Source: Planctomyces sp. SH-PL62 (GTDB lineage: Bacteria; Planctomycetota; Planctomycetia; Isosphaerales; Isosphaeraceae). Taken from it: a DNA stretch of 64,000 nucleotides. A model generated the notes under the pieces. It was not told the origin of the DNA. It did no database searches and worked only from the letters and a program-made list of their open reading frames with translations. Shown here piece after piece: positions 1 to 64,000 of this stretch; position 1 is the stretch's first letter; each line of letters starts with the position of its first letter. The stretch is taken from NCBI RefSeq assembly GCF_001610895.1, contig NZ_CP011273.1, positions 6,262,001 to 6,326,000 on the forward strand, read 5' to 3'. Position numbers and translations under genes: made by a program.

Positions 1-561
1 GGAGAAGGTGGCCACCAGCAGCCCCTTCTTGAAGTCGAACTCCTGGATCGAGGCCTTCTTGGCCTCCTCGGACAGCTCCCGCTCCTTCGACATCCCGGCC
101 AGCCCCGCCACGGCGATGCCGGCCAGGCAGACCAGGACGCCGAGCAGCACGACCTGGCCCGAGAGGGTCGGCAGGATCTTCGTGAACAGCTCCCCCTTGA
201 CGATCGGCGGCACCATGGTGCCGAAGGCCGCCGTGTAGCCGAGCGCCACCGCCATCCCCAGCGACATCCCCAGATACCGCATGGTCAGGCCGAACGTCAG
301 CCCCCCCGTCCCCCACAGGACGCCGAACAGGTAGACCTTGAACAGCGTCTCCGCCGGGGTCTCGGCGATCACCGACGGCAGGTCGTTGGTCATCGTCAGG
401 CCGAACAGCCAGGGGGCGATGATCCAGCTGAAGACGCCGCCGGTCAGCCAGTAGGTCTCCCAGGACCACTTGCGCACGAACCGGTACGGGACGTAGAAGC
501 TGCCGGAGGCCAGGCCGCCCAGCCAGTGGTAGACGAGGCCGAGGAAAGGGTTGGGAATCAT
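1..561 (-). CDS. rhaT: L-rhamnose/H+ symporter RhaT (3' part outside window)
   Basis: The minus strand from the ATG at 561 reads through without a stop to base 1, giving the first 187 residues of a protein whose E. coli homologue has about 344. The start (MIPNPFLGLVYHWLGGL) and the repeated hydrophobic segments match the RhaT family of inner-membrane rhamnose-proton symporters, and residues such as the GGLTFG and MAVALGYTAAFGT stretches fit that family. It lies 73 bp downstream of the rhamnose isomerase gene on the same strand, so the two are probably co-transcribed: uptake, then isomerisation. No good Shine-Dalgarno is visible before the ATG. The C-terminal half cannot be judged here. Confidence 0.88.
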   Translation of the reverse strand, partial: MIPNPFLGLVYHWLGGLASGSFYVPYRFVRKWSWETYWLTGGVFSWIIAPWLFGLTMTNDLPSVIAETPAETLFKVYLFGVLWGTGGLTFGLTMRYLGMSLGMAVALGYTAAFGTMVPPIVKGELFTKILPTLSGQVVLLGVLVCLAGIAVAGLAGMSKERELSEEAKKASIQEFDFKKGLLVATFS

Positions 562-634
562 GAGAGGTTCTGGATGGCCTTGGGGGGGTGTCGGTTCTCG
601 TCGCCGCCGGACGGATCAAGGAGGACTCAAGGGA

Positions 635-1912
635 TCATCCCCGGCTTCGCTCGCCGAGCACGTCGGCCTCGTAGCGCTTGACCTCGTCGACCCAGGCGCG
701 GCCGACGGGGATGCCCTTGGTCTGGAGGTAGTGGTCCCACACGGCGCCGAACGGGAGCGTCTTCAGCTCTTCCAGGACCGCCAGCCGCGAGGTGTAGTCG
801 CCGTCGGCCTCGTACTTCCGGAGGGCGTCGATCGGCTCCAGCAGGGCGAGCAAGAGCGCCTTGATCATCGAGCGGGTGCCGATGACCCAGGCGGCCACGC
901 GGTTGATGCTGGCGTCGAAGAAGTCCAGGCCGATGTGGACGCGGTCCAGGTAGTCCCCGCGCACCAGCTCCTGGGCGATCAGCTCGATGTCGTCGGTCAG
1001 GAGGACGACGTGGTCGCTGTCCCAGCGGACGCCCCGGCTGACGTGCATCAGGACCTCGTCGACGTAGGTCAGGGCCGACGACAGCTTGTCGGCGACGACC
1101 TCGGTCGGGTGGAAGTGGCCCGAGTCGATGGTGAAGATCTTCTTCCGGCTGACCGCGTAGCCGAGGTAGAACTCATGCATGCCGACGACGTAGGTCTCGG
1201 AGCCGATGCCGAACAGCTTCCCCTCGACGGCGTCGCGGTTGTACCGGGGGTCGATCTCCGGCGCGAACATGGCGTCGAGCGATTGCAAGAGCCGCTCGCG
1301 GGGGCCCTTGCGGTCGACGGTCTGGTCCTTCATGCCGTCCGGGATCCAGACGTTGGTGACGCAGGGCGAGCCCAGGGCCTCCCCCATCGCCGCCCCGATC
1401 TTCCGGCAGGCGACGCCGTGGTCGATCCAGAACTGGCGGACCCCCTTGTCCTGGTGGGCCAGGGTCCAGCCGTCGGCCGCCTTGGGGTGGGAGAAGTAGG
1501 TGGGGTTGAAGTCCATCCCCATCCCCTTCGCCTTGGCCCAGTCGATCCAGTTCCGGAAGTGGACCGGTTCCAGCGCGTCGCGGTCGACCTTCTTGCCGCC
1601 GGTCTCGGCGTAGCTGGCGTGGAGGTTCAGCCGGTGCGTGCCGGGGATCAGGGAGAGGGCCTCGTCCAGGTCGCTCCGCAGCTCGTCGGCCGTGCGGGCC
1701 TTGCCCGGATAGTTGCCCGTGACGGCCAGGCCGGCGCCCAGTTCCTCGCCGCCGCTCTCGAAGCCGCCGACGTCGTCCCCCTGCCAGCAGTGCAGCGAGA
1801 TCGGGATCCTCGCCAGCCGCTCCAGGGCCTTCTCGACGTCGACCCCCAGCTCGGCGTAGCGTTCCTTCGCCAGGGCGAACGCCTGGTCCACGTTCTTGTT
1901 CGGAGAGGTCAT
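635..1912 (-). CDS. rhaA: L-rhamnose isomerase
   Basis: Converts L-rhamnose to L-rhamnulose, the first cytosolic step of rhamnose use. The 425-residue product has the expected family length (E. coli RhaA 419). The C-terminal half carries hallmark blocks: [24 protein letters not shown] and [16 protein letters not shown], which contain the His and Asp metal ligands of the (beta/alpha)8 isomerase site. I chose the ATG at 1912 ([12 protein letters not shown]) because GGAAGG sits 8 bases before it and family similarity starts there; the open frame runs further upstream but without homology. It lies between GH32 (104 bp upstream) and rhaT (73 bp downstream). No rhamnulokinase or aldolase is in view; they may lie beyond the left edge. 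Confidence 0.95.
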
Positions 1913-2016
1913 CTGCGTTCCCTTCCAGCAATGCCACGTCGAGGGCGACGGGTTCGCCCCCGGTCCAAGATTCTCGCACGGCCGCGCCCCCGCTTCCAGA
2001 GGCGCGGCCCCGGCGA

Positions 2017-4257
2017 TCAGCGCGAAGGTCCGGCTTCCCAGGCCGACCGCAGCCGGTGGACCGTGAGCTTCTCCAGCATCACCGTCCCCCCCTTCGCCGC
2101 GATCCCCAGCGAGGGCTCCGCGACGGCCGGCAGGTCGGCGACCGAGATCGTCGTCCGGCCCCCGTTCGCGAAGGCCTCGACCGACCCCTTGTCCACGAAC
2201 ACATGCAGGCGCACCACGCCGTCGACCTGCGGGACGAACGTCCGCACCTGCTTGCAGACCACGTCCTGGCGCTCGACGTCGTAGATCAGAGGCGTGCCGA
2301 GCAGGTCCAGCTCCAGGAACTTCGCCGCTCCCGGGCGGAACGTCAGCTCGATCTCGCACGCTTCGCGATCATAGTCCTCCGCCCGGCCGATGTCCTTCAC
2401 CGATTTGCTGGAGATCGGGATCTGCAGCCGGCTCCGCGGGGAGAAGGACAGGAGGCGGTGGCTCGCCCGATCCAGCGGGTTTTTCGCGCCGGGCTCCAGC
2501 GGGGTCCTGCTGAACTCGCAGGAGCCGGCCCGCAACTCCTTCAATTCGGGGACGGGCTCGGCGAAGAGCCGGGGGCCGTCCGGGGTGGTCCGCAGGGTCA
2601 GCTCGGCCGGCAGGCTCATCTGCTGGTTGAACGGCGCCCCCGGGAAGGTGACGCCGTTGGCCCAGCCGACCTGGACGCAACGCCCCTTCGGCTCGTCGCT
2701 GAACGTCTGCGCCGCGTAGAAGTTGCCGTGGCGGAAGGCCAGCTTCTCCGGGCCGGAGGTGGGGGTGAACGTCTTGCCGTCGAACGTTCCGAGCTTGTAC
2801 TTGCCGTCGGCTGCATAAACGACCCAGAGGGTCTTGCTCGGGTCGCCGTCGACGGCCAGCTCGATCAGGTCGGGGCATTCGTAGAAGCCGTCGAGCCGGC
2901 TGGCGAAGGTCCAGGCCTTGAGGTCGGGCGAGGTGTAGAAATCGATGCTCTGCCGCTTGGGCTCCGCTCCCTCGTCGTACACCGCCATCACCCAGTGCTT
3001 TCCGGGGGCGTACCAGACCAGCCGGGGGTCGCGGCCCTCGTGCTTGACGACGGGGTTCCCCTCGAACTCGGTCCAGGTCCGGCCCCGGTCGTTGCTGAAG
3101 ACGAGGCACTCGCCCCGCCCGGTGCTGGTGTAGGCGGCGACGATCGGCGGCTCGTCCCCCTTCTGGAACCCGGAGGTGTTGCGATGATCCACCACCGCGC
3201 TGCCGGAGAAGGCCCAGTCGCCGTACTGGTGGGGATAAAGGGCGATGGGAAGCTCCCGCCAGCGGACGAGGTCCGGGCTGACGGCGTGGCCCCAGTGCAT
3301 GTTCCCCCAGCCCCAGCCGAACGGGTTGTGCTGGTAGAAAAGGTGATACTCGCCGTCCTGCCACACGAGGCCGTTGGGGTCGTTCAGCCACCCCCGGCGC
3401 GACGTGAAGTGGAACTGCGGCCGGAGCGGCTCCTTGTACAGCTCGGTCCCCTGCGAATCGGCGTCGGACTGGCCGATCCGGTCGAGGGCCTTGGCGTCCT
3501 CCAGCTCGTCGACGCGGACGGTGAGCGTCTTCCCCTTCTGGGCCTCCAGGTCGCTGAAGGCGAGGAAGTCGGGCTCGACCCCGGGCGGAGCCAGCTCGAC
3601 GTCGAACTCGCGGAGGATCTTGCCGGCGTCGTCCAGGATCCTGGCGCGGACCTTGGGCGCCCCGGTCTTGACCGGGATGCTCAGATACCGATGCGTGAGC
3701 GCGATCGCCTTCGAGGCGCGGGCCGGGAGCCTGGGGGCGTCGGTCTGGACGATGTGGTCGACGTTGATGTGCCCCCACCCACCCTTGCGACGGTCCACCA
3801 CGCGGAGCGTCGCCTCCTTGCCTTGCAGGTCCGAGACGTCCCAGGCGTCCCAGCGGAGCCGTTCCGAGCCGCCGGACTCGCGGTTGGGGCCGGCGGCGGA
3901 GCGGACGACCCGGCCGTCGACGAGCAGGTCGAGGCAGGTCTCGCCGGCCCAGCCGCCGCCGCCGATCAGGAAGTTGAGGGCCTTGCGCTCGATGCGGAAG
4001 GGGGGGCTGATCAGTTCGCCGGTCGCGTCGTCGCCCCCCCGGAAGCTGTTCACGAGGCCCTCGCCCCGGTATCCTTCAACCGTCATCTGGCCGGGGAGGG
4101 TCCCCCGGGCGGGCGCCTCGCCGAAGGCGTCCCCGGTCGCGTTCCAGCCGCCGTAGTCCGGCCCTTCGAAGTCGGCGATCAGGACGTCCGGCCGGGCCGC
4201 GTCCTCGGTCGTCGTCGTGGCGGCCAGCAACCCGGCCAGGACCATCGTGGCAAGCAT
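2017..4257 (-). CDS. Glycoside hydrolase family 32 protein (levanase/fructanase type)
   Basis: Predicted secreted beta-fructosidase of 746 residues, acting on levan, inulin or sucrose-like fructosides. A short hydrophobic signal sequence ([13 protein letters not shown]) is followed by an N-terminal beta-sandwich-like region (to about residue 190). The five-bladed GH32 propeller then shows all three signature motifs: WLNDPNG near residue 288 (Asp nucleophile), RDP inside GRDPRLVWY, and ECPD (Glu acid/base). The C-terminal part resembles the GH32 beta-sandwich module ([15 protein letters not shown]). AGGAG lies 9 bases before the ATG at 4257, so this start is preferred over the longer open frame. 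It precedes rhaA and rhaT on the same strand and diverges from a GDSL hydrolase across 117 bp. The exact fructan substrate cannot be read from sequence. Confidence 0.93.
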
Positions 4258-4374
4258 GGAGTTCCGCTCCTCGGGGTTTCGGGTCGTCTCGCACCCCACG
4301 AGGATAGACCGGGCGACGCCCGAGCGGAAGGCGTCGACGCCCGAGCGGGACGGAAAATCGAGAGGGAGGCCGCC

Positions 4375-5638
4375 GTGACGCGACCGCAGCTCCTGATCCT
4401 GGCGACGACCGTCCTGACGCTCGCCCCCGGCCTCTCGGCGACGACCGCGTCCGCGGCCGACTTCGCCCTGCGCGACGGCGACGTGGTGGTCTTCCTGGGC
4501 GACAGCATCACCGCCGCGAGGACCTACGGTCGGATCGCGGAGAACTACACCCGGCTCCGCTTCCCCGACCGGAAGGTCCACTTCCACAACGCCGGCTGGG
4601 GGGGCGACACGGCCGCCGGCGGCCTCGCCAGGATGGACCGCGACGTCCTCCCCCTGAACCCCACCGTCCTCATCGTCGCCTACGGCGTCAACGACATCGG
4701 CTGGGGGACGAAGGCGGACGAGGCCCACAAACAAGCGTACCTGGATGGGATCCGGGGGATCGTGGAGAAGGGTAAGGGACGCGGCGTCAGCGTCTACGTC
4801 TGCTCGGCCGCCGCCACCGCCGAGGCCCCGAGACCGCCGAGCGGGGCTTCCTCCAGGCCATGTGCGACGAGGGGATGGCCCTCTCCCGCTCGCTCGGCGG
4901 GCGGTCCATCGACGTCCAGCGCTCGATGCGCGAGGTCCAGCGGCGGATGGCCGCGTCGGCCCCCCGGCCGACCCCAAGGACCGGCCGACGCTCCACGCCG
5001 CCGACGGGATCCACCTCAACGACGTCGGCCAGCTCGCCATGGCCTTCGCGATCCTCAAGGGGCTCGACGCCCCCGCCGACGTCTCCTCCGCGACCCTCGA
5101 CGCCGACGGCCCCCGCGCGGTCGAGGCCGTCGGCTGCTCCGTCTCGGGCCTGGCCGGCGACGCCTCCCGCCTGGAGTTCGACCGGCTCGACGCCGGCCTG
5201 CCGCTGAATCTAGGCCTCTTCGGAGCCCTGCAATACCGCTTCATCCCGGTCCCCGACGAGTTGAATCGCTATATGTTGACCATTCGGAACCTCCCCGACG
5301 GCGACTACGCCGTCCACGCCGACGGCCGGGCGCTGGGGACCTGGCCCGCGAGGCGGCTGGCCGAGGGGGTGAACCTGGCCTCCGCGACGGCCGACGGTTG
5401 GGAGCCCGGCGGCCCCTGGGAGGCCGCCGCCTGGGCGCTCGCCGAGCTGACCGAGGCCCGGACCAAGCTCTTCCAGAGCAAGCTCGGGCTGGCCCACCAC
5501 CTCCCCGGATCGCCCGTCCTGCCGGCCTTCGACGAGCAGGCCGCCGAGATCAACGCCCGGCTCGAAGCCCTCCAGCACGCGATCGTCGCCCCCCGACCGT
5601 TCCACTTCGTCGTCGAGCGGAAGGAGGCGGGCCGATGA
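4375..5638 (+). CDS. SGNH/GDSL-type esterase, interrupted by two frameshifts
   Basis: Secreted SGNH hydrolase family protein (deacylase/esterase type). It starts at GTG 4375 behind GAGGGAGG, with a signal peptide ending near ASAA. Block I (VFLGDSITAA), the Gly block (GWGGDTAAGG), the Asn block (YGVNDIGWG) and the late catalytic pair (DGIHLND) are all present, but in three different frames. Adding one C in the run 4826-4829 and one in the run 4960-4965 restores a single frame of 421 residues with continuous family sequence. Either the gene is a recent pseudogene or the assembly has two homopolymer errors; the second is at least as likely because both losses are in C runs. The stop overlaps the sirtuin start (ATGA at 5635). 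Confidence 0.8.
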
Positions 5639-6495
5639 GCCGGGATCACGACGCCGCGAGGGAGATCGAGCGGGCCGCCGAGGCCGTCGCCACGGCCGAC
5701 GCCATACTCATCACCGCCGGGGCCGGGATGGGGGTCGACAGCGGGCTCCCCGATTTCCGGGGCCGCGAGGGGTTCTGGAACGCCTACCCGCCGTACGCCG
5801 CGCTCGGCCTGGACTTCGTCGCGCTGGCCTCGCCGCGATGGTTCCGAGCCGACCCCGACCTGGCCTGGGGCTTCTACGGGCACCGGCTGTTGCTCTACCG
5901 GAGGGCCAGGCCGCACGAGGGCTTCGCGATCCTCAAGCGGTGGGCCGGGCGGGCGCCGCGGGGCGGCTTCGTCTTCACCTCGAACGTCGACGGCCAATTC
6001 CAGCGCGCGGGGTTCCCGGACGACGGGATCGCCGAGGCCCACGGGGCCATCGACTTCCTCCAATGCCTGGACGACTGCGGCGAGGGGATCTTCCCGTTCG
6101 GCGGCCGGCGCATCATGATCGACCTGGAGGCGATGCGGGCCGTGGGCGACCTCCCCGCCTGCCCGCGCTGCGGGGCGCTCGCCCGGCCCAACATCCTGAT
6201 GTTCGGCGACTCCGGCTGGGACGGCTCGCGGTCGGACGAGCAGGACGCCCGGCTCCGCGCCTGGTTCCGGGCCGCGGCCGAGTCCGAGCCCCGCGCCCGT
6301 CTCGTGGTCGTCGAGTGCGGCGCGGGGACCGCCGTCCCCACCGTCCGCCGCCTCGGCGAGCGGGTCGCCGCCCTCCCGAACGCGACCCTCGTCCGGATCA
6401 ACCCCCGCGACGCCGACGCCCCGCCGGGCGCCGTCTCGATCGCCTCGGGCGCCCTGGACGCCCTCCGCGCGATCGATCGTCTTATACCGTCATGA
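5635..6495 (+). CDS. SIR2-family NAD-dependent protein deacylase (sirtuin)
   Basis: A 286-residue cytoplasmic sirtuin. The Rossmann motif GAGMGVDSGLPDFRG is at residues 29-43, the NVDG NAD-ribose motif at 117-120 and the catalytic His at 136 (EAHG). Two Cys pairs (144/148 and 176/179) form the zinc site, and RPNILMFGD follows as the usual RPxxVxFGE-like block. The family removes acetyl or longer acyl groups from lysines using NAD+. The canonical TQNID is TSNVD here, a mild variant. Its ATG overlaps the stop of the upstream GDSL gene by four bases, which implies translational coupling. The next gene converges on it with only 30 bp between stops, in which I see no strong terminator. Confidence 0.9.
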   Translation: MSRDHDAAREIERAAEAVATADAILITAGAGMGVDSGLPDFRGREGFWNAYPPYAALGLDFVALASPRWFRADPDLAWGFYGHRLLLYRRARPHEGFAILKRWAGRAPRGGFVFTSNVDGQFQRAGFPDDGIAEAHGAIDFLQCLDDCGEGIFPFGGRRIMIDLEAMRAVGDLPACPRCGALARPNILMFGDSGWDGSRSDEQDARLRAWFRAAAESEPRARLVVVECGAGTAVPTVRRLGERVAALPNATLVRINPRDADAPPGAVSIASGALDALRAIDRLIPS

Positions 6496-6525
6496 CGACG
6501 CACTCACATCTCGCCCAGGAACGCG

Positions 6526-7356
6526 TCAAGGCTTGCGGAAGTATTCATTCATGATCGCGACCAGTTCGTCGTGGACGAGGCCGTTGGAGGCGAGCACGCC
6601 GTCCTTGCGGAGGGTGAGCGGGTCGCCGTGGCAGTTGGTGACGCGGCCCCCGGCCTCCTCGACGAACAGGCGGCCGGCGGCGAAGTCCCAGGGGGCCAGC
6701 TCGTACTCGAAGAACGCGCCGAAGGAGCCGACGCCGACGTACGCCAGGTCGAGCGTCGCGGCCCCCAGGCGCCTCAGCCCGTGGCTCCGGCGGCGGAGGA
6801 TCTCGGCGCAGGCTTCGAGCGTGGCCTCCATCATGGCCCCCCGGTCGTAGAAATAGCCGAAGCCGACGAGGACCTCGTCCAGCCGCGCGCAGGGCGACAC
6901 CCGCGCCCGACGCCCCCGGTGGAACGCCCCCCCACCGCGGACGGCCGTGTACCAGTCGTCGTACAGCGGGTTGCCGACCACGCCGACGGTCGCGTCCCCC
7001 TTGTGGTAGTAGGCGACCGAGACGCCGAAGTGGGGGATGCCGTGGACGAAGTTGCTGGTCCCGTCGATCGGGTCGACGATCCAGACGTCCTCGCTGGCGA
7101 GGATCGCCGCGCCCTCGCCGCCGTCCCCCTGCCCTTCCTCGCCGTAGATCGCGTGGCCGGGGAACGCCTTCTTGATGACCTCGACGACGGCCCGCTCGGC
7201 CTCGACGTCGGCCCGGGTGACGAGGTTGTAGGTCCCCTGCCCCTCCGCGTTCTTGACGTCCGCCGCCAGCCCGCCCCGGAAATATCCCGTCGCCACCGCG
7301 CCCCCCGCCTTCGCGGCGGCCTCGGCGACCTCAAGCTCGGCCTTCCACCTGTCCAC
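6526..7356 (-). CDS. Inositol monophosphatase family protein
   Basis: Mg2+-dependent sugar-phosphate or inositol-phosphate phosphatase of about 276 residues, the usual size. It has the metal-binding GEEG motif, motif A WIVDPIDGTSNFVHG (near residues 92-106) and motif B WDFAAGRLFVEEAGG near the C-terminus. The substrate could be inositol-1-phosphate, fructose-1,6-bisphosphate or PAP; family motifs do not separate these. GTG at 7356 is preferred because GGGAGGGG ends 9 bases upstream; the GTG at 7365 lies too close to that site, and the open frame further up has no family similarity. It is a single gene convergent with the sirtuin, and upstream lies a repeat-rich non-coding field. Confidence 0.9.
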   Translation of the reverse strand: MDRWKAELEVAEAAAKAGGAVATGYFRGGLAADVKNAEGQGTYNLVTRADVEAERAVVEVIKKAFPGHAIYGEEGQGDGGEGAAILASEDVWIVDPIDGTSNFVHGIPHFGVSVAYYHKGDATVGVVGNPLYDDWYTAVRGGGAFHRGRRARVSPCARLDEVLVGFGYFYDRGAMMEATLEACAEILRRRSHGLRRLGAATLDLAYVGVGSFGAFFEYELAPWDFAAGRLFVEEAGGRVTNCHGDPLTLRKDGVLASNGLVHDELVAIMNEYFRKP

Positions 7357-7541
7357 GAGTCTCACCCCTCCCAACGCCCCGGACCCCTCGCCACGCCGCC
7401 CATTATACCGACCCGCCGCCCTTCGCGTTCCGAAGACCGAATTGGCTTCGATCGGCTCCGTTCGACCACCCGGCCGCCGGGCGTGAATCGTCGGATCCCC
7501 TTTTAGAGAAGGACTGTTACGAACACCTCGCCGTCCCCCGA

Positions 7542-8116
7542 ATTGGCTTCGTTCGGCGCTTTTCATGAGACTCCTCACTCAACTCCACCGAGTCCTGACG
7601 GAAGGCCCTGGGGTGCCACGGGTTCCCTGAACCCGTGGACCGGCCGGGGATTCGGACGACGGCTTGGGACCGGCCCGACGCCGATCCACGGGTTCAGGGA
7701 ACCCGTGGCACCCCGACCCCGCTTGAAGCGGTGGAGTGAAGTGAGGAGTCTCCTTTTCGTGTTCTCGTCCCCCTCATGTTCCTGGTTGGCCCGCCGATCC
7801 GCGTTTGGCTTCGCTCGCACCGCCTCGAAATCGAACCCATCGGCTGCAAAGTCTTACCCGCAAGACATCTACAACCAGAAAACTGCCCCCGCGATTGGCT
7901 TCGTTCGGCGCTTTTCGTGCTCTCGCTCCCCTCAGGTTCCAGATCCGGCCTCTGATTCGCGTTTGGCTTCGCTCGATCTCCCTCGAAATCGAACCCATCG
8001 GCCGCAAACCCTTAACCACAAGACATCTACAACTAGAAGACCGCCCCCGCGATTGGCTTCGTTCGGCGCTTTTCGTGTTCTCCGTCAGGATCGTCGGACG
8101 CCCGTCCCGTCGGCCC
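7542..8116. repeat. Tandem/dispersed repeat field, 158-bp unit
   Basis: Two head-to-tail copies of a 158-bp unit start at 7801 and 7959 (both begin GCGTTTGGCTTCGCTCG). A 22-base segment is exactly repeated at 7542, 7894 and 8052. A third, older copy is split by the MITE-like element at 7564-7752, its right part resuming at 7753-7800. The region 7366-8237 holds no convincing gene: short open frames exist on both strands but they follow the repeat phase and have poor codon bias. It lies between the inositol-phosphatase gene and the paralogous membrane-protein pair. Confidence 0.75.
7564..7752. mobile_element. 189-bp MITE-like palindromic element with target-site duplication
   Basis: Non-coding element with terminal inverted repeats: 7567-7590 pairs with 7728-7752 (22 of 24 positions match). 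An inner, near-perfect inverted repeat spans 7610-7714 (GGGGTGCCACGGG and complement), so the whole element can fold into one long hairpin. It sits inside a copy of the local repeat. The 9-base CTTTTCATG at 7559-7567 is echoed as CTTTTCGTG at 7753-7761, and uninterrupted copies of the host repeat have CTTTTCGTG once, which looks like a target-site duplication. A diverged relative lies at 20855-21035. It encodes no transposase, so it would need one in trans. Confidence 0.75.
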
Positions 8117-8237
8117 GAGCGCGCGCCGTCCCCGCCGCCCGAATCGGCAAGGACCTCCAGGTAACAATGGATAGGAATGCGCGATGGGGACTCGAAATCC
8201 GGGCGAACGCGCGGAATCCTCGGCGGGCGTCTCGACC

Positions 8238-8711
8238 TCAGGGCGCGTCGGGAAGCAGACCGGCGCCCGGGAGCCGGACGACCTCGTATCGCCAGCCGCG
8301 ATCGCGGTAGTCCCGGAGCAGGCGGTCGAGCCAGGGGAAGAGGAGTTCGGAGTCATAGGTCTCGACGCGGATCGGCGCGAGGGCGGACGCGTGGTTGGCG
8401 CCCGACACGGTCACCCGGATCAAGGGGCGTCCCCGGCGGTCGAAGTCCTCCCAGGCTTCGAGGTGGTCCGTCCATCGGCTCGCGGCGTCAGGGCCGTAGA
8501 CCACGCGAAACCAGGGCGAGGCGCGACCGGCCGCAGCGATCTCCTCACGGGCCCGCTCCATGACCGACCGGGTCACCAGCCGCTGCAGACTCAGGGCGTC
8601 CTGGCGCGCCTGCCAGCGTCGCAGGTGGACCGCCGTCGCGGCCAGACATGCGAGGAGCACCACCGTCCCCGTCAGGCCGAGCACCGTGAAGCGGAAGCGG
8701 GGCGTTCGCAT
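8238..8711 (-). CDS. Small membrane-anchored protein, paralogue of next gene
   Basis: Not recognised. 157 residues: a single N-terminal membrane segment (about residues 9-26, FTVLGLTGTVVLLACLAA) and a soluble part of about 130 residues, probably outside the membrane. The C-terminal block (ALAPIRVETYDSE, PWLDRLLRDYRDRGWRYEV, VRLPGAG) is almost shared with the gene at 8759-9247, so the two arose by tandem duplication. The ATG at 8711 is preferred over 8762 because the shorter form starts directly before the membrane segment and lines up with the paralogue. It is the last of a possible minus-strand run 9728-8238. Confidence 0.7.
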   Translation of the reverse strand: MRTPRFRFTVLGLTGTVVLLACLAATAVHLRRWQARQDALSLQRLVTRSVMERAREEIAAAGRASPWFRVVYGPDAASRWTDHLEAWEDFDRRGRPLIRVTVSGANHASALAPIRVETYDSELLFPWLDRLLRDYRDRGWRYEVVRLPGAGLLPDAP

Positions 8712-8758
8712 CGTCGCGCCTCGTTTCGGGAGGTTCGATTCGTGGGGCTGTTCCGACT

Positions 8759-9247
8759 TCATGGCGTCTGGGGAAGCCGACCGGCGCCCGGGAGCCGGAC
8801 GACCTCGTAGCGCCAGCCGCGTTCGCGGTAGGCCCGGAGTAGGCGGTCGAGCCAGGGGACGTCGGACGGCGAGCCAAAGGTCTCGACGCGGATCGGCGCG
8901 AGCGCGGACGCGAGTCGGCCGTTGGAGCCCGACAGGATCGCGCGGTGCGCGGCGGGCCGTCGACCGTCGCGATCCTCGCGGCCGACGACTTCGAGCCGCC
9001 AGTCGGCCGTCCGGCCGGTCCCGGCGTCGCGGACGACGAAATCCGCCGCCGGATGCGCGGCCGCGGCGAGGTCCCCTCTCGCCGCCTCAAGGAGCAACAA
9101 CGATTCGTCCCGCTGCCGATACATCTCGACCCGGCGGGCCTCCCAGTTCCGAAGGTGGACGACGAGGGCGAGGCACCAGGCGACCAGGGCCACGGCGAGC
9201 ATCAGGCCGAGGATCGACGAACGGCGGCGGGGCGTCGGCATGGTCAT
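8759..9247 (-). CDS. Small membrane-anchored protein, paralogue of preceding gene
   Basis: Not recognised. 162 residues with one membrane segment (about residues 11-30, SILGLMLAVALVAWCLALVV), a short charged/coiled stretch (NWEARRVEMYRQRDESLLLLEAARGDL) and the same C-terminal block as the paralogue (ALAPIRVETFGS, VPWLDRLLRAYRERGWRYEV). The divergent middle and conserved ends suggest duplication followed by drift. The ATG at 9247 has GGGAG about 7 bases upstream; a second ATG at 9241 is possible. The gap to the SnoaL-like gene is only 16 bp, which suggests co-transcription. The all-membrane pseudopilin-like topology (short N-terminus, one helix, soluble domain) is only a resemblance. Confidence 0.72.
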   Translation of the reverse strand: MTMPTPRRRSSILGLMLAVALVAWCLALVVHLRNWEARRVEMYRQRDESLLLLEAARGDLAAAAHPAADFVVRDAGTGRTADWRLEVVGREDRDGRRPAAHRAILSGSNGRLASALAPIRVETFGSPSDVPWLDRLLRAYRERGWRYEVVRLPGAGRLPQTP

Positions 9248-9263
9248 GATCGCGTCTCCCGTC

Positions 9264-9728
9264 CTACTTCCCGGCGGGGGCGGCGGGGGCGGGGAGCATG
9301 TTGCGAATGGCGGCGATCTTCCAGCCTTCGGGCGTGCGGCGGGCGACGATCGTCGTCCACATGGCGCGGACGTCGGCGAGCGCCGCGCCGACCTGGAGGT
9401 AGCGGCCGTCGGCGAGGGCCGCGTCGGGGGCGAGCAGGCGGACGGATTCGACCTCGATCGTCCGCTTCGCCGGATTCTTGCGCGAGGATTCGAGCATCCC
9501 TTGCACGAGGGAGTCCCGGCCCCGGCGCCAGGTCCCGTCGGAGACGAGCTGGTCGGCGTCGGCGGTGAGCAGGGCCTCGACGGCCTTGGCGTCGCGGGCC
9601 TCGCGGGCGTCGACGTAACGCCGGACGAGGTCGCGGACGGCCGCGTCGTCCTCCTTCGAGGGCGTTTGGCCGAGGGCGGGGACACAGGCCGAGGCGATCA
9701 GCAGGCAGATGGACGCGACTCGGTTCAT
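9264..9728 (-). CDS. Secreted SnoaL-like / DUF4440-type protein
   Basis: 154 residues with a clear signal peptide (MNRVASICLLIASACVPALG). The mature part resembles the NTF2-like SnoaL/DUF4440 fold as seen in the SgcJ/EcaC group: AVRDLVRRYVDAREARDAKAVEALLTADADQLVSDG at the front and TTIVARRTPEGWKIAAIRNM at the end. Members form small alpha+beta cone barrels, often with unknown ligands, so no reaction can be assigned. The ATG at 9728 begins the signal peptide directly; the open frame above it has no similarity. It sits 16 bp upstream of the paralogous membrane protein pair on the same strand. Confidence 0.8.
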   Translation of the reverse strand: MNRVASICLLIASACVPALGQTPSKEDDAAVRDLVRRYVDAREARDAKAVEALLTADADQLVSDGTWRRGRDSLVQGMLESSRKNPAKRTIEVESVRLLAPDAALADGRYLQVGAALADVRAMWTTIVARRTPEGWKIAAIRNMLPAPAAPAGK

Positions 9729-9837
9729 GGGTAGGCTCCGGGGGAGGCGGGGAGTCGGAAGATCAGGGCTCCGGGCCTTCGGGTCGAGCCGCGGGAAGCG
9801 GAACTCTCCCTCCCGATCGGCCCACGTCGGGCTCGGG

Positions 9838-10215
9838 CTACGCCGGTTGGCAGAAGCAGAAGCAGTAGCCGTCCACGTCCTCGCGCAGGAAGAAGACACG
9901 GTAGCTCTTGCCGCCCCATTGAGAGAAGGAGATCTCGCCCAGATCGCCCCCCTTGGCCTTCAGCTCGGCGTGCAGGGCGTCGAGGTCGCCGACGTCGAAG
10001 CAGCAGGAGCCGGCCTCGTTCGGGTCGTGGCCCTCCTTCCGGACCAGCCCGACCTGGACCCCGTCGCGCGTCAGCCTCGCGGTCGCGGCGTCGCGCGAGG
10101 CGACCTTGAAGTCGAGCACCCGCTCGTAGAACGCGACGGCCGGATCCAGGTCCTGGACCGGGAGGGCGTCGGTATCCTCGTTCGAGATGGGGTGGACGGC
10201 CTGGAACTGGATCAT
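9838..10215 (-). CDS. VOC family (glyoxalase/bleomycin-resistance fold) protein
   Basis: 125-residue cytoplasmic protein of the vicinal-oxygen-chelate superfamily. The features are the paired beta-alpha-beta-beta-beta modules, with ALPVQDLDPAVAFYERVLDFKV at the start and YRVFFLREDVDGYCFCFCQP at the end. The usual third metal ligand, a C-terminal Glu in the DPDGY-like motif, appears as EDVDGY. AGGAG lies 5 bases before the ATG at 10215. The C-terminus is unusually Cys-rich (CFCFC), a small oddity. It is followed by a SnoaL-like gene and preceded, 16 bp away, by the SGNH protein, all on the minus strand. Substrate unknown. Confidence 0.88.
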   Translation of the reverse strand: MIQFQAVHPISNEDTDALPVQDLDPAVAFYERVLDFKVASRDAATARLTRDGVQVGLVRKEGHDPNEAGSCCFDVGDLDALHAELKAKGGDLGEISFSQWGGKSYRVFFLREDVDGYCFCFCQPA

Positions 10216-10231
10216 GTCGGCTCCTGTCGAA

Positions 10232-11542
10232 TCAGGGGGAAGGCGGGGCCTCGGCTCGCGGCGGCGAGCCTGCGACCGCCTGCTTCCAGACTTCGTGGAT
10301 GCGGCGGGCGATGACGGCGTAGCCCTGGGCGTTGGGGTGGGTGTCGTACGCCCAGTACTGAGGCCCGACGGCCTCGGCGGCTTCGAGGGCGGCCGTCGCG
10401 TCGGCCAGCGGGAGCCCCAGCTCGGCGCAGGCGGCGGCCATGACGCGGTTCTGGCCGCGATACTTCGGGTCGACGGCCAGGGCCTCCGCCGTCTCGCGGT
10501 CCATCCCCAGCTCGACGAGCGCGCCGGCGTATCGGGGGTGGACCACGCCGCAGAACGGCGTGTACGCGACGATCATCCGCGCGCCGACCGACCGGCAGAC
10601 CTGGGCCATCCGGTCCAGGAAGAGCACGGGCGAGCCCTCCGTCGCGTAGTCGCGCGAGAGCTGGCGGGGGGCGTCCTGCGACTGCGCGTAGAGCCAGGGG
10701 TTGAGTCGTCCGGCCTTCATGTCTTCATACAACTCTTCCCGAAGCGCCGTCGGCCGGGGCTGGCCGTACGACCAGGGGTTGGTGCCGTCCGGGACGGGGG
10801 CGAAGAAGCGGATCGGCAGGTGCGGCCAGCGGCGGTGGATGGGCTTCTCGAAGATCGCGCGGTCGATCAGGTCGACGATCCTCGGCCGCAGGGGGGCGTC
10901 CTCGACGCGGGGGAACTTCGGCGCGGGGGAGTCGAGGAGCTTGGGGTCGGAGGGGGCCGGCAGGTCGTTGGAATAGAGCGAGACGACGACGTCGGTGGGC
11001 TTCAAAAGCGGGACGGCGTCGCGGGTCAGGATCCAGAGGTGCGGCAGGCTGGCGGCGATCGCGCCCAGGTTGATCACCTCGGCCGGGGTCCCCTCGCGGG
11101 CCAGGATCCGCGACCACTCGGCGGTGATCGTCCCCGAATCGTCGACCCCCTCCCCTTCGACCAGGCTGTCACCGATCACCAGGATCCGCCGACGCCCCGG
11201 CTCGGGGTCGATGCGGAAGTCCGGGCCGCGGAAGCCGTAAATGTTAAGGTTATGAACTTCCGAGAATCCGTCCGGCCGGCTCTCCACCAGGAGCCGATCG
11301 TAGACCAGCCCGCGCTCCATCGCGCGGCCGATCTGCGGGTGCGACTGCGCCATCTGCTGGTAGTTGATCCGGTTGAACCCGACGACCTCGGGCGCCGGGA
11401 AGAGCACGCGGAACAGCGCCTCCTGGGCGATCGCGATCGCCAGCAGCGTGACGAGCCGGAACAGCCACCGGCGGCGCCTCGAAAGCCGGGCGACCGGCCT
11501 CGGCGAGATCGGGATCGATTCGGCGCTCGTCGGCGAAGTCAT
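10232..11542 (-). CDS. Membrane-anchored SGNH/GDSL hydrolase family protein
   Basis: 436 residues. One membrane segment near residues 28-46 (FRLVTLLAIAIAQEALFRVL) follows a basic N-terminus, and an SGNH domain follows it. Block I is ILVIGDSLVEGEGV, with its Ser as putative nucleophile. An Asn-type block appears in VVVSLYSNDLP, and a late Asp-x-x-His block is visible as YDTHPNAQGYAVIA near residue 405. This layout resembles AlgX/AlgJ-like or DHHW-type cell-surface esterases that act on polysaccharide acetyl groups, but the family assignment stops at SGNH. Its stop is 16 bp from the VOC gene. Upstream (11543-12122) there is only repeat sequence. Confidence 0.85.
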   Translation of the reverse strand: MTSPTSAESIPISPRPVARLSRRRRWLFRLVTLLAIAIAQEALFRVLFPAPEVVGFNRINYQQMAQSHPQIGRAMERGLVYDRLLVESRPDGFSEVHNLNIYGFRGPDFRIDPEPGRRRILVIGDSLVEGEGVDDSGTITAEWSRILAREGTPAEVINLGAIAASLPHLWILTRDAVPLLKPTDVVVSLYSNDLPAPSDPKLLDSPAPKFPRVEDAPLRPRIVDLIDRAIFEKPIHRRWPHLPIRFFAPVPDGTNPWSYGQPRPTALREELYEDMKAGRLNPWLYAQSQDAPRQLSRDYATEGSPVLFLDRMAQVCRSVGARMIVAYTPFCGVVHPRYAGALVELGMDRETAEALAVDPKYRGQNRVMAAACAELGLPLADATAALEAAEAVGPQYWAYDTHPNAQGYAVIARRIHEVWKQAVAGSPPRAEAPPSP

Positions 11543-11644
11543 GCGGTCGGGCCTCTCGTTCGGACGCTCGGTCGAGGACTCGGGTGCGGGCCGTTCCCTC
11601 CCTTTTTACCTGACCGCCACGGGTTTTGGGGAGCCATCGTAACG

Positions 11645-11808
11645 GCCTTCCCCCCTCGCGGGGGAAGGTGGCCCGAAGGGCCGGATGAGGGGAAGACCAG
11701 CACGAAGGCCGCGGGCGTTTCGTGCGGCCGGGCTGCGAATCCCGACGGCCCCCATGCTTCGCGTCCCCCTCATCTGACGCCTTCGGCGTCCGTCTTCCCC
11801 CGCGAGGG
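11645..11808. repeat. Inverted pair of a dispersed repeat (GGAAGGTGGCC family)
   Basis: Two copies in opposite orientation: left 11645-11697 (CGCGGGGGAAGGTGGCCCG, then GGCCGGATGAGGGG) and right 11764-11808 (CCCCTCATC ... CTTCCCCCGCGAGGGG). The same core occurs around 32290-32545, 34640-34680 and 51690-51745. This is a REP/BIME-like dispersed family rather than a gene. The right copy is interrupted by the MITE-like element that starts at 11809. Confidence 0.7.
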
Positions 11809-12049
11809 GCTTACAAGGGGAGGTATTTTCGCAACTACTGGTTTTGAGAGAGGTTGCCGATCGTGATTTCGGGGCTTCGGATCGACGCCCGAGTTCACCG
11901 TTCGTGGAGAACCCCGTGATTTACGGGGCCAGATCACGGCGGCGTTTTGGCACATGATTAATCGACTTCCGTAACGGCCGCGATTCCGTGCGATTTGTCC
12001 ACGCAACCTGTTCCAGCCCAGAATCTTGCAGAATACCTCCCCCTACAAG
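11809..12049. mobile_element. 241-bp MITE-like element inserted in a dispersed repeat
   Basis: Ends form terminal inverted repeats: CTTACAAGGGGAGGTATT at 11809-11826 against the complement of 12032-12049 (CTTGTAGGGGGAGGTATT). Weaker pairing extends to about 11855/12003, where both arms reach GGTTGC. It is flanked on both sides by CCCGCGAGGGG (11798-11808 and 12050-12060). Joining the flanks recreates CTTCCCCCGCGAGGGGGGAA, the core of the dispersed repeat seen intact near 32520-32543, so this looks like a target-site duplication of up to 11 bases. No coding capacity; an internal hairpin (CCCCGT at 11912, ACGGGG at 11923) is present. Confidence 0.72.
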
Positions 12050-12122
12050 CCCGCGAGGGGGGAAGATCGTTCCACGTCGAGCCCCCCCAAAATCCGTGAC
12101 GGTCAGCTTTTCACGGCGGAGA

Positions 12123-15100
12123 TCACGCCTCGTCGGCCCGCTCCTCGCCCGCCGACAGGACGATCTCGACGCGGCGACGGCGGCCGTCGTCCACCAGGGG
12201 GATTTCCGGGAGCGCCTGGGCCTCGCCGTCGACGGCGACCCGCGCGGGGCCCGGCTCGCGGCCTTCCGGGTTGAGGACGTGGATCTCGTAGACGGTCTCG
12301 CCGAAGCGGTAGTCGACCTGGAACCGTTCCCAGGACGCGGGGACGCGGGGGTCGACGACGAGGCGGTCGCCCCGGCGACGGACGCCGAGGAGGGTCTCCA
12401 GGCCGACCTGATAGAGCCATCCCGCCGCGCCGGTGTACCAGGTCCAGCCGGCGCGGCCGGCGTGCGGGGGCTGGCTGAAAACGTCTCCGGCCAGGACGTA
12501 GGGTTCTCCCTTGTATCGGGAAACGCCCTCTCGATCGAGCGTGTGGTTGATCGGGTTGAGGTCCTGGAACCGGCGAAGGGCCTCGTCCCGGCGTCCCTGG
12601 AGGGCGAGGGCCTGGACGAACCAGGCGGCGGCGTGGGTGTACTGGGCGCCGTTCTCGCGCGTGCCGGGGACGTAGCCCTGGATGTATCCGGGGTCGGGGA
12701 CGGAGCGGTCGAAGGGGGGGGCGAGCAGGAGGATGATCCGGTCGGCCTCGCGGGCGAGGAGGGCCTCGACGGCGGCCGTGGCCCGGGCCGAACGGCCGGC
12801 GGGGGCCCCGGCGAGGACGGACCAGGACTGGGCGAGCGAGTCGATCCGGCACTCGACGTTGGCGGCCGAGCCCAGCGGCGAGCCGTCGTCGAAATAGCCG
12901 CGACGATACCATTCGCCGTCCCAGCCGTGGGCCTCGACGGCTTCGGCCAGGGCGTCGGCGCGGGCGAGCCATCGGGAGGCCCGCGCGGCGTCACCCCGGC
13001 CCTCGGCGATCGGGGCGAACCGGCGGAGGACGACGATCTGGAACCAGGCGAGCCAGACGCTCTCCCCCTTCCCCTCGACCCCCACGCGGTTCATGCCGTC
13101 GTTCCAGTCGCCGCTTCCGATCAGCGGGAGCCCGTGCGCGCCGGTCGGCTCCGAGCGGTCGATCGCGCGGGCGCAGTGCTCGTACAGGGAGGCGGAATCG
13201 GCGACGACGCCCGGCAGCCGGTAGTCGTCCTCCTGGCCGGGCGCGAGCGCGGGGGCTTCGAGGAACGGGACCTCGGCGTCGAGCGCGGCGAGGTCGCCGG
13301 TGGTCTCGACGTATCGGGAGGCGGCGAAGGGGAGCCAGAGGAAGTCGTCGGAGCAGCGGGTGCGGACGCCCCGGCCTTCGGGGGGGTGCCACCAGTGCTG
13401 GACGTCCCCAGCGACGAACTGCCGCGAGGCGTGCCGCAGGATCTGCTCGCGGGCCATTTCGGGGGCGGCGTGGAGGAGGGCCAGGGCGTCCTGAAGCTGG
13501 TCGCGGAAGCCGAAGGCCCCGCCGGACTGGGAGAAGGCGGTGCGGCCCCAGAGGCGGCAGCTCGTCGCCTGGTAGAGCAGCCAGCGGTTGAGCAGCAGGT
13601 CGAACGCCGGCTCCGGGGTGCGGACGGTCACCGCGCCCAGGAGGCGGTCCCAGCGGGCCTTCGCCTCGTCGAGCGCCGCGGCGGCGCCGAGGTATCGGAC
13701 GTGGTCCAGGTGCTCGCGGACCTTCGCGGGGGACTCGGCCCAGCCCAGCAGGAAGACCAGTTCCTGGGACTCGCCGGGGCCCAGCTCGAACTTCGTCTGC
13801 ACCGCGCCGCAGGGGTCGAGCCCGGGGCCGACGCGGCCGGACAGCTCCACCTGGCCGAGCGCCGAGGGGTTGGCGACCGAGCCGTGCCGGCCCAGGAACT
13901 CGCCGCGATCGGCCGTGACGGTGCGGGGGCGGCGGTCGACGTCGAGGAACGCGACGCCGTCGCCGAACTCCTCGCGGAACGGGTTGCGGGCGATCAGGGC
14001 GCCGGTCTCGGGGTCGATCGCCGAGACGACGTGCATCGCCGAGCGGTCGCGGGTCGTCCCCAGGACCCACTCGGCGAAGAACGTCGCCGAGAGCCTCCGG
14101 CGCGTGGGGCCGGGGTTGGTCGCGCGGAGCCTCAGGTACTTGATCGGCCGCTCGGGGTCGACGTAGACGCTGAGCCGGTGCTCGATCCCGTGGCTGTTGC
14201 GTTCGAAGGTCGTATATCCCTGGCCGTGGCGGACCAGGACGGGCTCGGCCGAGGGGACGGGGAGCGGCGTGGGGCACCAGACCTGCCCGGCCTCCTCGTC
14301 GCGGAGGTAGAGGACCTCGGCGGAGGGGTCGGAGACCGGGTCGTTGCTCCAGGCGGTCAGCCGGTTGGTCTGGCTGTTGACGGCCCAGGTCGCCTGCGCG
14401 CCCCCCTCGGTGACGAGGAAACCGATGGCCGGGTTGGCGACGACGTTGCTCCACGGGGACGGGGCGAGCGTCGGCCTGGGGAGCGGCCGTCGCGAGGCGG
14501 TCGCGGTCGCGGCGTCGTCGCGGGCGGGGACGTCGACCAGGACGACGTACTCGCGGCCGTCGGGCGTGAAGCCGCCCAGCCCGTTGAAGAAGGCGAGGTC
14601 GCCGGGAGGGGCGACGGGCGCGTCGCGATGGGGGCTTCCGGGGGGGAGGCGGTGAGCGGGTCGGGGAGCGGCGGCGCCGCATCGACCGATTCGAGCTGGG
14701 TCTCCAGCGGGCCGTCGGCGGCGTCGAGGGCGACCCGCGCCGCCGCGTACAGGACCCCTCGCGCCGAGGGGTCGAGCGTCGCGCCGGAGACGACGTGGAC
14801 GCCCCCCGGGCGGCCCATGCGGTCGGCGGCCCCGAGTTCCCGGACGATCGCGGCGAGGGGCTCGCCCAGGCCGGGAGCCGGGGAATCGTCGAGGAGCGCC
14901 AGGTCGACCTCCAGCCCCTTGAGCCCGAGGTACGCCTGCGCCGCCAGGAGTTGCCGGGCCAGCGAGAGTTCGGCCGCGCCGGAGAGCCTCGCCAGCACGA
15001 CCGGGCGATGCAGGTCGATCCCGAACCGGGCGGCGATGCGGGACGCGGGCTCGGCCGGGTCGGCCGCCGCCGGGCGGGCGCGGAGGGCCGGGCCGGCGAA

Positions 15101-18100
15101 GATCAGGTGGGAGGCCAGCCGCTGGAACAGGTGGGCCTCCTCGGCCGACCAGCCGCGCTGGCCGTGCTCGGCCTGGCGATGGGCCCAGGCCAGCTCGAAC
15201 GCCCGGGCCGCGGCGCTGGGGCCGTGGTACTGGTCGGCCAGGGCGAGCGCGCCGCGGCGATCCTCGGCGACGGCCGTGGTGAACGCCAGGACGGCCGTCC
15301 CCCCCGGCGCCAGGGACAGCCGGCGGCGGAGGCTGAAGATCGGGTCGAGCACCGGCCCGACCGTCCCCGAGAGCGGCTCGCCCGGGTCCAGCGCCGCCGG
15401 GTCGGCGACGGACCGCCCTCGGCCCAGGAACCGGGCCCGGTCGGTCTCGAAGGTCGGCTCGTCGAGGAACGTGCAGCCCGACGAGGAGCCGTCGACCGCC
15501 AGGACGTGCACGGCCCAGATCGGCCGCTCATGGGGCGATCGGGGCCGTCGCCGGGCGAGCAGGGCCGCCGAGCCGGGGAGCCGTTCGGTCTCCACGAACA
15601 GCTTGTGGAAGGCGGGGTGCGCCAGGTCGGCGTCGTGCTGGGTCAGGACGACCTCGGCGTAGCTCGTGACGTCCAGCTCGCGCGAGCCGGGGCCGTGGTT
15701 GACGAGGGTCAGGCGGCGGACCTCGGCGAGCTGCTCGGGCGAGACGGCGACTTCCAGCAGGCTCTCGATCGCGCCGTCGCGGCGGCGGAAGGTCGCCTTG
15801 TCGGAGGCGAAGACGATCTCGTCCTCGTCGGCCGGGCGGCAGACCGGCTGGAACCCGGCCGACCAGACCAGGCCGCTGGAGACGTCCCGGATGTAGAGGA
15901 ACTGGCCGTACGCCTCCCGCGCCGGGTCTTCCCGCCATCGCGTCACGTCGACCCCCAGGGCCGAGCTGGCGCCCGACCCGGCGTTGGTGACCATCACGTG
16001 ATAGCGGGAGTTGGAGAGCAGGTGCGTCCGGGGGGCGATCGTCGCCGGGGTGGTGAGCCGTCGGCTGAGGAAGCTCGGCGCGGCGGGGCGTTCGGCCGGG
16101 GGCTCGCCGGCCTGGGAGTCGGCCGCGGCGGCCTCCTCGGCCTCGGCGTCGAGGTCCACCAGCGGGGTGTCGCGGGGGACGCGCTCCTGAAGGAGCAGCT
16201 CGGCGGCGCGGACCATGGGCTCGGCGTGGAACCGCCTCGGCATGAGGTCGCCGAGCAGGACGTTGGCCGCCGCGACCAGGCTCATCCCCTGGTGGTGGCT
16301 CATGTAAGACCGAACGACCGTCGCGCGGCGGCCGGCGGGGAGGCGGGACGGCGTGTAGTCGATCGCCTCGTAGTAGCCGAACGCCCCCTCGGCGCCCTCG
16401 GCGGTCAGCCGTTCCAGGTTGGCCGTCGCCTCGACGGGCGCGATCATCGTGGCCATCGCGGTGGCGTACGGGGCGACCACCCGGTCCTGGTCGAGCCCTT
16501 GCTTGAGCCCGAGGCCCGGGACGCCGAACGCCTGGTAGCGGTAGTCGCCGTCGGCGTACTGGGCCGAGAAGGCCGACTCCGAGATCCCCCACGGCAGCCC
16601 GAGCTGGCGGCCGTATTCGATCTGCCGCGCCACGGCCGTCCTGGCGGCCTCGGAGAGCACGGTCTCGTCCAGGCTCCTGAGCAGCAGCCGGGGCATGAGG
16701 TACTCGAACATCGTCCCGCCCCAGGAGATCAGGCCGATGCGCCCCGCCGCGCGGACGAAGAGGCGGCCGAGCTGGAACCAGTGCTTGCGCGGGGCCTCGC
16801 CGCGGGCGATCATCAGATAGCTGGTGAGGCACGCCTCCGACGCCAGCAGGTCGTAGCAGGCGCCGTCGAGCCTCCCCTGAGACAGGTCGCAGCCGATCGC
16901 GTAGAGGTGCCGCTCCTTCTTGTAGAGCGGGCGGAAGTCCATCTCCCGGCCCATCGCGTCGGCCCGGTCGGCCAGGTCCGCGAGCCTTCCCGCCAGCGCG
17001 GCCGCGGCCGGGCTCGACGCCGCCAGCGCCCGGAGCGTGGGGACCGTCGCGTCGGGATCGGTCGCGCCCGCGAGTTCGACGCCGGCGGTCAGGGCGTCCA
17101 GGTGGCGGCGGTGGTCGCGGGCCTGCTCCAGGAGCTTCCGGCCCCAGGTGCGGGCCGCGGCGAGGTCGCCCTGGCTATGCTCGGGCCCGGCCCCGATCGC
17201 GGCTTCGAACCGCTCGGCCTCCTCCTCGACGCGGGCCAGCCAGGACGCCCAGCCGGGGAGGTCGGCGTCGGCCGGGGGCGAGCCCAGCAGCGCCTTGAGC
17301 CGCGAGGCGTCGGCCGCGCCGGCCTCCAGCGCCAGGTTCAAGGCGTCGTCGAGCCCCTCGGCCGCGGCCGGGCCGACGACGGCCGTCGACGCCTTCTCGA
17401 TCAGCCCTTGCCGCAGGGCCACGAGACAGCCCAGCATGTTGCCGCTGTCGACCGTCGAGATGTACAGCGGGGGGAGCGGCTCCAGGGTCTTCGTGTCGTA
17501 CCAGTTGTAGAAGTGCCCCCAGTGCCGCTCCAGCCGGTCGAGCGTGTCGAAGGTCCGCTCCAGGCGGTCGACCATCGTCCCCAGGGACAGGTAGCCCAGG
17601 TCGTGCGCCGAGAGGGTGGAGATCAGCAGCAGCCCCTTGTTCGTGGGCGAGGTCCGGTGCGCGATCCGGCCGTCGGGGACCTCCTGGAAGTTGTCCGGCG
17701 GCAGCCAGTGGTGCTCGTCGCCGACGAACGTCTCGAAGTACCGCCAGGTCTTCCGCGCCAGCCTCCGCAGCGCCCGGCGGGTCTCGGCGGCCAGCGGGAC
17801 CTCGGTCGACGGCAGGGGGAGGCTGATCGCGTAGGCGACCAGCGGCGAGAGGAACCAGGCCGACAGCAGCGGCGCGGCGGCCCAGAGCGCGGACGGCCGC
17901 AGCCAGACGACCCCGGCCAGGATCGCCAGCGCGATCGCCGACGCCGGCCACATCGAGCGGACGAAGTCGCGCAGGCCGCCCCCGAGCCGCTGCTCGGTCG
18001 ACGCGGCGGTCTCCCACTCCAGCAGACGTTTCCGGCTGACGTACTGGCGGTGGAGCGTCCGCGCGATCGCGTCGAGGGCCTGCCGCGACTGGTCGGCGAG

Positions 18101-20758
18101 GAACGTCAGCGACAGCAGCGCCTGGCCCCCCATCGACGCCAGGTTCTCGCGCCAGCCCATCAGCGGGCCGAGCGTCCCGGTGCGGAGCACCCCCACCGTC
18201 GCGGCCGTCAGCCACTTGAGCACGGGCTGGGCCAGCACCAGCAGCGCCACGGCCGTCCAGAGCCAGGGGGAGCCCGGCATGACCGTCCAACCCAGGGCCA
18301 GCATCAGCACCACGGACGGCGGCGTGAGGCTCCGACGGAGGTTGTCCAGGAGCTTCCAACGCTCCAGCGTCGGCAGCGGGTTGGGCCGCGTCCCCCCCCC
18401 CGGCAGCGGGACGGCCCCGCCGAGCCAGGGCAAGAGCTGCCAGTCGCCCCGGGTCCAGCGGTGCTCGCGGCGGGCGTAGGCGTGATACCGCGCCGGGAAG
18501 TCGTCGAAGACCTCGGTGTCGCTCAAAAGCCCGCAGCGGGCGTAGTTCCCCTCGATCAGGTCGTGGCTGAGGATCCGGTTCTCGGGGAAGACGCCGTCGG
18601 TGGCGTGCTCGAAGGCGTCGACGTCGTAGACCCCCTTCCCGGTGAAGCTGCCGATCCCGTACAGGTCCATGTACGAATCCGAGGCGGCCGTGGAGTACGG
18701 GTCGATCCCCCCTCCCGACGCCAAAAGCCGGGCGAAGTACGAGTGCGTGGCCGCCGTCAGGTGGAAGTTCACCCTGGGCTGGAGCACGCCGTAGCCTTCC
18801 AGAACCCGGCCGCTCGCGGCGTCGAACCGGGGCCGGTTCAGCGGGTGGGCGATCGAGCCCACGAGCCGGCCGGCGGTGTCGCGAGGCATCTGGGTGTCGG
18901 AGTCCAGCGTGATCACGAACCGGAAATGGGGGAGCGAGGCCGGGTCGGCGCTGAACACGTCGTAGCTGCCGCGGCCCCCGCCCCGCAGGAGCTTGTTGAA
19001 CTCCGAGAGCTTGCCGCGCTTGCGTTCCCAGCCCATCCACGCCCCCTGCGACGGATTCCAGAGCCGTCGCCGGTGGAAGAGGTAGAACAGGTCCTCCCCG
19101 CCCGAGCTGGACGCGTATCGCGCGTTCAGGGCGCGGACGCGCTCCAAAGCGTCGTCGATCAGCCCCTGGTCGTCGGGCATGTGCTCGCTGGGCGCGTCGG
19201 CGAAGTCGGTCAGCAGCGCGAACCGGAGGTTGCGGTCGGGGTTCGACAGGTAGTGGATCTCCAGCCGCTCCAGCAGCCCGGCGGCGTGGTGCGCGCGGAC
19301 GAGCATCGTCGGGATGACGACGAACGTGCGGTCCTCGTCCGGGATCCCCTTCCGGTACTCCAGCTTGGCGAGCACCTTGGGGGGGAGGAAGATCGTCAGC
19401 GCGTGGTTGATGAAGCCGACGGCGACCTCGCCGACGGGCATCGCCAGCAGCGCCAGCACCCCGAGCAGCCCGGCCGCGCCGAGCCCCGTCCCGCCGGCGA
19501 GCCAGGCGCAGGCCGAGGCGACCGCGAGCCAGACCGCGACGATCGAGCCGAAGTACGTCAGGCTCGGGTGGGCGCGCATCGCCTCCACCAGCCGCTCGCC
19601 CCAGGGTCCCCGATAGCGGAACCCGGCGCGGAGGGCCTTCAACCCGTCGTCGATCAGGTAGTAGCCGACGTGTCGGCGGCGGGGGTCGGCCGGGTCGGCC
19701 TCGGCGGCCAGCTCGACGGCCCGACGCGCGACGGCCAGCTCGTCGGCCTTCGAGCCCCTCGCCACCTGCTCGACGACCTTCCGATAGCGGTCGCAGGTCG
19801 AGAAATCCTGCTGCGCGTAGACGCCCGAGGGGTCGTCCAGGAGGATCGCCTGGACCTGGCTGTGCTGCTCGAAGAACGCGTTCCAGTCGACCGCCGCGAG
19901 CAGCCGCAGGCCGACCACGCAGTTGCCGACCGTGAGCTGATTGGCCGCCTGACGGTGGTTCTCCCGCTCGACCACCCCGTCCACGTCCACGCCCGGGGCT
20001 TCGAGCCGGTCGCGCGCCTCCTTCGGCGACGCCTCCCCCGAGGCTCGCGGCGCCTGCATCAGCCGCGCGACGAACGGACCCGACGGCTCGCCGAGCCCCG
20101 GCCGCCCGGCCTCGGGGGCGGCGAGCCAGGCGTCGGCCCGCCGCCGCTCCTCCCACGACCAGACCATCTCCTCGGCCAGTCGGCGGAGGTTCTCCAGCAG
20201 GACCAGGCGGAGCATCGTCGGCAGCGCCCAGATCTCGCCGATGGTCAGCCCGGCCTTCTCCTGGAAGGCGGCGAGGAAGCGGTTGATCCGGGCCTCGTCG
20301 AACTCGCTGTCGGTGTGCGCCGCCAGGGCGGCGGCGATCGCGAAGGCGCGGGGGTAGCCCTTCAGGGACGTGCCGGCCAGCTTGGGGAGGACGGCGTCGT
20401 AGCCGTGGGGCATGTCGCGGCGGACTTCCTTCAGCACCTCGTCGACGATGTGGAAGTTGTCCAGCAGCCATTCCACGTCGATCCCGCGCGCGTGCTCCTC
20501 GCCGGCCGTGATCCGGGCGTGGACCCGCCCCAGGACCTTGCCGTTGTCGGCGAACCGCTTCAGGAGGGGGCTGCCGGACCGCCGCCGCCGCGCCGGCACG
20601 GCGGCCTCGGCCAGCGCCCGGGCCAGCCGATCCAGGCGATCCGCCCCCAGCAGCTCGCCGCGGATCGGCCCCACCTGCCGGGGGTCCAGCGCCGCGATCC
20701 AGGCCCCCTCGCCGTCGTCCGTCGCGGACCCGGGCGCCCCCATGTACGATGCGCTCAT
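12123..20758 (-). CDS. Cyclic beta-1,2-glucan synthase (GT84 + GH94-like), one frameshift
   Basis: Giant inner-membrane enzyme, about 2878 residues after repair, close to Agrobacterium ChvB and Brucella Cgs (about 2830-2870). Order: N-terminal cytoplasmic region (1-400), membrane helices around 425-480, then the GT84 glycosyltransferase with LDSDTQMPRD near 617 and HRWTRGDWQLL near 766. A second helix cluster (800-1000) and a glucoamylase-like domain (SPTNKGLLLISTLSAHDLGY, near 1035) follow. Two GH94-like phosphorylase regions close the protein; the last has SGDWNDGM near 2550. UDP-glucose is the expected donor. The frame opened by ATG 20758 ends at 14357, while the C-terminal third continues in another frame to 12123. 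Adding one base in the run of seven G at 14640-14646 joins them. Real decay or a homopolymer error are both possible. Confidence 0.88.
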
Positions 20759-20854
20759 GCCGTCGTTCTCATCCCGAGAGGAGACGCCCGCCGGGCCGGC
20801 TTCGCGCCGCCCCTCGCCGCAGTGCGGCCGTTCCCCTCGATCTTACCAAAACTT

Positions 20855-21035
20855 AACTCCAGCGAGTTCCGGCGGAATCCCTTCGGGTGCCACGGGTTCT
20901 CCGAACCCGTGGACCGGCCGGGGATTGGGACGACGGCTCGGGACCGGCCCCACGCCGATCCACGGGGTCGGAGAACCCGCGGCGCCCCGATCGCCGTCCG
21001 CCGCCCCCCTTGAGGTGGCGGTGTTCCGTGAGGAG
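20855..21035. repeat. Diverged copy of the 189-bp palindromic element
   Basis: The core 20884-20998 repeats the inner part of the element at 7564-7752: GGGTGCCACGGGTT, the conserved loop ACCGGCCGGGGATT, GACGACGGCT and the returning arm ending GGCGCCCC. Flanking arms (AACTCC at 20855, GTGAGGAG at 21028-21035) also correspond but are decayed. It occupies the 344-bp gap between the glucan synthase start and the PDZ-protein stop, where it could also act as a terminator-like hairpin for neither or both genes. No gene is seen in the gap. Confidence 0.75.
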
Positions 21036-21102
21036 CGTCGGAGGCGACGACCGACGGATCGGGACCGGGCCTCCTCGTCGGCGGGAGATCGCCTCGGTCC
21101 CG

Positions 21103-22110
21103 TTACTTTCGCGCCTCGACGGCCTTGCGGAGCGATTCGATCGCCCGGCGCAGGGCCTTGATCTCGCCGGCCATGTCGTCGAGCCTCCGAACCGAGGCGT
21201 CCGGCGCGTCGAGGTCGAGGAGGCGACCCAACTGGTCGGCGCCCAGGAGGACGCCGGGGCGGACGACGTCGGGACGACGCGCCGAGCGGGCCGGCCGGTC
21301 GGCGACGTAGTAGCGCCTCAGCACGTCGCGAGGCGGGCGCTTCTCCGGCGTGACCGCCACGGGGCGTTTCTCGCCCGCGCGGAGGATTTCGAACGTCAAG
21401 GGCTTCGTCCCCGCCTTGCCGACGCGGGCCACCAGCCCGGCGGCGTCCGGGACCGCCTCGCCGTCCAAGGTCAGGATGACGTCGTGGACCTGGAGGCCCC
21501 CCCTGGCGGCCGGGGCGTCGTCCACGAGCCGGGAGACGGTCAGGCCCCGCCCGGCCGGGATGTCGAGCTGCTCGCGGAGGATCGGGGCGACGGGCTCGAC
21601 GGTCGCGCCGATCCAGAACTCCGGCGCCTCGTCTTCGAGCGGCCCGAGGTCGACGCGCACCCGGGCCTGGACCTTGAGCGTCGTCGGCTTCCGCTTGCGG
21701 AGCACGGTCAGCGTCGCGGGCTCGTCGCCCGCCTTCTTCAGCAGGCGCGCGAGGTCTTCGGGCTCGGCCAGCGGCTCGTCGTCCAGGGTCAGCAGGACGT
21801 CCTGCTCGCGGACGCCCGCCTCCCACGCCGGACCGTCGACCCGGACGGCCGTCGCCACCAGCCCGCGGCCCTCGGGCACGCCGAGTTGGCCCCGGGCGCC
21901 GTCGTCGAGCTTCTCCAGCACGAGGCTCGGGCCGCCGGCCTCCTCCCAAAGCCTCAGGCTATCGAGTTCCGCCCGCCCCAGGCGGAAGAACCCCTCGTCC
22001 GACGGCGAGCCCGGGAACGCGGACGCGCCGGCGCCCCTGGACGTTCGGTCCGGCGGTTCCTCCGGCGAGGCGAACGCGACGAGCAGAGAACAAGCGACGA
22101 ATCGGAGCAT
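21103..22110 (-). CDS. Exported protein with two PDZ domains
   Basis: 335 residues: a short N-terminal signal (LRFVACSLLVAFAS), then two PDZ-like modules. The first has GVREQDVLLTLDDEPLAEP (about residues 95-115) and the second GGLQVHDVILTLDGEAV (about 195-215). Each is followed by the typical beta strand (LTVLRKRKPTTLKV, LTFEILRAGEKRPV). The C-terminus (EIKALRRAIESLRKAVEARK) is predicted coiled coil. There is no protease domain, so it probably acts as a peptide-binding adaptor outside the membrane. A strong AGGAGGT precedes the ATG at 22110. The gene lies 83 bp downstream of an M50-like membrane metallopeptidase on the same strand; PDZ domains and site-2 proteases are a familiar functional pairing. 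Confidence 0.85.
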   Translation of the reverse strand: MLRFVACSLLVAFASPEEPPDRTSRGAGASAFPGSPSDEGFFRLGRAELDSLRLWEEAGGPSLVLEKLDDGARGQLGVPEGRGLVATAVRVDGPAWEAGVREQDVLLTLDDEPLAEPEDLARLLKKAGDEPATLTVLRKRKPTTLKVQARVRVDLGPLEDEAPEFWIGATVEPVAPILREQLDIPAGRGLTVSRLVDDAPAARGGLQVHDVILTLDGEAVPDAAGLVARVGKAGTKPLTFEILRAGEKRPVAVTPEKRPPRDVLRRYYVADRPARSARRPDVVRPGVLLGADQLGRLLDLDAPDASVRRLDDMAGEIKALRRAIESLRKAVEARK

Positions 22111-22193
22111 GATCGAGACCTCCTGAACCAGGGACCCATCGATCAAAGCGTCGGGCGCGCGGCCCGTGGATTCCTCTCGCCCTTCGGGACGCC

Positions 22194-22811
22194 TCAGGGG
22201 CTCAGGTGCGGAGCCGCCGCGATCTCGACGACGACCATCACCGCGGCCAGCGCGATCGCCCATCGGACGGCCCTCGAATCCACCCGGCCGCTCGGCTCGC
22301 CGAATCCGAAACGCCGGCCGTTCCCGTTCCAGAGCCAGAGGCCCGCCGGCGCGGCGATCAGGCCGAAGCCGATCAACGTCCAGCGGGGAGAGCCGTGACG
22401 CAGCAGGTCGCCGGCGTCGCCGACGCCGTCGAACAAGCCGACGCCCAGATAGGCGCCGTTGGCGATCAGGCAGAAGCCGGCGAAGGCCTGGACGAGATAG
22501 GACAGCCCCCAGCCGAGCCGCTTCGCCGCCGCCAGGAGGCCGACGGGGATCGCCGAGCCGAGGATGGGACCGCCCCAGACGACGAGCAAAGGGTGGCGGT
22601 CGTGGGAGACATCGGTTCGCGAGAGGGCGAGCGGGTGGAGGACGACCCCCGCGACCCGTTCCCCGCAGACGAAGGCCGTCGCGACGTGCCCGAATTCGTG
22701 GACCATTTGCATCCCCAGCCACGAAAAGACCAGGGTCGAGGCCATCAACGCGACCTGGCCGAGGCGATCCCGCGCGTGGGCCCAGGCCCTCTCCCGGATT
22801 CTCTCTTCCAT
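22194..22811 (-). CDS. M50-like membrane metallopeptidase
   Basis: 205-residue integral membrane protein with about five hydrophobic helices. The first helix carries HEFGH (residues 38-42), the zinc-binding HExxH of site-2-protease-like M50 peptidases. A later helix has GLFDGVGDAGDL, which could supply the third ligand Asp usually found in an (N/L)xPxxDG-type motif, though the match is partial. This corresponds to the minimal M50B-like (PF13398-type) group without a PDZ insertion. The upstream sequence is A/T-rich with no clear ribosome site. It probably shares a transcript with the PDZ protein 83 bp downstream. The substrate is unknown. Confidence 0.8.
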   Translation of the reverse strand: MEERIRERAWAHARDRLGQVALMASTLVFSWLGMQMVHEFGHVATAFVCGERVAGVVLHPLALSRTDVSHDRHPLLVVWGGPILGSAIPVGLLAAAKRLGWGLSYLVQAFAGFCLIANGAYLGVGLFDGVGDAGDLLRHGSPRWTLIGFGLIAAPAGLWLWNGNGRRFGFGEPSGRVDSRAVRWAIALAAVMVVVEIAAAPHLSP

Positions 22812-22873
22812 AAATTCAAATGTACGTCGACCGCGAGCGCGACGGCAATCCGCCAGGAGGGGACGAAACGGCC

Positions 22874-23710
22874 CTACGCCTGGGCCTTCTTCAGCAGCGA
22901 CAGCGGGACGTAGAACGTCTGGTAGCGGCGGCCGTCGTTGAAGAGAGTGCCGGAGGGGTGCTCGACCAGCACGGTGGCGCGGCGGGTGATCCGGTTGACG
23001 CGGCCTCTCAGGCGGGCGCCTTCCATGTCGAATTCCACGGCGTCCCCCACCCGGACGCCGAAGGTCGCCGCGGCCTGCTCGCGGGGGGTCACCAGGTCGT
23101 GCCGCACCCCCTCATGGGCGAAGATCCGCCGCGAGAGCGCGTGGAAGTTCTCGGCCGAGCAGCTCGAACGGCCCCAGCCCAGGAACTCGGCCAGGTGCAA
23201 CAGCTCGTGCTCGAAGATCCGCTGGAGCGCCTCCAGCCGGTCGGCGCAGGCCAGGCCGCCGACGATCACCTCGCGGTCGATCGCCTGGAAGGTGTTGAAC
23301 AGCAGCGTCGTCGAGACCGAGATTTCATACTCGGTCTGGTCGACCAGCGCCGACCCCCGCCGGACCTGGCGGAGCAGGCGGATCGTCTGGCCGGCGGCCC
23401 GCGTCAGCCGTCGCGAGAGCCGGAAGGCCATCGGATAGGCCCGGTCTTCCTGGAGCATCTCCGCCAGGGAGCCCCGGAAGAAGGCCGCGTCGTACAGGTG
23501 GAAGAGGCGTTCGAGGTCGTCCGCCCCGATCGTCGTGAAGTTCGCCGATCGGATCCGGGGCGACTCGTCGAGCACGGACTCGTAGATCCGACGCGACCGC
23601 GCCCGAACATCGGCCGGCGCGTACAGCAGCGAGGCCAGCCGGGCCTGCCGCGAACGCCCCGGGCCGGGCGATTCGGACCACGTCGCATCGTCGCCGAGGG
23701 GGACGCTCAT
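22874..23710 (-). CDS. SprT-like zinc metallopeptidase-type protein (putative)
   Basis: 278 residues, cytoplasmic. A HELLH motif sits at residues 168-172 inside LQRIFEHELLHLAEFLGWG, followed by a SAENFHALSRRIFAHEG helix, similar to the SprT/SprT-like arrangement where a third His or Glu completes the site. The C-terminal 60 residues look like a small beta-barrel (VGDAVEFDMEGARLRGRVNRITRRATVLVEH), probably nucleic-acid or ligand binding. I would call it a metallopeptidase-like protein of unknown substrate. It is separated from the lactonase-family gene by 13 bp, with that gene downstream, so both may be in one transcript. Confidence 0.65.
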   Translation of the reverse strand: MSVPLGDDATWSESPGPGRSRQARLASLLYAPADVRARSRRIYESVLDESPRIRSANFTTIGADDLERLFHLYDAAFFRGSLAEMLQEDRAYPMAFRLSRRLTRAAGQTIRLLRQVRRGSALVDQTEYEISVSTTLLFNTFQAIDREVIVGGLACADRLEALQRIFEHELLHLAEFLGWGRSSCSAENFHALSRRIFAHEGVRHDLVTPREQAAATFGVRVGDAVEFDMEGARLRGRVNRITRRATVLVEHPSGTLFNDGRRYQTFYVPLSLLKKAQA

Positions 23711-23723
23711 GCGGGAGACGGGC

Positions 23724-24929
23724 TCACTTCGCCGAGGACGGCTGCGTCACGAACCGGATGCAGACCGGTTTGGGGACCGCGATCGGCTCGCCCACCGGGG
23801 TCAGGCCGCCGGTCTCCGGGTCGATGCGGAAGACGACGATCCGGTCCGAGTCCTGGCTCGCGGCCAGCAGGAACCCGCCGGTCGGGTCGATCGCGAAGTT
23901 GCGCGGGTTCTTGCCGCCGGTCGGCGCCCAGCCGGCCGAGGCGAGCTTCCCCGTCGCCGGGTCGACCTTGTAGATCGCCAGGCTGTCGTGCCCCCGGTTC
24001 GAGCCGTAGACGAACTTCCCGGAAGGATGGGCCACGACCTCGGCGCAGTAGCTCGCCCCCTGGAAGTCGTCCGGGAGGGTGGAGATCGTCTGGACCTCGT
24101 GGAGCGCGCCCTTGGCCTTGTCGTAGGCGAACACGTCGACCGTGTTCTTCAGCTCGGTGATGACGTAGGCGAAGCGGCCCGAGGGGTGCCAGGCCAGGTG
24201 CCTGGGCCCGGAGCCGGCCGCGACCTCCGCGAAGGCCGGGTCGTGGGGCGTCAGCTTGCCGGCGGCGGCGTCCAGGTCGTAGAGCAGGACCTTGTCGAGC
24301 CCCAGGTCGGCCACCAGGGCGATCTTGCCCGCCGGGTCGAGGTTCACCGAGTGTGCGTGGGGCGCGGTCTGGCGGCCGGGGTCCACGCTCTTGCCCTGAT
24401 GCTGGATGAACGACGAGGCCGGCCGCAGCGAACCGTCGGCCTCGATCGGCAGGCAGGCGACGCTCCCCCCCGAGTAGTTGGCGACCAGCACGGCCTTGCC
24501 CGTCGGGTCGACCGTCAGGTGGCAGGGGTGGGCGCCGCCGGACGACTGCTGGTTGATCGGCTTCAGCTCGCCGGTCGCGGCGTCCAGGCTGAAAGCGCCG
24601 ACGCCGCCGGCCTTCGCGCCCTGGAACTCGCCCAGCTCGCCGACCGCGTAGAGGAACTTCTTGCTCGGGTGGACCGCCAGGAACGACGGGTCGGCGAATT
24701 CGGCCGCAACCCCCTTCGGCGCCAGCGAGCCGTCGGCCGGGTCGAATTCGAAGCGATAGATCCCCTCGCTCGGCGACTCCTTCGAGTTCGTGTAGGTGCC
24801 GACGTAGACCCAGGACTTCTCGGCCGCGACCGCCTGCGTCTGCATCAGAATCCCGCCCGCCGTCAGCGCCAGGAAGCCGCACGCGGAGGCGAACGCCCGT
24901 CGCGAGGTCGATCCCATCCCCATCGTCAT
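23724..24929 (-). CDS. Lactonase family protein (seven-bladed beta-propeller, Pgl-like)
   Basis: 401 residues, exported: the N-terminus MTMGMGSTSRRAFASACGF has a twin-arginine-like SRRAFA followed by a hydrophobic stretch ending at AVAAEK. The rest consists of repeated propeller blades (WVYVGTYTNSKES, PSFLAVHPSKKFLYAVGEL, HPCHLTVDPTGKAVLVANYSGG, PRHLAWHPSGRFAYVITEL), the signature of the 6-phosphogluconolactonase/YbhE family (PF10282). Because it is exported, a cytosolic pentose-phosphate role is unlikely; extracellular lactone hydrolysis or sugar sensing is possible. GGAG lies 6 bases before the ATG at 24929. It diverges from the GH172 gene across 374 bp. Confidence 0.9.
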   Translation of the reverse strand: MTMGMGSTSRRAFASACGFLALTAGGILMQTQAVAAEKSWVYVGTYTNSKESPSEGIYRFEFDPADGSLAPKGVAAEFADPSFLAVHPSKKFLYAVGELGEFQGAKAGGVGAFSLDAATGELKPINQQSSGGAHPCHLTVDPTGKAVLVANYSGGSVACLPIEADGSLRPASSFIQHQGKSVDPGRQTAPHAHSVNLDPAGKIALVADLGLDKVLLYDLDAAAGKLTPHDPAFAEVAAGSGPRHLAWHPSGRFAYVITELKNTVDVFAYDKAKGALHEVQTISTLPDDFQGASYCAEVVAHPSGKFVYGSNRGHDSLAIYKVDPATGKLASAGWAPTGGKNPRNFAIDPTGGFLLAASQDSDRIVVFRIDPETGGLTPVGEPIAVPKPVCIRFVTQPSSAK

Positions 24930-25303
24930 CGCTTGCTCCCCCCGCCGCGGCGGCGTCTCGAACGGAATCTTCGGAAGCTCCCGACGTTATCACAGCCCCG
25001 CCCCGGCCGCAAAGGACGAGTGGAGACGATCGCAGGCCGCTTAATTTAAACAGGCCTGGAAACGTCCCCCGGTCGACGGCCTGTTCGAAATGTTCCATTC
25101 ATGTGACACCGAAATCCCGTTTTCGGGATAGCCGCCGGGCGAGCGTTCCTATTATTGCGAAATCGACGGTCGCCGGGGGTCGCGGCGGGGCCTTGCGGGG
25201 GGCGTCGGGGTCTGGTCCGATGGGGATCGACGGACGGAGCCCGTCGCCCCGCCCGCCCGCTCGCCCGGCCCCTGCCGTTCCTCCCGCGATGGAGGCCTCT
25301 CCC
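24930..25303. promoter_or_regulatory. Divergent intergenic region with a small hairpin
   Basis: A 374-bp gap between divergent lactonase and GH172 starts. It contains the only notably A/T-rich stretch nearby (around 25040-25160) and a perfect hairpin, ATCCCG at 25114-25119, TTTT loop, CGGGAT at 25124-25129. Promoters for both genes are expected here, but I cannot point to defined -35/-10 boxes. An ATG at 25103 opens the same frame as GH172 but without homology before 25304. Confidence 0.4.
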
Positions 25304-27400
25304 ATGCCCGCGCCCGTCGTCTCACCGTCCCGAATCGCCCTGCTCGCGCTGGGCCTCCTGACGACCGCCCTGACCGCCGCAGCCGCCGCGCCGCCGGGGC
25401 CGGTCACGGTCGAGTCGCTCCTGGGCCGGATGGCCGACCCCTCGAGGCTGGCCGAGCCGCCCGAGGCCGGCGAGCGGTCGTTCCAGTTCTCCAGCTACGA
25501 CCGGGCGAGCAAGCTTGTGGACGGCAAGATCGTCGAGCCGTTCGCCAACGCCGACCGGGGGCACTATCTTCGCGTCGAGGGCGAGGGCGATCGGAGGGAG
25601 TGGGTCCTGGCCGACGCGGAGGGGCCCGGCTACGTCTCGCGGATCTGGAGCGCCAACCCGGACGGCGAGTTGCGGATCTACATCGACGGCGCGGCCGAAC
25701 CGGCCCTCGCGGCCGACTTCGCAACGATCACCAACGGCGGGATCGAGCCCTTCTCCGCCCCCTTCGGCCACGACGCCTCGCGCGGGCGGAACCTGTATTT
25801 CCCCTTCCCGTTCGCGAAATCGATCAAGATCACGACGACGAAGGGTGACCAGTACTATCAGGTGAACGTGACGACGTTCGCCCCCGGCTCGGCCGTCGAG
25901 AGCTATTCGCCCCAGGTCCTGGAACGCGCGGGGGGAGCGATCGCCAAGACGCGTCGGGCGCTGCTGGAATCCCCCCTGGCCCGGCATGGCGCCGGATTGG
26001 CGGCCTCCCAGCCGTTCCTCCTGGAGCCGGGCGAGTCGAAGGAGTTCGTCCACGACCCCGGCCGTCCCGGCGCGATCACGGCCCTGGTCTGCCAGGTCCA
26101 GGACCCCGACGGCCTGGAGGGCGATGCGCTGGCGGAGGTCCTGGCCCGAACCTTGCTCACGATCACCTTCGACGACGCGGCCGAGCCCCAGGTCGCCGTC
26201 CCGCTCGGCGACTTCTTCGGCTCCGGGCCGGGCCTGAACCCGTTCCGGACGCTGATCCAGGAGGTCGGCGAGGACGCGGCGATGGTCTCCTGCTGGGAGA
26301 TGCCTTTCAAGCGGAACGCCCGGATCGTCCTCGCGAACCAGTCCGGCCGCGCGGCGAACCTGGTCGTCCGCTGGAGCTGGCGCGACGACCCCGCCGCCGC
26401 CGAGAAGCTCGCGTTCCACGCCCGATGGCGGCAGCGCGACGACGTCCCCACCGTGAAGGGGGACGGCACGCTCGACTGGCCCACGCTCCGGGTCTCGGGG
26501 GGCGCGGGGCGGTTCGTCGGCCTGCTCTGCAACATTTACAACCCCACCCCGGCCTGGTGGGGCGAGGGGGACGAGAAGGTCTACGTCGACGGCGAGGCGT
26601 TCCCCAGCACCTTCGGCACCGGCACCGAGGACTACTTCGGCTACGCCTGGAGCGACCCGCGTCCTTACAGGAACCCGTTCCACGCCCAGACCCGATGCGA
26701 CGGCCCCGGCACCAAGGGGAACAGCAGCAACCTCCGGGTCCAGGTGCTCGACGCCATCCCGTTCGATCGGTCGCTGGCGTTCGACCTGGAACTCTGGCAC
26801 TGGGAGGCCGTGAAGGTCCAATTCGCGACGATCGCCTACGTCTACGCGGCCCCCGGCGCGAAGGTCGAGCCCTCGGGCCTCCCCGACCTGTCGTCGCGCG
26901 TCGTCCACCCCCGGCCGACCGTCACGCGCGAGCCGGGCGCGCTCGAGGCCGAGGCCCTCAAGGTCCGGGCTAAGACGGCCGGCGACACGCCCATCCAGGA
27001 CATGACCCCCTTCGGCGACGCCTGGTCGGGCTACAGCCAGCTCTGGTGGACCGTCCGCGAGCCCGACGCCCGGCTCGACCTGGAACTCCCCGTCGAGGAG
27101 GCCGGAACCTACGCGTTGTGGGCCGCGTTCACCAGGGCCCCGGACTACGCCGTCGTGCAGCTCGCCCTGGACGGCGCCCCGCTGGGCAAGGCGATCGACC
27201 TGTACGCGCCGGGGGTCGTCCACTCGGGCGGGGTGCCGCTGGGCGTCGTCGACCTCGACGCCGGCCCGCACGTCCTGAGCATCACCGTCGTCGGCAAGAA
27301 CCCCAGGAGCACCAGCTACCTCGTCGGCGTCGACTGGCTCAAGCTCGCCCCCGCCCCCGCCGGCGACTTCGGCGGCGGCAAGGTCGCGCCCCGGCGTTGA
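25304..27400 (+). CDS. Secreted GH172 (DUF2961) glycoside hydrolase family protein
   Basis: 698 residues with a signal peptide (IALLALGLLTTALTAAAA). The DUF2961/GH172 domain fills roughly residues 30-540 and carries the characteristic GTGTEDYFGYAW (near residue 438) and NPFHAQTRCDGPG. The C-terminal about 150 residues (DLELPVEEAGTYALWAAFTRAPD) look like a beta-sandwich carbohydrate-binding module. Characterised GH172 enzymes act on fructose- or arabinose-containing glycans (difructose dianhydride, arabinofuranan), so this could complement the GH32 gene, but the substrate is not known. GGAGG lies 8 bases before the ATG at 25304. Its last 85 bases overlap the convergent membrane-protein gene. 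Confidence 0.88.
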   Translation: MPAPVVSPSRIALLALGLLTTALTAAAAAPPGPVTVESLLGRMADPSRLAEPPEAGERSFQFSSYDRASKLVDGKIVEPFANADRGHYLRVEGEGDRREWVLADAEGPGYVSRIWSANPDGELRIYIDGAAEPALAADFATITNGGIEPFSAPFGHDASRGRNLYFPFPFAKSIKITTTKGDQYYQVNVTTFAPGSAVESYSPQVLERAGGAIAKTRRALLESPLARHGAGLAASQPFLLEPGESKEFVHDPGRPGAITALVCQVQDPDGLEGDALAEVLARTLLTITFDDAAEPQVAVPLGDFFGSGPGLNPFRTLIQEVGEDAAMVSCWEMPFKRNARIVLANQSGRAANLVVRWSWRDDPAAAEKLAFHARWRQRDDVPTVKGDGTLDWPTLRVSGGAGRFVGLLCNIYNPTPAWWGEGDEKVYVDGEAFPSTFGTGTEDYFGYAWSDPRPYRNPFHAQTRCDGPGTKGNSSNLRVQVLDAIPFDRSLAFDLELWHWEAVKVQFATIAYVYAAPGAKVEPSGLPDLSSRVVHPRPTVTREPGALEAEALKVRAKTAGDTPIQDMTPFGDAWSGYSQLWWTVREPDARLDLELPVEEAGTYALWAAFTRAPDYAVVQLALDGAPLGKAIDLYAPGVVHSGGVPLGVVDLDAGPHVLSITVVGKNPRSTSYLVGVDWLKLAPAPAGDFGGGKVAPRR

Positions 27401-28995
27401 GCCGTCGCCCCCTGGCCGCGGCCCCCTTCCCACGCGGAACGCCCCGACGATAAGGGCTGGTCGCGGTGATAGAGGTTCGCGGCGGGGGACCGGCCGACCA
27501 GAGACCAGCCCGGGCGCCCGGCGATGTGACGGTCGAAACCCGAGCCCGAGAGGACGAAGACGTCGTCGATCCGGTATTCTTCGAGCCATTCATCCATCAG
27601 CTCTGGTTCGTCGGAGTCGGCCCTGGCGAAACGTTCCAGCCACGTATCGCCGTAGACCTCGCAGCGATCGTCCATGAAAACCTTGAGACCGGGCGTGAAA
27701 TAGATCAAAAAGCCGCCGAGCGTATAGTCGTTGAAGATCCGCGAACCCAGGGGATACCGCCGCTCGCATCGCCGGAGTTCCGGCAACAGTTCGACCGGCC
27801 AATACGCGGGATCGAGCCTGGCCCAGCCGCGTCCCAGGATGGGGACGCGGGCGTCGGACGCCTGGAACGCGACGGACGAGAGGATCATCAGGGCGGGCAA
27901 GAGCGCCGGTCGCCAGTCGCGCGGCCAGGTCGGCTTCGAGGTCGATTCCGGGGGCTGGTAGAGGTCCCGCCCTGGCTTCGCCAGCCAAGTCGCCAGGCGA
28001 CTGTAAGGGAGCATGTCCGCGAAAGCCAGAGCCGTCACGATGGCGAAGAGCGGGGCGTGTCGGATTCGCGAAAGAGTCAGGACGAACCAGACGATCGGGA
28101 TCAACCAGGTGACGCGAGGCCGATGAGGCCGCGTGCCCGGCAGACTGATGAGATAGACCAGGCCGAGAGCCAAGATCATCCAGAAGCTGACCTCGCCGGG
28201 GTTTGGGGGGGCGTGCTCCACGATGAGACGAGGCACGACGGGCGATCGCATGATCTTGAGCCAGGTGCGCGGGACTTCCAGCCCATAAGGATTCACCAGA
28301 ATGGTCAGCCCGCAGCCAAAGACCAAAACCCCCAGGACGCCTGCCTGGCGAGGCCGGACGACGGGCGATTCGAGGTGGAAGCCCCAGGCCAGCGACCAGC
28401 CCAGGGCGGCCAGGCCCAGTATCGCCAGCCCTCCCAACACGGCGCCGTGCCAGTTCGTCCAGATGATGAAAAGGGGGATCAGCCAGAATAGACGGCCGAG
28501 GCCGATCCGGCCCGCCTCGAAATCGCACAGGAAGGCGAAGGTGAGTCCCAGGAATACGATCGAAGCGATATGAGGCCGGACAAGGAAATGCGAGCAGCTG
28601 ACCGCGATCGTCAAGGTGAGGAACAGGGTGGTCGGCAGCCAGTGCAACCCACTCCGCATCAAGCGGTGAGCCGTCCAGGTGTAGAGTCCCGCCAGGGTGG
28701 TAGCCGTGGCGAGCAGCAGGCCGTCAAACTCGCTGAACCCGTGGACGGCTGCCATGGCGCATTCCGCCAGCCATTCGTAGGGCGTCCAGGGTGTGCCGCC
28801 GAAGGTGTAGCTGAAGGGATCGGCCTCGATGAGACGCCCGGAGGACCACATCTTTCGGCCCATGACCGTATGCCAGAAAGTGCCCGGATCCTGGAACAGC
28901 CGACTCCGCCCGAAGGTCATCAGGGCCAGCCAGACGCCCACGAACAGGCCCGCCTCGGCGTTGCCGTATTTCCTCGCCATTCGCTGGCCGCTCAT
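27316..28995 (-). CDS. Multispanning membrane protein of unknown function
   Basis: About 559 residues with ten or more hydrophobic helices over the first 400, then a soluble region. The topology and motifs such as DPGTFWHTVMGRKM near the front and GSRIFNDYTLGGFLIYF in the soluble part resemble polytopic glycosyltransferase-C-like membrane proteins common in planctomycetes, but I do not assign a reaction. The start is uncertain: ATG 28995 lies directly behind a GGGGAGGGG run, and ATG 28980 is an alternative. The last 41 residues (after DQPLSSG) are low-complexity and lie partly antisense to the end of GH172, which suggests a lost original stop and extension of the gene. Confidence 0.72.
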   Translation of the reverse strand: MSGQRMARKYGNAEAGLFVGVWLALMTFGRSRLFQDPGTFWHTVMGRKMWSSGRLIEADPFSYTFGGTPWTPYEWLAECAMAAVHGFSEFDGLLLATATTLAGLYTWTAHRLMRSGLHWLPTTLFLTLTIAVSCSHFLVRPHIASIVFLGLTFAFLCDFEAGRIGLGRLFWLIPLFIIWTNWHGAVLGGLAILGLAALGWSLAWGFHLESPVVRPRQAGVLGVLVFGCGLTILVNPYGLEVPRTWLKIMRSPVVPRLIVEHAPPNPGEVSFWMILALGLVYLISLPGTRPHRPRVTWLIPIVWFVLTLSRIRHAPLFAIVTALAFADMLPYSRLATWLAKPGRDLYQPPESTSKPTWPRDWRPALLPALMILSSVAFQASDARVPILGRGWARLDPAYWPVELLPELRRCERRYPLGSRIFNDYTLGGFLIYFTPGLKVFMDDRCEVYGDTWLERFARADSDEPELMDEWLEEYRIDDVFVLSGSGFDRHIAGRPGWSLVGRSPAANLYHRDQPLSSGRSAWEGGRGQGATAQRRGATLPPPKSPAGAGASLSQSTPTR

Positions 28996-29063
28996 CCCCT
29001 CCCCCCCTTCGCAGGTGCGTTGAAGCTCTTGATGAACCATAGAACGGGGCGAACGATCCGGCC

Positions 29064-29075
29064 GACCGATCGGTC
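29064..29075. promoter_or_regulatory. 12-bp perfect palindrome between divergent genes
   Basis: GACCGATCGGTC is its own complement and lies between the divergent starts at 28995 and 29215. The position suits a dimeric regulator, but in GC-rich DNA short palindromes occur by chance and no second copy was seen nearby. Confidence 0.3.
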
Positions 29076-29214
29076 CGGATGGGTTGGCGGGCGGGTTCAT
29101 CGGCCATTGACGGCGCGTCGCGCTGACCTTAGTCTGCAATTCCGTCGCCGGCCGATCGCCGGCCGGGCCGCAGCGACCTCCCCGCAGAGCCAACCCGCCC
29201 GGAGCCTCCCCACG

Positions 29215-32199
29215 ATGACCGCGCGACGCCTCTCCTTCGTCTTCTCATCGGCCCTGGCGGCCGGGGCCCTGCTGGCCCTGGCGGGGGCGGACGACCCGGC
29301 GCCCACCCACGCGCCGACGCCCGCGGACCAGGCGCCCTCGCGGATGACGATCCCGCCGGGCTTCACGGTCAAGCCGTTCGCGGCCGAGCCCGACGTCCTC
29401 CAGCCGATCGCCTTCACCATCGACGCGAGGGGCCGGCTCTGGGTCGTCGAGAACTTCTCCTATCCGATCTGGCTGGAAGGGCCCCGGGGCAAGGACCGGA
29501 TCGTCATCTTCGAGGACTCCGACGGCGACGGCCGGTTCGACTCCCGCAAGGTCTTCTACGAGGGCGGCAAGAGCTTCACCGGGATCGAGCTGGGCTTCGG
29601 CGGCGTCTGGGTCTGCGACACCCCGAACCTGCTGTTCATCCCCGACGCCGACGGCGACGACCAGCCCGACGCCTCGCCCGCGGTCGTCCTGGACGGCTGG
29701 GACGTCAAGGCCCAGCATAATATGTTCAACGGCCTGAAATGGGGCCCGGACGGCTGGCTCTGGGGCCTCAACGGCATCCTCTCCAACTCGCTCGTGGGCG
29801 CCCCCGGGACGGCCGACGCCGACCGGACGGCCATCAACACGGGCGTCTGGCGGTACCACCCCACGCGCAAGGTCTTCGAGGCCGTCGCGCACGGGACCAC
29901 GAACCCCTGGGGCCTGGACTTCGACGACCACGGCGAGGCGTTCATCACCAACTGCGTGATCCCCCACCTGTTCCACGTCGTCCCCGGAGCCCGGTTCGAC
30001 CGGATGTTCGGCGAGGACTTCAACACCAACACGTATCAACGCATCCCCACCTGCGCCGACCACCTGCACTGGGCCGGCGGCCACTGGACGGAGTCGCGCG
30101 AGGGGGCCGGGCACGACAAGCACAGCCTGGTCGGCGGCGGCCACGCCCACGTCGGCGCGATGATCTACCTGGGCGGCTCGTGGCCCGACTCGTATCGTGA
30201 CGGCGTCTACACGTTCAACATCCACGGCCACCGCGTCAACCACGACCGCCTGGAGCGCAAGGGGTCCAGCTACGTCGCCCATCACGAGCCCGACCTGCTG
30301 CGGGTGGACGACGTCTGGTTCCGCGGCCTGGAGCTGAAGTACGGGCCCGACGGCGCCGTCTACTTCACCGACTGGGCGGACATCGGCGAGTGCCACGAGA
30401 ACGACGCCGACGGCTCGCACCGCGAGAACGGCCGGATCTACAAGATGACCTACGGCGAGCCCCAGCCCGTCACGGTCGACCTGGCGAAGCAGACCGACGC
30501 CGAGCTGGCCGGGCTTCAGAGCCACAAGAACGAGTGGTACGTCCGCACCGCCCGCCGAATCCTGCAAGAGCGTGCGGCGGCGGGCGGCGACATGACCGCG
30601 GCCCGCACGACCCTCCAGGCGATGTTCCGAGATGAGACGGAAGCCCCCCGACGCCTCCGCGCCCTGTGGGCGTTGAACGCCGTCGGCGCGCTCGACGAGC
30701 CGGCCCTGCTCGGCCTGCTGGCCGACCGCGACGACTCCGTGCGGGGCTGGGCCGTGCGGCTTCTGGTGGACCGGCTCCCGATCGCTCCGGCGGTCGTCGC
30801 GAAGCTCGCGGAGGCCGCGAAAACCGAGACCTCGCCCCGGGCGCGACTGGCCCTCACGTCGGCCCTCCAGCGGATCCCGGTCGCCGACCGCCGGCCGCTG
30901 GCCGAGACGCTGGCGGCGGCCGAGATCGACCCGGCCGACCCCATGCTCCCCCTGATGACCTGGTACGGGATCGAGCCCCTGGCGGCCGAGGACCTCGACC
31001 GCGCGGCGGCCCTCGTGACCGAGGTGAAGCTGCCGATGCTCCGCAACTTCCTGGCGCGACGGATGGTCTCGGCCGACCCGGCCGGGGGCCTGGCCGCGCT
31101 CGCCCCGGTGCTGAAGCTCGACCGCGACGAACTGCGTTCGGACGTTCTCGACGGCGTGCTTGAAGCCTTCCGGGGCCGCAAGCAGGTTCCCCGGCCGGAA
31201 GGTTGGGCGGACCTCTACGCGGGGCTCTCGGCCGTGAAGTCGCCCGAGGTGCTGGAGAAGGCCCTGCTCCTGGCGGTGACCCTCGACGAGCCCAAGGCCG
31301 TCGAGGCGCTCCGGGCCACCCTGCTCGACCCCAAGGCGGACGCCGGCCGCCGGCAGGTCGCCCTGACCACCCTGGTGGAGCGGCGGATTCCCGGCCTGGA
31401 GCGTGACCTGCCCGGTCTGCTCGCCGACGACGCCCTCCGCGCCCGGGCGCTCCGCGCCATGGCCGCCTTCGCCGACCCGGACGTCCCCCGGATCGTCCTG
31501 GATCGCTACCCGACGCTCACCCCCGCCGAGCGTGAGGACGCCGTCGCCACGCTGGCCGCCCGGCCCGCCTGGGCGCTCGCGCTGCTGGACGCGGTGGAAG
31601 CGGGAACGGTCCCGCGTCGAGACGTCAGCGTCACCACCGCCCGGCAGATCCAGGCCCTGGGCGACGCCGGCCTGTCCCATCGTCTGGAAGTGGTCTGGGG
31701 GACCGTCCGGGCGACCTCGGCCGACAAGGCCTCGCTGATCGGCAAGTACAAGGCCGTCCTCACCGCCGGCGCCCCCGACCTCGCCAACGGCCGCGCCGTG
31801 TACGAGCGGACGTGCAACGCCTGCCACAAGCTGTTCGACGCCGGCGGCGACGTGGGCCCCGAGCTGACCGGCTCCGACCGCGCCAACGCCGACTACATCC
31901 TGGAGAACGTCCTGGACCCCAGCGCGACCGTCGCCCGCGAGTACACCGTGACCAACGTCGCGACCGCCGACGGCCGCCTCGTCTCGGGCATCCTCCGCGC
32001 CCAGACCGACGCCGTCCTCACCATCCAGACGGCCAACGAGCGGATCATCCTCCCCCGCGAGGACGTCGAGGAAGTCAAGGCCTCCAACATCTCCATGATG
32101 CCCGAAGGCCAGCTCGAAGCCCTCTCCCCGCAAGAGATCCGCGACCTCTTCGCCTACCTCGCCTCCCCCAGCCAGGTCGCGCCCGCCGCGACCAAGTGA
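29215..32199 (+). CDS. PVC-type heme-binding CxxCH protein (exported, HEAT repeats)
   Basis: 994 residues with a signal peptide (RLSFVFSSALAAGALLALAG). The first about 430 residues form a sugar-dehydrogenase-like beta-propeller typical of this planctomycete group (GFTVKPFAAEPDVLQPIAFTIDARGRLWVVE, LKYGPDGAVYFTDWADIGECHE). Residues about 440-830 are HEAT-like helical repeats. The C-terminal cytochrome c domain has CNACH at residues 867-871 (covalent heme) and then the VARE-YTVTNVATADGRLVSGI block of the conserved C-terminal region. The likely role is periplasmic electron transfer linked to sugar or alcohol oxidation; the substrate is not known. The ATG at 29215 starts the signal peptide. A second member of the family is at the right edge of the window. 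Confidence 0.9.
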   Translation: MTARRLSFVFSSALAAGALLALAGADDPAPTHAPTPADQAPSRMTIPPGFTVKPFAAEPDVLQPIAFTIDARGRLWVVENFSYPIWLEGPRGKDRIVIFEDSDGDGRFDSRKVFYEGGKSFTGIELGFGGVWVCDTPNLLFIPDADGDDQPDASPAVVLDGWDVKAQHNMFNGLKWGPDGWLWGLNGILSNSLVGAPGTADADRTAINTGVWRYHPTRKVFEAVAHGTTNPWGLDFDDHGEAFITNCVIPHLFHVVPGARFDRMFGEDFNTNTYQRIPTCADHLHWAGGHWTESREGAGHDKHSLVGGGHAHVGAMIYLGGSWPDSYRDGVYTFNIHGHRVNHDRLERKGSSYVAHHEPDLLRVDDVWFRGLELKYGPDGAVYFTDWADIGECHENDADGSHRENGRIYKMTYGEPQPVTVDLAKQTDAELAGLQSHKNEWYVRTARRILQERAAAGGDMTAARTTLQAMFRDETEAPRRLRALWALNAVGALDEPALLGLLADRDDSVRGWAVRLLVDRLPIAPAVVAKLAEAAKTETSPRARLALTSALQRIPVADRRPLAETLAAAEIDPADPMLPLMTWYGIEPLAAEDLDRAAALVTEVKLPMLRNFLARRMVSADPAGGLAALAPVLKLDRDELRSDVLDGVLEAFRGRKQVPRPEGWADLYAGLSAVKSPEVLEKALLLAVTLDEPKAVEALRATLLDPKADAGRRQVALTTLVERRIPGLERDLPGLLADDALRARALRAMAAFADPDVPRIVLDRYPTLTPAEREDAVATLAARPAWALALLDAVEAGTVPRRDVSVTTARQIQALGDAGLSHRLEVVWGTVRATSADKASLIGKYKAVLTAGAPDLANGRAVYERTCNACHKLFDAGGDVGPELTGSDRANADYILENVLDPSATVAREYTVTNVATADGRLVSGILRAQTDAVLTIQTANERIILPREDVEEVKASNISMMPEGQLEALSPQEIRDLFAYLASPSQVAPAATK

Positions 32200-32204
32200 T
32201 GCCG

Positions 32205-32580
32205 TCCTGTCCCGACCCTCATCCGGCCGTCGTGGGGCCGGATGAGGGGGCCGTCATCGCGGACGGACCGAGACGCCCACGGCTCTCGTGCTCAATTCCC
32301 TCCCCCCCCCCTGGTGGGGGAAGGTGGCCGAAGGCCGGATGAGGGGGACCCTCATCGCGGAGGAGACGGAGCCGCGACGGCTTCCGTACTCGTCGCCCCC
32401 TCCTCCGCGTCTGCGCGGCGCCTTCTCCCTCAAGGGTGCTCCGTCATCGCGGACGGACCGAGTCCCCGACGGCCGTCTTGCTCGTCTTCCCCCTCATCCG
32501 GCCGGCCCTGCGGGCCACCTTCCCCCGCGAGGGGGGAAGGGATGACGGCGACGGCCTCGGTCACCGCGGACGGACCGAGG
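32205..32580. repeat. Cluster of dispersed repeats, several orientations
   Basis: This gap (32200-32824) has no gene. It holds at least three copies of GTCATCGCGGACGGACCGAG or a close variant (32253, 32443, 32560) and both orientations of the GGAAGGTGGCC/CCGGATGAGGGG repeat (32320-32350 and 32487-32545). An intact CTTCCCCCGCGAGGGGGGAA is at 32520-32540. Related sequence is at 11645-11808, 34640-34680 and 51580-51745. Bases 32581-32824 show nothing recognisable apart from the start region of the next gene. Confidence 0.7.
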
Positions 32581-32824
32581 CGCCGACGGATTCCGTGCTC
32601 GTCCTCATGCTTCGCGAGGGAGCCAGGATGTGGGGCCCGCGCCTCCTCACGGCCGGGCCGGGTTGCGCCCGAGGCGGGGGATTTCCGCCGATCGGCGAGA
32701 TCGGGCCGGGTGTTCGTCGTTTAGGGATGAGGGCCGAGGCCGGCTCTCGACACGCCTCCCACGACCTCCCGCCGACGTCACCCTCCTGGAGGCTCCCTCC
32801 CCAAGTTTCGAAGAGACGACGGTC

Positions 32825-34621
32825 ATGGAATTGACGAGAAGGCCGAAGCACGACGTCTACACCGCACCCGGGGCCTACCGCGAACTGGAGGCGCGAGTGC
32901 GCCGGCGGACGCTTGGCAAGGGGGTGCGGACGCTGTTCATGACCGCGTTCGACAGGCGGACGCGGCTCGGCCCTTACGTCTTCGTCGACAAGTCGCTGAT
33001 CCCCGGCGCGGCGAGGGCGGTGGGATCGGCCCTGCACGCGGCGGGGCTCACCAGCACGCGGCTGGTGCTCCAGGCGTGGTCGGGAGGCGTGCTGCCGAGC
33101 CGGGCGCGGATCGACGGCGCGGCGCCGGACCTGTTCCTGGTCTCCGGGATGCAGATCCACAGCCGGTCGGCCTATCGGCTGACCGAGGACGCCTGGAACA
33201 TGGGCGCGGCCCGCCCCCTGATCATCGCCGGCGGGGCCAAGGCGTCGTACGAGCCCTGGGACTTCTTCGGCCTGGGGAAAGACGGCCGCGCGGGGGCCGA
33301 CGTGGTCGTCACGGGCGAGGAGTTCGTGCTGCTGGAACTGCTCGACCGGATCCTTGAATACAAGGGGGAAGGCGAGTCGTGGCGGGAGGGTTTCGACCGC
33401 GCCCGGGCCGCCGGGGCGCTGCACGGCGTCGCGGGTCTGGTCTTCGCCCCCGAGCCGGGGGAGACGGCGCCCGAGGCCCTCGTCGACACCGGCCCCCAGC
33501 GCCTGGTGCGCGACCTCGACGAGCTGCCGCTGCCGTTCGACGGCCTGGGCCTCTTCGAGCCGCCCCACAAGGGCGCCGAACTGGCCGAGAAGCCGCTGGC
33601 CGCGACCGGGCTCAAGGACCATGCGGCGCTGCTGACGGTCGTCATGACGCACGGCTGCAAGTTCCACTGCCCGTACTGCCCGATCCCGGGCTACAACCAG
33701 GGGACGTATCGACATAAAAGCCCGCGCAGGATCGTCGAGGAGCTGGCGGGGATCGTCGAGCGCAGCGGCATGGCGACGTTCTTCGGCGCGGACGACAACT
33801 TCTTCAACAACCGCGAGGCGACCGAGTCGCTGCTCACGGAGATGGCCCGGGGGACGGCGGGGGGGAAGCCGTTCCGCGACGCCGTCTGGATCGGCACCGA
33901 GGCCACCGAGCACGACGTCGACCGCAACAGCGACCTGCTCCCGCTGGCCCGCGAGGCCGGCGTGCGGGCCGTCTGGTTCGGCATCGAGGACATGACGGCC
34001 TCGCTGGTCAAGAAGGGCCAGACCCCCGAGAAGACCCGGATCGTCTTCCGCAAGCTCCTCGACCACGACATCGCGCCGATGCCGATGATCATGCACCACG
34101 ACGAGCAGCCGCTGTTCACGTTCCGGGGGCTCTACGGCCTCTTGAACCAGGTGCGGTTCCTCCGCAAGGTGGGGGCCGTCAGCATGCAGATCACCTTCCT
34201 GACGCCCATGGTGGGCTCGAAGAGCTATGAACGCTACTTCGAAGAGGGCCTGATGATGCGCGAGGTCGACGGCGAGGTCGTGGACGACAGCCACTTCGAC
34301 GGCAACCACTGCCTCACCACCGGCAGCGCGCGGCCGTGGCGCAAGCAGGCGAATTTATTCGTGGCCTACGCCGCGTTCTACAATCCACTGAGCTTCGCCC
34401 GCGACCTGCTCAAGAAGCGCGACGGCCTCTGGAAGTTCCGCCTGATGTATCAGGTGCTGGGCCAGCTCGGCCTGGCGCGATCGATCTTCAACGGCTCGCG
34501 ATGGCTCCGCCGGCTGTTCACCGGCCGGATCGCCGTGCATCACGCCGCACGCCCACCCAAGTTCCCCATGATCGCCGCCGACGCCGACTTCCCATCGACG
34601 TTCACCGGCGCGAGGATTTGA
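32825..34621 (+). CDS. B12-binding domain radical SAM protein
   Basis: 598 residues. An N-terminal cobalamin-binding-like Rossmann region (about 60-180; LFLVSGMQIHS, GAARPLIIAGGAKASYEPWD) precedes a radical SAM domain. The CX3CX2C cluster motif is at C278, C282 and C285 within GCKFHCPYCPIPGYN, which binds a 4Fe-4S cluster and SAM. The C-terminal about 130 residues are basic and partly hydrophobic. Such proteins carry out methylations or rearrangements in lipid or secondary metabolism, including hopanoid-type reactions, but I cannot choose one. The ATG at 32825 is preceded only by a weak GAGA-type site. No partner gene from a known pathway is adjacent; the next gene (aldo/keto reductase) faces it. 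Confidence 0.85.
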   Translation: MELTRRPKHDVYTAPGAYRELEARVRRRTLGKGVRTLFMTAFDRRTRLGPYVFVDKSLIPGAARAVGSALHAAGLTSTRLVLQAWSGGVLPSRARIDGAAPDLFLVSGMQIHSRSAYRLTEDAWNMGAARPLIIAGGAKASYEPWDFFGLGKDGRAGADVVVTGEEFVLLELLDRILEYKGEGESWREGFDRARAAGALHGVAGLVFAPEPGETAPEALVDTGPQRLVRDLDELPLPFDGLGLFEPPHKGAELAEKPLAATGLKDHAALLTVVMTHGCKFHCPYCPIPGYNQGTYRHKSPRRIVEELAGIVERSGMATFFGADDNFFNNREATESLLTEMARGTAGGKPFRDAVWIGTEATEHDVDRNSDLLPLAREAGVRAVWFGIEDMTASLVKKGQTPEKTRIVFRKLLDHDIAPMPMIMHHDEQPLFTFRGLYGLLNQVRFLRKVGAVSMQITFLTPMVGSKSYERYFEEGLMMREVDGEVVDDSHFDGNHCLTTGSARPWRKQANLFVAYAAFYNPLSFARDLLKKRDGLWKFRLMYQVLGQLGLARSIFNGSRWLRRLFTGRIAVHHAARPPKFPMIAADADFPSTFTGARI

Positions 34622-34629
34622 TTCCAGAT

Positions 34630-34690
34630 GGGTGGGGGAAGGAAGGGAGCCACCTTCTCCCGCGAGGGGAGAAGGTGGAAGTGGAGGTGG
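34630..34690. repeat. Short copy of dispersed repeat
   Basis: The sequence GGGGGAAGGAAGGG, then ACCTTCTCCCGCGAGGGGAG and AAGGTGG, is an imperfect palindrome related to the dispersed family near 11650 and 32500. It lies between the convergent radical SAM and aldo/keto reductase genes, where its hairpin could serve as a terminator for either. Confidence 0.5.
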
Positions 34691-34707
34691 AAGTGGGCCG
34701 GTTCGGA

Positions 34708-35607
34708 TCAGGCCTTGAGGGCGCCGATGGCGGCCTCGGTGCGCTTGAGGATGTCGTCGACCTGGTCGGTGGACTGGAAGCCGATGATGAAGGAGTCGAC
34801 GGTTCCGAGGCCGAGGACGTAGCGGAGGGAGGCGTCGATGCGGCCGGGCTCGTCGATCTTGCCTTCGCCGAGGATCTTCATGCCGATGACGCCCTTGCCG
34901 GCGTCGTGCATTTCTTGCAGGACGGAGGCGACCTCGTCGGGCTTCTTGTCGTCCATGATCAGCCCTTCGGGGTTGATCCGGGCGAGGTCGATCTCGACGA
35001 AGGGGAGCTTGGCGGAGGTCCGCAGCGGGTCCATGCCGTGGCAGCTGGTGCCGTGGGCGCGGATGAGCTTCTCCTCCTTGGCCTGCATCAGGGCTTCCAT
35101 CGCGCCGGTGTGCTCGTGGTCCCAGCCGGTCTTGGTCATGCAGTGGAGCAGGAGGATGTCGATGTAGTCGACGCCCAGTTCCAGGCGGTAGCGCTGAAGG
35201 TGGTCGCGGGCGGTGACGGCGTCGGTGGCGTGGGTCTTGGTCTGGATCTGGTACTTCTCGCGGGGGACCCCCTTGAGGGCCTCGCGGAGGTAGACGTGGG
35301 AGCCGTACTGGTCGGCGACGTCGAACAGGGTGACGCCGAGGTCGAGCGCGTGGCGGACGACCTTGGTGAAGCCCTTGACGCCCAGCTTGGTCTGGTTGCT
35401 GGACTGGCCGCCGCCGACGGTCCCGCTCCCCATGCCGATGAGCGAGGTCTCGATGCCCGTCTTGCCCAGGATCACGCGGGCCTGCGGGCCGGCGGGGAGG
35501 GCGTTCGAGGCGAGGGCCCCGGCGGCGCGCGAGGTCCCGGCGGCGGCGAGCGCCGCGGCGGTCGCGGTGGAGGCGAGGAAGTCGCGGCGGTTGAGGGCGG
35601 GCGTCAT
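34708..35607 (-). CDS. Aldo/keto reductase with Tat signal
   Basis: 299 residues. The N-terminus MTPALNRRDFLASTATAAALAAAG is a clear twin-arginine signal (NRRDFL), so a folded, cofactor-loaded enzyme is probably exported. The (beta/alpha)8 AKR fold follows. LGKTGIETSLIGMGSGTVGG opens it, DLGVTLFDVADQYGS carries the catalytic Asp and Tyr, and the line ELGVDYIDILLLHCMT contains the conserved His. NADPH-dependent carbonyl reduction is the family activity, but a Tat-exported member could use a different partner. GGGAG sits 9 bases before the ATG at 35607. It diverges from riboflavin synthase across 151 bp. Confidence 0.9.
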   Translation of the reverse strand: MTPALNRRDFLASTATAAALAAAGTSRAAGALASNALPAGPQARVILGKTGIETSLIGMGSGTVGGGQSSNQTKLGVKGFTKVVRHALDLGVTLFDVADQYGSHVYLREALKGVPREKYQIQTKTHATDAVTARDHLQRYRLELGVDYIDILLLHCMTKTGWDHEHTGAMEALMQAKEEKLIRAHGTSCHGMDPLRTSAKLPFVEIDLARINPEGLIMDDKKPDEVASVLQEMHDAGKGVIGMKILGEGKIDEPGRIDASLRYVLGLGTVDSFIIGFQSTDQVDDILKRTEAAIGALKA

Positions 35608-35758
35608 GATCGGGATCTCCCGTATCGGTTCGTGTCGATCCGGACAAGCCGACGGAATCCGTCGACCGACGTGGACCTCCGATTCTATCCCGGCCGGTCC
35701 GATGCTACCATGTGAAAGTGGAACATCCCGCGCGGGTCGCGGAGTCTGGAGGTCGGTC

Positions 35759-36352
35759 GTGTTCACGGGTTTGGTCGAGGCGATGGGGCGGATCGAGGCG
35801 GCGGTCGACGAGGACGGCGGCAAGCGGTTCGCCGTCCGCTGGGAGGGGCTCGACGCCCCCCTGGCGATCGGCGAGAGCGTCGCCGTCAACGGCTGCTGCC
35901 TCTCGGTCGTCGCCTCCGGGCCGGAGCGGTTCGAGCTCCAGGCCGGACCGGAGACCCTGCTCCGCACCAACCTCGGCGGCCGGAAGCCAGGCGACCGGGT
36001 CAACCTCGAACGCTCGGTCCGGGTCGGCGACCGCCTCGGCGGCCACATCGTCCAGGGCCACGTCGACGCCACCGCCGCCCTCCGCGAACGCCGGACCGAG
36101 GGGGAGTGGGAATTCCTGGCGTTCGACGTGGACCCGGCGTGGACCGTCTTGATGGTCCCCAAGGGGTCGATCGCCGTCGACGGCGTCAGCCTGACCCTGG
36201 TGGACGTGGGACCGGCGGATTTCTCGATCATGCTGATCCCGCACACGCTGTCCGTGACGACCCTGGGGCTTTTGAAGCCGGGCGACCGCGTCAACATCGA
36301 GACCGACGTCCTCGCCAAGCACGTCCAGAAACTCCTGGGACAGGTCCGCTGA
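35759..36352 (+). CDS. ribE: Riboflavin synthase alpha chain
   Basis: 197 residues, the family norm, catalysing the dismutation of 6,7-dimethyl-8-ribityllumazine to riboflavin. The two-barrel repeat is evident. FTGLVEAMGRIEA and VNGCCLSVV open barrel one, GHIVQGHVDATA ends it, and barrel two repeats the pattern with VDGVSLTLVDVG and LIPHTLSVTTL. GTG at 35759 has GGAGG six bases upstream and gives the canonical MFTGLVE start. No FMN riboswitch-like sequence is seen in the 151 bp before it. Four bases separate its stop from the rsmA start, so a flavin-biosynthesis and rRNA-methylation pair is co-transcribed. Confidence 0.95.
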   Translation: MFTGLVEAMGRIEAAVDEDGGKRFAVRWEGLDAPLAIGESVAVNGCCLSVVASGPERFELQAGPETLLRTNLGGRKPGDRVNLERSVRVGDRLGGHIVQGHVDATAALRERRTEGEWEFLAFDVDPAWTVLMVPKGSIAVDGVSLTLVDVGPADFSIMLIPHTLSVTTLGLLKPGDRVNIETDVLAKHVQKLLGQVR

Positions 36353-36356
36353 GCAC

Positions 36357-37304
36357 ATGCCCACCCGACAGACGCAATCGTACCTCCGGGGCCTGTTCCG
36401 CCGTCGAGGGCTCTCGCCCCGGCATCGCCTGGGCCAGAACTTCCTCATCGACCTGAACATCCACGACGTGATCGTCGAGCAGGCCGGCGTCGGCCCCGAC
36501 GACGTGGTGCTCGAAGTCGGCCCCGGCGCAGGGGCGTTGACCGCCCTCATGGCCGAGCGCGGGGCGCGGGTTCTGGCCGTCGAGGTCGACCCCGGCATGG
36601 CCGAGCTGACGGCCGAGGCCGTCGCCGAATCGCCCAACGCGCGGGTGCTCAACATCGACGCCCTGGCCTCCAAGCACCTCATCGCCCCCGAGGTCCTCGA
36701 AGCCCTGGACCAGATCCGCGAGGGCCGCCCGTACCGGCTCGTCGCCAACCTGCCGTACAACATCGCCACGCCGCTGATCATGAACCTGCTGGTCGACGAC
36801 GCCCACCGACCGGCCTCGATGGTCGTCACCATCCAGAAGGAGCTGGGCGAGCGGATGATCGCCGCCCCCGGAGCCCCGGACAACAGCGCGCTCTCGATCC
36901 TGATCCAGGCGTTGGCGGAGGTGGAGATCGCCCGCATCCTCCCCCCGTCGGTCTTCTGGCCCCGCCCCAAGGTGGATTCGGCGGTCGTCGTGATCCGCCC
37001 CGTCGCCGAGAAGCGCGAGGCCGTCGGCGACCTGGCGTGGTTCCATCGGTTCGTCCGCGACGTCTTTTTGCACCGCCGCAAGAACCTCCGCGTCGTCCTC
37101 TCCAAGCTGGCCCCCGAGGGGATCGCCAAGGCCGACGTCGACGCCGTGCTGGAATCCGTCGGCATCGACGGCCGCCTCCGCGCCGAGGCGCTGGAGGTCC
37201 CCCGCTGGATCGCGCTGGCGCAGGCCCTGCACGCCAGCTGGGGCGGCGTTCTCCCGGTCGAAGCGGAAGGGGCCGAGCCCGCCGAAGAGCCCGACGACGG
37301 ATGA
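36357..37304 (+). CDS. rsmA: 16S rRNA dimethyladenosine transferase
   Basis: Dimethylates the two adjacent adenosines near the 3' end of 16S rRNA (A1518/A1519 in E. coli numbering) with SAM. It has 315 residues, slightly longer than most (about 270) because of N- and C-terminal tails. GQNFL is at 26-30, the SAM loop [10 protein letters not shown] at 53-62 and the catalytic NLPYNI at 131-136. The family block [12 protein letters not shown] is also present. The acidic tail ([12 protein letters not shown]) is dispensable by comparison with the family. It overlaps the downstream TIGR01777 gene by four bases (ATGA at 37301). Confidence 0.96.
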
Positions 37305-38269
37305 CCGGGGCCGCCGACGATCGAGGACGCGGGCTGGTGGTCGTCGCCGGGGGGAGCGGCTTCCTGGGGGTCTCGCTGGCGACGCACCTCGCGGCCCTGG
37401 GCCGATCCGTGGTCATCCTCTCCCGCAAGCCCCCCCGGCCGTCCGGCCCGTGGCGGCACGTCGCCTGGGACGGCCGCACGCTGGGCGATTGGGCTCGTGA
37501 ACTGGACGGCGCGAGCGGCCTGGTGAACCTGGCGGGCCGCAGCGTCGACTGCATCAAGACCCCCGACCATCGGGACGAAATCCTCCGGTCGCGGCTGGAG
37601 TCGACGCGCGTCCTGGGGCTCGCCGTCCGCGCCTTGGACGCGCCGCCCCCGGTCTGGGCGCAGATGAGCACGGCGCACATCTACGGCGATCCGCCCGGTC
37701 TCGTCTGCTCCGAGGATTCCCCGTTCGGCCTCGGCCTGGCGCCGGCGGTCGGCCGGGCGTGGGAGGAGGAGTTCGCCCGAAGCGTCCTCCCCGCGCAGCG
37801 CCCCGTCGCCTTCCGGACGAGCTTCGTCGTCGGCCGCGATCGCGGCGCCGGCGGCGGCGCGCTCGCGAGGCTGCGGACCCTGGTCCGGCTGGGCCTGGGG
37901 GGTCGGGTCGGGTCGGGCTCCCAGGGAATGAGCTGGATCCACGAGGCCGACATGAACCGGCTGTTCGAACGCGCCCTGGACGACCCGGCGATGCGGGGCG
38001 CATACATCGCCTCCTCCCCGGAGCCCGTCCCCCAGCGCGAATTCATGCGGGCGCTCCGCCGCGCCGTCGGCGTGCCGATCGGTCTGCCCGCCCCCGCGTG
38101 GCTCGTCCGCATCGGCGCCCCGCTGGTCATGCGGACCGACCCGGAGCTGGCTCTCTACGGCCGCTACGTCGTCTCGAAGCGGCTGGAGGAAGAGGGCTTC
38201 GCGTTTCGCTTCCCCGGCCTCGACGCGGCCCTGGCCGACCTGCTCGGCGGCCCGAGCCCCGGGCGCTGA
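37301..38269 (+). CDS. TIGR01777 family oxidoreductase / NAD-dependent epimerase-like protein
   Basis: 322 residues of the extended short-chain dehydrogenase type. An N-terminal nucleotide-binding [18 protein letters not shown] (residues 17-34) is followed by [11 protein letters not shown]. The active-site region [11 protein letters not shown] has the Tyr but the following Lys is not clear. The C-terminal [16 protein letters not shown] and a region of the DUF1731 type follow. TIGR01777 members (YfcH/SulA-related) have uncertain substrates; roles in cell envelope or plastid metabolism have been suggested elsewhere. It starts inside the rsmA stop (ATGA), so ribE, rsmA and this gene form one plus-strand unit. 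Confidence 0.9.
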
Positions 38270-38273
38270 GCGA

Positions 38274-38849
38274 TCACTCCTTGGGCTGGGGGAAAATCGA
38301 GGGCCGGGGGTGGCGACGGTCGATCTCGGGCTCGCCGGGGCGTCGGGCTTTGCGTGCGCGGGCGGCCACATCGTCCCAAAGGGCGGCCAGCTCGTCGACG
38401 GCCCGCTCGGGGTGCTCGACGGCGCGGGCGGCGACGGCCTTGATCTGGTCGCGGAGCGCCTTCTGGCCGTCGAGGTCGATCGTGCCCGATTCGGTGGTCG
38501 TGGCGACCAGGCCGTAGGCGTCGCGGACGGCCTCGTCCCAGGCGCGGGAGTCGACGCCGGGGGGCTGCACCTTCCGAAGCTCGAAGACCGCCGGGGCGAC
38601 CTCCTTGCGGCCGAAATCGGTCCGCATCTTGTAGCGATCCAGCCCCGGGCGGAAGACCAGGAACAGCAAGGCCCAGAGGAGGACGATGACCACGCCCGAC
38701 AGGATCACGAAGCGACGCCCGGAGAACCCGGGGCCGCCGCGTCTCAGTGGCGGTTCGACCGGCCGCGCGGGGGCGTCGGGGGTGGGAGTCGGGGTGGCGG
38801 GCTGGAGCGGGCCGTTCCGGCCGCCCTCGTTCGGCGTGGTGATGCTCAT
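38274..38849 (-). CDS. Small single-pass membrane protein, unknown
   Basis: 191 residues. A Pro-rich N-terminal tail (about 1-40) precedes one membrane segment (about 47-67, RFVILSGVVIVLLWALLFLVF) and a soluble, helical C-terminal part of about 120 residues. No conserved family recognised. Its ATG at 38849 has no obvious ribosome site, so the start is uncertain. Its stop lies 4 bp from the stop of the TIGR01777 gene, so the two are tightly convergent. Confidence 0.7.
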   Translation of the reverse strand: MSITTPNEGGRNGPLQPATPTPTPDAPARPVEPPLRRGGPGFSGRRFVILSGVVIVLLWALLFLVFRPGLDRYKMRTDFGRKEVAPAVFELRKVQPPGVDSRAWDEAVRDAYGLVATTTESGTIDLDGQKALRDQIKAVAARAVEHPERAVDELAALWDDVAARARKARRPGEPEIDRRHPRPSIFPQPKE

Positions 38850-38991
38850 GGGTGTGGGCGTTTCGGCGATTTCGGCGGAAGGGCCTCGCGTCGGATCCGT
38901 TCCGCGCGTCCGATCCGTCGGTCCAGTCTATCGTGAAACGCCCGCGAAGGGGACTCCGATGCGGCGAGGACGCGCGGGAAGTCGCCGGGAA

Positions 38992-39711
38992 TCAGGGGCT
39001 CCCCCGGCCTTCCAGCCGGGCCGCCGGATCGGGCTCGACGCCACTCTCGACGCGGCCCTGGAGCGTCGCCTTCCAGCTGGCCGAGAGCGCGGGAAGCGCG
39101 GCGAGGGCCGCCGCGCCGTCGAGGTCGTCCCTGTCGCGGTGCATGATCCGGTTGGCCTCGGCAACGGTCCATTCCGGATGGGGTCGTTCGACGAGCCGGA
39201 TCGGCGAGCCGGCCGTGACGAGTCCTTCGGTCAGGACGCGGACGTACCAGCCGGTGCGGCCGGACTCCTGGACTCGCCGCGTGAGCGTCTTGATCTTCCA
39301 GCGGCGGGCGAGCTTCCAGCAGGGCTGCCGGGGCTGCGAGACCTGGACGACCGCCTCGCCCACCCGCCAGACGTCGCCGATGCAGACGCCCGACTCCACC
39401 AGGCCGCCGGTGGTGAAGTTCTCGCCGAACCCGCCGAAGGCCAGGTCGGGAAGGCCCAACTCCATCCGCCAGCCGGGGTAATGCGCCGCGGGATAGCAGC
39501 AGACGGCCTTGTCGGGGCCGCCGTGATACACCCTGTCGGCCTGGTCGTCGCCGTCCAGGTTGATGCGACGGAGCATGATCGGGCCGGTCGCCGGCTCTTT
39601 CACGATCCCGCTCTCCCAGGGGCGGTCCATCGGGTCGGCCGCCCCCTCGATCCCCAGCCTTCGCGGCCGTCCCACCTGGATCGCCGCAAGGTCGCCGACC
39701 ACTCCCGCCAT
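38992..39711 (-). CDS. MOSC domain protein (YiiM-like)
   Basis: 239 residues. The MOSC core shows DRVYHGGPDKAVCCYP, FGENFTTGGLVES and a conserved cysteine motif QPRQPCWKLARR; the Cys is the expected pyranopterin/sulfur-carrying residue. The C-terminal helical part (HPEWTVAEANRIMHRDRDD) is the 3-alpha domain of the YiiM group, which reduces N-hydroxylated bases with molybdenum cofactor in E. coli. GGAGGT precedes the ATG at 39711, giving MAGVVGDLAAIQVG; the open frame above has no similarity. It diverges from the DUF1592 gene across 209 bp. Confidence 0.9.
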   Translation of the reverse strand: MAGVVGDLAAIQVGRPRRLGIEGAADPMDRPWESGIVKEPATGPIMLRRINLDGDDQADRVYHGGPDKAVCCYPAAHYPGWRMELGLPDLAFGGFGENFTTGGLVESGVCIGDVWRVGEAVVQVSQPRQPCWKLARRWKIKTLTRRVQESGRTGWYVRVLTEGLVTAGSPIRLVERPHPEWTVAEANRIMHRDRDDLDGAAALAALPALSASWKATLQGRVESGVEPDPAARLEGRGSP

Positions 39712-39920
39712 CGCGCCACCTCCCCCGGATTTCGATGATCGAGGATAATCCGACGCCGCCCGGGACGACAAGGTTCGCCCGCGCGGACGGCCCCACCCCC
39801 GTCAAATGAAGATCGACTCAGGTTTCGAGATTAGCCGGACTTGAAGGCATGGGATGACGCTTCTATTCTGGATTCGAGGGAGTTTGGACGGCAGCGCCGC
39901 GCCTGAATCGGGACGCCCCC

Positions 39921-42254
39921 ATGACCAGATCGACGATCCGACGCGCCGTCCTCGCCCTCGGCTGCCTGCTGGCGGCCGGGACGGGGTTCTCTCGCGAGCC
40001 GGGGCCGGACCCGGACGGGACCGACGCCTTCCAGTCGCGGGTGCTGCCGCTGCTGGAGAAATACTGCATCAACTGCCACATGGAGGGGGACGCCAAGGCC
40101 GACCTGGCGCTCGACCTCTACGACGACCAGGCGGCGGCGCTGAAGGACGGCAAGACCTGGCTCCGGGTGCTCGACGCCCTCGACGGCGGTACGATGCCGC
40201 CGCCGAACAAGCCCCGGCCCACGCTCGCCGAGATCGAGACCGTCACCGGCTGGATCGAGCACGACTACCTGGCCGCCCAGTGCGGCGAGGGCCGCCCCCC
40301 CGCCCCGGTGGTGATCCGTCGCCTGAACCGGCAAGAATATGACAACACGATCCGCGACCTCCTGGGCGTGGATTTGAAGCTGGCCGCGACCCTCTTCCCG
40401 GCCGACGACGTGGGCTTCGGCTTCGACAACGTGGGCTCGGCCCTCAACGTCTCGCCGATCCTGGTGGAGAAGTACCTGGACGCCGCCGAGGCCGCCCTGG
40501 CCGCCGCGATCCGGCCCCCGGACGTCGCCGCGTTCGCCCCCCGAGAGCTGATCGGCCTGCAGACCCACCGCCTCCCCCCCGACAAGCCCGTCGAGTTCGA
40601 GCACACGCTCAGGCCCGGCCGGTATCTGGTCGATTTCAGCCTGGTGCGCGTGGGCGTCGCGGAGTCGGTCGCCCCCCCTCGCCTGATCGTCGGCCTGGGG
40701 AAAGACCGGCGCACCGTCGAGGCCGTCGCCGTGCAGGACGAGACGGTCGTCTACCGCTACTGGCTCACCGTCGTCGACGGCGACGCCTCGGCCTTCGTGG
40801 CGCTCGCCCCCGGCGAGGAGAAGGGGGAGAACGTCGTCGCCCCGAGCCAGGTCGGCGCGGCGGCCGGCGGAGATCAACGCTACGGGTCCGATCGCGGCCT
40901 GCACGTCGACTCGATGGTCGTCCGGGGGCCGCTCGTGGTCGACCCGGCGAGCCTCCCCGAGTCCCACCGGCGGCTCCTCCCCGAGACCCCCGGGCTCGGC
41001 GACGCGGCCCGGCTCGACGCCGCCCGTGCGACGGTCTCGCGGTTCGTCGACCTCGCGTTTCGGCGGCCCGCGTCCGCCGAGGACGTCGATCGCGTCCTGA
41101 CGGTCTTCCGGCTGGCCGACGATCGGGGCGAGAGCTTCGAGCGTGCGGCGCAGGTGGCCCTCACGTCGGTCCTGGCCTCGCCGAGATTCCTGTATCTCGT
41201 CGAGCCCGACGCCGGGACGCCGAGCGTCGACCGGCCGCTCGACGAGTTCGAGCTGGCCAGCCGGCTCTCCTACTTCCTCTGGAGCAGCATGCCCGACGAG
41301 CCGCTGTTCGCCCAAGCCCGCGCCGGGACGCTGCGGGCGAACCTCCGCGAGCAGGTGGGCCGGATGCTCGACGACCCGAAGTCCTCGGCCTTCACGTCCA
41401 ACTTCGCCGGCCAGTGGCTGCAACTCCGCCGTTTGGAAGGCGTCGCCCCGGACCCCGACCGATTCCCGGGCTTCGACGAGGCCCTCCGGGCGTCGATGCG
41501 CGAGGAGACGGAACGGTTCTTCGCCTACGTCCTGCATGAAGATCGGAGCATCCTGGAACTCCTGGACGCCGATTATACGTTCGTGAATCCGTCGCTGGCG
41601 AAGCACTACGGGATCGACGGGGTCGACGGCGAGGGCTTCCGCCGGGTCTCGCTGACGGACGGCCGCCGGGGAGGCGTGCTGACGCAGGCGAGCGTGCTGA
41701 CCCTGACCTCGAACCCGAACCGGACCTCGCCGGTGAAGCGCGGGCAGTTCATCCTCCAGCAGTTGCTGGGGACGCCCCCCCCGCCGCCCCCCCCGGACAT
41801 CCCCAAGCTCGACGACGACGGCCACGCCGGCGACCCCGACGCCTCGCTCCGCGAACGGATGGAGCGGCACCGGGCCGACCCCCAGTGCGCCTCGTGCCAC
41901 CAGCAGATGGACGCCCTGGGGTTCGCGCTGGAGAACTACGACGCCGTCGGCCGCTGGCGCGTCAACGACGGCGAGGCGCCGATCGACGCCTCGGGCGAAC
42001 TGTCCGGGGGCCGGTCGTTCCGCGACGTCCGCGAGCTGAAGAACGTCCTGCGCGGGACGGCGACCCGAAAATTCGCGCAGTGCCTGATCAAAAACATGCT
42101 AACCTATGCCCTGGGCCGAGGCCTGGAGCCGGCCGACTTCTGCACCGTGGAGGACGTCCGATCGCGGCTGGCCGGCGACGGCTGGCGGGTCCGCAACGTC
42201 GTCCTCGGGATCGTCGAGAGCCGCGCCTTCCAGAATCGGGGCGTCGCCCCCTGA
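39921..42254 (+). CDS. DUF1592 domain-containing protein (planctomycete cytochrome c)
   Basis: 777 residues with a signal peptide and an N-terminal cytochrome c-type heme site, CINCH at 49-53. The order of modules is typical: DUF1587 (VVIRRLNRQEYDNTIRDLLG near 132), DUF1595/DUF1592 core (FELASRLSYFLWSSMPDEPLF near 445), DUF1588 (NPNRTSPVKRGQFILQQLLG) and DUF1585 at the C-terminus (FAQCLIKNMLTYALGRGLEP). This protein always travels with a DUF1552 protein in planctomycetes; here that gene follows after 32 bp. The reaction is unknown; a heme-linked exported oxidoreductase is inferred. Confidence 0.92.
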   Translation: MTRSTIRRAVLALGCLLAAGTGFSREPGPDPDGTDAFQSRVLPLLEKYCINCHMEGDAKADLALDLYDDQAAALKDGKTWLRVLDALDGGTMPPPNKPRPTLAEIETVTGWIEHDYLAAQCGEGRPPAPVVIRRLNRQEYDNTIRDLLGVDLKLAATLFPADDVGFGFDNVGSALNVSPILVEKYLDAAEAALAAAIRPPDVAAFAPRELIGLQTHRLPPDKPVEFEHTLRPGRYLVDFSLVRVGVAESVAPPRLIVGLGKDRRTVEAVAVQDETVVYRYWLTVVDGDASAFVALAPGEEKGENVVAPSQVGAAAGGDQRYGSDRGLHVDSMVVRGPLVVDPASLPESHRRLLPETPGLGDAARLDAARATVSRFVDLAFRRPASAEDVDRVLTVFRLADDRGESFERAAQVALTSVLASPRFLYLVEPDAGTPSVDRPLDEFELASRLSYFLWSSMPDEPLFAQARAGTLRANLREQVGRMLDDPKSSAFTSNFAGQWLQLRRLEGVAPDPDRFPGFDEALRASMREETERFFAYVLHEDRSILELLDADYTFVNPSLAKHYGIDGVDGEGFRRVSLTDGRRGGVLTQASVLTLTSNPNRTSPVKRGQFILQQLLGTPPPPPPPDIPKLDDDGHAGDPDASLRERMERHRADPQCASCHQQMDALGFALENYDAVGRWRVNDGEAPIDASGELSGGRSFRDVRELKNVLRGTATRKFAQCLIKNMLTYALGRGLEPADFCTVEDVRSRLAGDGWRVRNVVLGIVESRAFQNRGVAP

Positions 42255-42286
42255 GCCGGCCGCCGTCACGAGGAGGAGAGGAACGG

Positions 42287-43636
42287 ATGACGAACCCCAG
42301 CCGTCGCGACATGCTCCGGGGCCTGGGCGCCGCCCTGGCCCTGCCCTGGATGGAGAGCCTGGCCCCCTTCGCCCGGGCCGCCGGCGCGGCGCGCGGCGCC
42401 GACGCGGGCAAGCCCCCGGTCCGCATGAGCTGCTGGTACGTCCCCAACGGCGTCCACCTGCCGACGTGGTTCCCCGACCACGCGGGCGCGCTCGTCGACC
42501 TGCCGCCGAGCCTCGAACCGCTGGCGTTCGCGCGCGACTCCCTGAGCACCTTCCACGGCCTGATCCACAACACGGCCCTGACCAACGGCGACACCGAGGG
42601 CTGCGGCCACGGCCAGGGCGCCGCCAGCTTCCTCACCGGCGCCCAGGCGGCGAAGTCGCAGGACGCCGTCCGCGTCGACGTCTCCGTCGACCAGCTCTAC
42701 GCCCGGCACGTCGGCGCCGCCGCCCGATTCCCCAGCCTGGAGCTGGGCTGCGAGTCCCCCCGCTCGGGCAACGCGTTCGGCTACAGCGGCGCCTACAAGA
42801 CCCACATCTCCTGGCGCACGCCGACCTCGCCCGCCCCCTACGAGCTGAACCCCAAGGTCGTCTTCGACCGCCTGTTCACCCGGGGGACCAACAGCCTCAC
42901 CCAGGCGACCGTGGCCGACCGCGACTTCTACCGCAAGAGCCTCATCGACTACGTCCGCGACGACGCCGACCGCGTCCGCCGCGCCGTCTCCTCGAACGAC
43001 CGCCGCAAGCTCGACCAGTACCTGACCGGCGTCCGCGAGGTCGAGCGCCGCATCCAGCAGGCCGCCTCCCCCGCCGCCGACCTTCCCGGCGACTTCGCCC
43101 GTCCGGCCGGCGTCCCCGAGGACTTCGACGAGCACCTGCGGCTGATGTGCGACCTGATGGTCCTGGCCTTCCAGACCGACGCCACCCGCGTCTCCAGCTT
43201 CATGCTCACCAAGGAAGCCTCCGACCGGAACTACCCCTGGCTCGGCTTCACGGACGGCCACCACGAGCTTTCCCACCACGGCAACGACGCCGAGAAGAAC
43301 CGGAAGCTCCGCGCCATCGACCGCTACCACGTCTCCATCCTGGCCTACATGGTCGAGAGGATGGCGGCGATCGAGGAGGCCGACGGCTCCACCCTGCTCG
43401 ACAACTCCATGATCCTCTACGGCAGCGGCATCGCCGACGGCGACCGCCACGACCACGTCAACCTCCCGGTGCTCCTCGTCGGCAAGGGGGGCGGCGCCCT
43501 CCGCGCCGGCCGCCACCACCGTTGCCGCGCCGAGACCCCGATGGCCAACGTCCTCCTCACCATGCTCCAGCAGGCGGGCGTCCCCATCGACCACTTCGGC
43601 GACAGCACCGGAACGATCCCCGGCCTGGCGGTCTAG
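42287..43636 (+). CDS. DUF1552 domain-containing protein, Tat-exported
   Basis: 449 residues. MTNPSRRDMLRGLGAALALP is a twin-arginine signal. The body fits DUF1552: PVRMSCWYVPNGVH, the DTEGCGHGQGAASFLTG block, CESPRSGNAFGYSG and the late SMILYGSGIADGDRHDH. It resembles the sulfatase/phosphatase-like alkaline phosphatase superfamily in outline, but the function is undetermined. AGGAGG precedes the ATG at 42287. It is co-transcribed with the DUF1592 gene, its usual partner, and is followed after 54 bp by a HEAT-repeat protein. Confidence 0.92.
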   Translation: MTNPSRRDMLRGLGAALALPWMESLAPFARAAGAARGADAGKPPVRMSCWYVPNGVHLPTWFPDHAGALVDLPPSLEPLAFARDSLSTFHGLIHNTALTNGDTEGCGHGQGAASFLTGAQAAKSQDAVRVDVSVDQLYARHVGAAARFPSLELGCESPRSGNAFGYSGAYKTHISWRTPTSPAPYELNPKVVFDRLFTRGTNSLTQATVADRDFYRKSLIDYVRDDADRVRRAVSSNDRRKLDQYLTGVREVERRIQQAASPAADLPGDFARPAGVPEDFDEHLRLMCDLMVLAFQTDATRVSSFMLTKEASDRNYPWLGFTDGHHELSHHGNDAEKNRKLRAIDRYHVSILAYMVERMAAIEEADGSTLLDNSMILYGSGIADGDRHDHVNLPVLLVGKGGGALRAGRHHRCRAETPMANVLLTMLQQAGVPIDHFGDSTGTIPGLAV

Positions 43637-43690
43637 CCGAGACGATCCGCGACGCCCGACCCTCCCGGAATTCCGCCGAGGCCCAGCGAC

Positions 43691-45844
43691 ATGACGAAGC
43701 GAAATCTCGGGCCGGCGGCGATCGCATTCCTCGGCCTGTCCCTCGCGACGGCGGCGTCCGCCGGCCCGGTCGACGACCTGAAGTCGGAGGACGTCGAGGC
43801 CCGCCGCGCCGCCGCCTCGGCGATCCGGTCGGCCGACCGCGAGGCCCGGATCGCCGCGCTGCCCGCCCTGATCGACCGCCTGAGGGACGAGAAGGACGGC
43901 CAGGTCCGGCTGGCGGTGTTCGACGCCGTGACGAGCCTGGGCCCGGCCGCCGCGCCGGCCGTGGAGGCCCTGGCGCACACGCTCCGCACCAATTACGGCG
44001 GCCAGGGTCGCGAGGAATCGCACCAGGATTATCGCGCCGCGCTGGCGCTGGCGGCGATCGGCGAGCCCTCGGTCGAGACCCTCCGATCGCTGCTGAAGGA
44101 GCGCAAGGAGAGCGTCCGCGCCGAGGTCGTCATGGCCCTCGGCCGCGTCGGCCCGCCCGCCGCGACGGCCGTCTCCGACCTGATCCCGCTGCTCGCCGAC
44201 CCGAGCGACCGCATCCGATCCGAGGCGATCCCCGCCCTGGGCTCGATCGGCCCGGCCGCCGTCGATCCGCTGATCTCCGCGTGCTCGGATGAGAATCCGA
44301 AGATCCAGGCCGGGGCCGTGGAAGCCCTGGGCTTCGTCGTGACGCCCGCCCCCCGCGCCGTGCGCGTCGCGCTCGACCGCGCCCGCGACGACGCGCCCGA
44401 GGTCCGCGCCGCCGCGATCCGGTCGCTGACCCGGATGGGAGAGACCGTCGCCGAGGTAGACGCCTCGGCGGCGTTCCTGGACGGTCTCCGTCACGACGAC
44501 GAGACGGTCCGGCTCGCCGCCGTCGACGCTTTCACGGAGCGGCCCGCGCTGCTGGCGAAGGCGGCCGACGAATTGGAAGCGCTGCTGACCGCCCCCGGCG
44601 ACGGCCCCGCGCGGCACGCCGCATCGCTGCTCGGCCGCCTGGGGATCGACGCCGCCCCGAGGCTCCTCCGCGCCCTGGCCGACGACCGCGGCCGGATCGA
44701 GCCGATCGCCGACACCCTCGCCCACATCGGCCGTCCCGCCGCCACGCTGCTGGAGGAAGCCGCCGCCTCTCCCTCGCCGCGCGTCCGACGGGGGGCGGTG
44801 CTGGCCCTGGGGAGCCTCCGCCCGCTCGCCCCCGGGGCCGTGGAGGCGCTGGCGAAGGGCCTGCGCGACGCCGACGCGGGCGTCTCCGCCGCGAGCCTCG
44901 CGGCGCTGGGCGGGCTCGGCCCTCGGGCCGCCCCGGCGCTCCCCGAGGTCCGCTCGCTGCTGCGGGGCGAGTCGGCCGAGTTGCGGGCGCAGGCCGTCGA
45001 GGTGCTCGCGCAGGCCGCTCCCCGAGACGCGAAGCTCGTCGACGACTTCCTGGCAGCGCTCGACGACCCCGACGCCCGAGTCCGCCGCCCGGCCCTGGAA
45101 CGCCTCCGCGGCCTGGGGACGCTCGGCCGTCGGGCGATCCCGGCCGCGATCGCGAAGCTTTCCGACCCCGACGCCGACGTCCGCGCCGCCGCCGCCGACC
45201 TCCTCGCCGGCCACGGCCCATCGGCCGTCGAGGCCGTCCCTGCACTGACGGCCCTCCTCTCCGATCCCTCGCCGCGCTTCCAGATCATCGCGGCGGAGAC
45301 GCTGGACAAGCTCGGGAGGGCCTCGCAGCCCGCCTTCGAAGGCGTCGTAGCGCTTTTGGATTCGCCCGACCCGAAGGTCCGCGAGGCCGCCGCCCTGACG
45401 CTCGGCGGGCTCGGCCTGGACGCCGAATCCGTCCGCCCCCGCCTGGCCCGGGCGCTTCGCGACGAGTCGCCGGCCGTCCGCAAGGCGGCGCTCCGGTCGG
45501 TCCAGCGGTTCGGCCCGAACGCCTCATACTTCGCCCCCGACGTCCTGCTCATGGCCGTCGACAAGGACGACCGCGCCGCCGTCGATCGCTTCGTCAAACG
45601 CCTCGAACGCCGAGGCCCCGACCCTCGCACGATCCCCGACCTGACCGCTCGTCTGAGCCACGACGCCCCTGCCGTCCGCCTGCTGGCCGTCAAGCTCCTC
45701 GCCCTCGCCGGCCCCGCCGCCGCCCCCGCCCTGCCGACCCTCGAACGCCTCCTCGAAGACCCCGACGCCGACGTCCGCGCCCAGGCCAAGGCCGCCTGCG
45801 ACCAGTTGAGGCCCGCCCCCGCCGCCCCGCCGGGCGACGCGTGA
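43691..45844 (+). CDS. HEAT-repeat protein, exported
   Basis: 717 residues with a signal peptide (IAFLGLSLATAASA). The whole mature protein is made of about 15 HEAT-like repeats of 30-40 residues with recurring Asp-x-Asp-x-Val-Arg-x-Ala-Ala turns, e.g. DPNPDVR-type turns such as SDPSDRIRSEAIPALGSIG and DSPDPKVREAAALTLGGLG. It is a probable scaffold or protein-protein interaction platform at the cell envelope; no catalytic motif is seen. It follows the DUF1592/DUF1552 pair by 54 bp and may be in the same transcript. It also resembles the HEAT section of the CxxCH heme proteins, without the heme domain. Confidence 0.85.
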   Translation: MTKRNLGPAAIAFLGLSLATAASAGPVDDLKSEDVEARRAAASAIRSADREARIAALPALIDRLRDEKDGQVRLAVFDAVTSLGPAAAPAVEALAHTLRTNYGGQGREESHQDYRAALALAAIGEPSVETLRSLLKERKESVRAEVVMALGRVGPPAATAVSDLIPLLADPSDRIRSEAIPALGSIGPAAVDPLISACSDENPKIQAGAVEALGFVVTPAPRAVRVALDRARDDAPEVRAAAIRSLTRMGETVAEVDASAAFLDGLRHDDETVRLAAVDAFTERPALLAKAADELEALLTAPGDGPARHAASLLGRLGIDAAPRLLRALADDRGRIEPIADTLAHIGRPAATLLEEAAASPSPRVRRGAVLALGSLRPLAPGAVEALAKGLRDADAGVSAASLAALGGLGPRAAPALPEVRSLLRGESAELRAQAVEVLAQAAPRDAKLVDDFLAALDDPDARVRRPALERLRGLGTLGRRAIPAAIAKLSDPDADVRAAAADLLAGHGPSAVEAVPALTALLSDPSPRFQIIAAETLDKLGRASQPAFEGVVALLDSPDPKVREAAALTLGGLGLDAESVRPRLARALRDESPAVRKAALRSVQRFGPNASYFAPDVLLMAVDKDDRAAVDRFVKRLERRGPDPRTIPDLTARLSHDAPAVRLLAVKLLALAGPAAAPALPTLERLLEDPDADVRAQAKAACDQLRPAPAAPPGDA

Positions 45845-45885
45845 TCGCGAGAACGGCCCGGCGACGAACCCTCGACGGCCGACCT

Positions 45886-45918
45886 CCTCTTTAGTATCGT
45901 AAAATGGTACCAAAGAGG
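45886..45918. promoter_or_regulatory. Inverted repeat upstream of hicA, candidate HicB operator
   Basis: CCTCTTTAGTATC at 45886-45898 pairs with GGTACCAAAGAGG at 45906-45918 (11 of 13 positions), around the 7-base spacer GTAAAAT. It ends 7 bases before the hicA ATG, and its spacer is the most A/T-rich part of the gap, so the -10 region probably overlaps. Autoregulation by the HicB ribbon-helix-helix domain at such a site is normal for the family. Confidence 0.7.
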
Positions 45919-45925
45919 ACGTGAG

Positions 45926-46180
45926 ATGAGCACGCGACACGCGCGGACCTTGCTGGCGATCTTCGACGATCCGGCGCGTGCGGACGTCGCCTGGCGAGAC
46001 GTGGAGTCGCTGCTCGCCTCGCTCGGCGCCGAGTTGACGGAGGGGCGGGGTTCGCGAGTCCGCGTCGCCCTGAACGGCGTCCGCGCCGTCTTTCATGAGC
46101 CCCATCCGGAGGAGGGGATCGGCAAGGGGATGTTGCGGTCGTTGCGCGATTTCTTGACGGCCGCCGGGGTCGCGCCGTGA
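45926..46180 (+). CDS. hicA: HicA family toxin
   Basis: 84 residues, typical for HicA, an mRNA interferase with a double-stranded-RNA-binding-like fold. WRDVESLLASLGAELTEG leads to GRGSRVRVALNGVRAVFHEPHPE and then the LRSLRDFLTAAGV helix. In the textbook members a His follows the GS; here it is Arg (GSR), with the His further along in FHEPHP. That is a known sub-group, so activity is not excluded. It lies 22 bp before hicB and behind the inverted repeat. Confidence 0.88.
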   Translation: MSTRHARTLLAIFDDPARADVAWRDVESLLASLGAELTEGRGSRVRVALNGVRAVFHEPHPEEGIGKGMLRSLRDFLTAAGVAP

Positions 46181-46202
46181 GTCGTTCGAAGTAGGAGGCG
46201 TC

Positions 46203-46592
46203 ATGAGGTACAAGGGGTATACGGGGGTCGTCGAGCTGGACGAGGGTCAGGGCGTCCTCTTCGGTCGTGTCGCCGGCCTTCGAGACGTGATCACGTTTCA
46301 AGGTGCCTCCGTGGCGGAAGCCGTTCGGGCGTTCCACGAATCGGTCGACGATTACCTGGATTTTTGCGCCTCGCGCGGCGAGCCTCCGCAGAAGGCCTAT
46401 TCGGGGCGTCTCGTCGTCCGCATCGACCCCCGGCTGCACGGCGAACTCGCCGTCCGCGCGGAGGCGAGTCGGATGAGCCTGAACGCCCTGATCGAGAAGT
46501 CCCTGGAGACGGCGGTGCGACCGCCCGCCGCCGAATCCCCACCTCCCCCCGCCGTGAAATCGCGTCCCAGGACGAAACGGGCGACCCGATGA
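46203..46592 (+). CDS. hicB: HicB family antitoxin
   Basis: 129 residues. The N-terminal part is a partial RNase H-like HicB fold (YKGYTGVVELDEGQGVLFGRVAGLRDVITFQG, then AVRAFHESVDDYLDFC). The C-terminal domain is a ribbon-helix-helix (GRLVVRIDPRLHGELAVRAEASRMSLNALIEKSLE), as expected for the DNA-binding antitoxin that represses its own operon. A basic tail (KSRPRTKRATR) extends beyond the family core. It is co-transcribed with hicA, with GGAGG in front of its ATG. The module sits between unrelated metabolic genes and is a plausible mobile cassette. Confidence 0.9.
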   Translation: MRYKGYTGVVELDEGQGVLFGRVAGLRDVITFQGASVAEAVRAFHESVDDYLDFCASRGEPPQKAYSGRLVVRIDPRLHGELAVRAEASRMSLNALIEKSLETAVRPPAAESPPPPAVKSRPRTKRATR

Positions 46593-46673
46593 GCCCTCCC
46601 CGACGTGGCGCCGAATGGCCGGCGAGCCGCTCGCCCGGGACGACGTCGCCCTCGATCCAAGGTGGTGAACGAC

Positions 46674-47582
46674 ATGGCGGATGATCAGGTCGAGTCGCCG
46701 CGAGATTCCGAGACCGAGGCGCCGACGGAGGTTTCCTCCGGGCCCCGGCGCTCCCGGGCGCGGCGGTGGTCGGTGCGGACGATGAAGATCGTCGCGGCGA
46801 CGGTCGGGTTCTGGCTGATCGCGGCGTATCTGATCGTCCCGTTCTTCTGGACGCACTACGAGCACGCCCCGGCGATGGCGACGGCGCCGAAGACGACGGT
46901 CACGGGCCAGGGCATCCCCGGCGACCCGCTGAACGTCGGGCTGATCGGGACCCGGGAGGAGTTGGTTCTCGCGATGGTCGACGCGGGCTGGGACCCGGCC
47001 GATCCGGTGACGCTGCGTTCCAGCCTGGAGATCGCCGGCAGCGTCCTGCGCGGCAAGCCGTATCCCGACGCGCCGGTGAGCCCGCTGTTCGTGTTCGGCC
47101 GCAAGCAGGACCTCGCGTACGAAAAGCCCGCCGGGGCCAGCGCCAAGCGTCGGCACCACGTCCGGTTCTGGGAGTCGAGCGACCTGGGCCGGGCGGGCGA
47201 GCCGCTCTGGATCGGGGCCGTGACGTTCGACCAGAGCGTCGGCCTGAGCCACCGGACGGGCCAGATCACCCACCACATCAGCCCCGACGTCGACGACGAG
47301 CGCGACGCCCTCATCGCCGGCCTCCGCGAGCGCGGGAAGCTCCGCGAGATCTTCCAGGTCACCGGCGTCGGCGCGACCCTCCTCGGCCGCAACGGCGGCG
47401 GCGACCCGTATTACACCGACGGCGAGCTGACCATCGGCGTCCTCGTCGCCGGCGACCGCAAGGACGAGTCTCCGGCGACCCTGGACAATCCGCCGGTCAT
47501 CCAGTTCAAGGAGCAGCTCTGGTCCGTCGTCAAGCCGATGCTCGACTCGCTCCCCAGTTCGCAGGCCGACGAGCAACCCTGA
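46674..47582 (+). CDS. LssY-like C-terminal domain protein, membrane anchored
   Basis: 302 residues with one membrane segment (about 35-56, TMKIVAATVGFWLIAAYLIVPFF) and a soluble domain similar to the LssY C-terminal family. The features are NVGLIGTREELVLAMVDAGWDPADP, PLFVFGRKQDLAYEKPAG and HHVRFWESSD ... PLWIGAVTFD. The function of this domain is unknown; LssY was named from a Legionella secretion-associated locus. AAGGTGG precedes the ATG at 46674. Only 11 bp separate it from the phosphotriesterase-like gene. Confidence 0.85.
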   Translation: MADDQVESPRDSETEAPTEVSSGPRRSRARRWSVRTMKIVAATVGFWLIAAYLIVPFFWTHYEHAPAMATAPKTTVTGQGIPGDPLNVGLIGTREELVLAMVDAGWDPADPVTLRSSLEIAGSVLRGKPYPDAPVSPLFVFGRKQDLAYEKPAGASAKRRHHVRFWESSDLGRAGEPLWIGAVTFDQSVGLSHRTGQITHHISPDVDDERDALIAGLRERGKLREIFQVTGVGATLLGRNGGGDPYYTDGELTIGVLVAGDRKDESPATLDNPPVIQFKEQLWSVVKPMLDSLPSSQADEQP

Positions 47583-47593
47583 GGGACCGCATC

Positions 47594-48625
47594 ATGAATC
47601 GTCGCGACGTACTCCGGGCCGGCGCGGCTGGGCTCGCGCTGGAGATCTCGGCGCGGACGCTGTGGGCCGAAGCCGAAGCTGATGCCGGACGCATCATGAC
47701 CGTGCGCGGGCCGATCGCCCCCGACGCGATGGGCGTCACGCTTCCGCATGAGCATATCCTGGTCGATTTCGCCGGGGCCGACGCCGCGACCCCCGACCGC
47801 TACCGCGCCGACGAGGTTTTCGCCGTGGCGCGGCCGCACCTCGACGCGATTGCTAGTCAGGGCGTGCGGACGCTCGTCGAATGCACCCCGGCGTATCTGG
47901 CCCGCGACCCGGCGCTCCTGCGGCGGCTGTCGGAGGCGACGGGGCTGCACATCCTGACGAACACGGGGTATTACGCGGCGTCGGGAGGAGTGTTCCTGCC
48001 GGCGCACGCGCGGACGGAATCGGCCGACGACCTGGCGGCGCGCTGGCTGGCGGAGTGGCGGGACGGGATCGGCGGAACGGGAGTCCGGCCCGGCTTCCAG
48101 AAGATCGGCGTCGACGGCGGGCCGCTCATCGAGGTTGCAGTGAAGCTTGTTCGCGCGGCAGCCCGCGTCCATCTGGCGAGCGGGCTGACCATCGCGGCTC
48201 ACACCGGGGACGGCCGCGCGGCGCTCCAGGAGCTGGAGCTTCTTCGCGAGGAGGGCGTGGACGCCTCGGCCTTCATCTGGGTCCATGCGAACGCCGAGGC
48301 CGACCGGGCCCTCCACGCCGAGGCCGCCGCGCGGGGCGCCTGGGTCGAGTTCGACGGCGTCTCGCCCGGCTCGGTCGACGGCCACGTCGCGCTGGTCGCC
48401 GCGATGAAAGAGCGAGGGAGACTCGATCGCGTCCTGCTCTCGCACGACGCCGGCTGGTATCACGTCGGCGAGCCCGGCGGCGGCGAATTCCGCCCGTTCT
48501 TCACCCTCTGGAACGACCTCGTCCCCGCCCTCCGCAAGTCGGGCCTCTCCGACGCCGACGTCCGCACCCTGACCGTCGACAACCCCCGCGAAGCCTTCAC
48601 GATCCGGGTGCGTCCGGCCGGATGA
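47594..48625 (+). CDS. Phosphotriesterase-family amidohydrolase, Tat-exported
   Basis: 343 residues. MNRRDVLRAGAAGLALEISA is a Tat signal. The metal site is clear: HEH at 52-54 (TLPHEHILVDF), a candidate carboxylated Lys in FQKIGVDGG, His in AAHTGDG and WVHANAE, and Asp in LLSHDAGW. This is the binuclear amidohydrolase arrangement of phosphotriesterase/PLL proteins, which act on lactones or organophosphates. The substrate is undetermined. It is downstream of the LssY-like gene by 11 bp and followed by two hairpins that could end the transcript. Confidence 0.9.
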   Translation: MNRRDVLRAGAAGLALEISARTLWAEAEADAGRIMTVRGPIAPDAMGVTLPHEHILVDFAGADAATPDRYRADEVFAVARPHLDAIASQGVRTLVECTPAYLARDPALLRRLSEATGLHILTNTGYYAASGGVFLPAHARTESADDLAARWLAEWRDGIGGTGVRPGFQKIGVDGGPLIEVAVKLVRAAARVHLASGLTIAAHTGDGRAALQELELLREEGVDASAFIWVHANAEADRALHAEAAARGAWVEFDGVSPGSVDGHVALVAAMKERGRLDRVLLSHDAGWYHVGEPGGGEFRPFFTLWNDLVPALRKSGLSDADVRTLTVDNPREAFTIRVRPAG

Positions 48626-48653
48626 GGCGGCGGACGCAGCCAGGCCGAGCCTC

Positions 48654-48710
48654 GGCCGTGGGGGACGCGCGCCCACGGCCGACGTCCCGAATCCCGAACT
48701 CCGATTCGGG
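48654..48710 (+). terminator. Two hairpins after the phosphotriesterase gene
   Basis: GGCCGTGGG at 48654-48662 pairs perfectly with CCCACGGCC at 48672-48680 (9 bp, 9-base loop). A second stem follows, CCCGAAT at 48686-48692 with ATTCGGG at 48704-48710. There is no U-run after them, so termination would need to be U-independent; they begin 28 bp after the stop. Bases 48711-48937 hold nothing recognised. Confidence 0.45.
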
Positions 48711-48937
48711 GGGGACGGCGGGCGGGGCGGACTTCCGGCTCGATTCGCTTCGCTTCAAGTGGCGGAGCGAACGCGACCAGCGACGGCGGGCCTGGTTGCT
48801 TGGATCGACGCTTGCGGGCGCTGCGGGGGAGAGGACCGCGGCGACTCCGGACCGGAGGAAGACGTGTGAAGGTGCCGTGATGTTTCCATCAAGGCGATGT
48901 GAACATAAAAGTTCGCCGGCCGTCGTAAGGCGGCGTC

Positions 48938-49204
48938 TCAGCGAGCCTTCAACATGGCGCGCATCTGGAGGCGGCTGGCGGGCAGCGAGGCTTCCTTGAG
49001 GAGTCGGGTCAGCTTGGATTCGACGACGCAGGCGGGCCGCAGCCCCGAGCGCTCGTCCACGACCAGGGCTTCTTCTCGCGGCGCGGGCGACCTTCGTTCG
49101 GCGACGAGGCCGCGACCTGGGGAAGCCGACTCGGCGGCGTATTCGACGGACGTCACGTCGGGGGCAATCATCACGGGACTCAAGTCATCCTCTCTCGGAA
49201 CCAT
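48938..49204 (-). CDS. Small hypothetical protein, 88 residues
   Basis: Not recognised. The ATG at 49204 has a strong AGGAGG site about 10 bases upstream. Third codon positions are mainly G or C as in neighbouring genes, so it is probably a real gene. The front half is acidic (VPREDDLSPVMIAPDVTSVE), the end is basic with Arg/Lys and Leu (KLTRLLKEASLPASRLQ). It has no signal peptide or membrane segment. It diverges from the ABC exporter across 459 bp. An exported precursor peptide is conceivable but unsupported: no leader or core motif was found. Confidence 0.5.
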   Translation of the reverse strand: MVPREDDLSPVMIAPDVTSVEYAAESASPGRGLVAERRSPAPREEALVVDERSGLRPACVVESKLTRLLKEASLPASRLQMRAMLKAR

Positions 49205-49663
49205 GGGACCTGGACCTCCTGCAAAGCCTGTCGACTATCCGCTCCTGACCGATCGTCGTGCAAGCGGCGTGCCGAAGTTGATCCTTCAGGCCGGCCGGGA
49301 AGGCGAAGTGAAGGATGCGGGTAGGATCGGGGTGCAACCGAAGTTCAACACGATCCTGCGCGTCCTCTTGAAGCCTTCAGAGCGTCGGGGTGGGAAGTGG
49401 TCTTCCGGCGCTCTCCACCCTAGTACGCGAATCCTCGCGGGAGCGTGGGACGTTCCGGAAGGATTTCCAAATTCTTCGGGGACGCGCCAGGATCGTGGCT
49501 CGGGGACGTTTCAGAGGAAAACCGGCGGCGGCCCCGCAGGCCGCCTCGCAAGAGGGGCGGTCTGATCCGTACCATGATCCGGGGGACGATCGTCGGCCTG
49601 GCGGCGACCTCTGGGGGATCTCGGAACGGGACGGTTTGGATCGCGTGCAGGGATGGGGGAGCG
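49205..49663. other. Intergenic region before the ABC exporter
   Basis: 459 bp without a supported gene. It contains an 8-bp inverted repeat ATCCTTCA (49281-49288) / TGAAGGAT (49309-49316) with a 20-base spacer, and two related CCGAAGTT segments nearby. Promoters for the small gene (minus) and the exporter (plus) are expected here, but no -10/-35 boxes were identified. Confidence 0.4.
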
Positions 49664-51556
49664 ATGGCGAGAGCGAGTGTGGGGAAGCGGTTGCAAGAGG
49701 TCGGGCGGGAGTTGGGGCGGATTCGACGCCGAGGCCGGCAGGTCTGGCGGCTGGTCCCCTGGCGGCACCGCCTCTCCCTGGGGATGGCTCTGCTGGTCAT
49801 GGGACTTGCCAGCGCCGGCGGCACGTCCAGCGCGATCTTCCTGGGGAAGTTGGTCAACGCCATCGGGCCGGCGGCCGACGGTCGGACCCCCTCGGGGGCG
49901 GTGATCGCCCGGACGGCGGCCGGCTACCTCGCGCTGATCGGCCTGGGGTATCTCGTCCGCGAGACGATGAACGTGCTCCGCCGCTTCCTCGTCGAGCGGA
50001 CCTGCACGCGGATCGACAAGGACATGTGCGTCCGCCTGGTGGCGCACCTGATGCGGGTGGACCTGGCCTCGATCGCCCAGGACCAGGTCGGCGCCCTGTA
50101 CGGCCGGGTGACCCGCAGCTCCGACGGCTTCGTGCGGTTCCTCCGGATCAGCTTCCTGGACTTCATCCCGGCGCTCTTCACGGGTGCCTTCGCGATCTCC
50201 TACGCGCTGATGGAGCAGCCGTGGGTCGCGCTGGCGATGCTCGGCGTCGTGCCGATCTCGCTCGGCCTGACGGTGGCCCAGATCGTCACCCAGAAGGGAG
50301 TCCGGCTGGACCTGCTGCGCACCCGTGAGCGCATGGACGGCACCGTGGTCGAGCAGCTGAGTGGAATCGACTACGTCCGGGCCTCGAACACCCACCGCCG
50401 CGAGGTCCGCCGGGTCGCCAAGGCCGCCGAGCGGAAGCGCTCGATGGAACTTCGGCACCACTTCCAGATGTCTCTGTTCGGCTGCGGCAAGGCGCTCAAC
50501 GAGGGGCTCTTCCACCTGATCGTGCTCGCCCTGGCCGTCTCGTTCTACATCCAAGGCCGCATCAACCTGGGCGACATCTTCACGTTTTCGATCCTTTATC
50601 TCAACGTCATGGCGCCGCTCAACGAGGTGCATCGGTTCATCGACGAGGCCCACGAGAGCAGCCTCCGCGTGGGCGATTTGATCAACCTGCTCCGCGAGCC
50701 GATCGACCCATCGTTCAAGCCGGTCGATCCCCGCACGCCGATCCTGACCCGGGGCGAGCCCCTGTTCGTGGCCGAGGAGGTCGGCGTGCGGTATCCACGG
50801 ACGATCGAGAACGGCCGCCAGGCGCTCCAGGGCCTTTCGCTGTCGATCCGCCATGGCGAGACCATCGGCATGGCGGGCCGATCCGGTTGCGGAAAGACGA
50901 CGTGGCTCCGCGTGCTGATGCGGTTGGTCCACCCCACCGCGGGCCGGGTCTGGTTCGGCGGCGTTCCGCTGGAATGCGTCTCCCGCGAATCGATCGGCGA
51001 CCTGGTCGGCTACGTCGGCCAGAACCCGTTCGTCTTCTCCGGGACCATCGCCGAGAACATCGCCTACGGCTGCCGCGACGTCTCCCCCCAGGGGATCCGC
51101 AAGGCGGCCGAGGCCGCCTGCATCCACGACGAGATCCTGATGATGCCCGGCGGTTACAAGGCCCGCGTCGCCGAGCGCGGCCAGAACCTCTCCGGCGGCC
51201 AGCGCCAGCGGATCGCCCTGGCGCGGATCTTCCTCAAGAACCCGCCGATCCTGATCCTCGACGAGGGGACCTCGGCCCTGGACAACATCAGCGAGCGGAA
51301 GGTCCAGCAGGCCGTCGACGCCGCGCGGGCCGACCGCACGGTCATCCTCGTCGCCCACCGCCTGACGACCCTGCTCGACACCGACCGGATCCTCGTCTTC
51401 GAAGACGGCAAGGTCGTCGAAAGCGGCCCCTACAGCCGACTCGTCCAGGCCGACGGCGCCTTCGCCGACCTCGTCCGCTCCGCCGAGCAAGGCCGCCTCC
51501 CCCTCTCGCCCGACCCCGACGACGTCGTCGAAGCGGCCGAGCGCGAGGAGGTCTGA
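49664..51556 (+). CDS. ABC transporter, fused membrane and ATPase domains
   Basis: 630-residue half-transporter of the exporter type. Six membrane helices lie in residues 30-330. The nucleotide-binding domain has Walker A GRSGCGKTT near 405-413, signature LSGGQ at 509-513, Walker B ILILDEG near 528, and the H-loop VAHRLTT near 563. It works as a homodimer or with another half-transporter, pumping a lipid, peptide or drug outward; the cargo is unknown. ATG 49664 has a short spacing to GGGGGAG; an upstream ATG at 49574 is possible. It is a single gene divergent from the 88-residue protein, with the next gene 441 bp away. Confidence 0.88.
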   Translation: MARASVGKRLQEVGRELGRIRRRGRQVWRLVPWRHRLSLGMALLVMGLASAGGTSSAIFLGKLVNAIGPAADGRTPSGAVIARTAAGYLALIGLGYLVRETMNVLRRFLVERTCTRIDKDMCVRLVAHLMRVDLASIAQDQVGALYGRVTRSSDGFVRFLRISFLDFIPALFTGAFAISYALMEQPWVALAMLGVVPISLGLTVAQIVTQKGVRLDLLRTRERMDGTVVEQLSGIDYVRASNTHRREVRRVAKAAERKRSMELRHHFQMSLFGCGKALNEGLFHLIVLALAVSFYIQGRINLGDIFTFSILYLNVMAPLNEVHRFIDEAHESSLRVGDLINLLREPIDPSFKPVDPRTPILTRGEPLFVAEEVGVRYPRTIENGRQALQGLSLSIRHGETIGMAGRSGCGKTTWLRVLMRLVHPTAGRVWFGGVPLECVSRESIGDLVGYVGQNPFVFSGTIAENIAYGCRDVSPQGIRKAAEAACIHDEILMMPGGYKARVAERGQNLSGGQRQRIALARIFLKNPPILILDEGTSALDNISERKVQQAVDAARADRTVILVAHRLTTLLDTDRILVFEDGKVVESGPYSRLVQADGAFADLVRSAEQGRLPLSPDPDDVVEAAEREEV

Positions 51557-51579
51557 CCCGACCCGAGACGTCACGCTCT

Positions 51580-51745
51580 TCCCTCTCGCGGGATGAGCGG
51601 GACGAGCACGGAGCCCGTCGGGTTTGCGGTTCGTCCGCGATGCCGGCCTCCCTCATCCCCCACCAGTAATAAAGGTGTGATTGCACCATCATTCCTTCCC
51701 CACTCGCGGGGGAAGGTGGCCCGCAGGGCGGGATGAGGGGGAGGA
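51580..51745. repeat. Dispersed repeat copies
   Basis: The GGAAGGTGGCCCG/GGATGAGGGGGA core is at 51712-51742. A reverse copy of the GCGGACG...CCG repeat seen at 32253 is at about 51605-51645. This 441-bp gap (51557-51997) holds no gene; bases 51746-51997 lead into the sulfatase start. Confidence 0.6.
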
Positions 51746-51997
51746 CCGGCACGGAGCCCCTGGGATTCACCGCGGTCCATCGCAAGCCCTGCCGGGCCAC
51801 GGGTGGCGCGAACGGAGCGATGGGTTTCCGTGGAAGCGCCATCAGAGGAGACGGGAAGTAGGCGACGATCGGTGTGATCGGGCCTCGGAGGGTTCTCGAT
51901 GAAGCCGGCGCGGCTTGGGGCTCGGCGTCTGATAGAATGCGGCGGCCGTCGAGCGTCGCCGAATTTGAAGCCGCCAGCCACGTCCGGGAGAGCGCCC

Positions 51998-53494
51998 ATG
52001 ATCCTGTCGCGAGCCCTGTTCGCCCTGTCCGTCGCCCTCGTCGTCGCCTGGCTCGGCCCGAGCCCGGCGCGTGGGGCGACCGTCGACGATCGGCCCAACG
52101 TCGTCTTCATCCTCGCCGACGACCTGGGGATCGACGACCTCCACAGCTACGGCCGCGATGATCACGCGACGCCCAACCTGGACCGGCTCGCGGCGCGGGG
52201 GGCCCGGTTCACGTCGGCGTACTGCGGGCTCTCCATCTGCTCCGCGTCGCGCGCGGCGCTGATGACGGGGAAGTCCTCGGCGCGGCTGCACCTGACGACC
52301 TACCTCCCCGGCCGCCCCGACGCCCCCTCGCAGAAGCTCCTTCACCCCAAAATCAACATGTTCTTGCCCAACTCCGAGACCACCCTGGCCGAGCGGTTCA
52401 AGGCGCTGGGCTACGCGACGGGGATCTTCGGCAAGTGGCACCTGAACGGCGGCCCCGGCACGAAATCCGCGCCGACCGACCAGGGATTCGACGAGGCGTT
52501 CCTCCCCCCGGGCGACTCCGAGCCCTCGGCGACCGAGGGGGGCAAGAACGAGTACGCGATCACGCGCCGGGCGATCGACTTCCTGGAGCGGAAGAAGGAC
52601 GCCCCGTTCTTCCTGTACGTGGCCCATCACAGTCCGCACATCCGCCTGGCCGCCAAGGCGGAGCTGGTCGCCAAGCACAAGGACGCGTTCAACCCGGTCT
52701 ACGCGGCGATGATCGAGACCCTGGACGACACGGTCGGCCTGATCCTGGCGGCGATCGAGCGCGAGGGGCTGGAGCGGAAGACGATCGTGGTCTTCACGTC
52801 GGACAACGGCGGCCTGCACGTCCTGGAAGGGGGCGAGGTCGCCACGCACAACACCCCATTCCGCGCCGGCAAGGGCTACCTTTACGAAGGGGGCCTGCGC
52901 GTCCCCTTGATCGTCGCCTGGCCCGGCCGGATTCCCGCCGCCGTGATCGACGAGCCGACCGTGAACATGGACTTCACGCCGACCCTGCTGGAACTCTGCG
53001 GCGCCCCCGCGCCGACCGAGCCGGAGCTTGATGGCGCCAGCATCGCCGAGCGCCTGCGGGGAGGCCCTCCCGCTCCGCCGCGATCGTTCCCGTTCCACTT
53101 CCCCCACTACACCAACCAGGGGAGCCGCCCCGCCGGCTCGCTCCGCGAGGAGGACTGGAAGCTGATCGAGCATTATGAGGACGGCCGCCTCGAACTCTTC
53201 GACCTCGCCGCCGATCCCGGCGAGCAGACCGACCTGGCCGCCGCCCAGCCCGACCGCGCCCGAGCGATGCAGGCCCGGCTCGCCGCCTGGCGGACCTCGG
53301 TGGACGCCCAGCCCAACACGCCCAACCCCGACCACGACCCGGCGCTCGCCGCGTCGATTTATGGGTCGTTCGACTCGTCCAACGTCCCCGCACGCGCCAC
53401 GGCCGCCGCGATGACGCCCCTGTTCCAGCCCTGGCGGAAGCTGATGAACGCGGCCGTCGCCGGGGCGAGCCGCAAGGACAAGGCGAGGGACTGA
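51998..53494 (+). CDS. Exported sulfatase, family S1 type
   Basis: 498 residues with a signal peptide (FALSVALVVAWLGPSPARG). The metal-binding start NVVFILADDLGIDDL is present, and the modified-residue motif is CSASR at residues 81-85 followed by AALMTGK; the formylglycine would come from C81. TGIFGKWHL and SDNGG complete the active site. The motif has Ala where most sulfatases have Pro (C-x-P-S-R); C-x-A-S-R forms also occur in the family, so it is expected to be active if a maturase is present. It probably removes sulfate from polysaccharides. GGGAGAG precedes the ATG at 51998. It is a single gene; the substrate cannot be read. Confidence 0.92.
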   Translation: MILSRALFALSVALVVAWLGPSPARGATVDDRPNVVFILADDLGIDDLHSYGRDDHATPNLDRLAARGARFTSAYCGLSICSASRAALMTGKSSARLHLTTYLPGRPDAPSQKLLHPKINMFLPNSETTLAERFKALGYATGIFGKWHLNGGPGTKSAPTDQGFDEAFLPPGDSEPSATEGGKNEYAITRRAIDFLERKKDAPFFLYVAHHSPHIRLAAKAELVAKHKDAFNPVYAAMIETLDDTVGLILAAIEREGLERKTIVVFTSDNGGLHVLEGGEVATHNTPFRAGKGYLYEGGLRVPLIVAWPGRIPAAVIDEPTVNMDFTPTLLELCGAPAPTEPELDGASIAERLRGGPPAPPRSFPFHFPHYTNQGSRPAGSLREEDWKLIEHYEDGRLELFDLAADPGEQTDLAAAQPDRARAMQARLAAWRTSVDAQPNTPNPDHDPALAASIYGSFDSSNVPARATAAAMTPLFQPWRKLMNAAVAGASRKDKARD

Positions 53495-53525
53495 GGGTGG
53501 ACGGCCGCCGGGAGCCGGGCCCGCG

Positions 53526-54005
53526 TCAGCGCCGCTTCCTCTTCGCGGAGGTCGGGCTCGGCGAGGCGACCTCGAAGGAAAGCGGCCCCGGAGGGCCTCC
53601 CGCCGGGATGTCGGCCTTGAGCGTCGAGTCGATGTTGAAGCGACGGTCCACGAGGTTGACGGTCTCGTCGATCTGGGCGCCCGGGTCGTCCGGGCTCTCG
53701 ATCTTCCGGCCGGTCGTCTTGTTGCTGTAGACCTCCACCCGATACGCGCCGGGGCTCAGCCCGTCGGCGCCGTCGAGCGAGAACGCGCCGTCGACGATCT
53801 CGCCGGAGCCGGACGCCCCGGAGCCGTCGGGGGTGAACGTGATCGTGCCGACCTTCAGGGGCTGGCCGTCGTGCTGGACCGTCCCCCGGACGGGGAAGTG
53901 CTGGAAGCCGTCGTCCCCGCCGCCGCAGCCCCAGAAGGCCGCCGAGGTCGCCGCGAGGGCCGCGAGCCGGGCGACGGCCCGCCGCGTCCGCTCAGTAGGA
54001 ATCAC
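53526..54005 (-). CDS. Small lipoprotein downstream of DUF1559
   Basis: 159 residues starting at GTG 54005. A lipobox AAFWGC gives the lipidated Cys at residue 27. The mature part resembles a carboxypeptidase-regulatory-like beta-sandwich ([48 protein letters not shown]). Its start overlaps the last 14 bases of the DUF1559 gene, and GAGGTG lies a few bases before the start, so translation is probably coupled. DUF1559 proteins followed by such a lipoprotein are a recurring planctomycete pair, function unknown. Confidence 0.85.
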
Positions 54006-54942
54006 TGGAGATCACCTCGCCGCCGTTGCTGGTGCTCAGGGCCTTCCAGACCGGGATGCCCACGGAGTCCTTGAAGAACCGGACCGAGCCGTCGCAGAGG
54101 AGCCCGCTCACGCCGCCGGGATGCCGGCTCCGCGCCCCCATGTAGAAGGAATTCGAGGCCGTGTCGTTGATGCAGGGGAGGCCGCGGCCGGGGTCGTTGT
54201 AGCAGGTGCTGAAGTCTGGCAGTCGGCTGTTCGGGCCGAACCGGGTCATGATCTGGTAGCCCGCGCTGTCGTCGTTCCAGAGACGGGCGCGGCGGTCGAC
54301 GACCGACGACGGGCCGGCGGGGGACGGGGCCTGGAGCATCTCCGTCATCGCCAGCGTGTTCGAGGTCCCGTCGGTGACGGCCGCGATCTGGGCGCCGTAG
54401 GCGATGTAGAACGGCGCGAGCTTCTGGCCGTTGCCCAGCCCCTGGTCCCAGTAGGTGTTCGTGCCCCAGATGAGCCCGTAGTTCCCCTTCGCCTCGAACG
54501 GGCCGAGCACCCCGGCGATCGTCTGGAGGAAGATCTGCGTCTGGTCGGACGGGCACTGGTAGGTCGCGATCGGGACCAGCCGCGTCGTCAGGTTGTCCGA
54601 CGCGTTGAAGCCGAGCGACGCGTTGTAGGCGGCGTACAGGCTCCCCTGTTCGTAGAAGGGGAGCAACGCCACGACGAACGGCTGGCGGTTCGTCGGCACC
54701 AGGTCATAGAGCCCGGTCACAGGGTTGCGCCCCTGCGCGCCCATCGGGAACTGGCCATGCACGTCGTGGTAGTTGTGCAGCGCCAGGCCCAGTTGCTTGA
54801 GGTTGTTCGTGCACTGCATGCGGCGGGCCGCCTCCCGCGCCGCCTGGACGGCGGGCAAGAGCAAGGCGATCAGCACCGCGATGATGGCGATCACCACCAG
54901 CAGCTCGATCAACGTGAAGGCGGGACGGGACTTGCGCGCCAT
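53992..54942 (-). CDS. DUF1559 domain protein with pseudopilin N-terminus
   Basis: 316 residues. [20 protein letters not shown] is a class III (type IV pilin-like) signal. Cleavage would come just before the Phe and the new N-terminus would be methylated. The DUF1559 family body follows ([34 protein letters not shown]). At the end lies the conserved H-x-G-G block ([18 protein letters not shown]). These proteins are very numerous in planctomycetes and are thought to be surface or secretion-related pseudopilins; the function is unproven. AGGAG is 10 bases before the ATG at 54942. The gap upstream holds an inverted repeat at 55089-55120. Confidence 0.92.
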
Positions 54943-55088
54943 GGAGAAGCGACTCCTGGGAGTGGGAGAACCGCCCCGGTTGAACCAGGGTGAACGTTGG
55001 GCCGGTGCCGAACCAGTCGCCTCGACCGAGGCCGGACCGCCTCGTCGTATCAAGCATCCTTGAAAACACTGATGAACTCGTGAATCCT

Positions 55089-55120
55089 GACGAATGTTAA
55101 AGCTTCTGTCAACATCCGTC
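55089..55120. promoter_or_regulatory. 10-bp inverted repeat upstream of the DUF1559 gene
   Basis: GACGAATGTT at 55089-55098 and AACATCCGTC at 55111-55120 pair at 9 of 10 positions around a 12-base spacer. It lies in the A/T-richer part of the 263-bp gap and could be a regulator site for the DUF1559 gene or the terminator hairpin of the upstream glycosidase-like gene; neither is decided by the sequence. Confidence 0.35.
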
Positions 55121-55205
55121 AAAGAATTCGTTGACGCGAAAGAACATCACCGTTGCTTCGCATTCTTCGAGGCCCGGCCCAGGCCCCGGAGCCGCAGCGT
55201 CAGCG

Positions 55206-56654
55206 TCAGCGTCCTGCTTCGAGCAGCTCGCGCGCGTCGTCGCCCCAGAGGTCGAGGACCCATCGGGCGATGCGGGCAAGCTCGCGCCCGCCGTCGGGCT
55301 TCGCCCCGCGACGCCGCGACTCCATCGCGCGAAGTCGGTCGAGCTCGGCCCGATACTCGGCGCGTTTCGACGGGGAGAGCTCGCCTCGCGCGGCCATCGC
55401 GCGGGCGCGGTCCGGGCTGGTGAGGGGCGAGGGCTGGCACCAGGTGCGCTCGGCGTTGAAGAGGGCCTGGAGCGTCAGCAGGTCGTCGACGGCGTCGGGG
55501 GTCGCGTCCGCGCCGAAGACCTCGCGGCCGAGCGTCGCCTTGAAGGCTTCGAGATCCAGGTCGGGATCGCGCGTGAACTCGCGGTACGCGATCCGATTCA
55601 TGCGTGCCGGCAGTTCGTTGTAGGGGGGGTCGCCGGGGGCGAGCCAGCCGAAGCCGAGGGGGATCTGACGACGCCCCTTCAGCCACTCCTGGCCCTCCTC
55701 GGCCGCGTCGGCGACGAACGTGAACGCCTCCAGCGAGGGGACGTAGCCGTCCATGCCGAGGTCGCGGGCGTGGCGGGCGCCGGCCTGGATCTCGATCGGG
55801 CCGCGACGCGACGGCGAGTCGTCCCACCAGAGGCTGGACCTGGCCCGCTCGATGAGCGTCGGCTCCGGGAGGGCGCTATGGGGCGTGAACATCAACGACC
55901 AGCGCGGGTCGAAGGGGAGCGTCGCCCCCTTCACGCCCAGGCCGGGCGCGTCGGCCCCTGAGAAATAGTGGGGATAGACGAAGACCTCGGCGTCCGGCTT
56001 CCGGGCCCAGACCTCCTCGGAGATCGCCTTGACGAACGCGAACTCGCGCTCGAAGTATCGGTCGCCGCAGTCCGGGCAATGGCACGCGGCGTAGTCGGAC
56101 GACTCGATCAGCAGGCCGTCGGCGTCCGGATAGAAGCCGAACGCCATCTCGCGTGCATACTCCAGCATGAATCGCTGCGACTCGGGCTTCGACGGGCAGA
56201 GGTTCCACCCCCAGCAGTCGATCCCGAACGCCGCGACGGGCTTCCCGTCCGCCCCCACCGCCTTCAATTCGGGATGCTCGATCGCGTACTGGTTCACCCC
56301 GTCGTACCCGAACGGCGTGAACCCCAGCAGCACCCGCACCCCTCGGCCGTGGGCGTGCTCGATCAGCTCGCGGACGAAGTCGCGGCGGACGTTCTCATGA
56401 TCCTGATTATATCGCCATGTGATCGGATGCTTCTCCGACCGGAATCCGCCCGCGACCCAGAGCATCAGCGTGTTCCCGCCGTCGTCGCGCACGCCGTCCA
56501 CGATCCGCTTCCAGTCGGCCAGGTCGTAGGTCGGCATCCTCGGGAACGTGACGTAATACCCGCGCGTGGCGAACGGGCCGTCCGAGGCGGCGGCGACGGA
56601 GGTTGCGAGGACCAGCCCCAGGAGGGCTGCGAGCAATCGTCGGACGAGGATCAT
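55206..56654 (-). CDS. Exported TIM-barrel glycoside hydrolase-like protein
   Basis: 482 residues, signal peptide (LLAALLGLVLATSVAAA). The mature part starts with TRGYYVTFPRMPTYDLADWKRIVDGVRDDGGNTLMLWV, a (beta/alpha)8 glycosidase-like first strand. Later blocks include HGRGVRVLLGFTPFGYDG, GFYPDADGLLIESSDYAACHCPDCGDRYF (a Cys4 cluster, likely structural) and EVFVYPHYFSG. The Glu in DGLLIESSDY is a plausible acid/base. I cannot place it in a numbered GH family. The ATG at 56654 gives the shortest frame that begins at the signal peptide. It diverges from the patatin gene. Confidence 0.75.
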   Translation of the reverse strand: MILVRRLLAALLGLVLATSVAAASDGPFATRGYYVTFPRMPTYDLADWKRIVDGVRDDGGNTLMLWVAGGFRSEKHPITWRYNQDHENVRRDFVRELIEHAHGRGVRVLLGFTPFGYDGVNQYAIEHPELKAVGADGKPVAAFGIDCWGWNLCPSKPESQRFMLEYAREMAFGFYPDADGLLIESSDYAACHCPDCGDRYFEREFAFVKAISEEVWARKPDAEVFVYPHYFSGADAPGLGVKGATLPFDPRWSLMFTPHSALPEPTLIERARSSLWWDDSPSRRGPIEIQAGARHARDLGMDGYVPSLEAFTFVADAAEEGQEWLKGRRQIPLGFGWLAPGDPPYNELPARMNRIAYREFTRDPDLDLEAFKATLGREVFGADATPDAVDDLLTLQALFNAERTWCQPSPLTSPDRARAMAARGELSPSKRAEYRAELDRLRAMESRRRGAKPDGGRELARIARWVLDLWGDDARELLEAGR

Positions 56655-56927
56655 GGCGGCTCCCGGCGTATCGGCCCGTCCCGGCGGCGTCGATCGGCCT
56701 TGCCGGGGCGTCCCCACCATTATGCCCCAGGCCTCCCTGGCTCCGCCTAACGTTTCGCAAACCGTCGAGCGTCGGAAGGGCCGTCTGAGCGAGTGCGGGC
56801 TCCCGGCGATCGGCCCAAAATAACCATTGACCCCACGAACCGCGCCCCATAACATGCGTGATTCAAACTTTTCTAATCGGAACGCCGGACATTTTGGCCT
56901 GTTTCGTCGAATCATGAACTCACGGGA

Positions 56928-56942
56928 GCCCCGACTCGGGGC
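56928..56942 (+). promoter_or_regulatory. Hairpin next to the patatin ribosome site
   Basis: GCCCCGA and TCGGGGC form a 7-bp stem with a one-base centre, ending directly before the GAGGAG ribosome site (56943-56948) of the gene at 56954. Such a stem could modulate translation, but it may also be chance in GC-rich DNA. Confidence 0.3.
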
Positions 56943-56953
56943 GAGGAGTCGCC

Positions 56954-59653
56954 ATGATCGCAGCTTCCCCGCATGCTCGCCGCCTCGGTATCTGGAGCGC
57001 CTGGATGTTGGGCCTCATCGTCGCCCTCCTGATCCTCACGCCGTCGTCCCTGTCGGTCTGGTGGTGGGCGACCGGGATTCAGGCTCCCGGCGGGGAGAGC
57101 GATTCCACGTCCGCAATGACCGACGGCTATCAGAAGACGGTCGTCGTCCTCGTGGTCGCGCTGGCGATCGCGGCCTTCGGGCGATTCGTCCCGGTGTTAT
57201 GGTCGCTCTGCCAATCCAGCCTCTCGGGCCTGCTGATCGCGGCCCAGGTCGGCCTGGTCTACTGGATCATCTACGGCGGGTTGTCGGGCGTCGGCATGCC
57301 CGGCCTGTTCTGGCACTTCGATCCGTCGGTCCGACTGCGGGCCGCCGTCGGGGCGACCCTCTTCACCTACTGGATGCTCTACCTGCTGTTTCTCCGCGAT
57401 TACGAGGTCCATCGTCGTGATCCAGAGAACCAGAGCTGGCCCCGATTCTTCGAGGAGTTGAAGTCGGCCGGCCTGCCGGTGCAGCTCATCGCGAGGGCCT
57501 CGCAGGCCGACCCCATCGGGCGGCTTCAGTGGGTCCTGGCCGTCGCGGGCCTGCCGGCCTTGTTGGCCCTGGCGCTCCCCGCGACCATCCCGGCGCTCCG
57601 ACCGGGGGCGGGCCTGGCGCTGGCGGCGAACGCGGGTCCGGCCGTCGTCGATTGGGCCTGGCTCGGCGGGATCGCGATCGGGGCGGCGGTGACGGCGGTC
57701 CTCGCCTACTCCCGCGCCGCCACTCGGGTGCACGAGGCCTGGCGGGTCGTCACGCGACGCGCCCCGTTCGGCAGCGCCTGGCGCGTCGAGCGCGACCGAC
57801 TCGATCCGCACGCCAATATGAAGAACCTCGTCATCGTCCTCACGGTCGTGTTCGTGCTTTCGTATTATGATGAGGCGTCGTCGCGTTGGCTCTTCCCGGC
57901 CGCGTTCTCGATGTGCATCGTCCTCGGCGTCCTGGCGACCGCTTTGACCTGGCTGGGAACCCGTTCGTGGGGCGTCCGGCTCGCCGTCGGCCTGACCCTG
58001 TTCGCGTTGCTGGCGGCGGGCGGCGCGCTCGACTACGAGGTCCGGTTGCGCGGCTTCGAAGACCTCTATCCGTCGTCGTTCCAGCAATACCGCCGCCGCC
58101 TCGCCTCGGTCGAGTCCAAACCCCCGTGGTATCACGGGGTGAAGGATCTCCAGGAGGCCCAGCGCGCCGAGCCGCCGGGGGATGCGGCGGAACAGGCCGC
58201 GCAGGAGCGCCGCACGGAGTTGCTGGAGCGGTGGCGGGACTCGTTCGGCGGGCCGACCGGGCCGACGGAGGGGCGGAGGCCGATCCTCGTCGTGGTCGCC
58301 ACCAGCGGCGGGGCCTCGCGAGCCGCCGCCTGGACCGAGAGCGTGCTCGGGCATCTCGCCGGCGCCATGGACGACTTCCGCCACCATGTGAGGCTGATCA
58401 CCGGTGCCTCGGGGGGGATGCTGGGCGCCGCGCGATTCATCACGTCTCCGGGCCGGGGGCGGGGGATGCCGGGAGGCCCTCACGGCGATCCGGACGCCCT
58501 CACGATCCCCCCCGACTACCTCACGCCGATCGCCTGGCAGATCGCCTTCCGCGACTTCTTCCCCAATGCGCTGCTCCCGTTCGCGATGCCCAACCGGGGC
58601 GACGTCCTCGAGCGCGCGTGGGCCCAGATCGACCGCGGCATCGATCGAACCTTCGAGGATTTCCGGGCCGAAGAAGAGGCCGGCATGATCCCCTCGATCG
58701 TCTTCTCGCCCATGATGTCGGAGGATGGCCGCCGGCTGTTGATCAGCAATCTGCCGCTCGCGGACCTGGCGTTCAACGACGACCGCGCCCTGCTTGTCGA
58801 GGACCGCGCCAAGCTGGAGGAGGCGTTCCGGGAGGCGCAGTTGAAGCTGCCGGCGGCCGATCGCCGGGAGCCCGATGATTACGGCCTGGAGTACCCGTCG
58901 CGGGCGTCCGTCTCGGCCGTGGAGTTCTTCCGGCTCTTCGAGACCCATCGGGATCGGCTGCGCCTGGCCAGCGCCGTGAGGATGAGCGCCACGTTCCCGT
59001 ACGTGACGTCCTCCGTCGTCCTCCCCACCTACCCGCCGCGACACGTCGTCGACGCCGGCTACTACGACAACTACGGAGTCAACCTCGCCGGCGCCTGGAT
59101 ATCCACCCACGCCCCCTGGCTCGCCCGCAAGACGGCGGGAGTCCTGTTCATTCAGATCCGCGCGTTCCCGAACGAGGCGAGGCTCAAGAAGCTGGACCGG
59201 AACGTGCTGGCCAGCCCCTCCCAGGAATCGATGTCGATCTGGCGGATGTGCGAGACGGCGCTCACCGCCGTGCCGAACGTCGTCGGACTGGCCTTCGGGG
59301 GGTTGCAGGCCCTGGCGATCCCGTTCGAAGGCATCGCCCAGGCCCGCGACTCGTCCATGTACTTCCGAAACGACGCCCAACTCAACGGGTTGCACGAGAC
59401 CTTCCGGAGGCTGACCGGGGACGACCACGACTTCTTCCGCACCGTCGTTTTCACGTGCGATACGACCCCGAGCGACCCGACCGCCCCGAACGTCGAGACC
59501 CTGAACTGGTATCTCGACCCGATCGAGTTCAGAGGCATCCAGCGGAACATGGAGGACGTCTCGGCGAACCGACGTACCGGCCGGTTGCGCAACCACCTGC
59601 GGTTCGAGAAGCTGCTCGAATGGTGGCGGTCGCGCGAGAAGGCCGCCCGCTGA
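56954..59653 (+). CDS. Patatin-like phospholipase with polytopic membrane N-terminus
   Basis: 899 residues. Residues 10-370 contain about eight membrane helices. The patatin domain follows: a Gly-rich loop ILVVVATSGGASRAAAW, nucleophile Ser486 in GASGG (484-488), and the Asp700 partner in VVDAGYYDNYG. This is the Ser-Asp dyad of patatin lipid acyl hydrolases. A membrane-embedded patatin of this size is uncommon outside planctomycetes and some myxobacteria. The predicted role is phospholipid deacylation at the membrane, perhaps in envelope remodelling. GAGGAG lies 5 bases before the ATG. It converges with the FAD oxidoreductase across 79 bp that contain small hairpins. Confidence 0.87.
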   Translation: MIAASPHARRLGIWSAWMLGLIVALLILTPSSLSVWWWATGIQAPGGESDSTSAMTDGYQKTVVVLVVALAIAAFGRFVPVLWSLCQSSLSGLLIAAQVGLVYWIIYGGLSGVGMPGLFWHFDPSVRLRAAVGATLFTYWMLYLLFLRDYEVHRRDPENQSWPRFFEELKSAGLPVQLIARASQADPIGRLQWVLAVAGLPALLALALPATIPALRPGAGLALAANAGPAVVDWAWLGGIAIGAAVTAVLAYSRAATRVHEAWRVVTRRAPFGSAWRVERDRLDPHANMKNLVIVLTVVFVLSYYDEASSRWLFPAAFSMCIVLGVLATALTWLGTRSWGVRLAVGLTLFALLAAGGALDYEVRLRGFEDLYPSSFQQYRRRLASVESKPPWYHGVKDLQEAQRAEPPGDAAEQAAQERRTELLERWRDSFGGPTGPTEGRRPILVVVATSGGASRAAAWTESVLGHLAGAMDDFRHHVRLITGASGGMLGAARFITSPGRGRGMPGGPHGDPDALTIPPDYLTPIAWQIAFRDFFPNALLPFAMPNRGDVLERAWAQIDRGIDRTFEDFRAEEEAGMIPSIVFSPMMSEDGRRLLISNLPLADLAFNDDRALLVEDRAKLEEAFREAQLKLPAADRREPDDYGLEYPSRASVSAVEFFRLFETHRDRLRLASAVRMSATFPYVTSSVVLPTYPPRHVVDAGYYDNYGVNLAGAWISTHAPWLARKTAGVLFIQIRAFPNEARLKKLDRNVLASPSQESMSIWRMCETALTAVPNVVGLAFGGLQALAIPFEGIAQARDSSMYFRNDAQLNGLHETFRRLTGDDHDFFRTVVFTCDTTPSDPTAPNVETLNWYLDPIEFRGIQRNMEDVSANRRTGRLRNHLRFEKLLEWWRSREKAAR

Positions 59654-59732
59654 CCCGCCCCTCCCCCGCCGGCCCCGAGGGAGACGATTCGGTTTCCGAA
59701 ACGCTCCTTTGAGGCCGGCCGATCCGGCGGCC

Positions 59733-61739
59733 TCAGCCGTACGCGCGGACCTCGTAGATCCGGGCGGTGTCGGATCCGTTGGTGGCGGCGACTTCGATGC
59801 GGATCTTGGCGGCCTCGACGGGGGGGAAGTCGTGGCGGCGGAGCCGCTGATGGTTTCCCTCGACGCGGGCGACCTCGACGCGTTCCCCCTTGGGGGTCTC
59901 GACGACCAGGCGGTAGTCGCGGATCGTCTCGGGCTGGGGGGCGCGGATGATCCTGGCGTTGTGGGAGTCGGACGAGGTCAGGGTCAACTCGCGGTGGAAG
60001 CCGGAATCGAAGGTGATCTGGACGTGCTTGACGGTCTTCGGCTCGGGCCAGGCGAGTTCGAGCCAGGCGCCGTCGGGGGACATCGGAGCCATCCAGCGGT
60101 GGTCGAGCTGCGTGCTCATGTCGCGGACGAAGCCGTCGACCACGTTCTCGGGCTTCGCCGGCTCGGTCGTCGCCGAGGCCGAGACCTTCGCCAGCGGGGC
60201 CAGGTCGTCGGGATCGACGTTCTTGAGGCTCTTGATGGACTGGTCGTCGCGGAGGAGGGTCTGCTGCAACTCCCGGAGGCGGGGCTTGTCGCGATAGAGC
60301 TCGCGCGGGGTCAGGTCGTATCGCGAGCAGAGGGCGGCGGCGGTTCCCGCGGCCTGTCCCATCACGGCGCAGGTGGCCATGACTCGAGTGGACGTGAACG
60401 CGACGTGGCTGCAACCGGCGTTGCGGCCGGCCATGAACAGGTTCGAAAGGTCCTTGCTGTAGAGTGAGCGCAGGGGGATGTCGTAGACCTCGGCCAGCTT
60501 GATGCTCAGGAACGGCGGGACTTCGGGGTCGTCGAAACCGCTGGCGGGGTGCTCGTCGAGGCCCCAGCCCCCCATCGCCACCGCGTCGTCGAACTCGGGG
60601 TTGAAGCCCATCAGGTCGTTCTGATTGAGCATGTGGTCCCCCTCGATGCGGCGGCTCTCGCGCTTGCCGGGCATCATGCCCACCCAGTCCATCGCCCAGT
60701 TCGCCGACAGGGGGTACTCGCCGGAGTTCTTGATGTGGTCCCAGACGCCGGTGACGATCGAGAGCAGCTCGAAGCGGATCCGCTCGTTGTCGCGGACGGT
60801 GTCGCGGCCGCCTCCCCATTCGATCCACCAGTAGCCGTATTCCCACGCCTTCGCGCCGACGCCGCGATGCTTGAGCTGCGCGGCGGTGATCTTGCGGGCC
60901 CAGGCGGGGGCCTTGTAAGGCATCGGCTTGCCGTAGTCGCGGGCGGTGAAGAGGACGCTGGAGCCGAGGGTCTCGCGGCTCGGCTCCGGGGGGGCGAGCG
61001 ACTCCTTGAACTCGTCGCGGCCCTCGTGGCCCCATCGGATCGTCGCGCCGGCCTCCAGGGCCAGGCGGGAGTCGCCCGTGCAGTCGGCGGCGTATCGGCA
61101 GGTGATCCGATAAAGATGTTCGGACTTGTCGCACCGCGCCAGGACGCGTTCGATGCGGCCGTCCTTCACGTCGGCGGCGCAGACGGAGCAGTCGAGGATG
61201 AGGGTGACGTTGGGCTCGGAGACGAGCTTGTCGTAGAGGAGCAGGTCCCAGAGTTCCCACGAGCGTTGGGGATTGTTGGCGGCGTCGTCGAGGCGGAGTT
61301 CCTCGATGATCCCGCCTTCGCGCCAGCCGGGGCGTCCCGTGTGCATGTTGGCGCCGACGATGTGCATCTTGACCTCGCTCGACGAGTTGCCGCCGAGCCG
61401 CGAGCGGTCCTGCACGAGGACGACCTTCGCCCCGTTCCGCGCCGCGGCGAGCGCCGCGCAGACGCCGGCCGGGCCGCCGCCGGCGACGAGCAGGTCGCAC
61501 GAGAGGTCGACGAGCGTCATGTTCGGCTCGCCTTCGAACCGCCGCCCGGCGGCCTCCGGGTCGACGGGCGCGATCGTCGCGAACGACTCCCGGATCGCGT
61601 CGGGCGTCCGGTCGAGCCCCGCGGCCTCGGCCCGCGCCGCGCCGCCGTCGGCGAAGACGAACAGCGAATACGCCGAGGCCCCCGCCGCCGAGGCCAGGAA
61701 CTCCCGACGCCCCAACCGATCGCCCCGTTCCCGCGTCAT
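59733..61739 (-). CDS. FAD-dependent oxidoreductase, Tat-exported
   Basis: 668 residues. GRREFLASAAGASAYSLFVF near the N-terminus is a Tat signal. The FAD Rossmann motif is GGGPAGVCAALAAARNG near residue 86. The later NLFMAGRNAGCSHVAFTSTRVMATCAVMGQAAGTAAA block is typical of the PF12831 family of FAD oxidoreductases. The last about 120 residues form a beta-sandwich like F5/8 type C carbohydrate-binding domains (VKHVQITFDSGFHRELTLTSS). The protein probably oxidises a sugar or similar hydroxyl compound outside the cytoplasm; the substrate is unknown. It lies downstream of a second CxxCH heme gene by 149 bp on the same strand; a shared electron-transfer role is possible. Confidence 0.87.
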   Translation of the reverse strand: MTRERGDRLGRREFLASAAGASAYSLFVFADGGAARAEAAGLDRTPDAIRESFATIAPVDPEAAGRRFEGEPNMTLVDLSCDLLVAGGGPAGVCAALAAARNGAKVVLVQDRSRLGGNSSSEVKMHIVGANMHTGRPGWREGGIIEELRLDDAANNPQRSWELWDLLLYDKLVSEPNVTLILDCSVCAADVKDGRIERVLARCDKSEHLYRITCRYAADCTGDSRLALEAGATIRWGHEGRDEFKESLAPPEPSRETLGSSVLFTARDYGKPMPYKAPAWARKITAAQLKHRGVGAKAWEYGYWWIEWGGGRDTVRDNERIRFELLSIVTGVWDHIKNSGEYPLSANWAMDWVGMMPGKRESRRIEGDHMLNQNDLMGFNPEFDDAVAMGGWGLDEHPASGFDDPEVPPFLSIKLAEVYDIPLRSLYSKDLSNLFMAGRNAGCSHVAFTSTRVMATCAVMGQAAGTAAALCSRYDLTPRELYRDKPRLRELQQTLLRDDQSIKSLKNVDPDDLAPLAKVSASATTEPAKPENVVDGFVRDMSTQLDHRWMAPMSPDGAWLELAWPEPKTVKHVQITFDSGFHRELTLTSSDSHNARIIRAPQPETIRDYRLVVETPKGERVEVARVEGNHQRLRRHDFPPVEAAKIRIEVAATNGSDTARIYEVRAYG

Positions 61740-61888
61740 ATCCCGCCCCCCGTTCGAGTGCGCCACCGGCGAGCGTCGGCCACGACCCGCCGACGCCACG
61801 ACCTCAGCCTAGCCGCCAGGTCCGCGAGGTCAAGGGATCGGCGAGGGAGGGGGAGGCCCCTCTCGCCGATCCAGGGACGCCGATTCGG

Positions 61889-64000
61889 TCACTTGCACGC
61901 CTTCAGGAACGCGACGAGGTCGGCGAGGTCCTGAGGGGAGAGTTGCTGGTCGAGGCCGGCGGGCATGACGGAGACGGTGCCGGGGCGGATCTCGTCGACG
62001 TCCGCGCGGGGGATGCGTTCGGTCTGGTTGGCGCCGGTGAGGAGGACGTATTCGTCGGCGGTCTCGCCGCGGAGGAGGCCGTTGACGACCTTGCCGTCGG
62101 CGGTGGCGATGATGACCGGCTCATAGCTGCGGACCAGGCTGGCGCTGGGGTAGAGGATGGCCTCCAGCAGGTCGCGCTCGGTGCGGACGCCGCCGATCCG
62201 GGTCAGGTCGGGGCCGAGGTCGCCGCCGCGATAGCCGATGGCGTGGCAGGTGGTGCAGGCGGCCTTGTCGCCCTGGAACACGAGCTGGCCGCGACGGACG
62301 TCGCCGCCGGTCATCTTGCCGAGAAGCTCGTCGAGCCGCGCCTGCTGCTTGGCGGCGTCGGCGTTGAGGCGGTTGTAGAGGGCCTCGGCCGCCCGGTGGG
62401 TGTCGGGGCCGAACTTCGCCAGGTGGAGCTTGAGCGCGTCGACCCGGAGGCTCGACAGGGCCGCCGAGCCGGACAGGGCCTCGACGAGCTTGACGCCGAG
62501 CGCATCGTCGGTCTGGGCGTCGAAGGCGGTCAGCAGGCGGTCGACCTCCAGGGGGCCGGCGTCGCGCAGAGCCGCGACCAGCTCGGCGAGTTGCTCGGGC
62601 GCGAGCCCGGCGCGGGCCAGGACGTCGGCGGCCAGGCCGCGAGCGGCGACCGTGCCGTCGGGATCGAGCTGGGTGAGCAGGAAGGCGAAGGTCTCCGGGG
62701 CGACCCGGGAAAGGCCGCCGGGGACGGCCGCCAGGGCCTCGAGGCGGCCGTCGGCCGGGAAGTCCTCGCGGCCGGCGAGGGCCATGAGGGGCACCGTCAG
62801 GGGCTTCCCCTCGTCGGGTGTCGGGGCCAGGGCGCGGGCCGTCGCGACGGCCTGTCGCGCCAGATCGGCGTCGGGCCCGGAGAGGATCGCGGCCAGGCCG
62901 GCGATCCAGGCTTCGGGGAGGCCCTTCTGGCGCACCTGCGCCAGGGCCTTCAGGGCGCTGCGGCGGGCCGTCGCCGGGGCGGAGCCGACGAGCGTCTCGG
63001 CGAGCAGGTCGCGCACGGCCGGCGAGGCCGCGTTGCGGGCGAGCTGGCTTTCCAGGCCGGCGCGGTCGGCGGGGTCCAGGTCCTCCCGCTTCAGCCGGTC
63101 GGCGAAGAACCCGGCGAGGGCCTGGCCCCACTCGGGATGTCGGCCGATGATCCAGGCGGCGGCCTCCTTCACGCCGGGGTCGGCGTCGGCCAGCATCGCG
63201 GCGGTCTTGCGGGGGTCCAGGGCGCCCCCTTCCATCTGATCGACGGCCATCAGGGCCGCTCGCCGCACCCGAGGGTTGCCGGACTCGATCGACGGGGCGG
63301 TCGCCTCGGGGTCGTCGAGCTGGATCAGGGCGTAGGTCAAGGCGTGGTGGAGGAAGCGGTCCTCGGCCGAGACGTCGTCGAGCGCCTGGATGAGCGACGA
63401 GATCGCCGCCTTGTCGCCGATGCGGCCCAGGGCCTCGGCGGCCACGCGGCGGTTGAGCGGCGACGGGCCCTCCAGCAGCGCCACCAGGGGCGCGACCGCC
63501 TGGGGGTCGCGGGTCAGGCTGACCACGTTGGCGGCGGCCTGCCGCACCGTCTCGTCGCCGTCGGCCAGGCCGATGCGGGCGACGGCGCGGGCCTCGGGGG
63601 CGTCGATCCGGGCCGACGCCCAGACCGCGTTGCGCCGGGCGACGTCGATCCGGTCGTGTTCGACGACCTCGATCAGCGTCGGCGTCGCGGCGGCGCCGAG
63701 CTTGCCCAGGGCGTCGACGGCCCGCCGCCGCACGGCCGGCCTCGGGTCGCAGAGCAGCGGCGCGAGATCCGCCGGGGGGAGCTTCGCCCACTCGACCAGC
63801 CGGCCGTAGGGGTCGGCGACATGGGGGGCGTCCTTGCGACGGACCCGGTAGATCCCCCCCAACTCGTCCGGCTTGGAGAGCTGCGAGGTCGGGCAGCAGA
63901 GCTTGTACCAGCCCCCGGTGTCGATCACGATCAGGCTGCCGTCGGCGTCCTCGATCACGTCGGTCGGGTGGAAGTCCAGGTCGGGGCTCGTCACGAAGTC
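61889..64000 (-). CDS. PVC-type heme-binding CxxCH protein (5' part outside window)
   Basis: The frame is open from the stop at 61889 to the window end, so the N-terminus is missing; 704 residues are visible. It opens in the propeller end (DFHPTDVIEDADGSLIVIDTGGWYKLCC), continues with about 400 residues of HEAT repeats, and ends with the cytochrome c domain CTTCHAIGYRGGDLGPDLTRIGG (CTTCH at 62243-62257). The C-terminal SLVRSYEPVIIATADGKVVNG block is like that of the other member at 29215-32199. It is the same class of exported heme protein. The visible part is intact. The FAD oxidoreductase gene follows downstream on the same strand. Confidence 0.9.
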   Translation of the reverse strand, partial: DFVTSPDLDFHPTDVIEDADGSLIVIDTGGWYKLCCPTSQLSKPDELGGIYRVRRKDAPHVADPYGRLVEWAKLPPADLAPLLCDPRPAVRRRAVDALGKLGAAATPTLIEVVEHDRIDVARRNAVWASARIDAPEARAVARIGLADGDETVRQAAANVVSLTRDPQAVAPLVALLEGPSPLNRRVAAEALGRIGDKAAISSLIQALDDVSAEDRFLHHALTYALIQLDDPEATAPSIESGNPRVRRAALMAVDQMEGGALDPRKTAAMLADADPGVKEAAAWIIGRHPEWGQALAGFFADRLKREDLDPADRAGLESQLARNAASPAVRDLLAETLVGSAPATARRSALKALAQVRQKGLPEAWIAGLAAILSGPDADLARQAVATARALAPTPDEGKPLTVPLMALAGREDFPADGRLEALAAVPGGLSRVAPETFAFLLTQLDPDGTVAARGLAADVLARAGLAPEQLAELVAALRDAGPLEVDRLLTAFDAQTDDALGVKLVEALSGSAALSSLRVDALKLHLAKFGPDTHRAAEALYNRLNADAAKQQARLDELLGKMTGGDVRRGQLVFQGDKAACTTCHAIGYRGGDLGPDLTRIGGVRTERDLLEAILYPSASLVRSYEPVIIATADGKVVNGLLRGETADEYVLLTGANQTERIPRADVDEIRPGTVSVMPAGLDQQLSPQDLADLVAFLKACK

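Follow-up and report, generated by a model that had tools for sequence, protein, structure and literature searches.

A palindromic miniature element at the edge of an intergenic repeat in Planctomyces sp. SH-PL62 and its probable ISL3-like parent

Known miniature elements and repeat-targeting insertion sequences

MITEs that share their ends with an insertion sequence and are bordered by target duplications are well known in bacteria, MITEAba12 being one example (available portion of PMC6382973). The element described here resembles the MITEAba12 type, as that portion portrays it, in being short and gene-less, in having inverted repeats in common with an insertion sequence, in duplicating a target of its parent's size, and in landing in AT-rich targets. 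It differs in that the duplication is 8 bp rather than 9 bp, the core is a long, GC-rich palindrome, no helper was found in the genome, and some of the copies sit in another repeat. REP elements, in turn, are known targets of insertion sequences such as ISPsy8, ISPa11, ISPpu9, and ISPpu10 (PMC1525189, available in part). Here too, mobile DNA is found in a multi-copy extragenic repeat, but the unit is about 117 bp long, the insertions fall on its outer margin, and some but not all of the copies are located there. Planctomycetes are themselves reported to have REP families, with GTAG or CGTC tags (PMC3733652).

The DNA analyzed, hereafter called the window, is the 64,000-nucleotide stretch at positions 6,262,001 to 6,326,000 of contig NZ_CP011273.1 of strain SH-PL62. 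The strain has a genome of 6.785 Mb, with a chromosome of 6.507 Mb and four plasmids (Table 1 of PMC5352709, available in part), and the assembly searched contains 6,784,659 bases in 5 contigs, the largest being 6,507,102. The main text of that genome report, as far as it was available, makes no mention of “transpos,” “insertion sequence,” or “MITE.”

What is the palindrome in this window? It is very probably a MITE derived from an ISL3-like insertion sequence, moved by a helper acting in trans and inserted into an 8-bp, mostly AT-rich target that is duplicated in the process. An orphan miniature element is in this way connected to a probable parent through three features, namely (i) the ends, (ii) the size of the duplication, and (iii) the transposase, together with an orthologous empty site. 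The analysis also exposes a large Paludisphaera repeat family whose edges attract the element. In the literature searched, which took in few subscription papers and not ISfinder, no report of either the MITE family or the 117-bp repeat was found.

Structure of the element and its copies

The MITE copy is a long near-palindrome of 186 bp at 7567 to 7752 (plus strand), delimited by an inverted-repeat scan, genome BLAST, and folding. The first-pass annotation had drawn a 189-bp palindrome from 7564 to 7752; its right boundary stands, but the start moves inward, as bases 7564 to 7566 belong to the target. The 22 of 24 matching positions that it had counted between the terminal repeats were recovered by the inverted-repeat scan (92% over 24 bases) for the left terminal inverted repeat at 7567 to 7590 (plus strand; GAGACTCCTCACTCAACTCCACCG) and the right one at 7729 to 7752 (minus strand). 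Further inside are two arms of 35 bp each, at 7610 to 7644 (plus strand) and 7680 to 7714 (minus strand), which match at 97% and each contain one hairpin, the left arm holding CCACGGGTTC-CCT-GAACCCGTGG. All 76 places listed for the inner hairpin fall, by their coordinates, within copies of the MITE family. Folded as single-stranded DNA, the 186-bp element reaches -80.5 kcal/mol (z = -12.37), and 0 of 200 shuffles did as well. The element contains no transposase gene, for which 186 bp is too short, and the ORFs that overlap it are mechanical calls. An Rfam scan of 7300 to 8200 returned four matches, all of them to microRNA models on the palindrome and all below gathering scores (best E value, 1.4e-6); these were taken for chance fits to a hairpin.

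A genome search of the kind that the first-pass annotation had proposed gave 31 copies, the window copy included, in which one terminal repeat or both can be recognized, and many of them have independent flanks with matching 8-mers. Whole-genome BLAST produced 89 matches at E <= 10, a number that includes hits to either strand of the palindrome. From these, 39 loci were fetched, and 29 (L009 to L037) have at least one terminal match with up to 3 mismatches in 13; the window copy and L061, which was found through the end pattern, complete the 31. Left out of the count were 10 of the 39 loci, L038 to L047, which are hairpin-only or weak matches (L045 has a single end match with 3 mismatches). 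The 26 two-ended copies range from 86 to 439 bp, with 12 at 197 to 200 bp and 6 at 125 to 129 bp, and the closest to the window element is L009, which is 97% identical. A search of the plasmid collection, which may omit records close to the window's genome, gave no match.

The window itself contains a second, degraded copy at 20841 to 21039 (plus strand). Its left end is eroded, and its start is a manual estimate based on the inner terminal bases; at this copy, no target duplication was recognized. It lies directly upstream of the start of a 2133-aa ORF (20758, minus strand).

An 8-bp target duplication

The window copy is bordered by CTTTTCAT at 7559 to 7566 and CTTTTCGT at 7753 to 7760 (both plus strand), identified by comparing flanks across copies and agreeing at 7 of 8 positions. 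The flanking letters quoted in the first reading, CTTTTCATG and CTTTTCGTG, are exactly those of the sequence, but the 9-base duplication deduced from them must be shortened to 8 bp, because the ninth base on the left is the element's own first G. Across the 26 two-ended copies, mean flank identity likewise peaks at 8, being 0.79 at k=8 versus 0.45 at k=7 and 0.46 at k=9. Flanks match at 7 or more of 8 positions in 16 of these copies and exactly in 6, against a mean of 0.92 copies at that level, and never more than 6, in 2000 shuffled flank pairings. The test covers the two-ended copies, the remaining 5 of the 31 (L012, L016, L026, L028, and L033) lacking one recognizable end. At the other extreme, 5 of the 26 (L009, L014, L020, L030, and L032) match at 5 of 8 positions or fewer; the duplications of L009 and L030 fit after a one-base shift, and comparison of the flanks found no convincing duplication at L014, L020, or L032. 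The duplicated targets have a GC content of 45%, versus 71% for the window.

The intergenic repeat that serves as target

The DNA into which the element inserted is unit 1 of an intergenic repeat (7440 to 7566, plus strand, placed by unit alignment), and the 16-base end motif of this unit, TTGGCTTCGTTCGGCG at 7543 to 7558 (plus strand), abuts the duplicated target. Units 2 (7802 to 7918) and 3 (7960 to 8076), both on the plus strand and both placed by alignment and profile match, are uninterrupted and 90% identical to each other. The first-pass annotation had described the element as interrupting a repeat unit. The left flank is indeed the 3' end of a unit, but a diverged one, 59 to 62% identical to the right-hand units, with about 26 bp alike by eye.

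The repeat has a near-constant length of about 117 bp and a diverged sequence. Its layout begins with ATTGGSTTCGWTCG, followed some 25 to 30 bases on by its inverted counterpart CGAA.GAASCCA, then CGCAA, and then ATTGGSTTCGTTCGGCG with a T-run. A model built from 29 units, chosen among those seen, and scored on at most 150 candidates in each genome, has at least 136 matches at E <= 0.001 in the window's genome, at least 134 in Paludisphaera soli (G003), and at least 130 in G005, with at least 57 in G001, 39 in G002, and 25 in G004 (Planctomycetales bacterium 71-10). Sites for the 16-base motif, allowing one mismatch, number 118 in the window's genome, 138 in P. soli, and 61, 36, 4, and 2 in the other four genomes of the genus. 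Outside the genus there are 113 in G023 and 45 in G025, the control giving 0 to 6 per genome. A stretch of G025, which belongs to another genus of the family, contains 16 motif-like 16-mers at a spacing of exactly 24 bp (G025:C1:3705557-3705932).

Could the unit encode a structured RNA? Rfam gave no match at E <= 1 on the repeat units within 7300 to 8200. For the 117-bp unit, the paired share of cells is 86.2%, versus 22 to 53% when the partners are slid, but shuffles equal this share in 42 of 500 cases and match the covariation score in 28 of 500. Because shuffles so often score as high, no RNA structure is claimed. Beyond the array, neighboring reading frames without a Pfam match have a stretch of 106 bp in common (8233 to 8338 and 8754 to 8859) at 91% identity, perhaps through local duplication or conversion.

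A possibly preferred base at the 3' end of the repeat

In 5 of the 31 copies (the window copy, L009, L018, L026, and L061), the element starts exactly 8 bp past GGCG, so placed that the 8-mer beside it abuts the 16-base motif. The same base is used in 4 of the 19 P. soli copies fetched (L064, L075, L076, and L093). These 19 consist of 14 from a BLAST list of 27 matches, both strands counted, and 5 more, and further copies may exist; L153, which was found by going to the orthologous locus, stands outside the count. Also left out of the hot-spot count is L020, an ambiguous case with 3 mismatches and no duplication, while some untidy copies are included, namely L026 (one end), L064 (no matching duplication), and L075 and L076 (eroded ends). 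By eye, the five copies in the window's genome are independent: each has a different member of the repeat on its left, and past the target the right flanks, available for four of them, differ from one another. At L064 (G003:C116:73150-73896), the MITE copy at about 73450 to 73648 sits between two 117-bp units, at 73330 to 73446 and 73649 to 73763 (minus strand), with almost no other DNA. L020 resembles this arrangement, again without a matching target duplication.

Is this more than a liking for AT-rich DNA? We infer a preference for the 3' end of the 117-bp repeat over and above what its AT-richness would bring. A bolder proposal is that the repeat, which has the direct motif TTGGSTTCGTTCG at its bounds and contains an inverted copy, serves as a platform on which the ISL3-like MITE family lands site-specifically, at one exact base and independently in at least two species. 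Our confidence in this proposal is evenly divided. If it is true, the repeat would be recognized either by the transposase itself or through a host protein bound there. A simpler explanation is that AT-richness alone produces the hot spot, the 3' end of the repeat being one of the few T-runs in a GC-rich genome, and we consider this possible, though on the doubtful side. It accords with the 45% GC of the duplicated targets, and among 12 insertion-sequence flank pairs from other genomes the motif abuts the element in none, although motif sites are scarce in most of those genomes (for L110, the right end is a guess and a weak motif match lies 32 bases off). What it does not readily explain is why 5 of the 31 copies in this genome, and 4 of the 19 from P. 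soli, should use a single base 8 bp past a 16-base motif, when at other copies the T-run has a different phase within the target. With every insertion restricted to TTTTC/GAAAA sites, the chance of at least 5 in 31 would still be 2e-4 to 5e-3, a range that assumes 45 to 80 unit ends and the site density of the window and comes from a test framed after the pattern was seen. Against the preference, 26 of the 31 copies in the window's genome are located away from this base. Should the preference for the repeat edge prove real, it would provide a natural system for the study of target choice by an ISL3-like transposase.

The orthologous locus in related genomes

The gene flanking the array, a member of the inositol monophosphatase family (6529 to 7353, minus strand; Pfam and protein match), serves as a marker for the orthologous locus, with a best match of 71 to 100% identity in each of the six genomes of the genus, the window's own included. 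The genus to which the window's genome, P. soli, and 71-10 belong is probably Paludisphaera. By eye, the repeat adjoins this gene in 5 of the 6 genomes. In P. soli, the same intergenic stretch contains three repeat units, the first of which continues through GGCGCGTTTCTC without an element, so the empty site for which the first-pass annotation had suggested looking is found in a sister species. The second P. soli unit has a different, degraded MITE copy at the matching base, with 8-mers CGCTCTGG and CGCTTTCG agreeing at 6 of 8 positions. G001, G004, and G005 each have one unit-like stretch beside the gene with no element adjoining (by eye), followed in G004 by a run of N further on, and in G002 no repeat unit was seen by eye beside the gene.

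The repeat units and the element are separate things. Which came first? The three-unit array of P. soli occupies the same locus and lacks this insertion, so the insertion is probably the younger of the two. The first reading had likewise placed the insertion after the tandem duplication began; its argument, drawn from the window alone, was weak, and the P. soli array is a better footing for the conclusion.

A candidate parent and its transposase

A search of genome contigs with the pattern of the ends (in IUPAC code) returned 8 stretches, 4 from P. soli and 4 from Planctomycetales bacterium. One contig of the congener 71-10, L080, carries a near-complete 1.46-kb insertion sequence, which has GAGACTCCTCACTTAAATCCACC on one side and is cut off by the contig edge 4 bases before its other end; another 71-10 contig, L082, has such an end complete. 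The 23-bp ends of the window copy, the first 23 bases of the left repeat and the right repeat alike, differ from the L080 end at 2 positions and from the L082 end at 1. By eye, the MITE and the insertion sequence are alike only across the terminal 23 to 26 bases or so. The L080 element's own duplication is unseen because it is cut at contig ends, the L080 and L082 ends being on different contigs with unlike flanks.

The 440-aa product of L080 matches the Pfam model DDE_Tnp_ISL3 at 49.5 bits (cut-off, 23), and this model is matched by 6 of 6 transposases at E <= 0.01. Against the NCBIfam ISL3 equivalog, the L080 transposase scores 58 bits, under the cut-off of 180. The ISL3 model matches all six proteins (best E value, 5.7e-23), but the IS256 model does so as well (best, 5.2e-17), as do Mutator/IS256 models, and IS66 is also hit. 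The transposase is therefore named ISL3-like rather than ISL3, since it falls under the NCBIfam cut-off and Mutator/IS256 models match too. ISL3 family members have ends that start with GG and duplicate 8 bp of target. The ends found here start with GA(G/C)ACT instead, whereas the duplication agrees: of 11 flank pairs from full-size candidates, 7 have an exact 8-bp duplication, L131 matches at 7 of 8 positions and L119 at 6 of 8, and L108 and L109 have none. The 8-bp duplication of the MITE thus fits an ISL3-like parent. Among the six aligned transposases, which are 50 to 60% identical to the first, D149, D203, and E392 are invariant and are presumably the catalytic residues; an HQLC.FH stretch and an NN.VER that includes E392 are also shared. 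A PDB profile search with the alignment gave no match at E <= 0.1.

Matches to the transposase, some of them weak, occur in 17 of 59 genomes, the window's own included. The only matches in the window's genome are two transposase fragments; the ISL3 DDE domain has 0 matches there at E <= 0.001 (control positive in 4 of 14 genomes), and no working helper transposase was found in this one assembly. The first-pass annotation had suggested looking for a full-length transposase gene with matching ends; a near-complete element of this kind is present in a congener, and the window's genome has fragments only. As far as one assembly can tell, the helper has probably died out in the window's genome, and we infer that it was lost later, leaving the fragments found. 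L062 (G000:C3:44500-49500) is a fragment of an ISL3-like element, with an IS701-family transposase gene (359 bits; cut-off, 150) some 0.1 kb away.

How the element would have moved

In the mechanism that we propose, a full-length relative would supply the DDE transposase in trans, this transposase would bind the shared GA(G/C)ACTCCTCACT... ends and move the element, and the element would enter a mostly AT-rich 8-bp target that would be duplicated. The ISL3-like lineage is the likely mobilizer. Might another transposase family with similar ends, IS66-, IS256-, or Mutator-like, have moved the MITE instead? The matches of the transposase to models of all three kinds, together with the lack of any ISL3 DDE domain match in the window's genome, speak for it, but the full-size elements recovered here with such ends encode the ISL3-like protein, and this makes it improbable. 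Still less probable is a palindrome of the REP/REPIN type moved by a single-strand HUH (RAYT) transposase. Such an origin would suit the strong inner hairpins and the multi-copy state, but not the 8-bp target duplications or the long terminal repeats nearly shared with a DDE insertion sequence. To our knowledge, HUH elements of the REP/REPIN kind make no target duplication. That unequal tandem duplication, at what is admittedly a repetitive locus, created the flank repeat around an old hairpin with no insertion at all is scarcely credible, given copies with unrelated flanks and matching 8-mers and an orthologous site that is empty. The MITE-like insertion with target duplication that the first-pass annotation had recognized is upheld by the copies with independent flanks, the near-identical ends in relatives, and the empty site in P. 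soli.

In 71-10 (G004), L083, L084, L087, and L088 have GAGAGTCCTC-type ends and, where read (L083 and L088), different cores; they may represent further MITE families or belong with elements of the same transposase group. One-ended loci (L083, L085, L088, L092, and L093) were read by the end search plus the first 240 bases.
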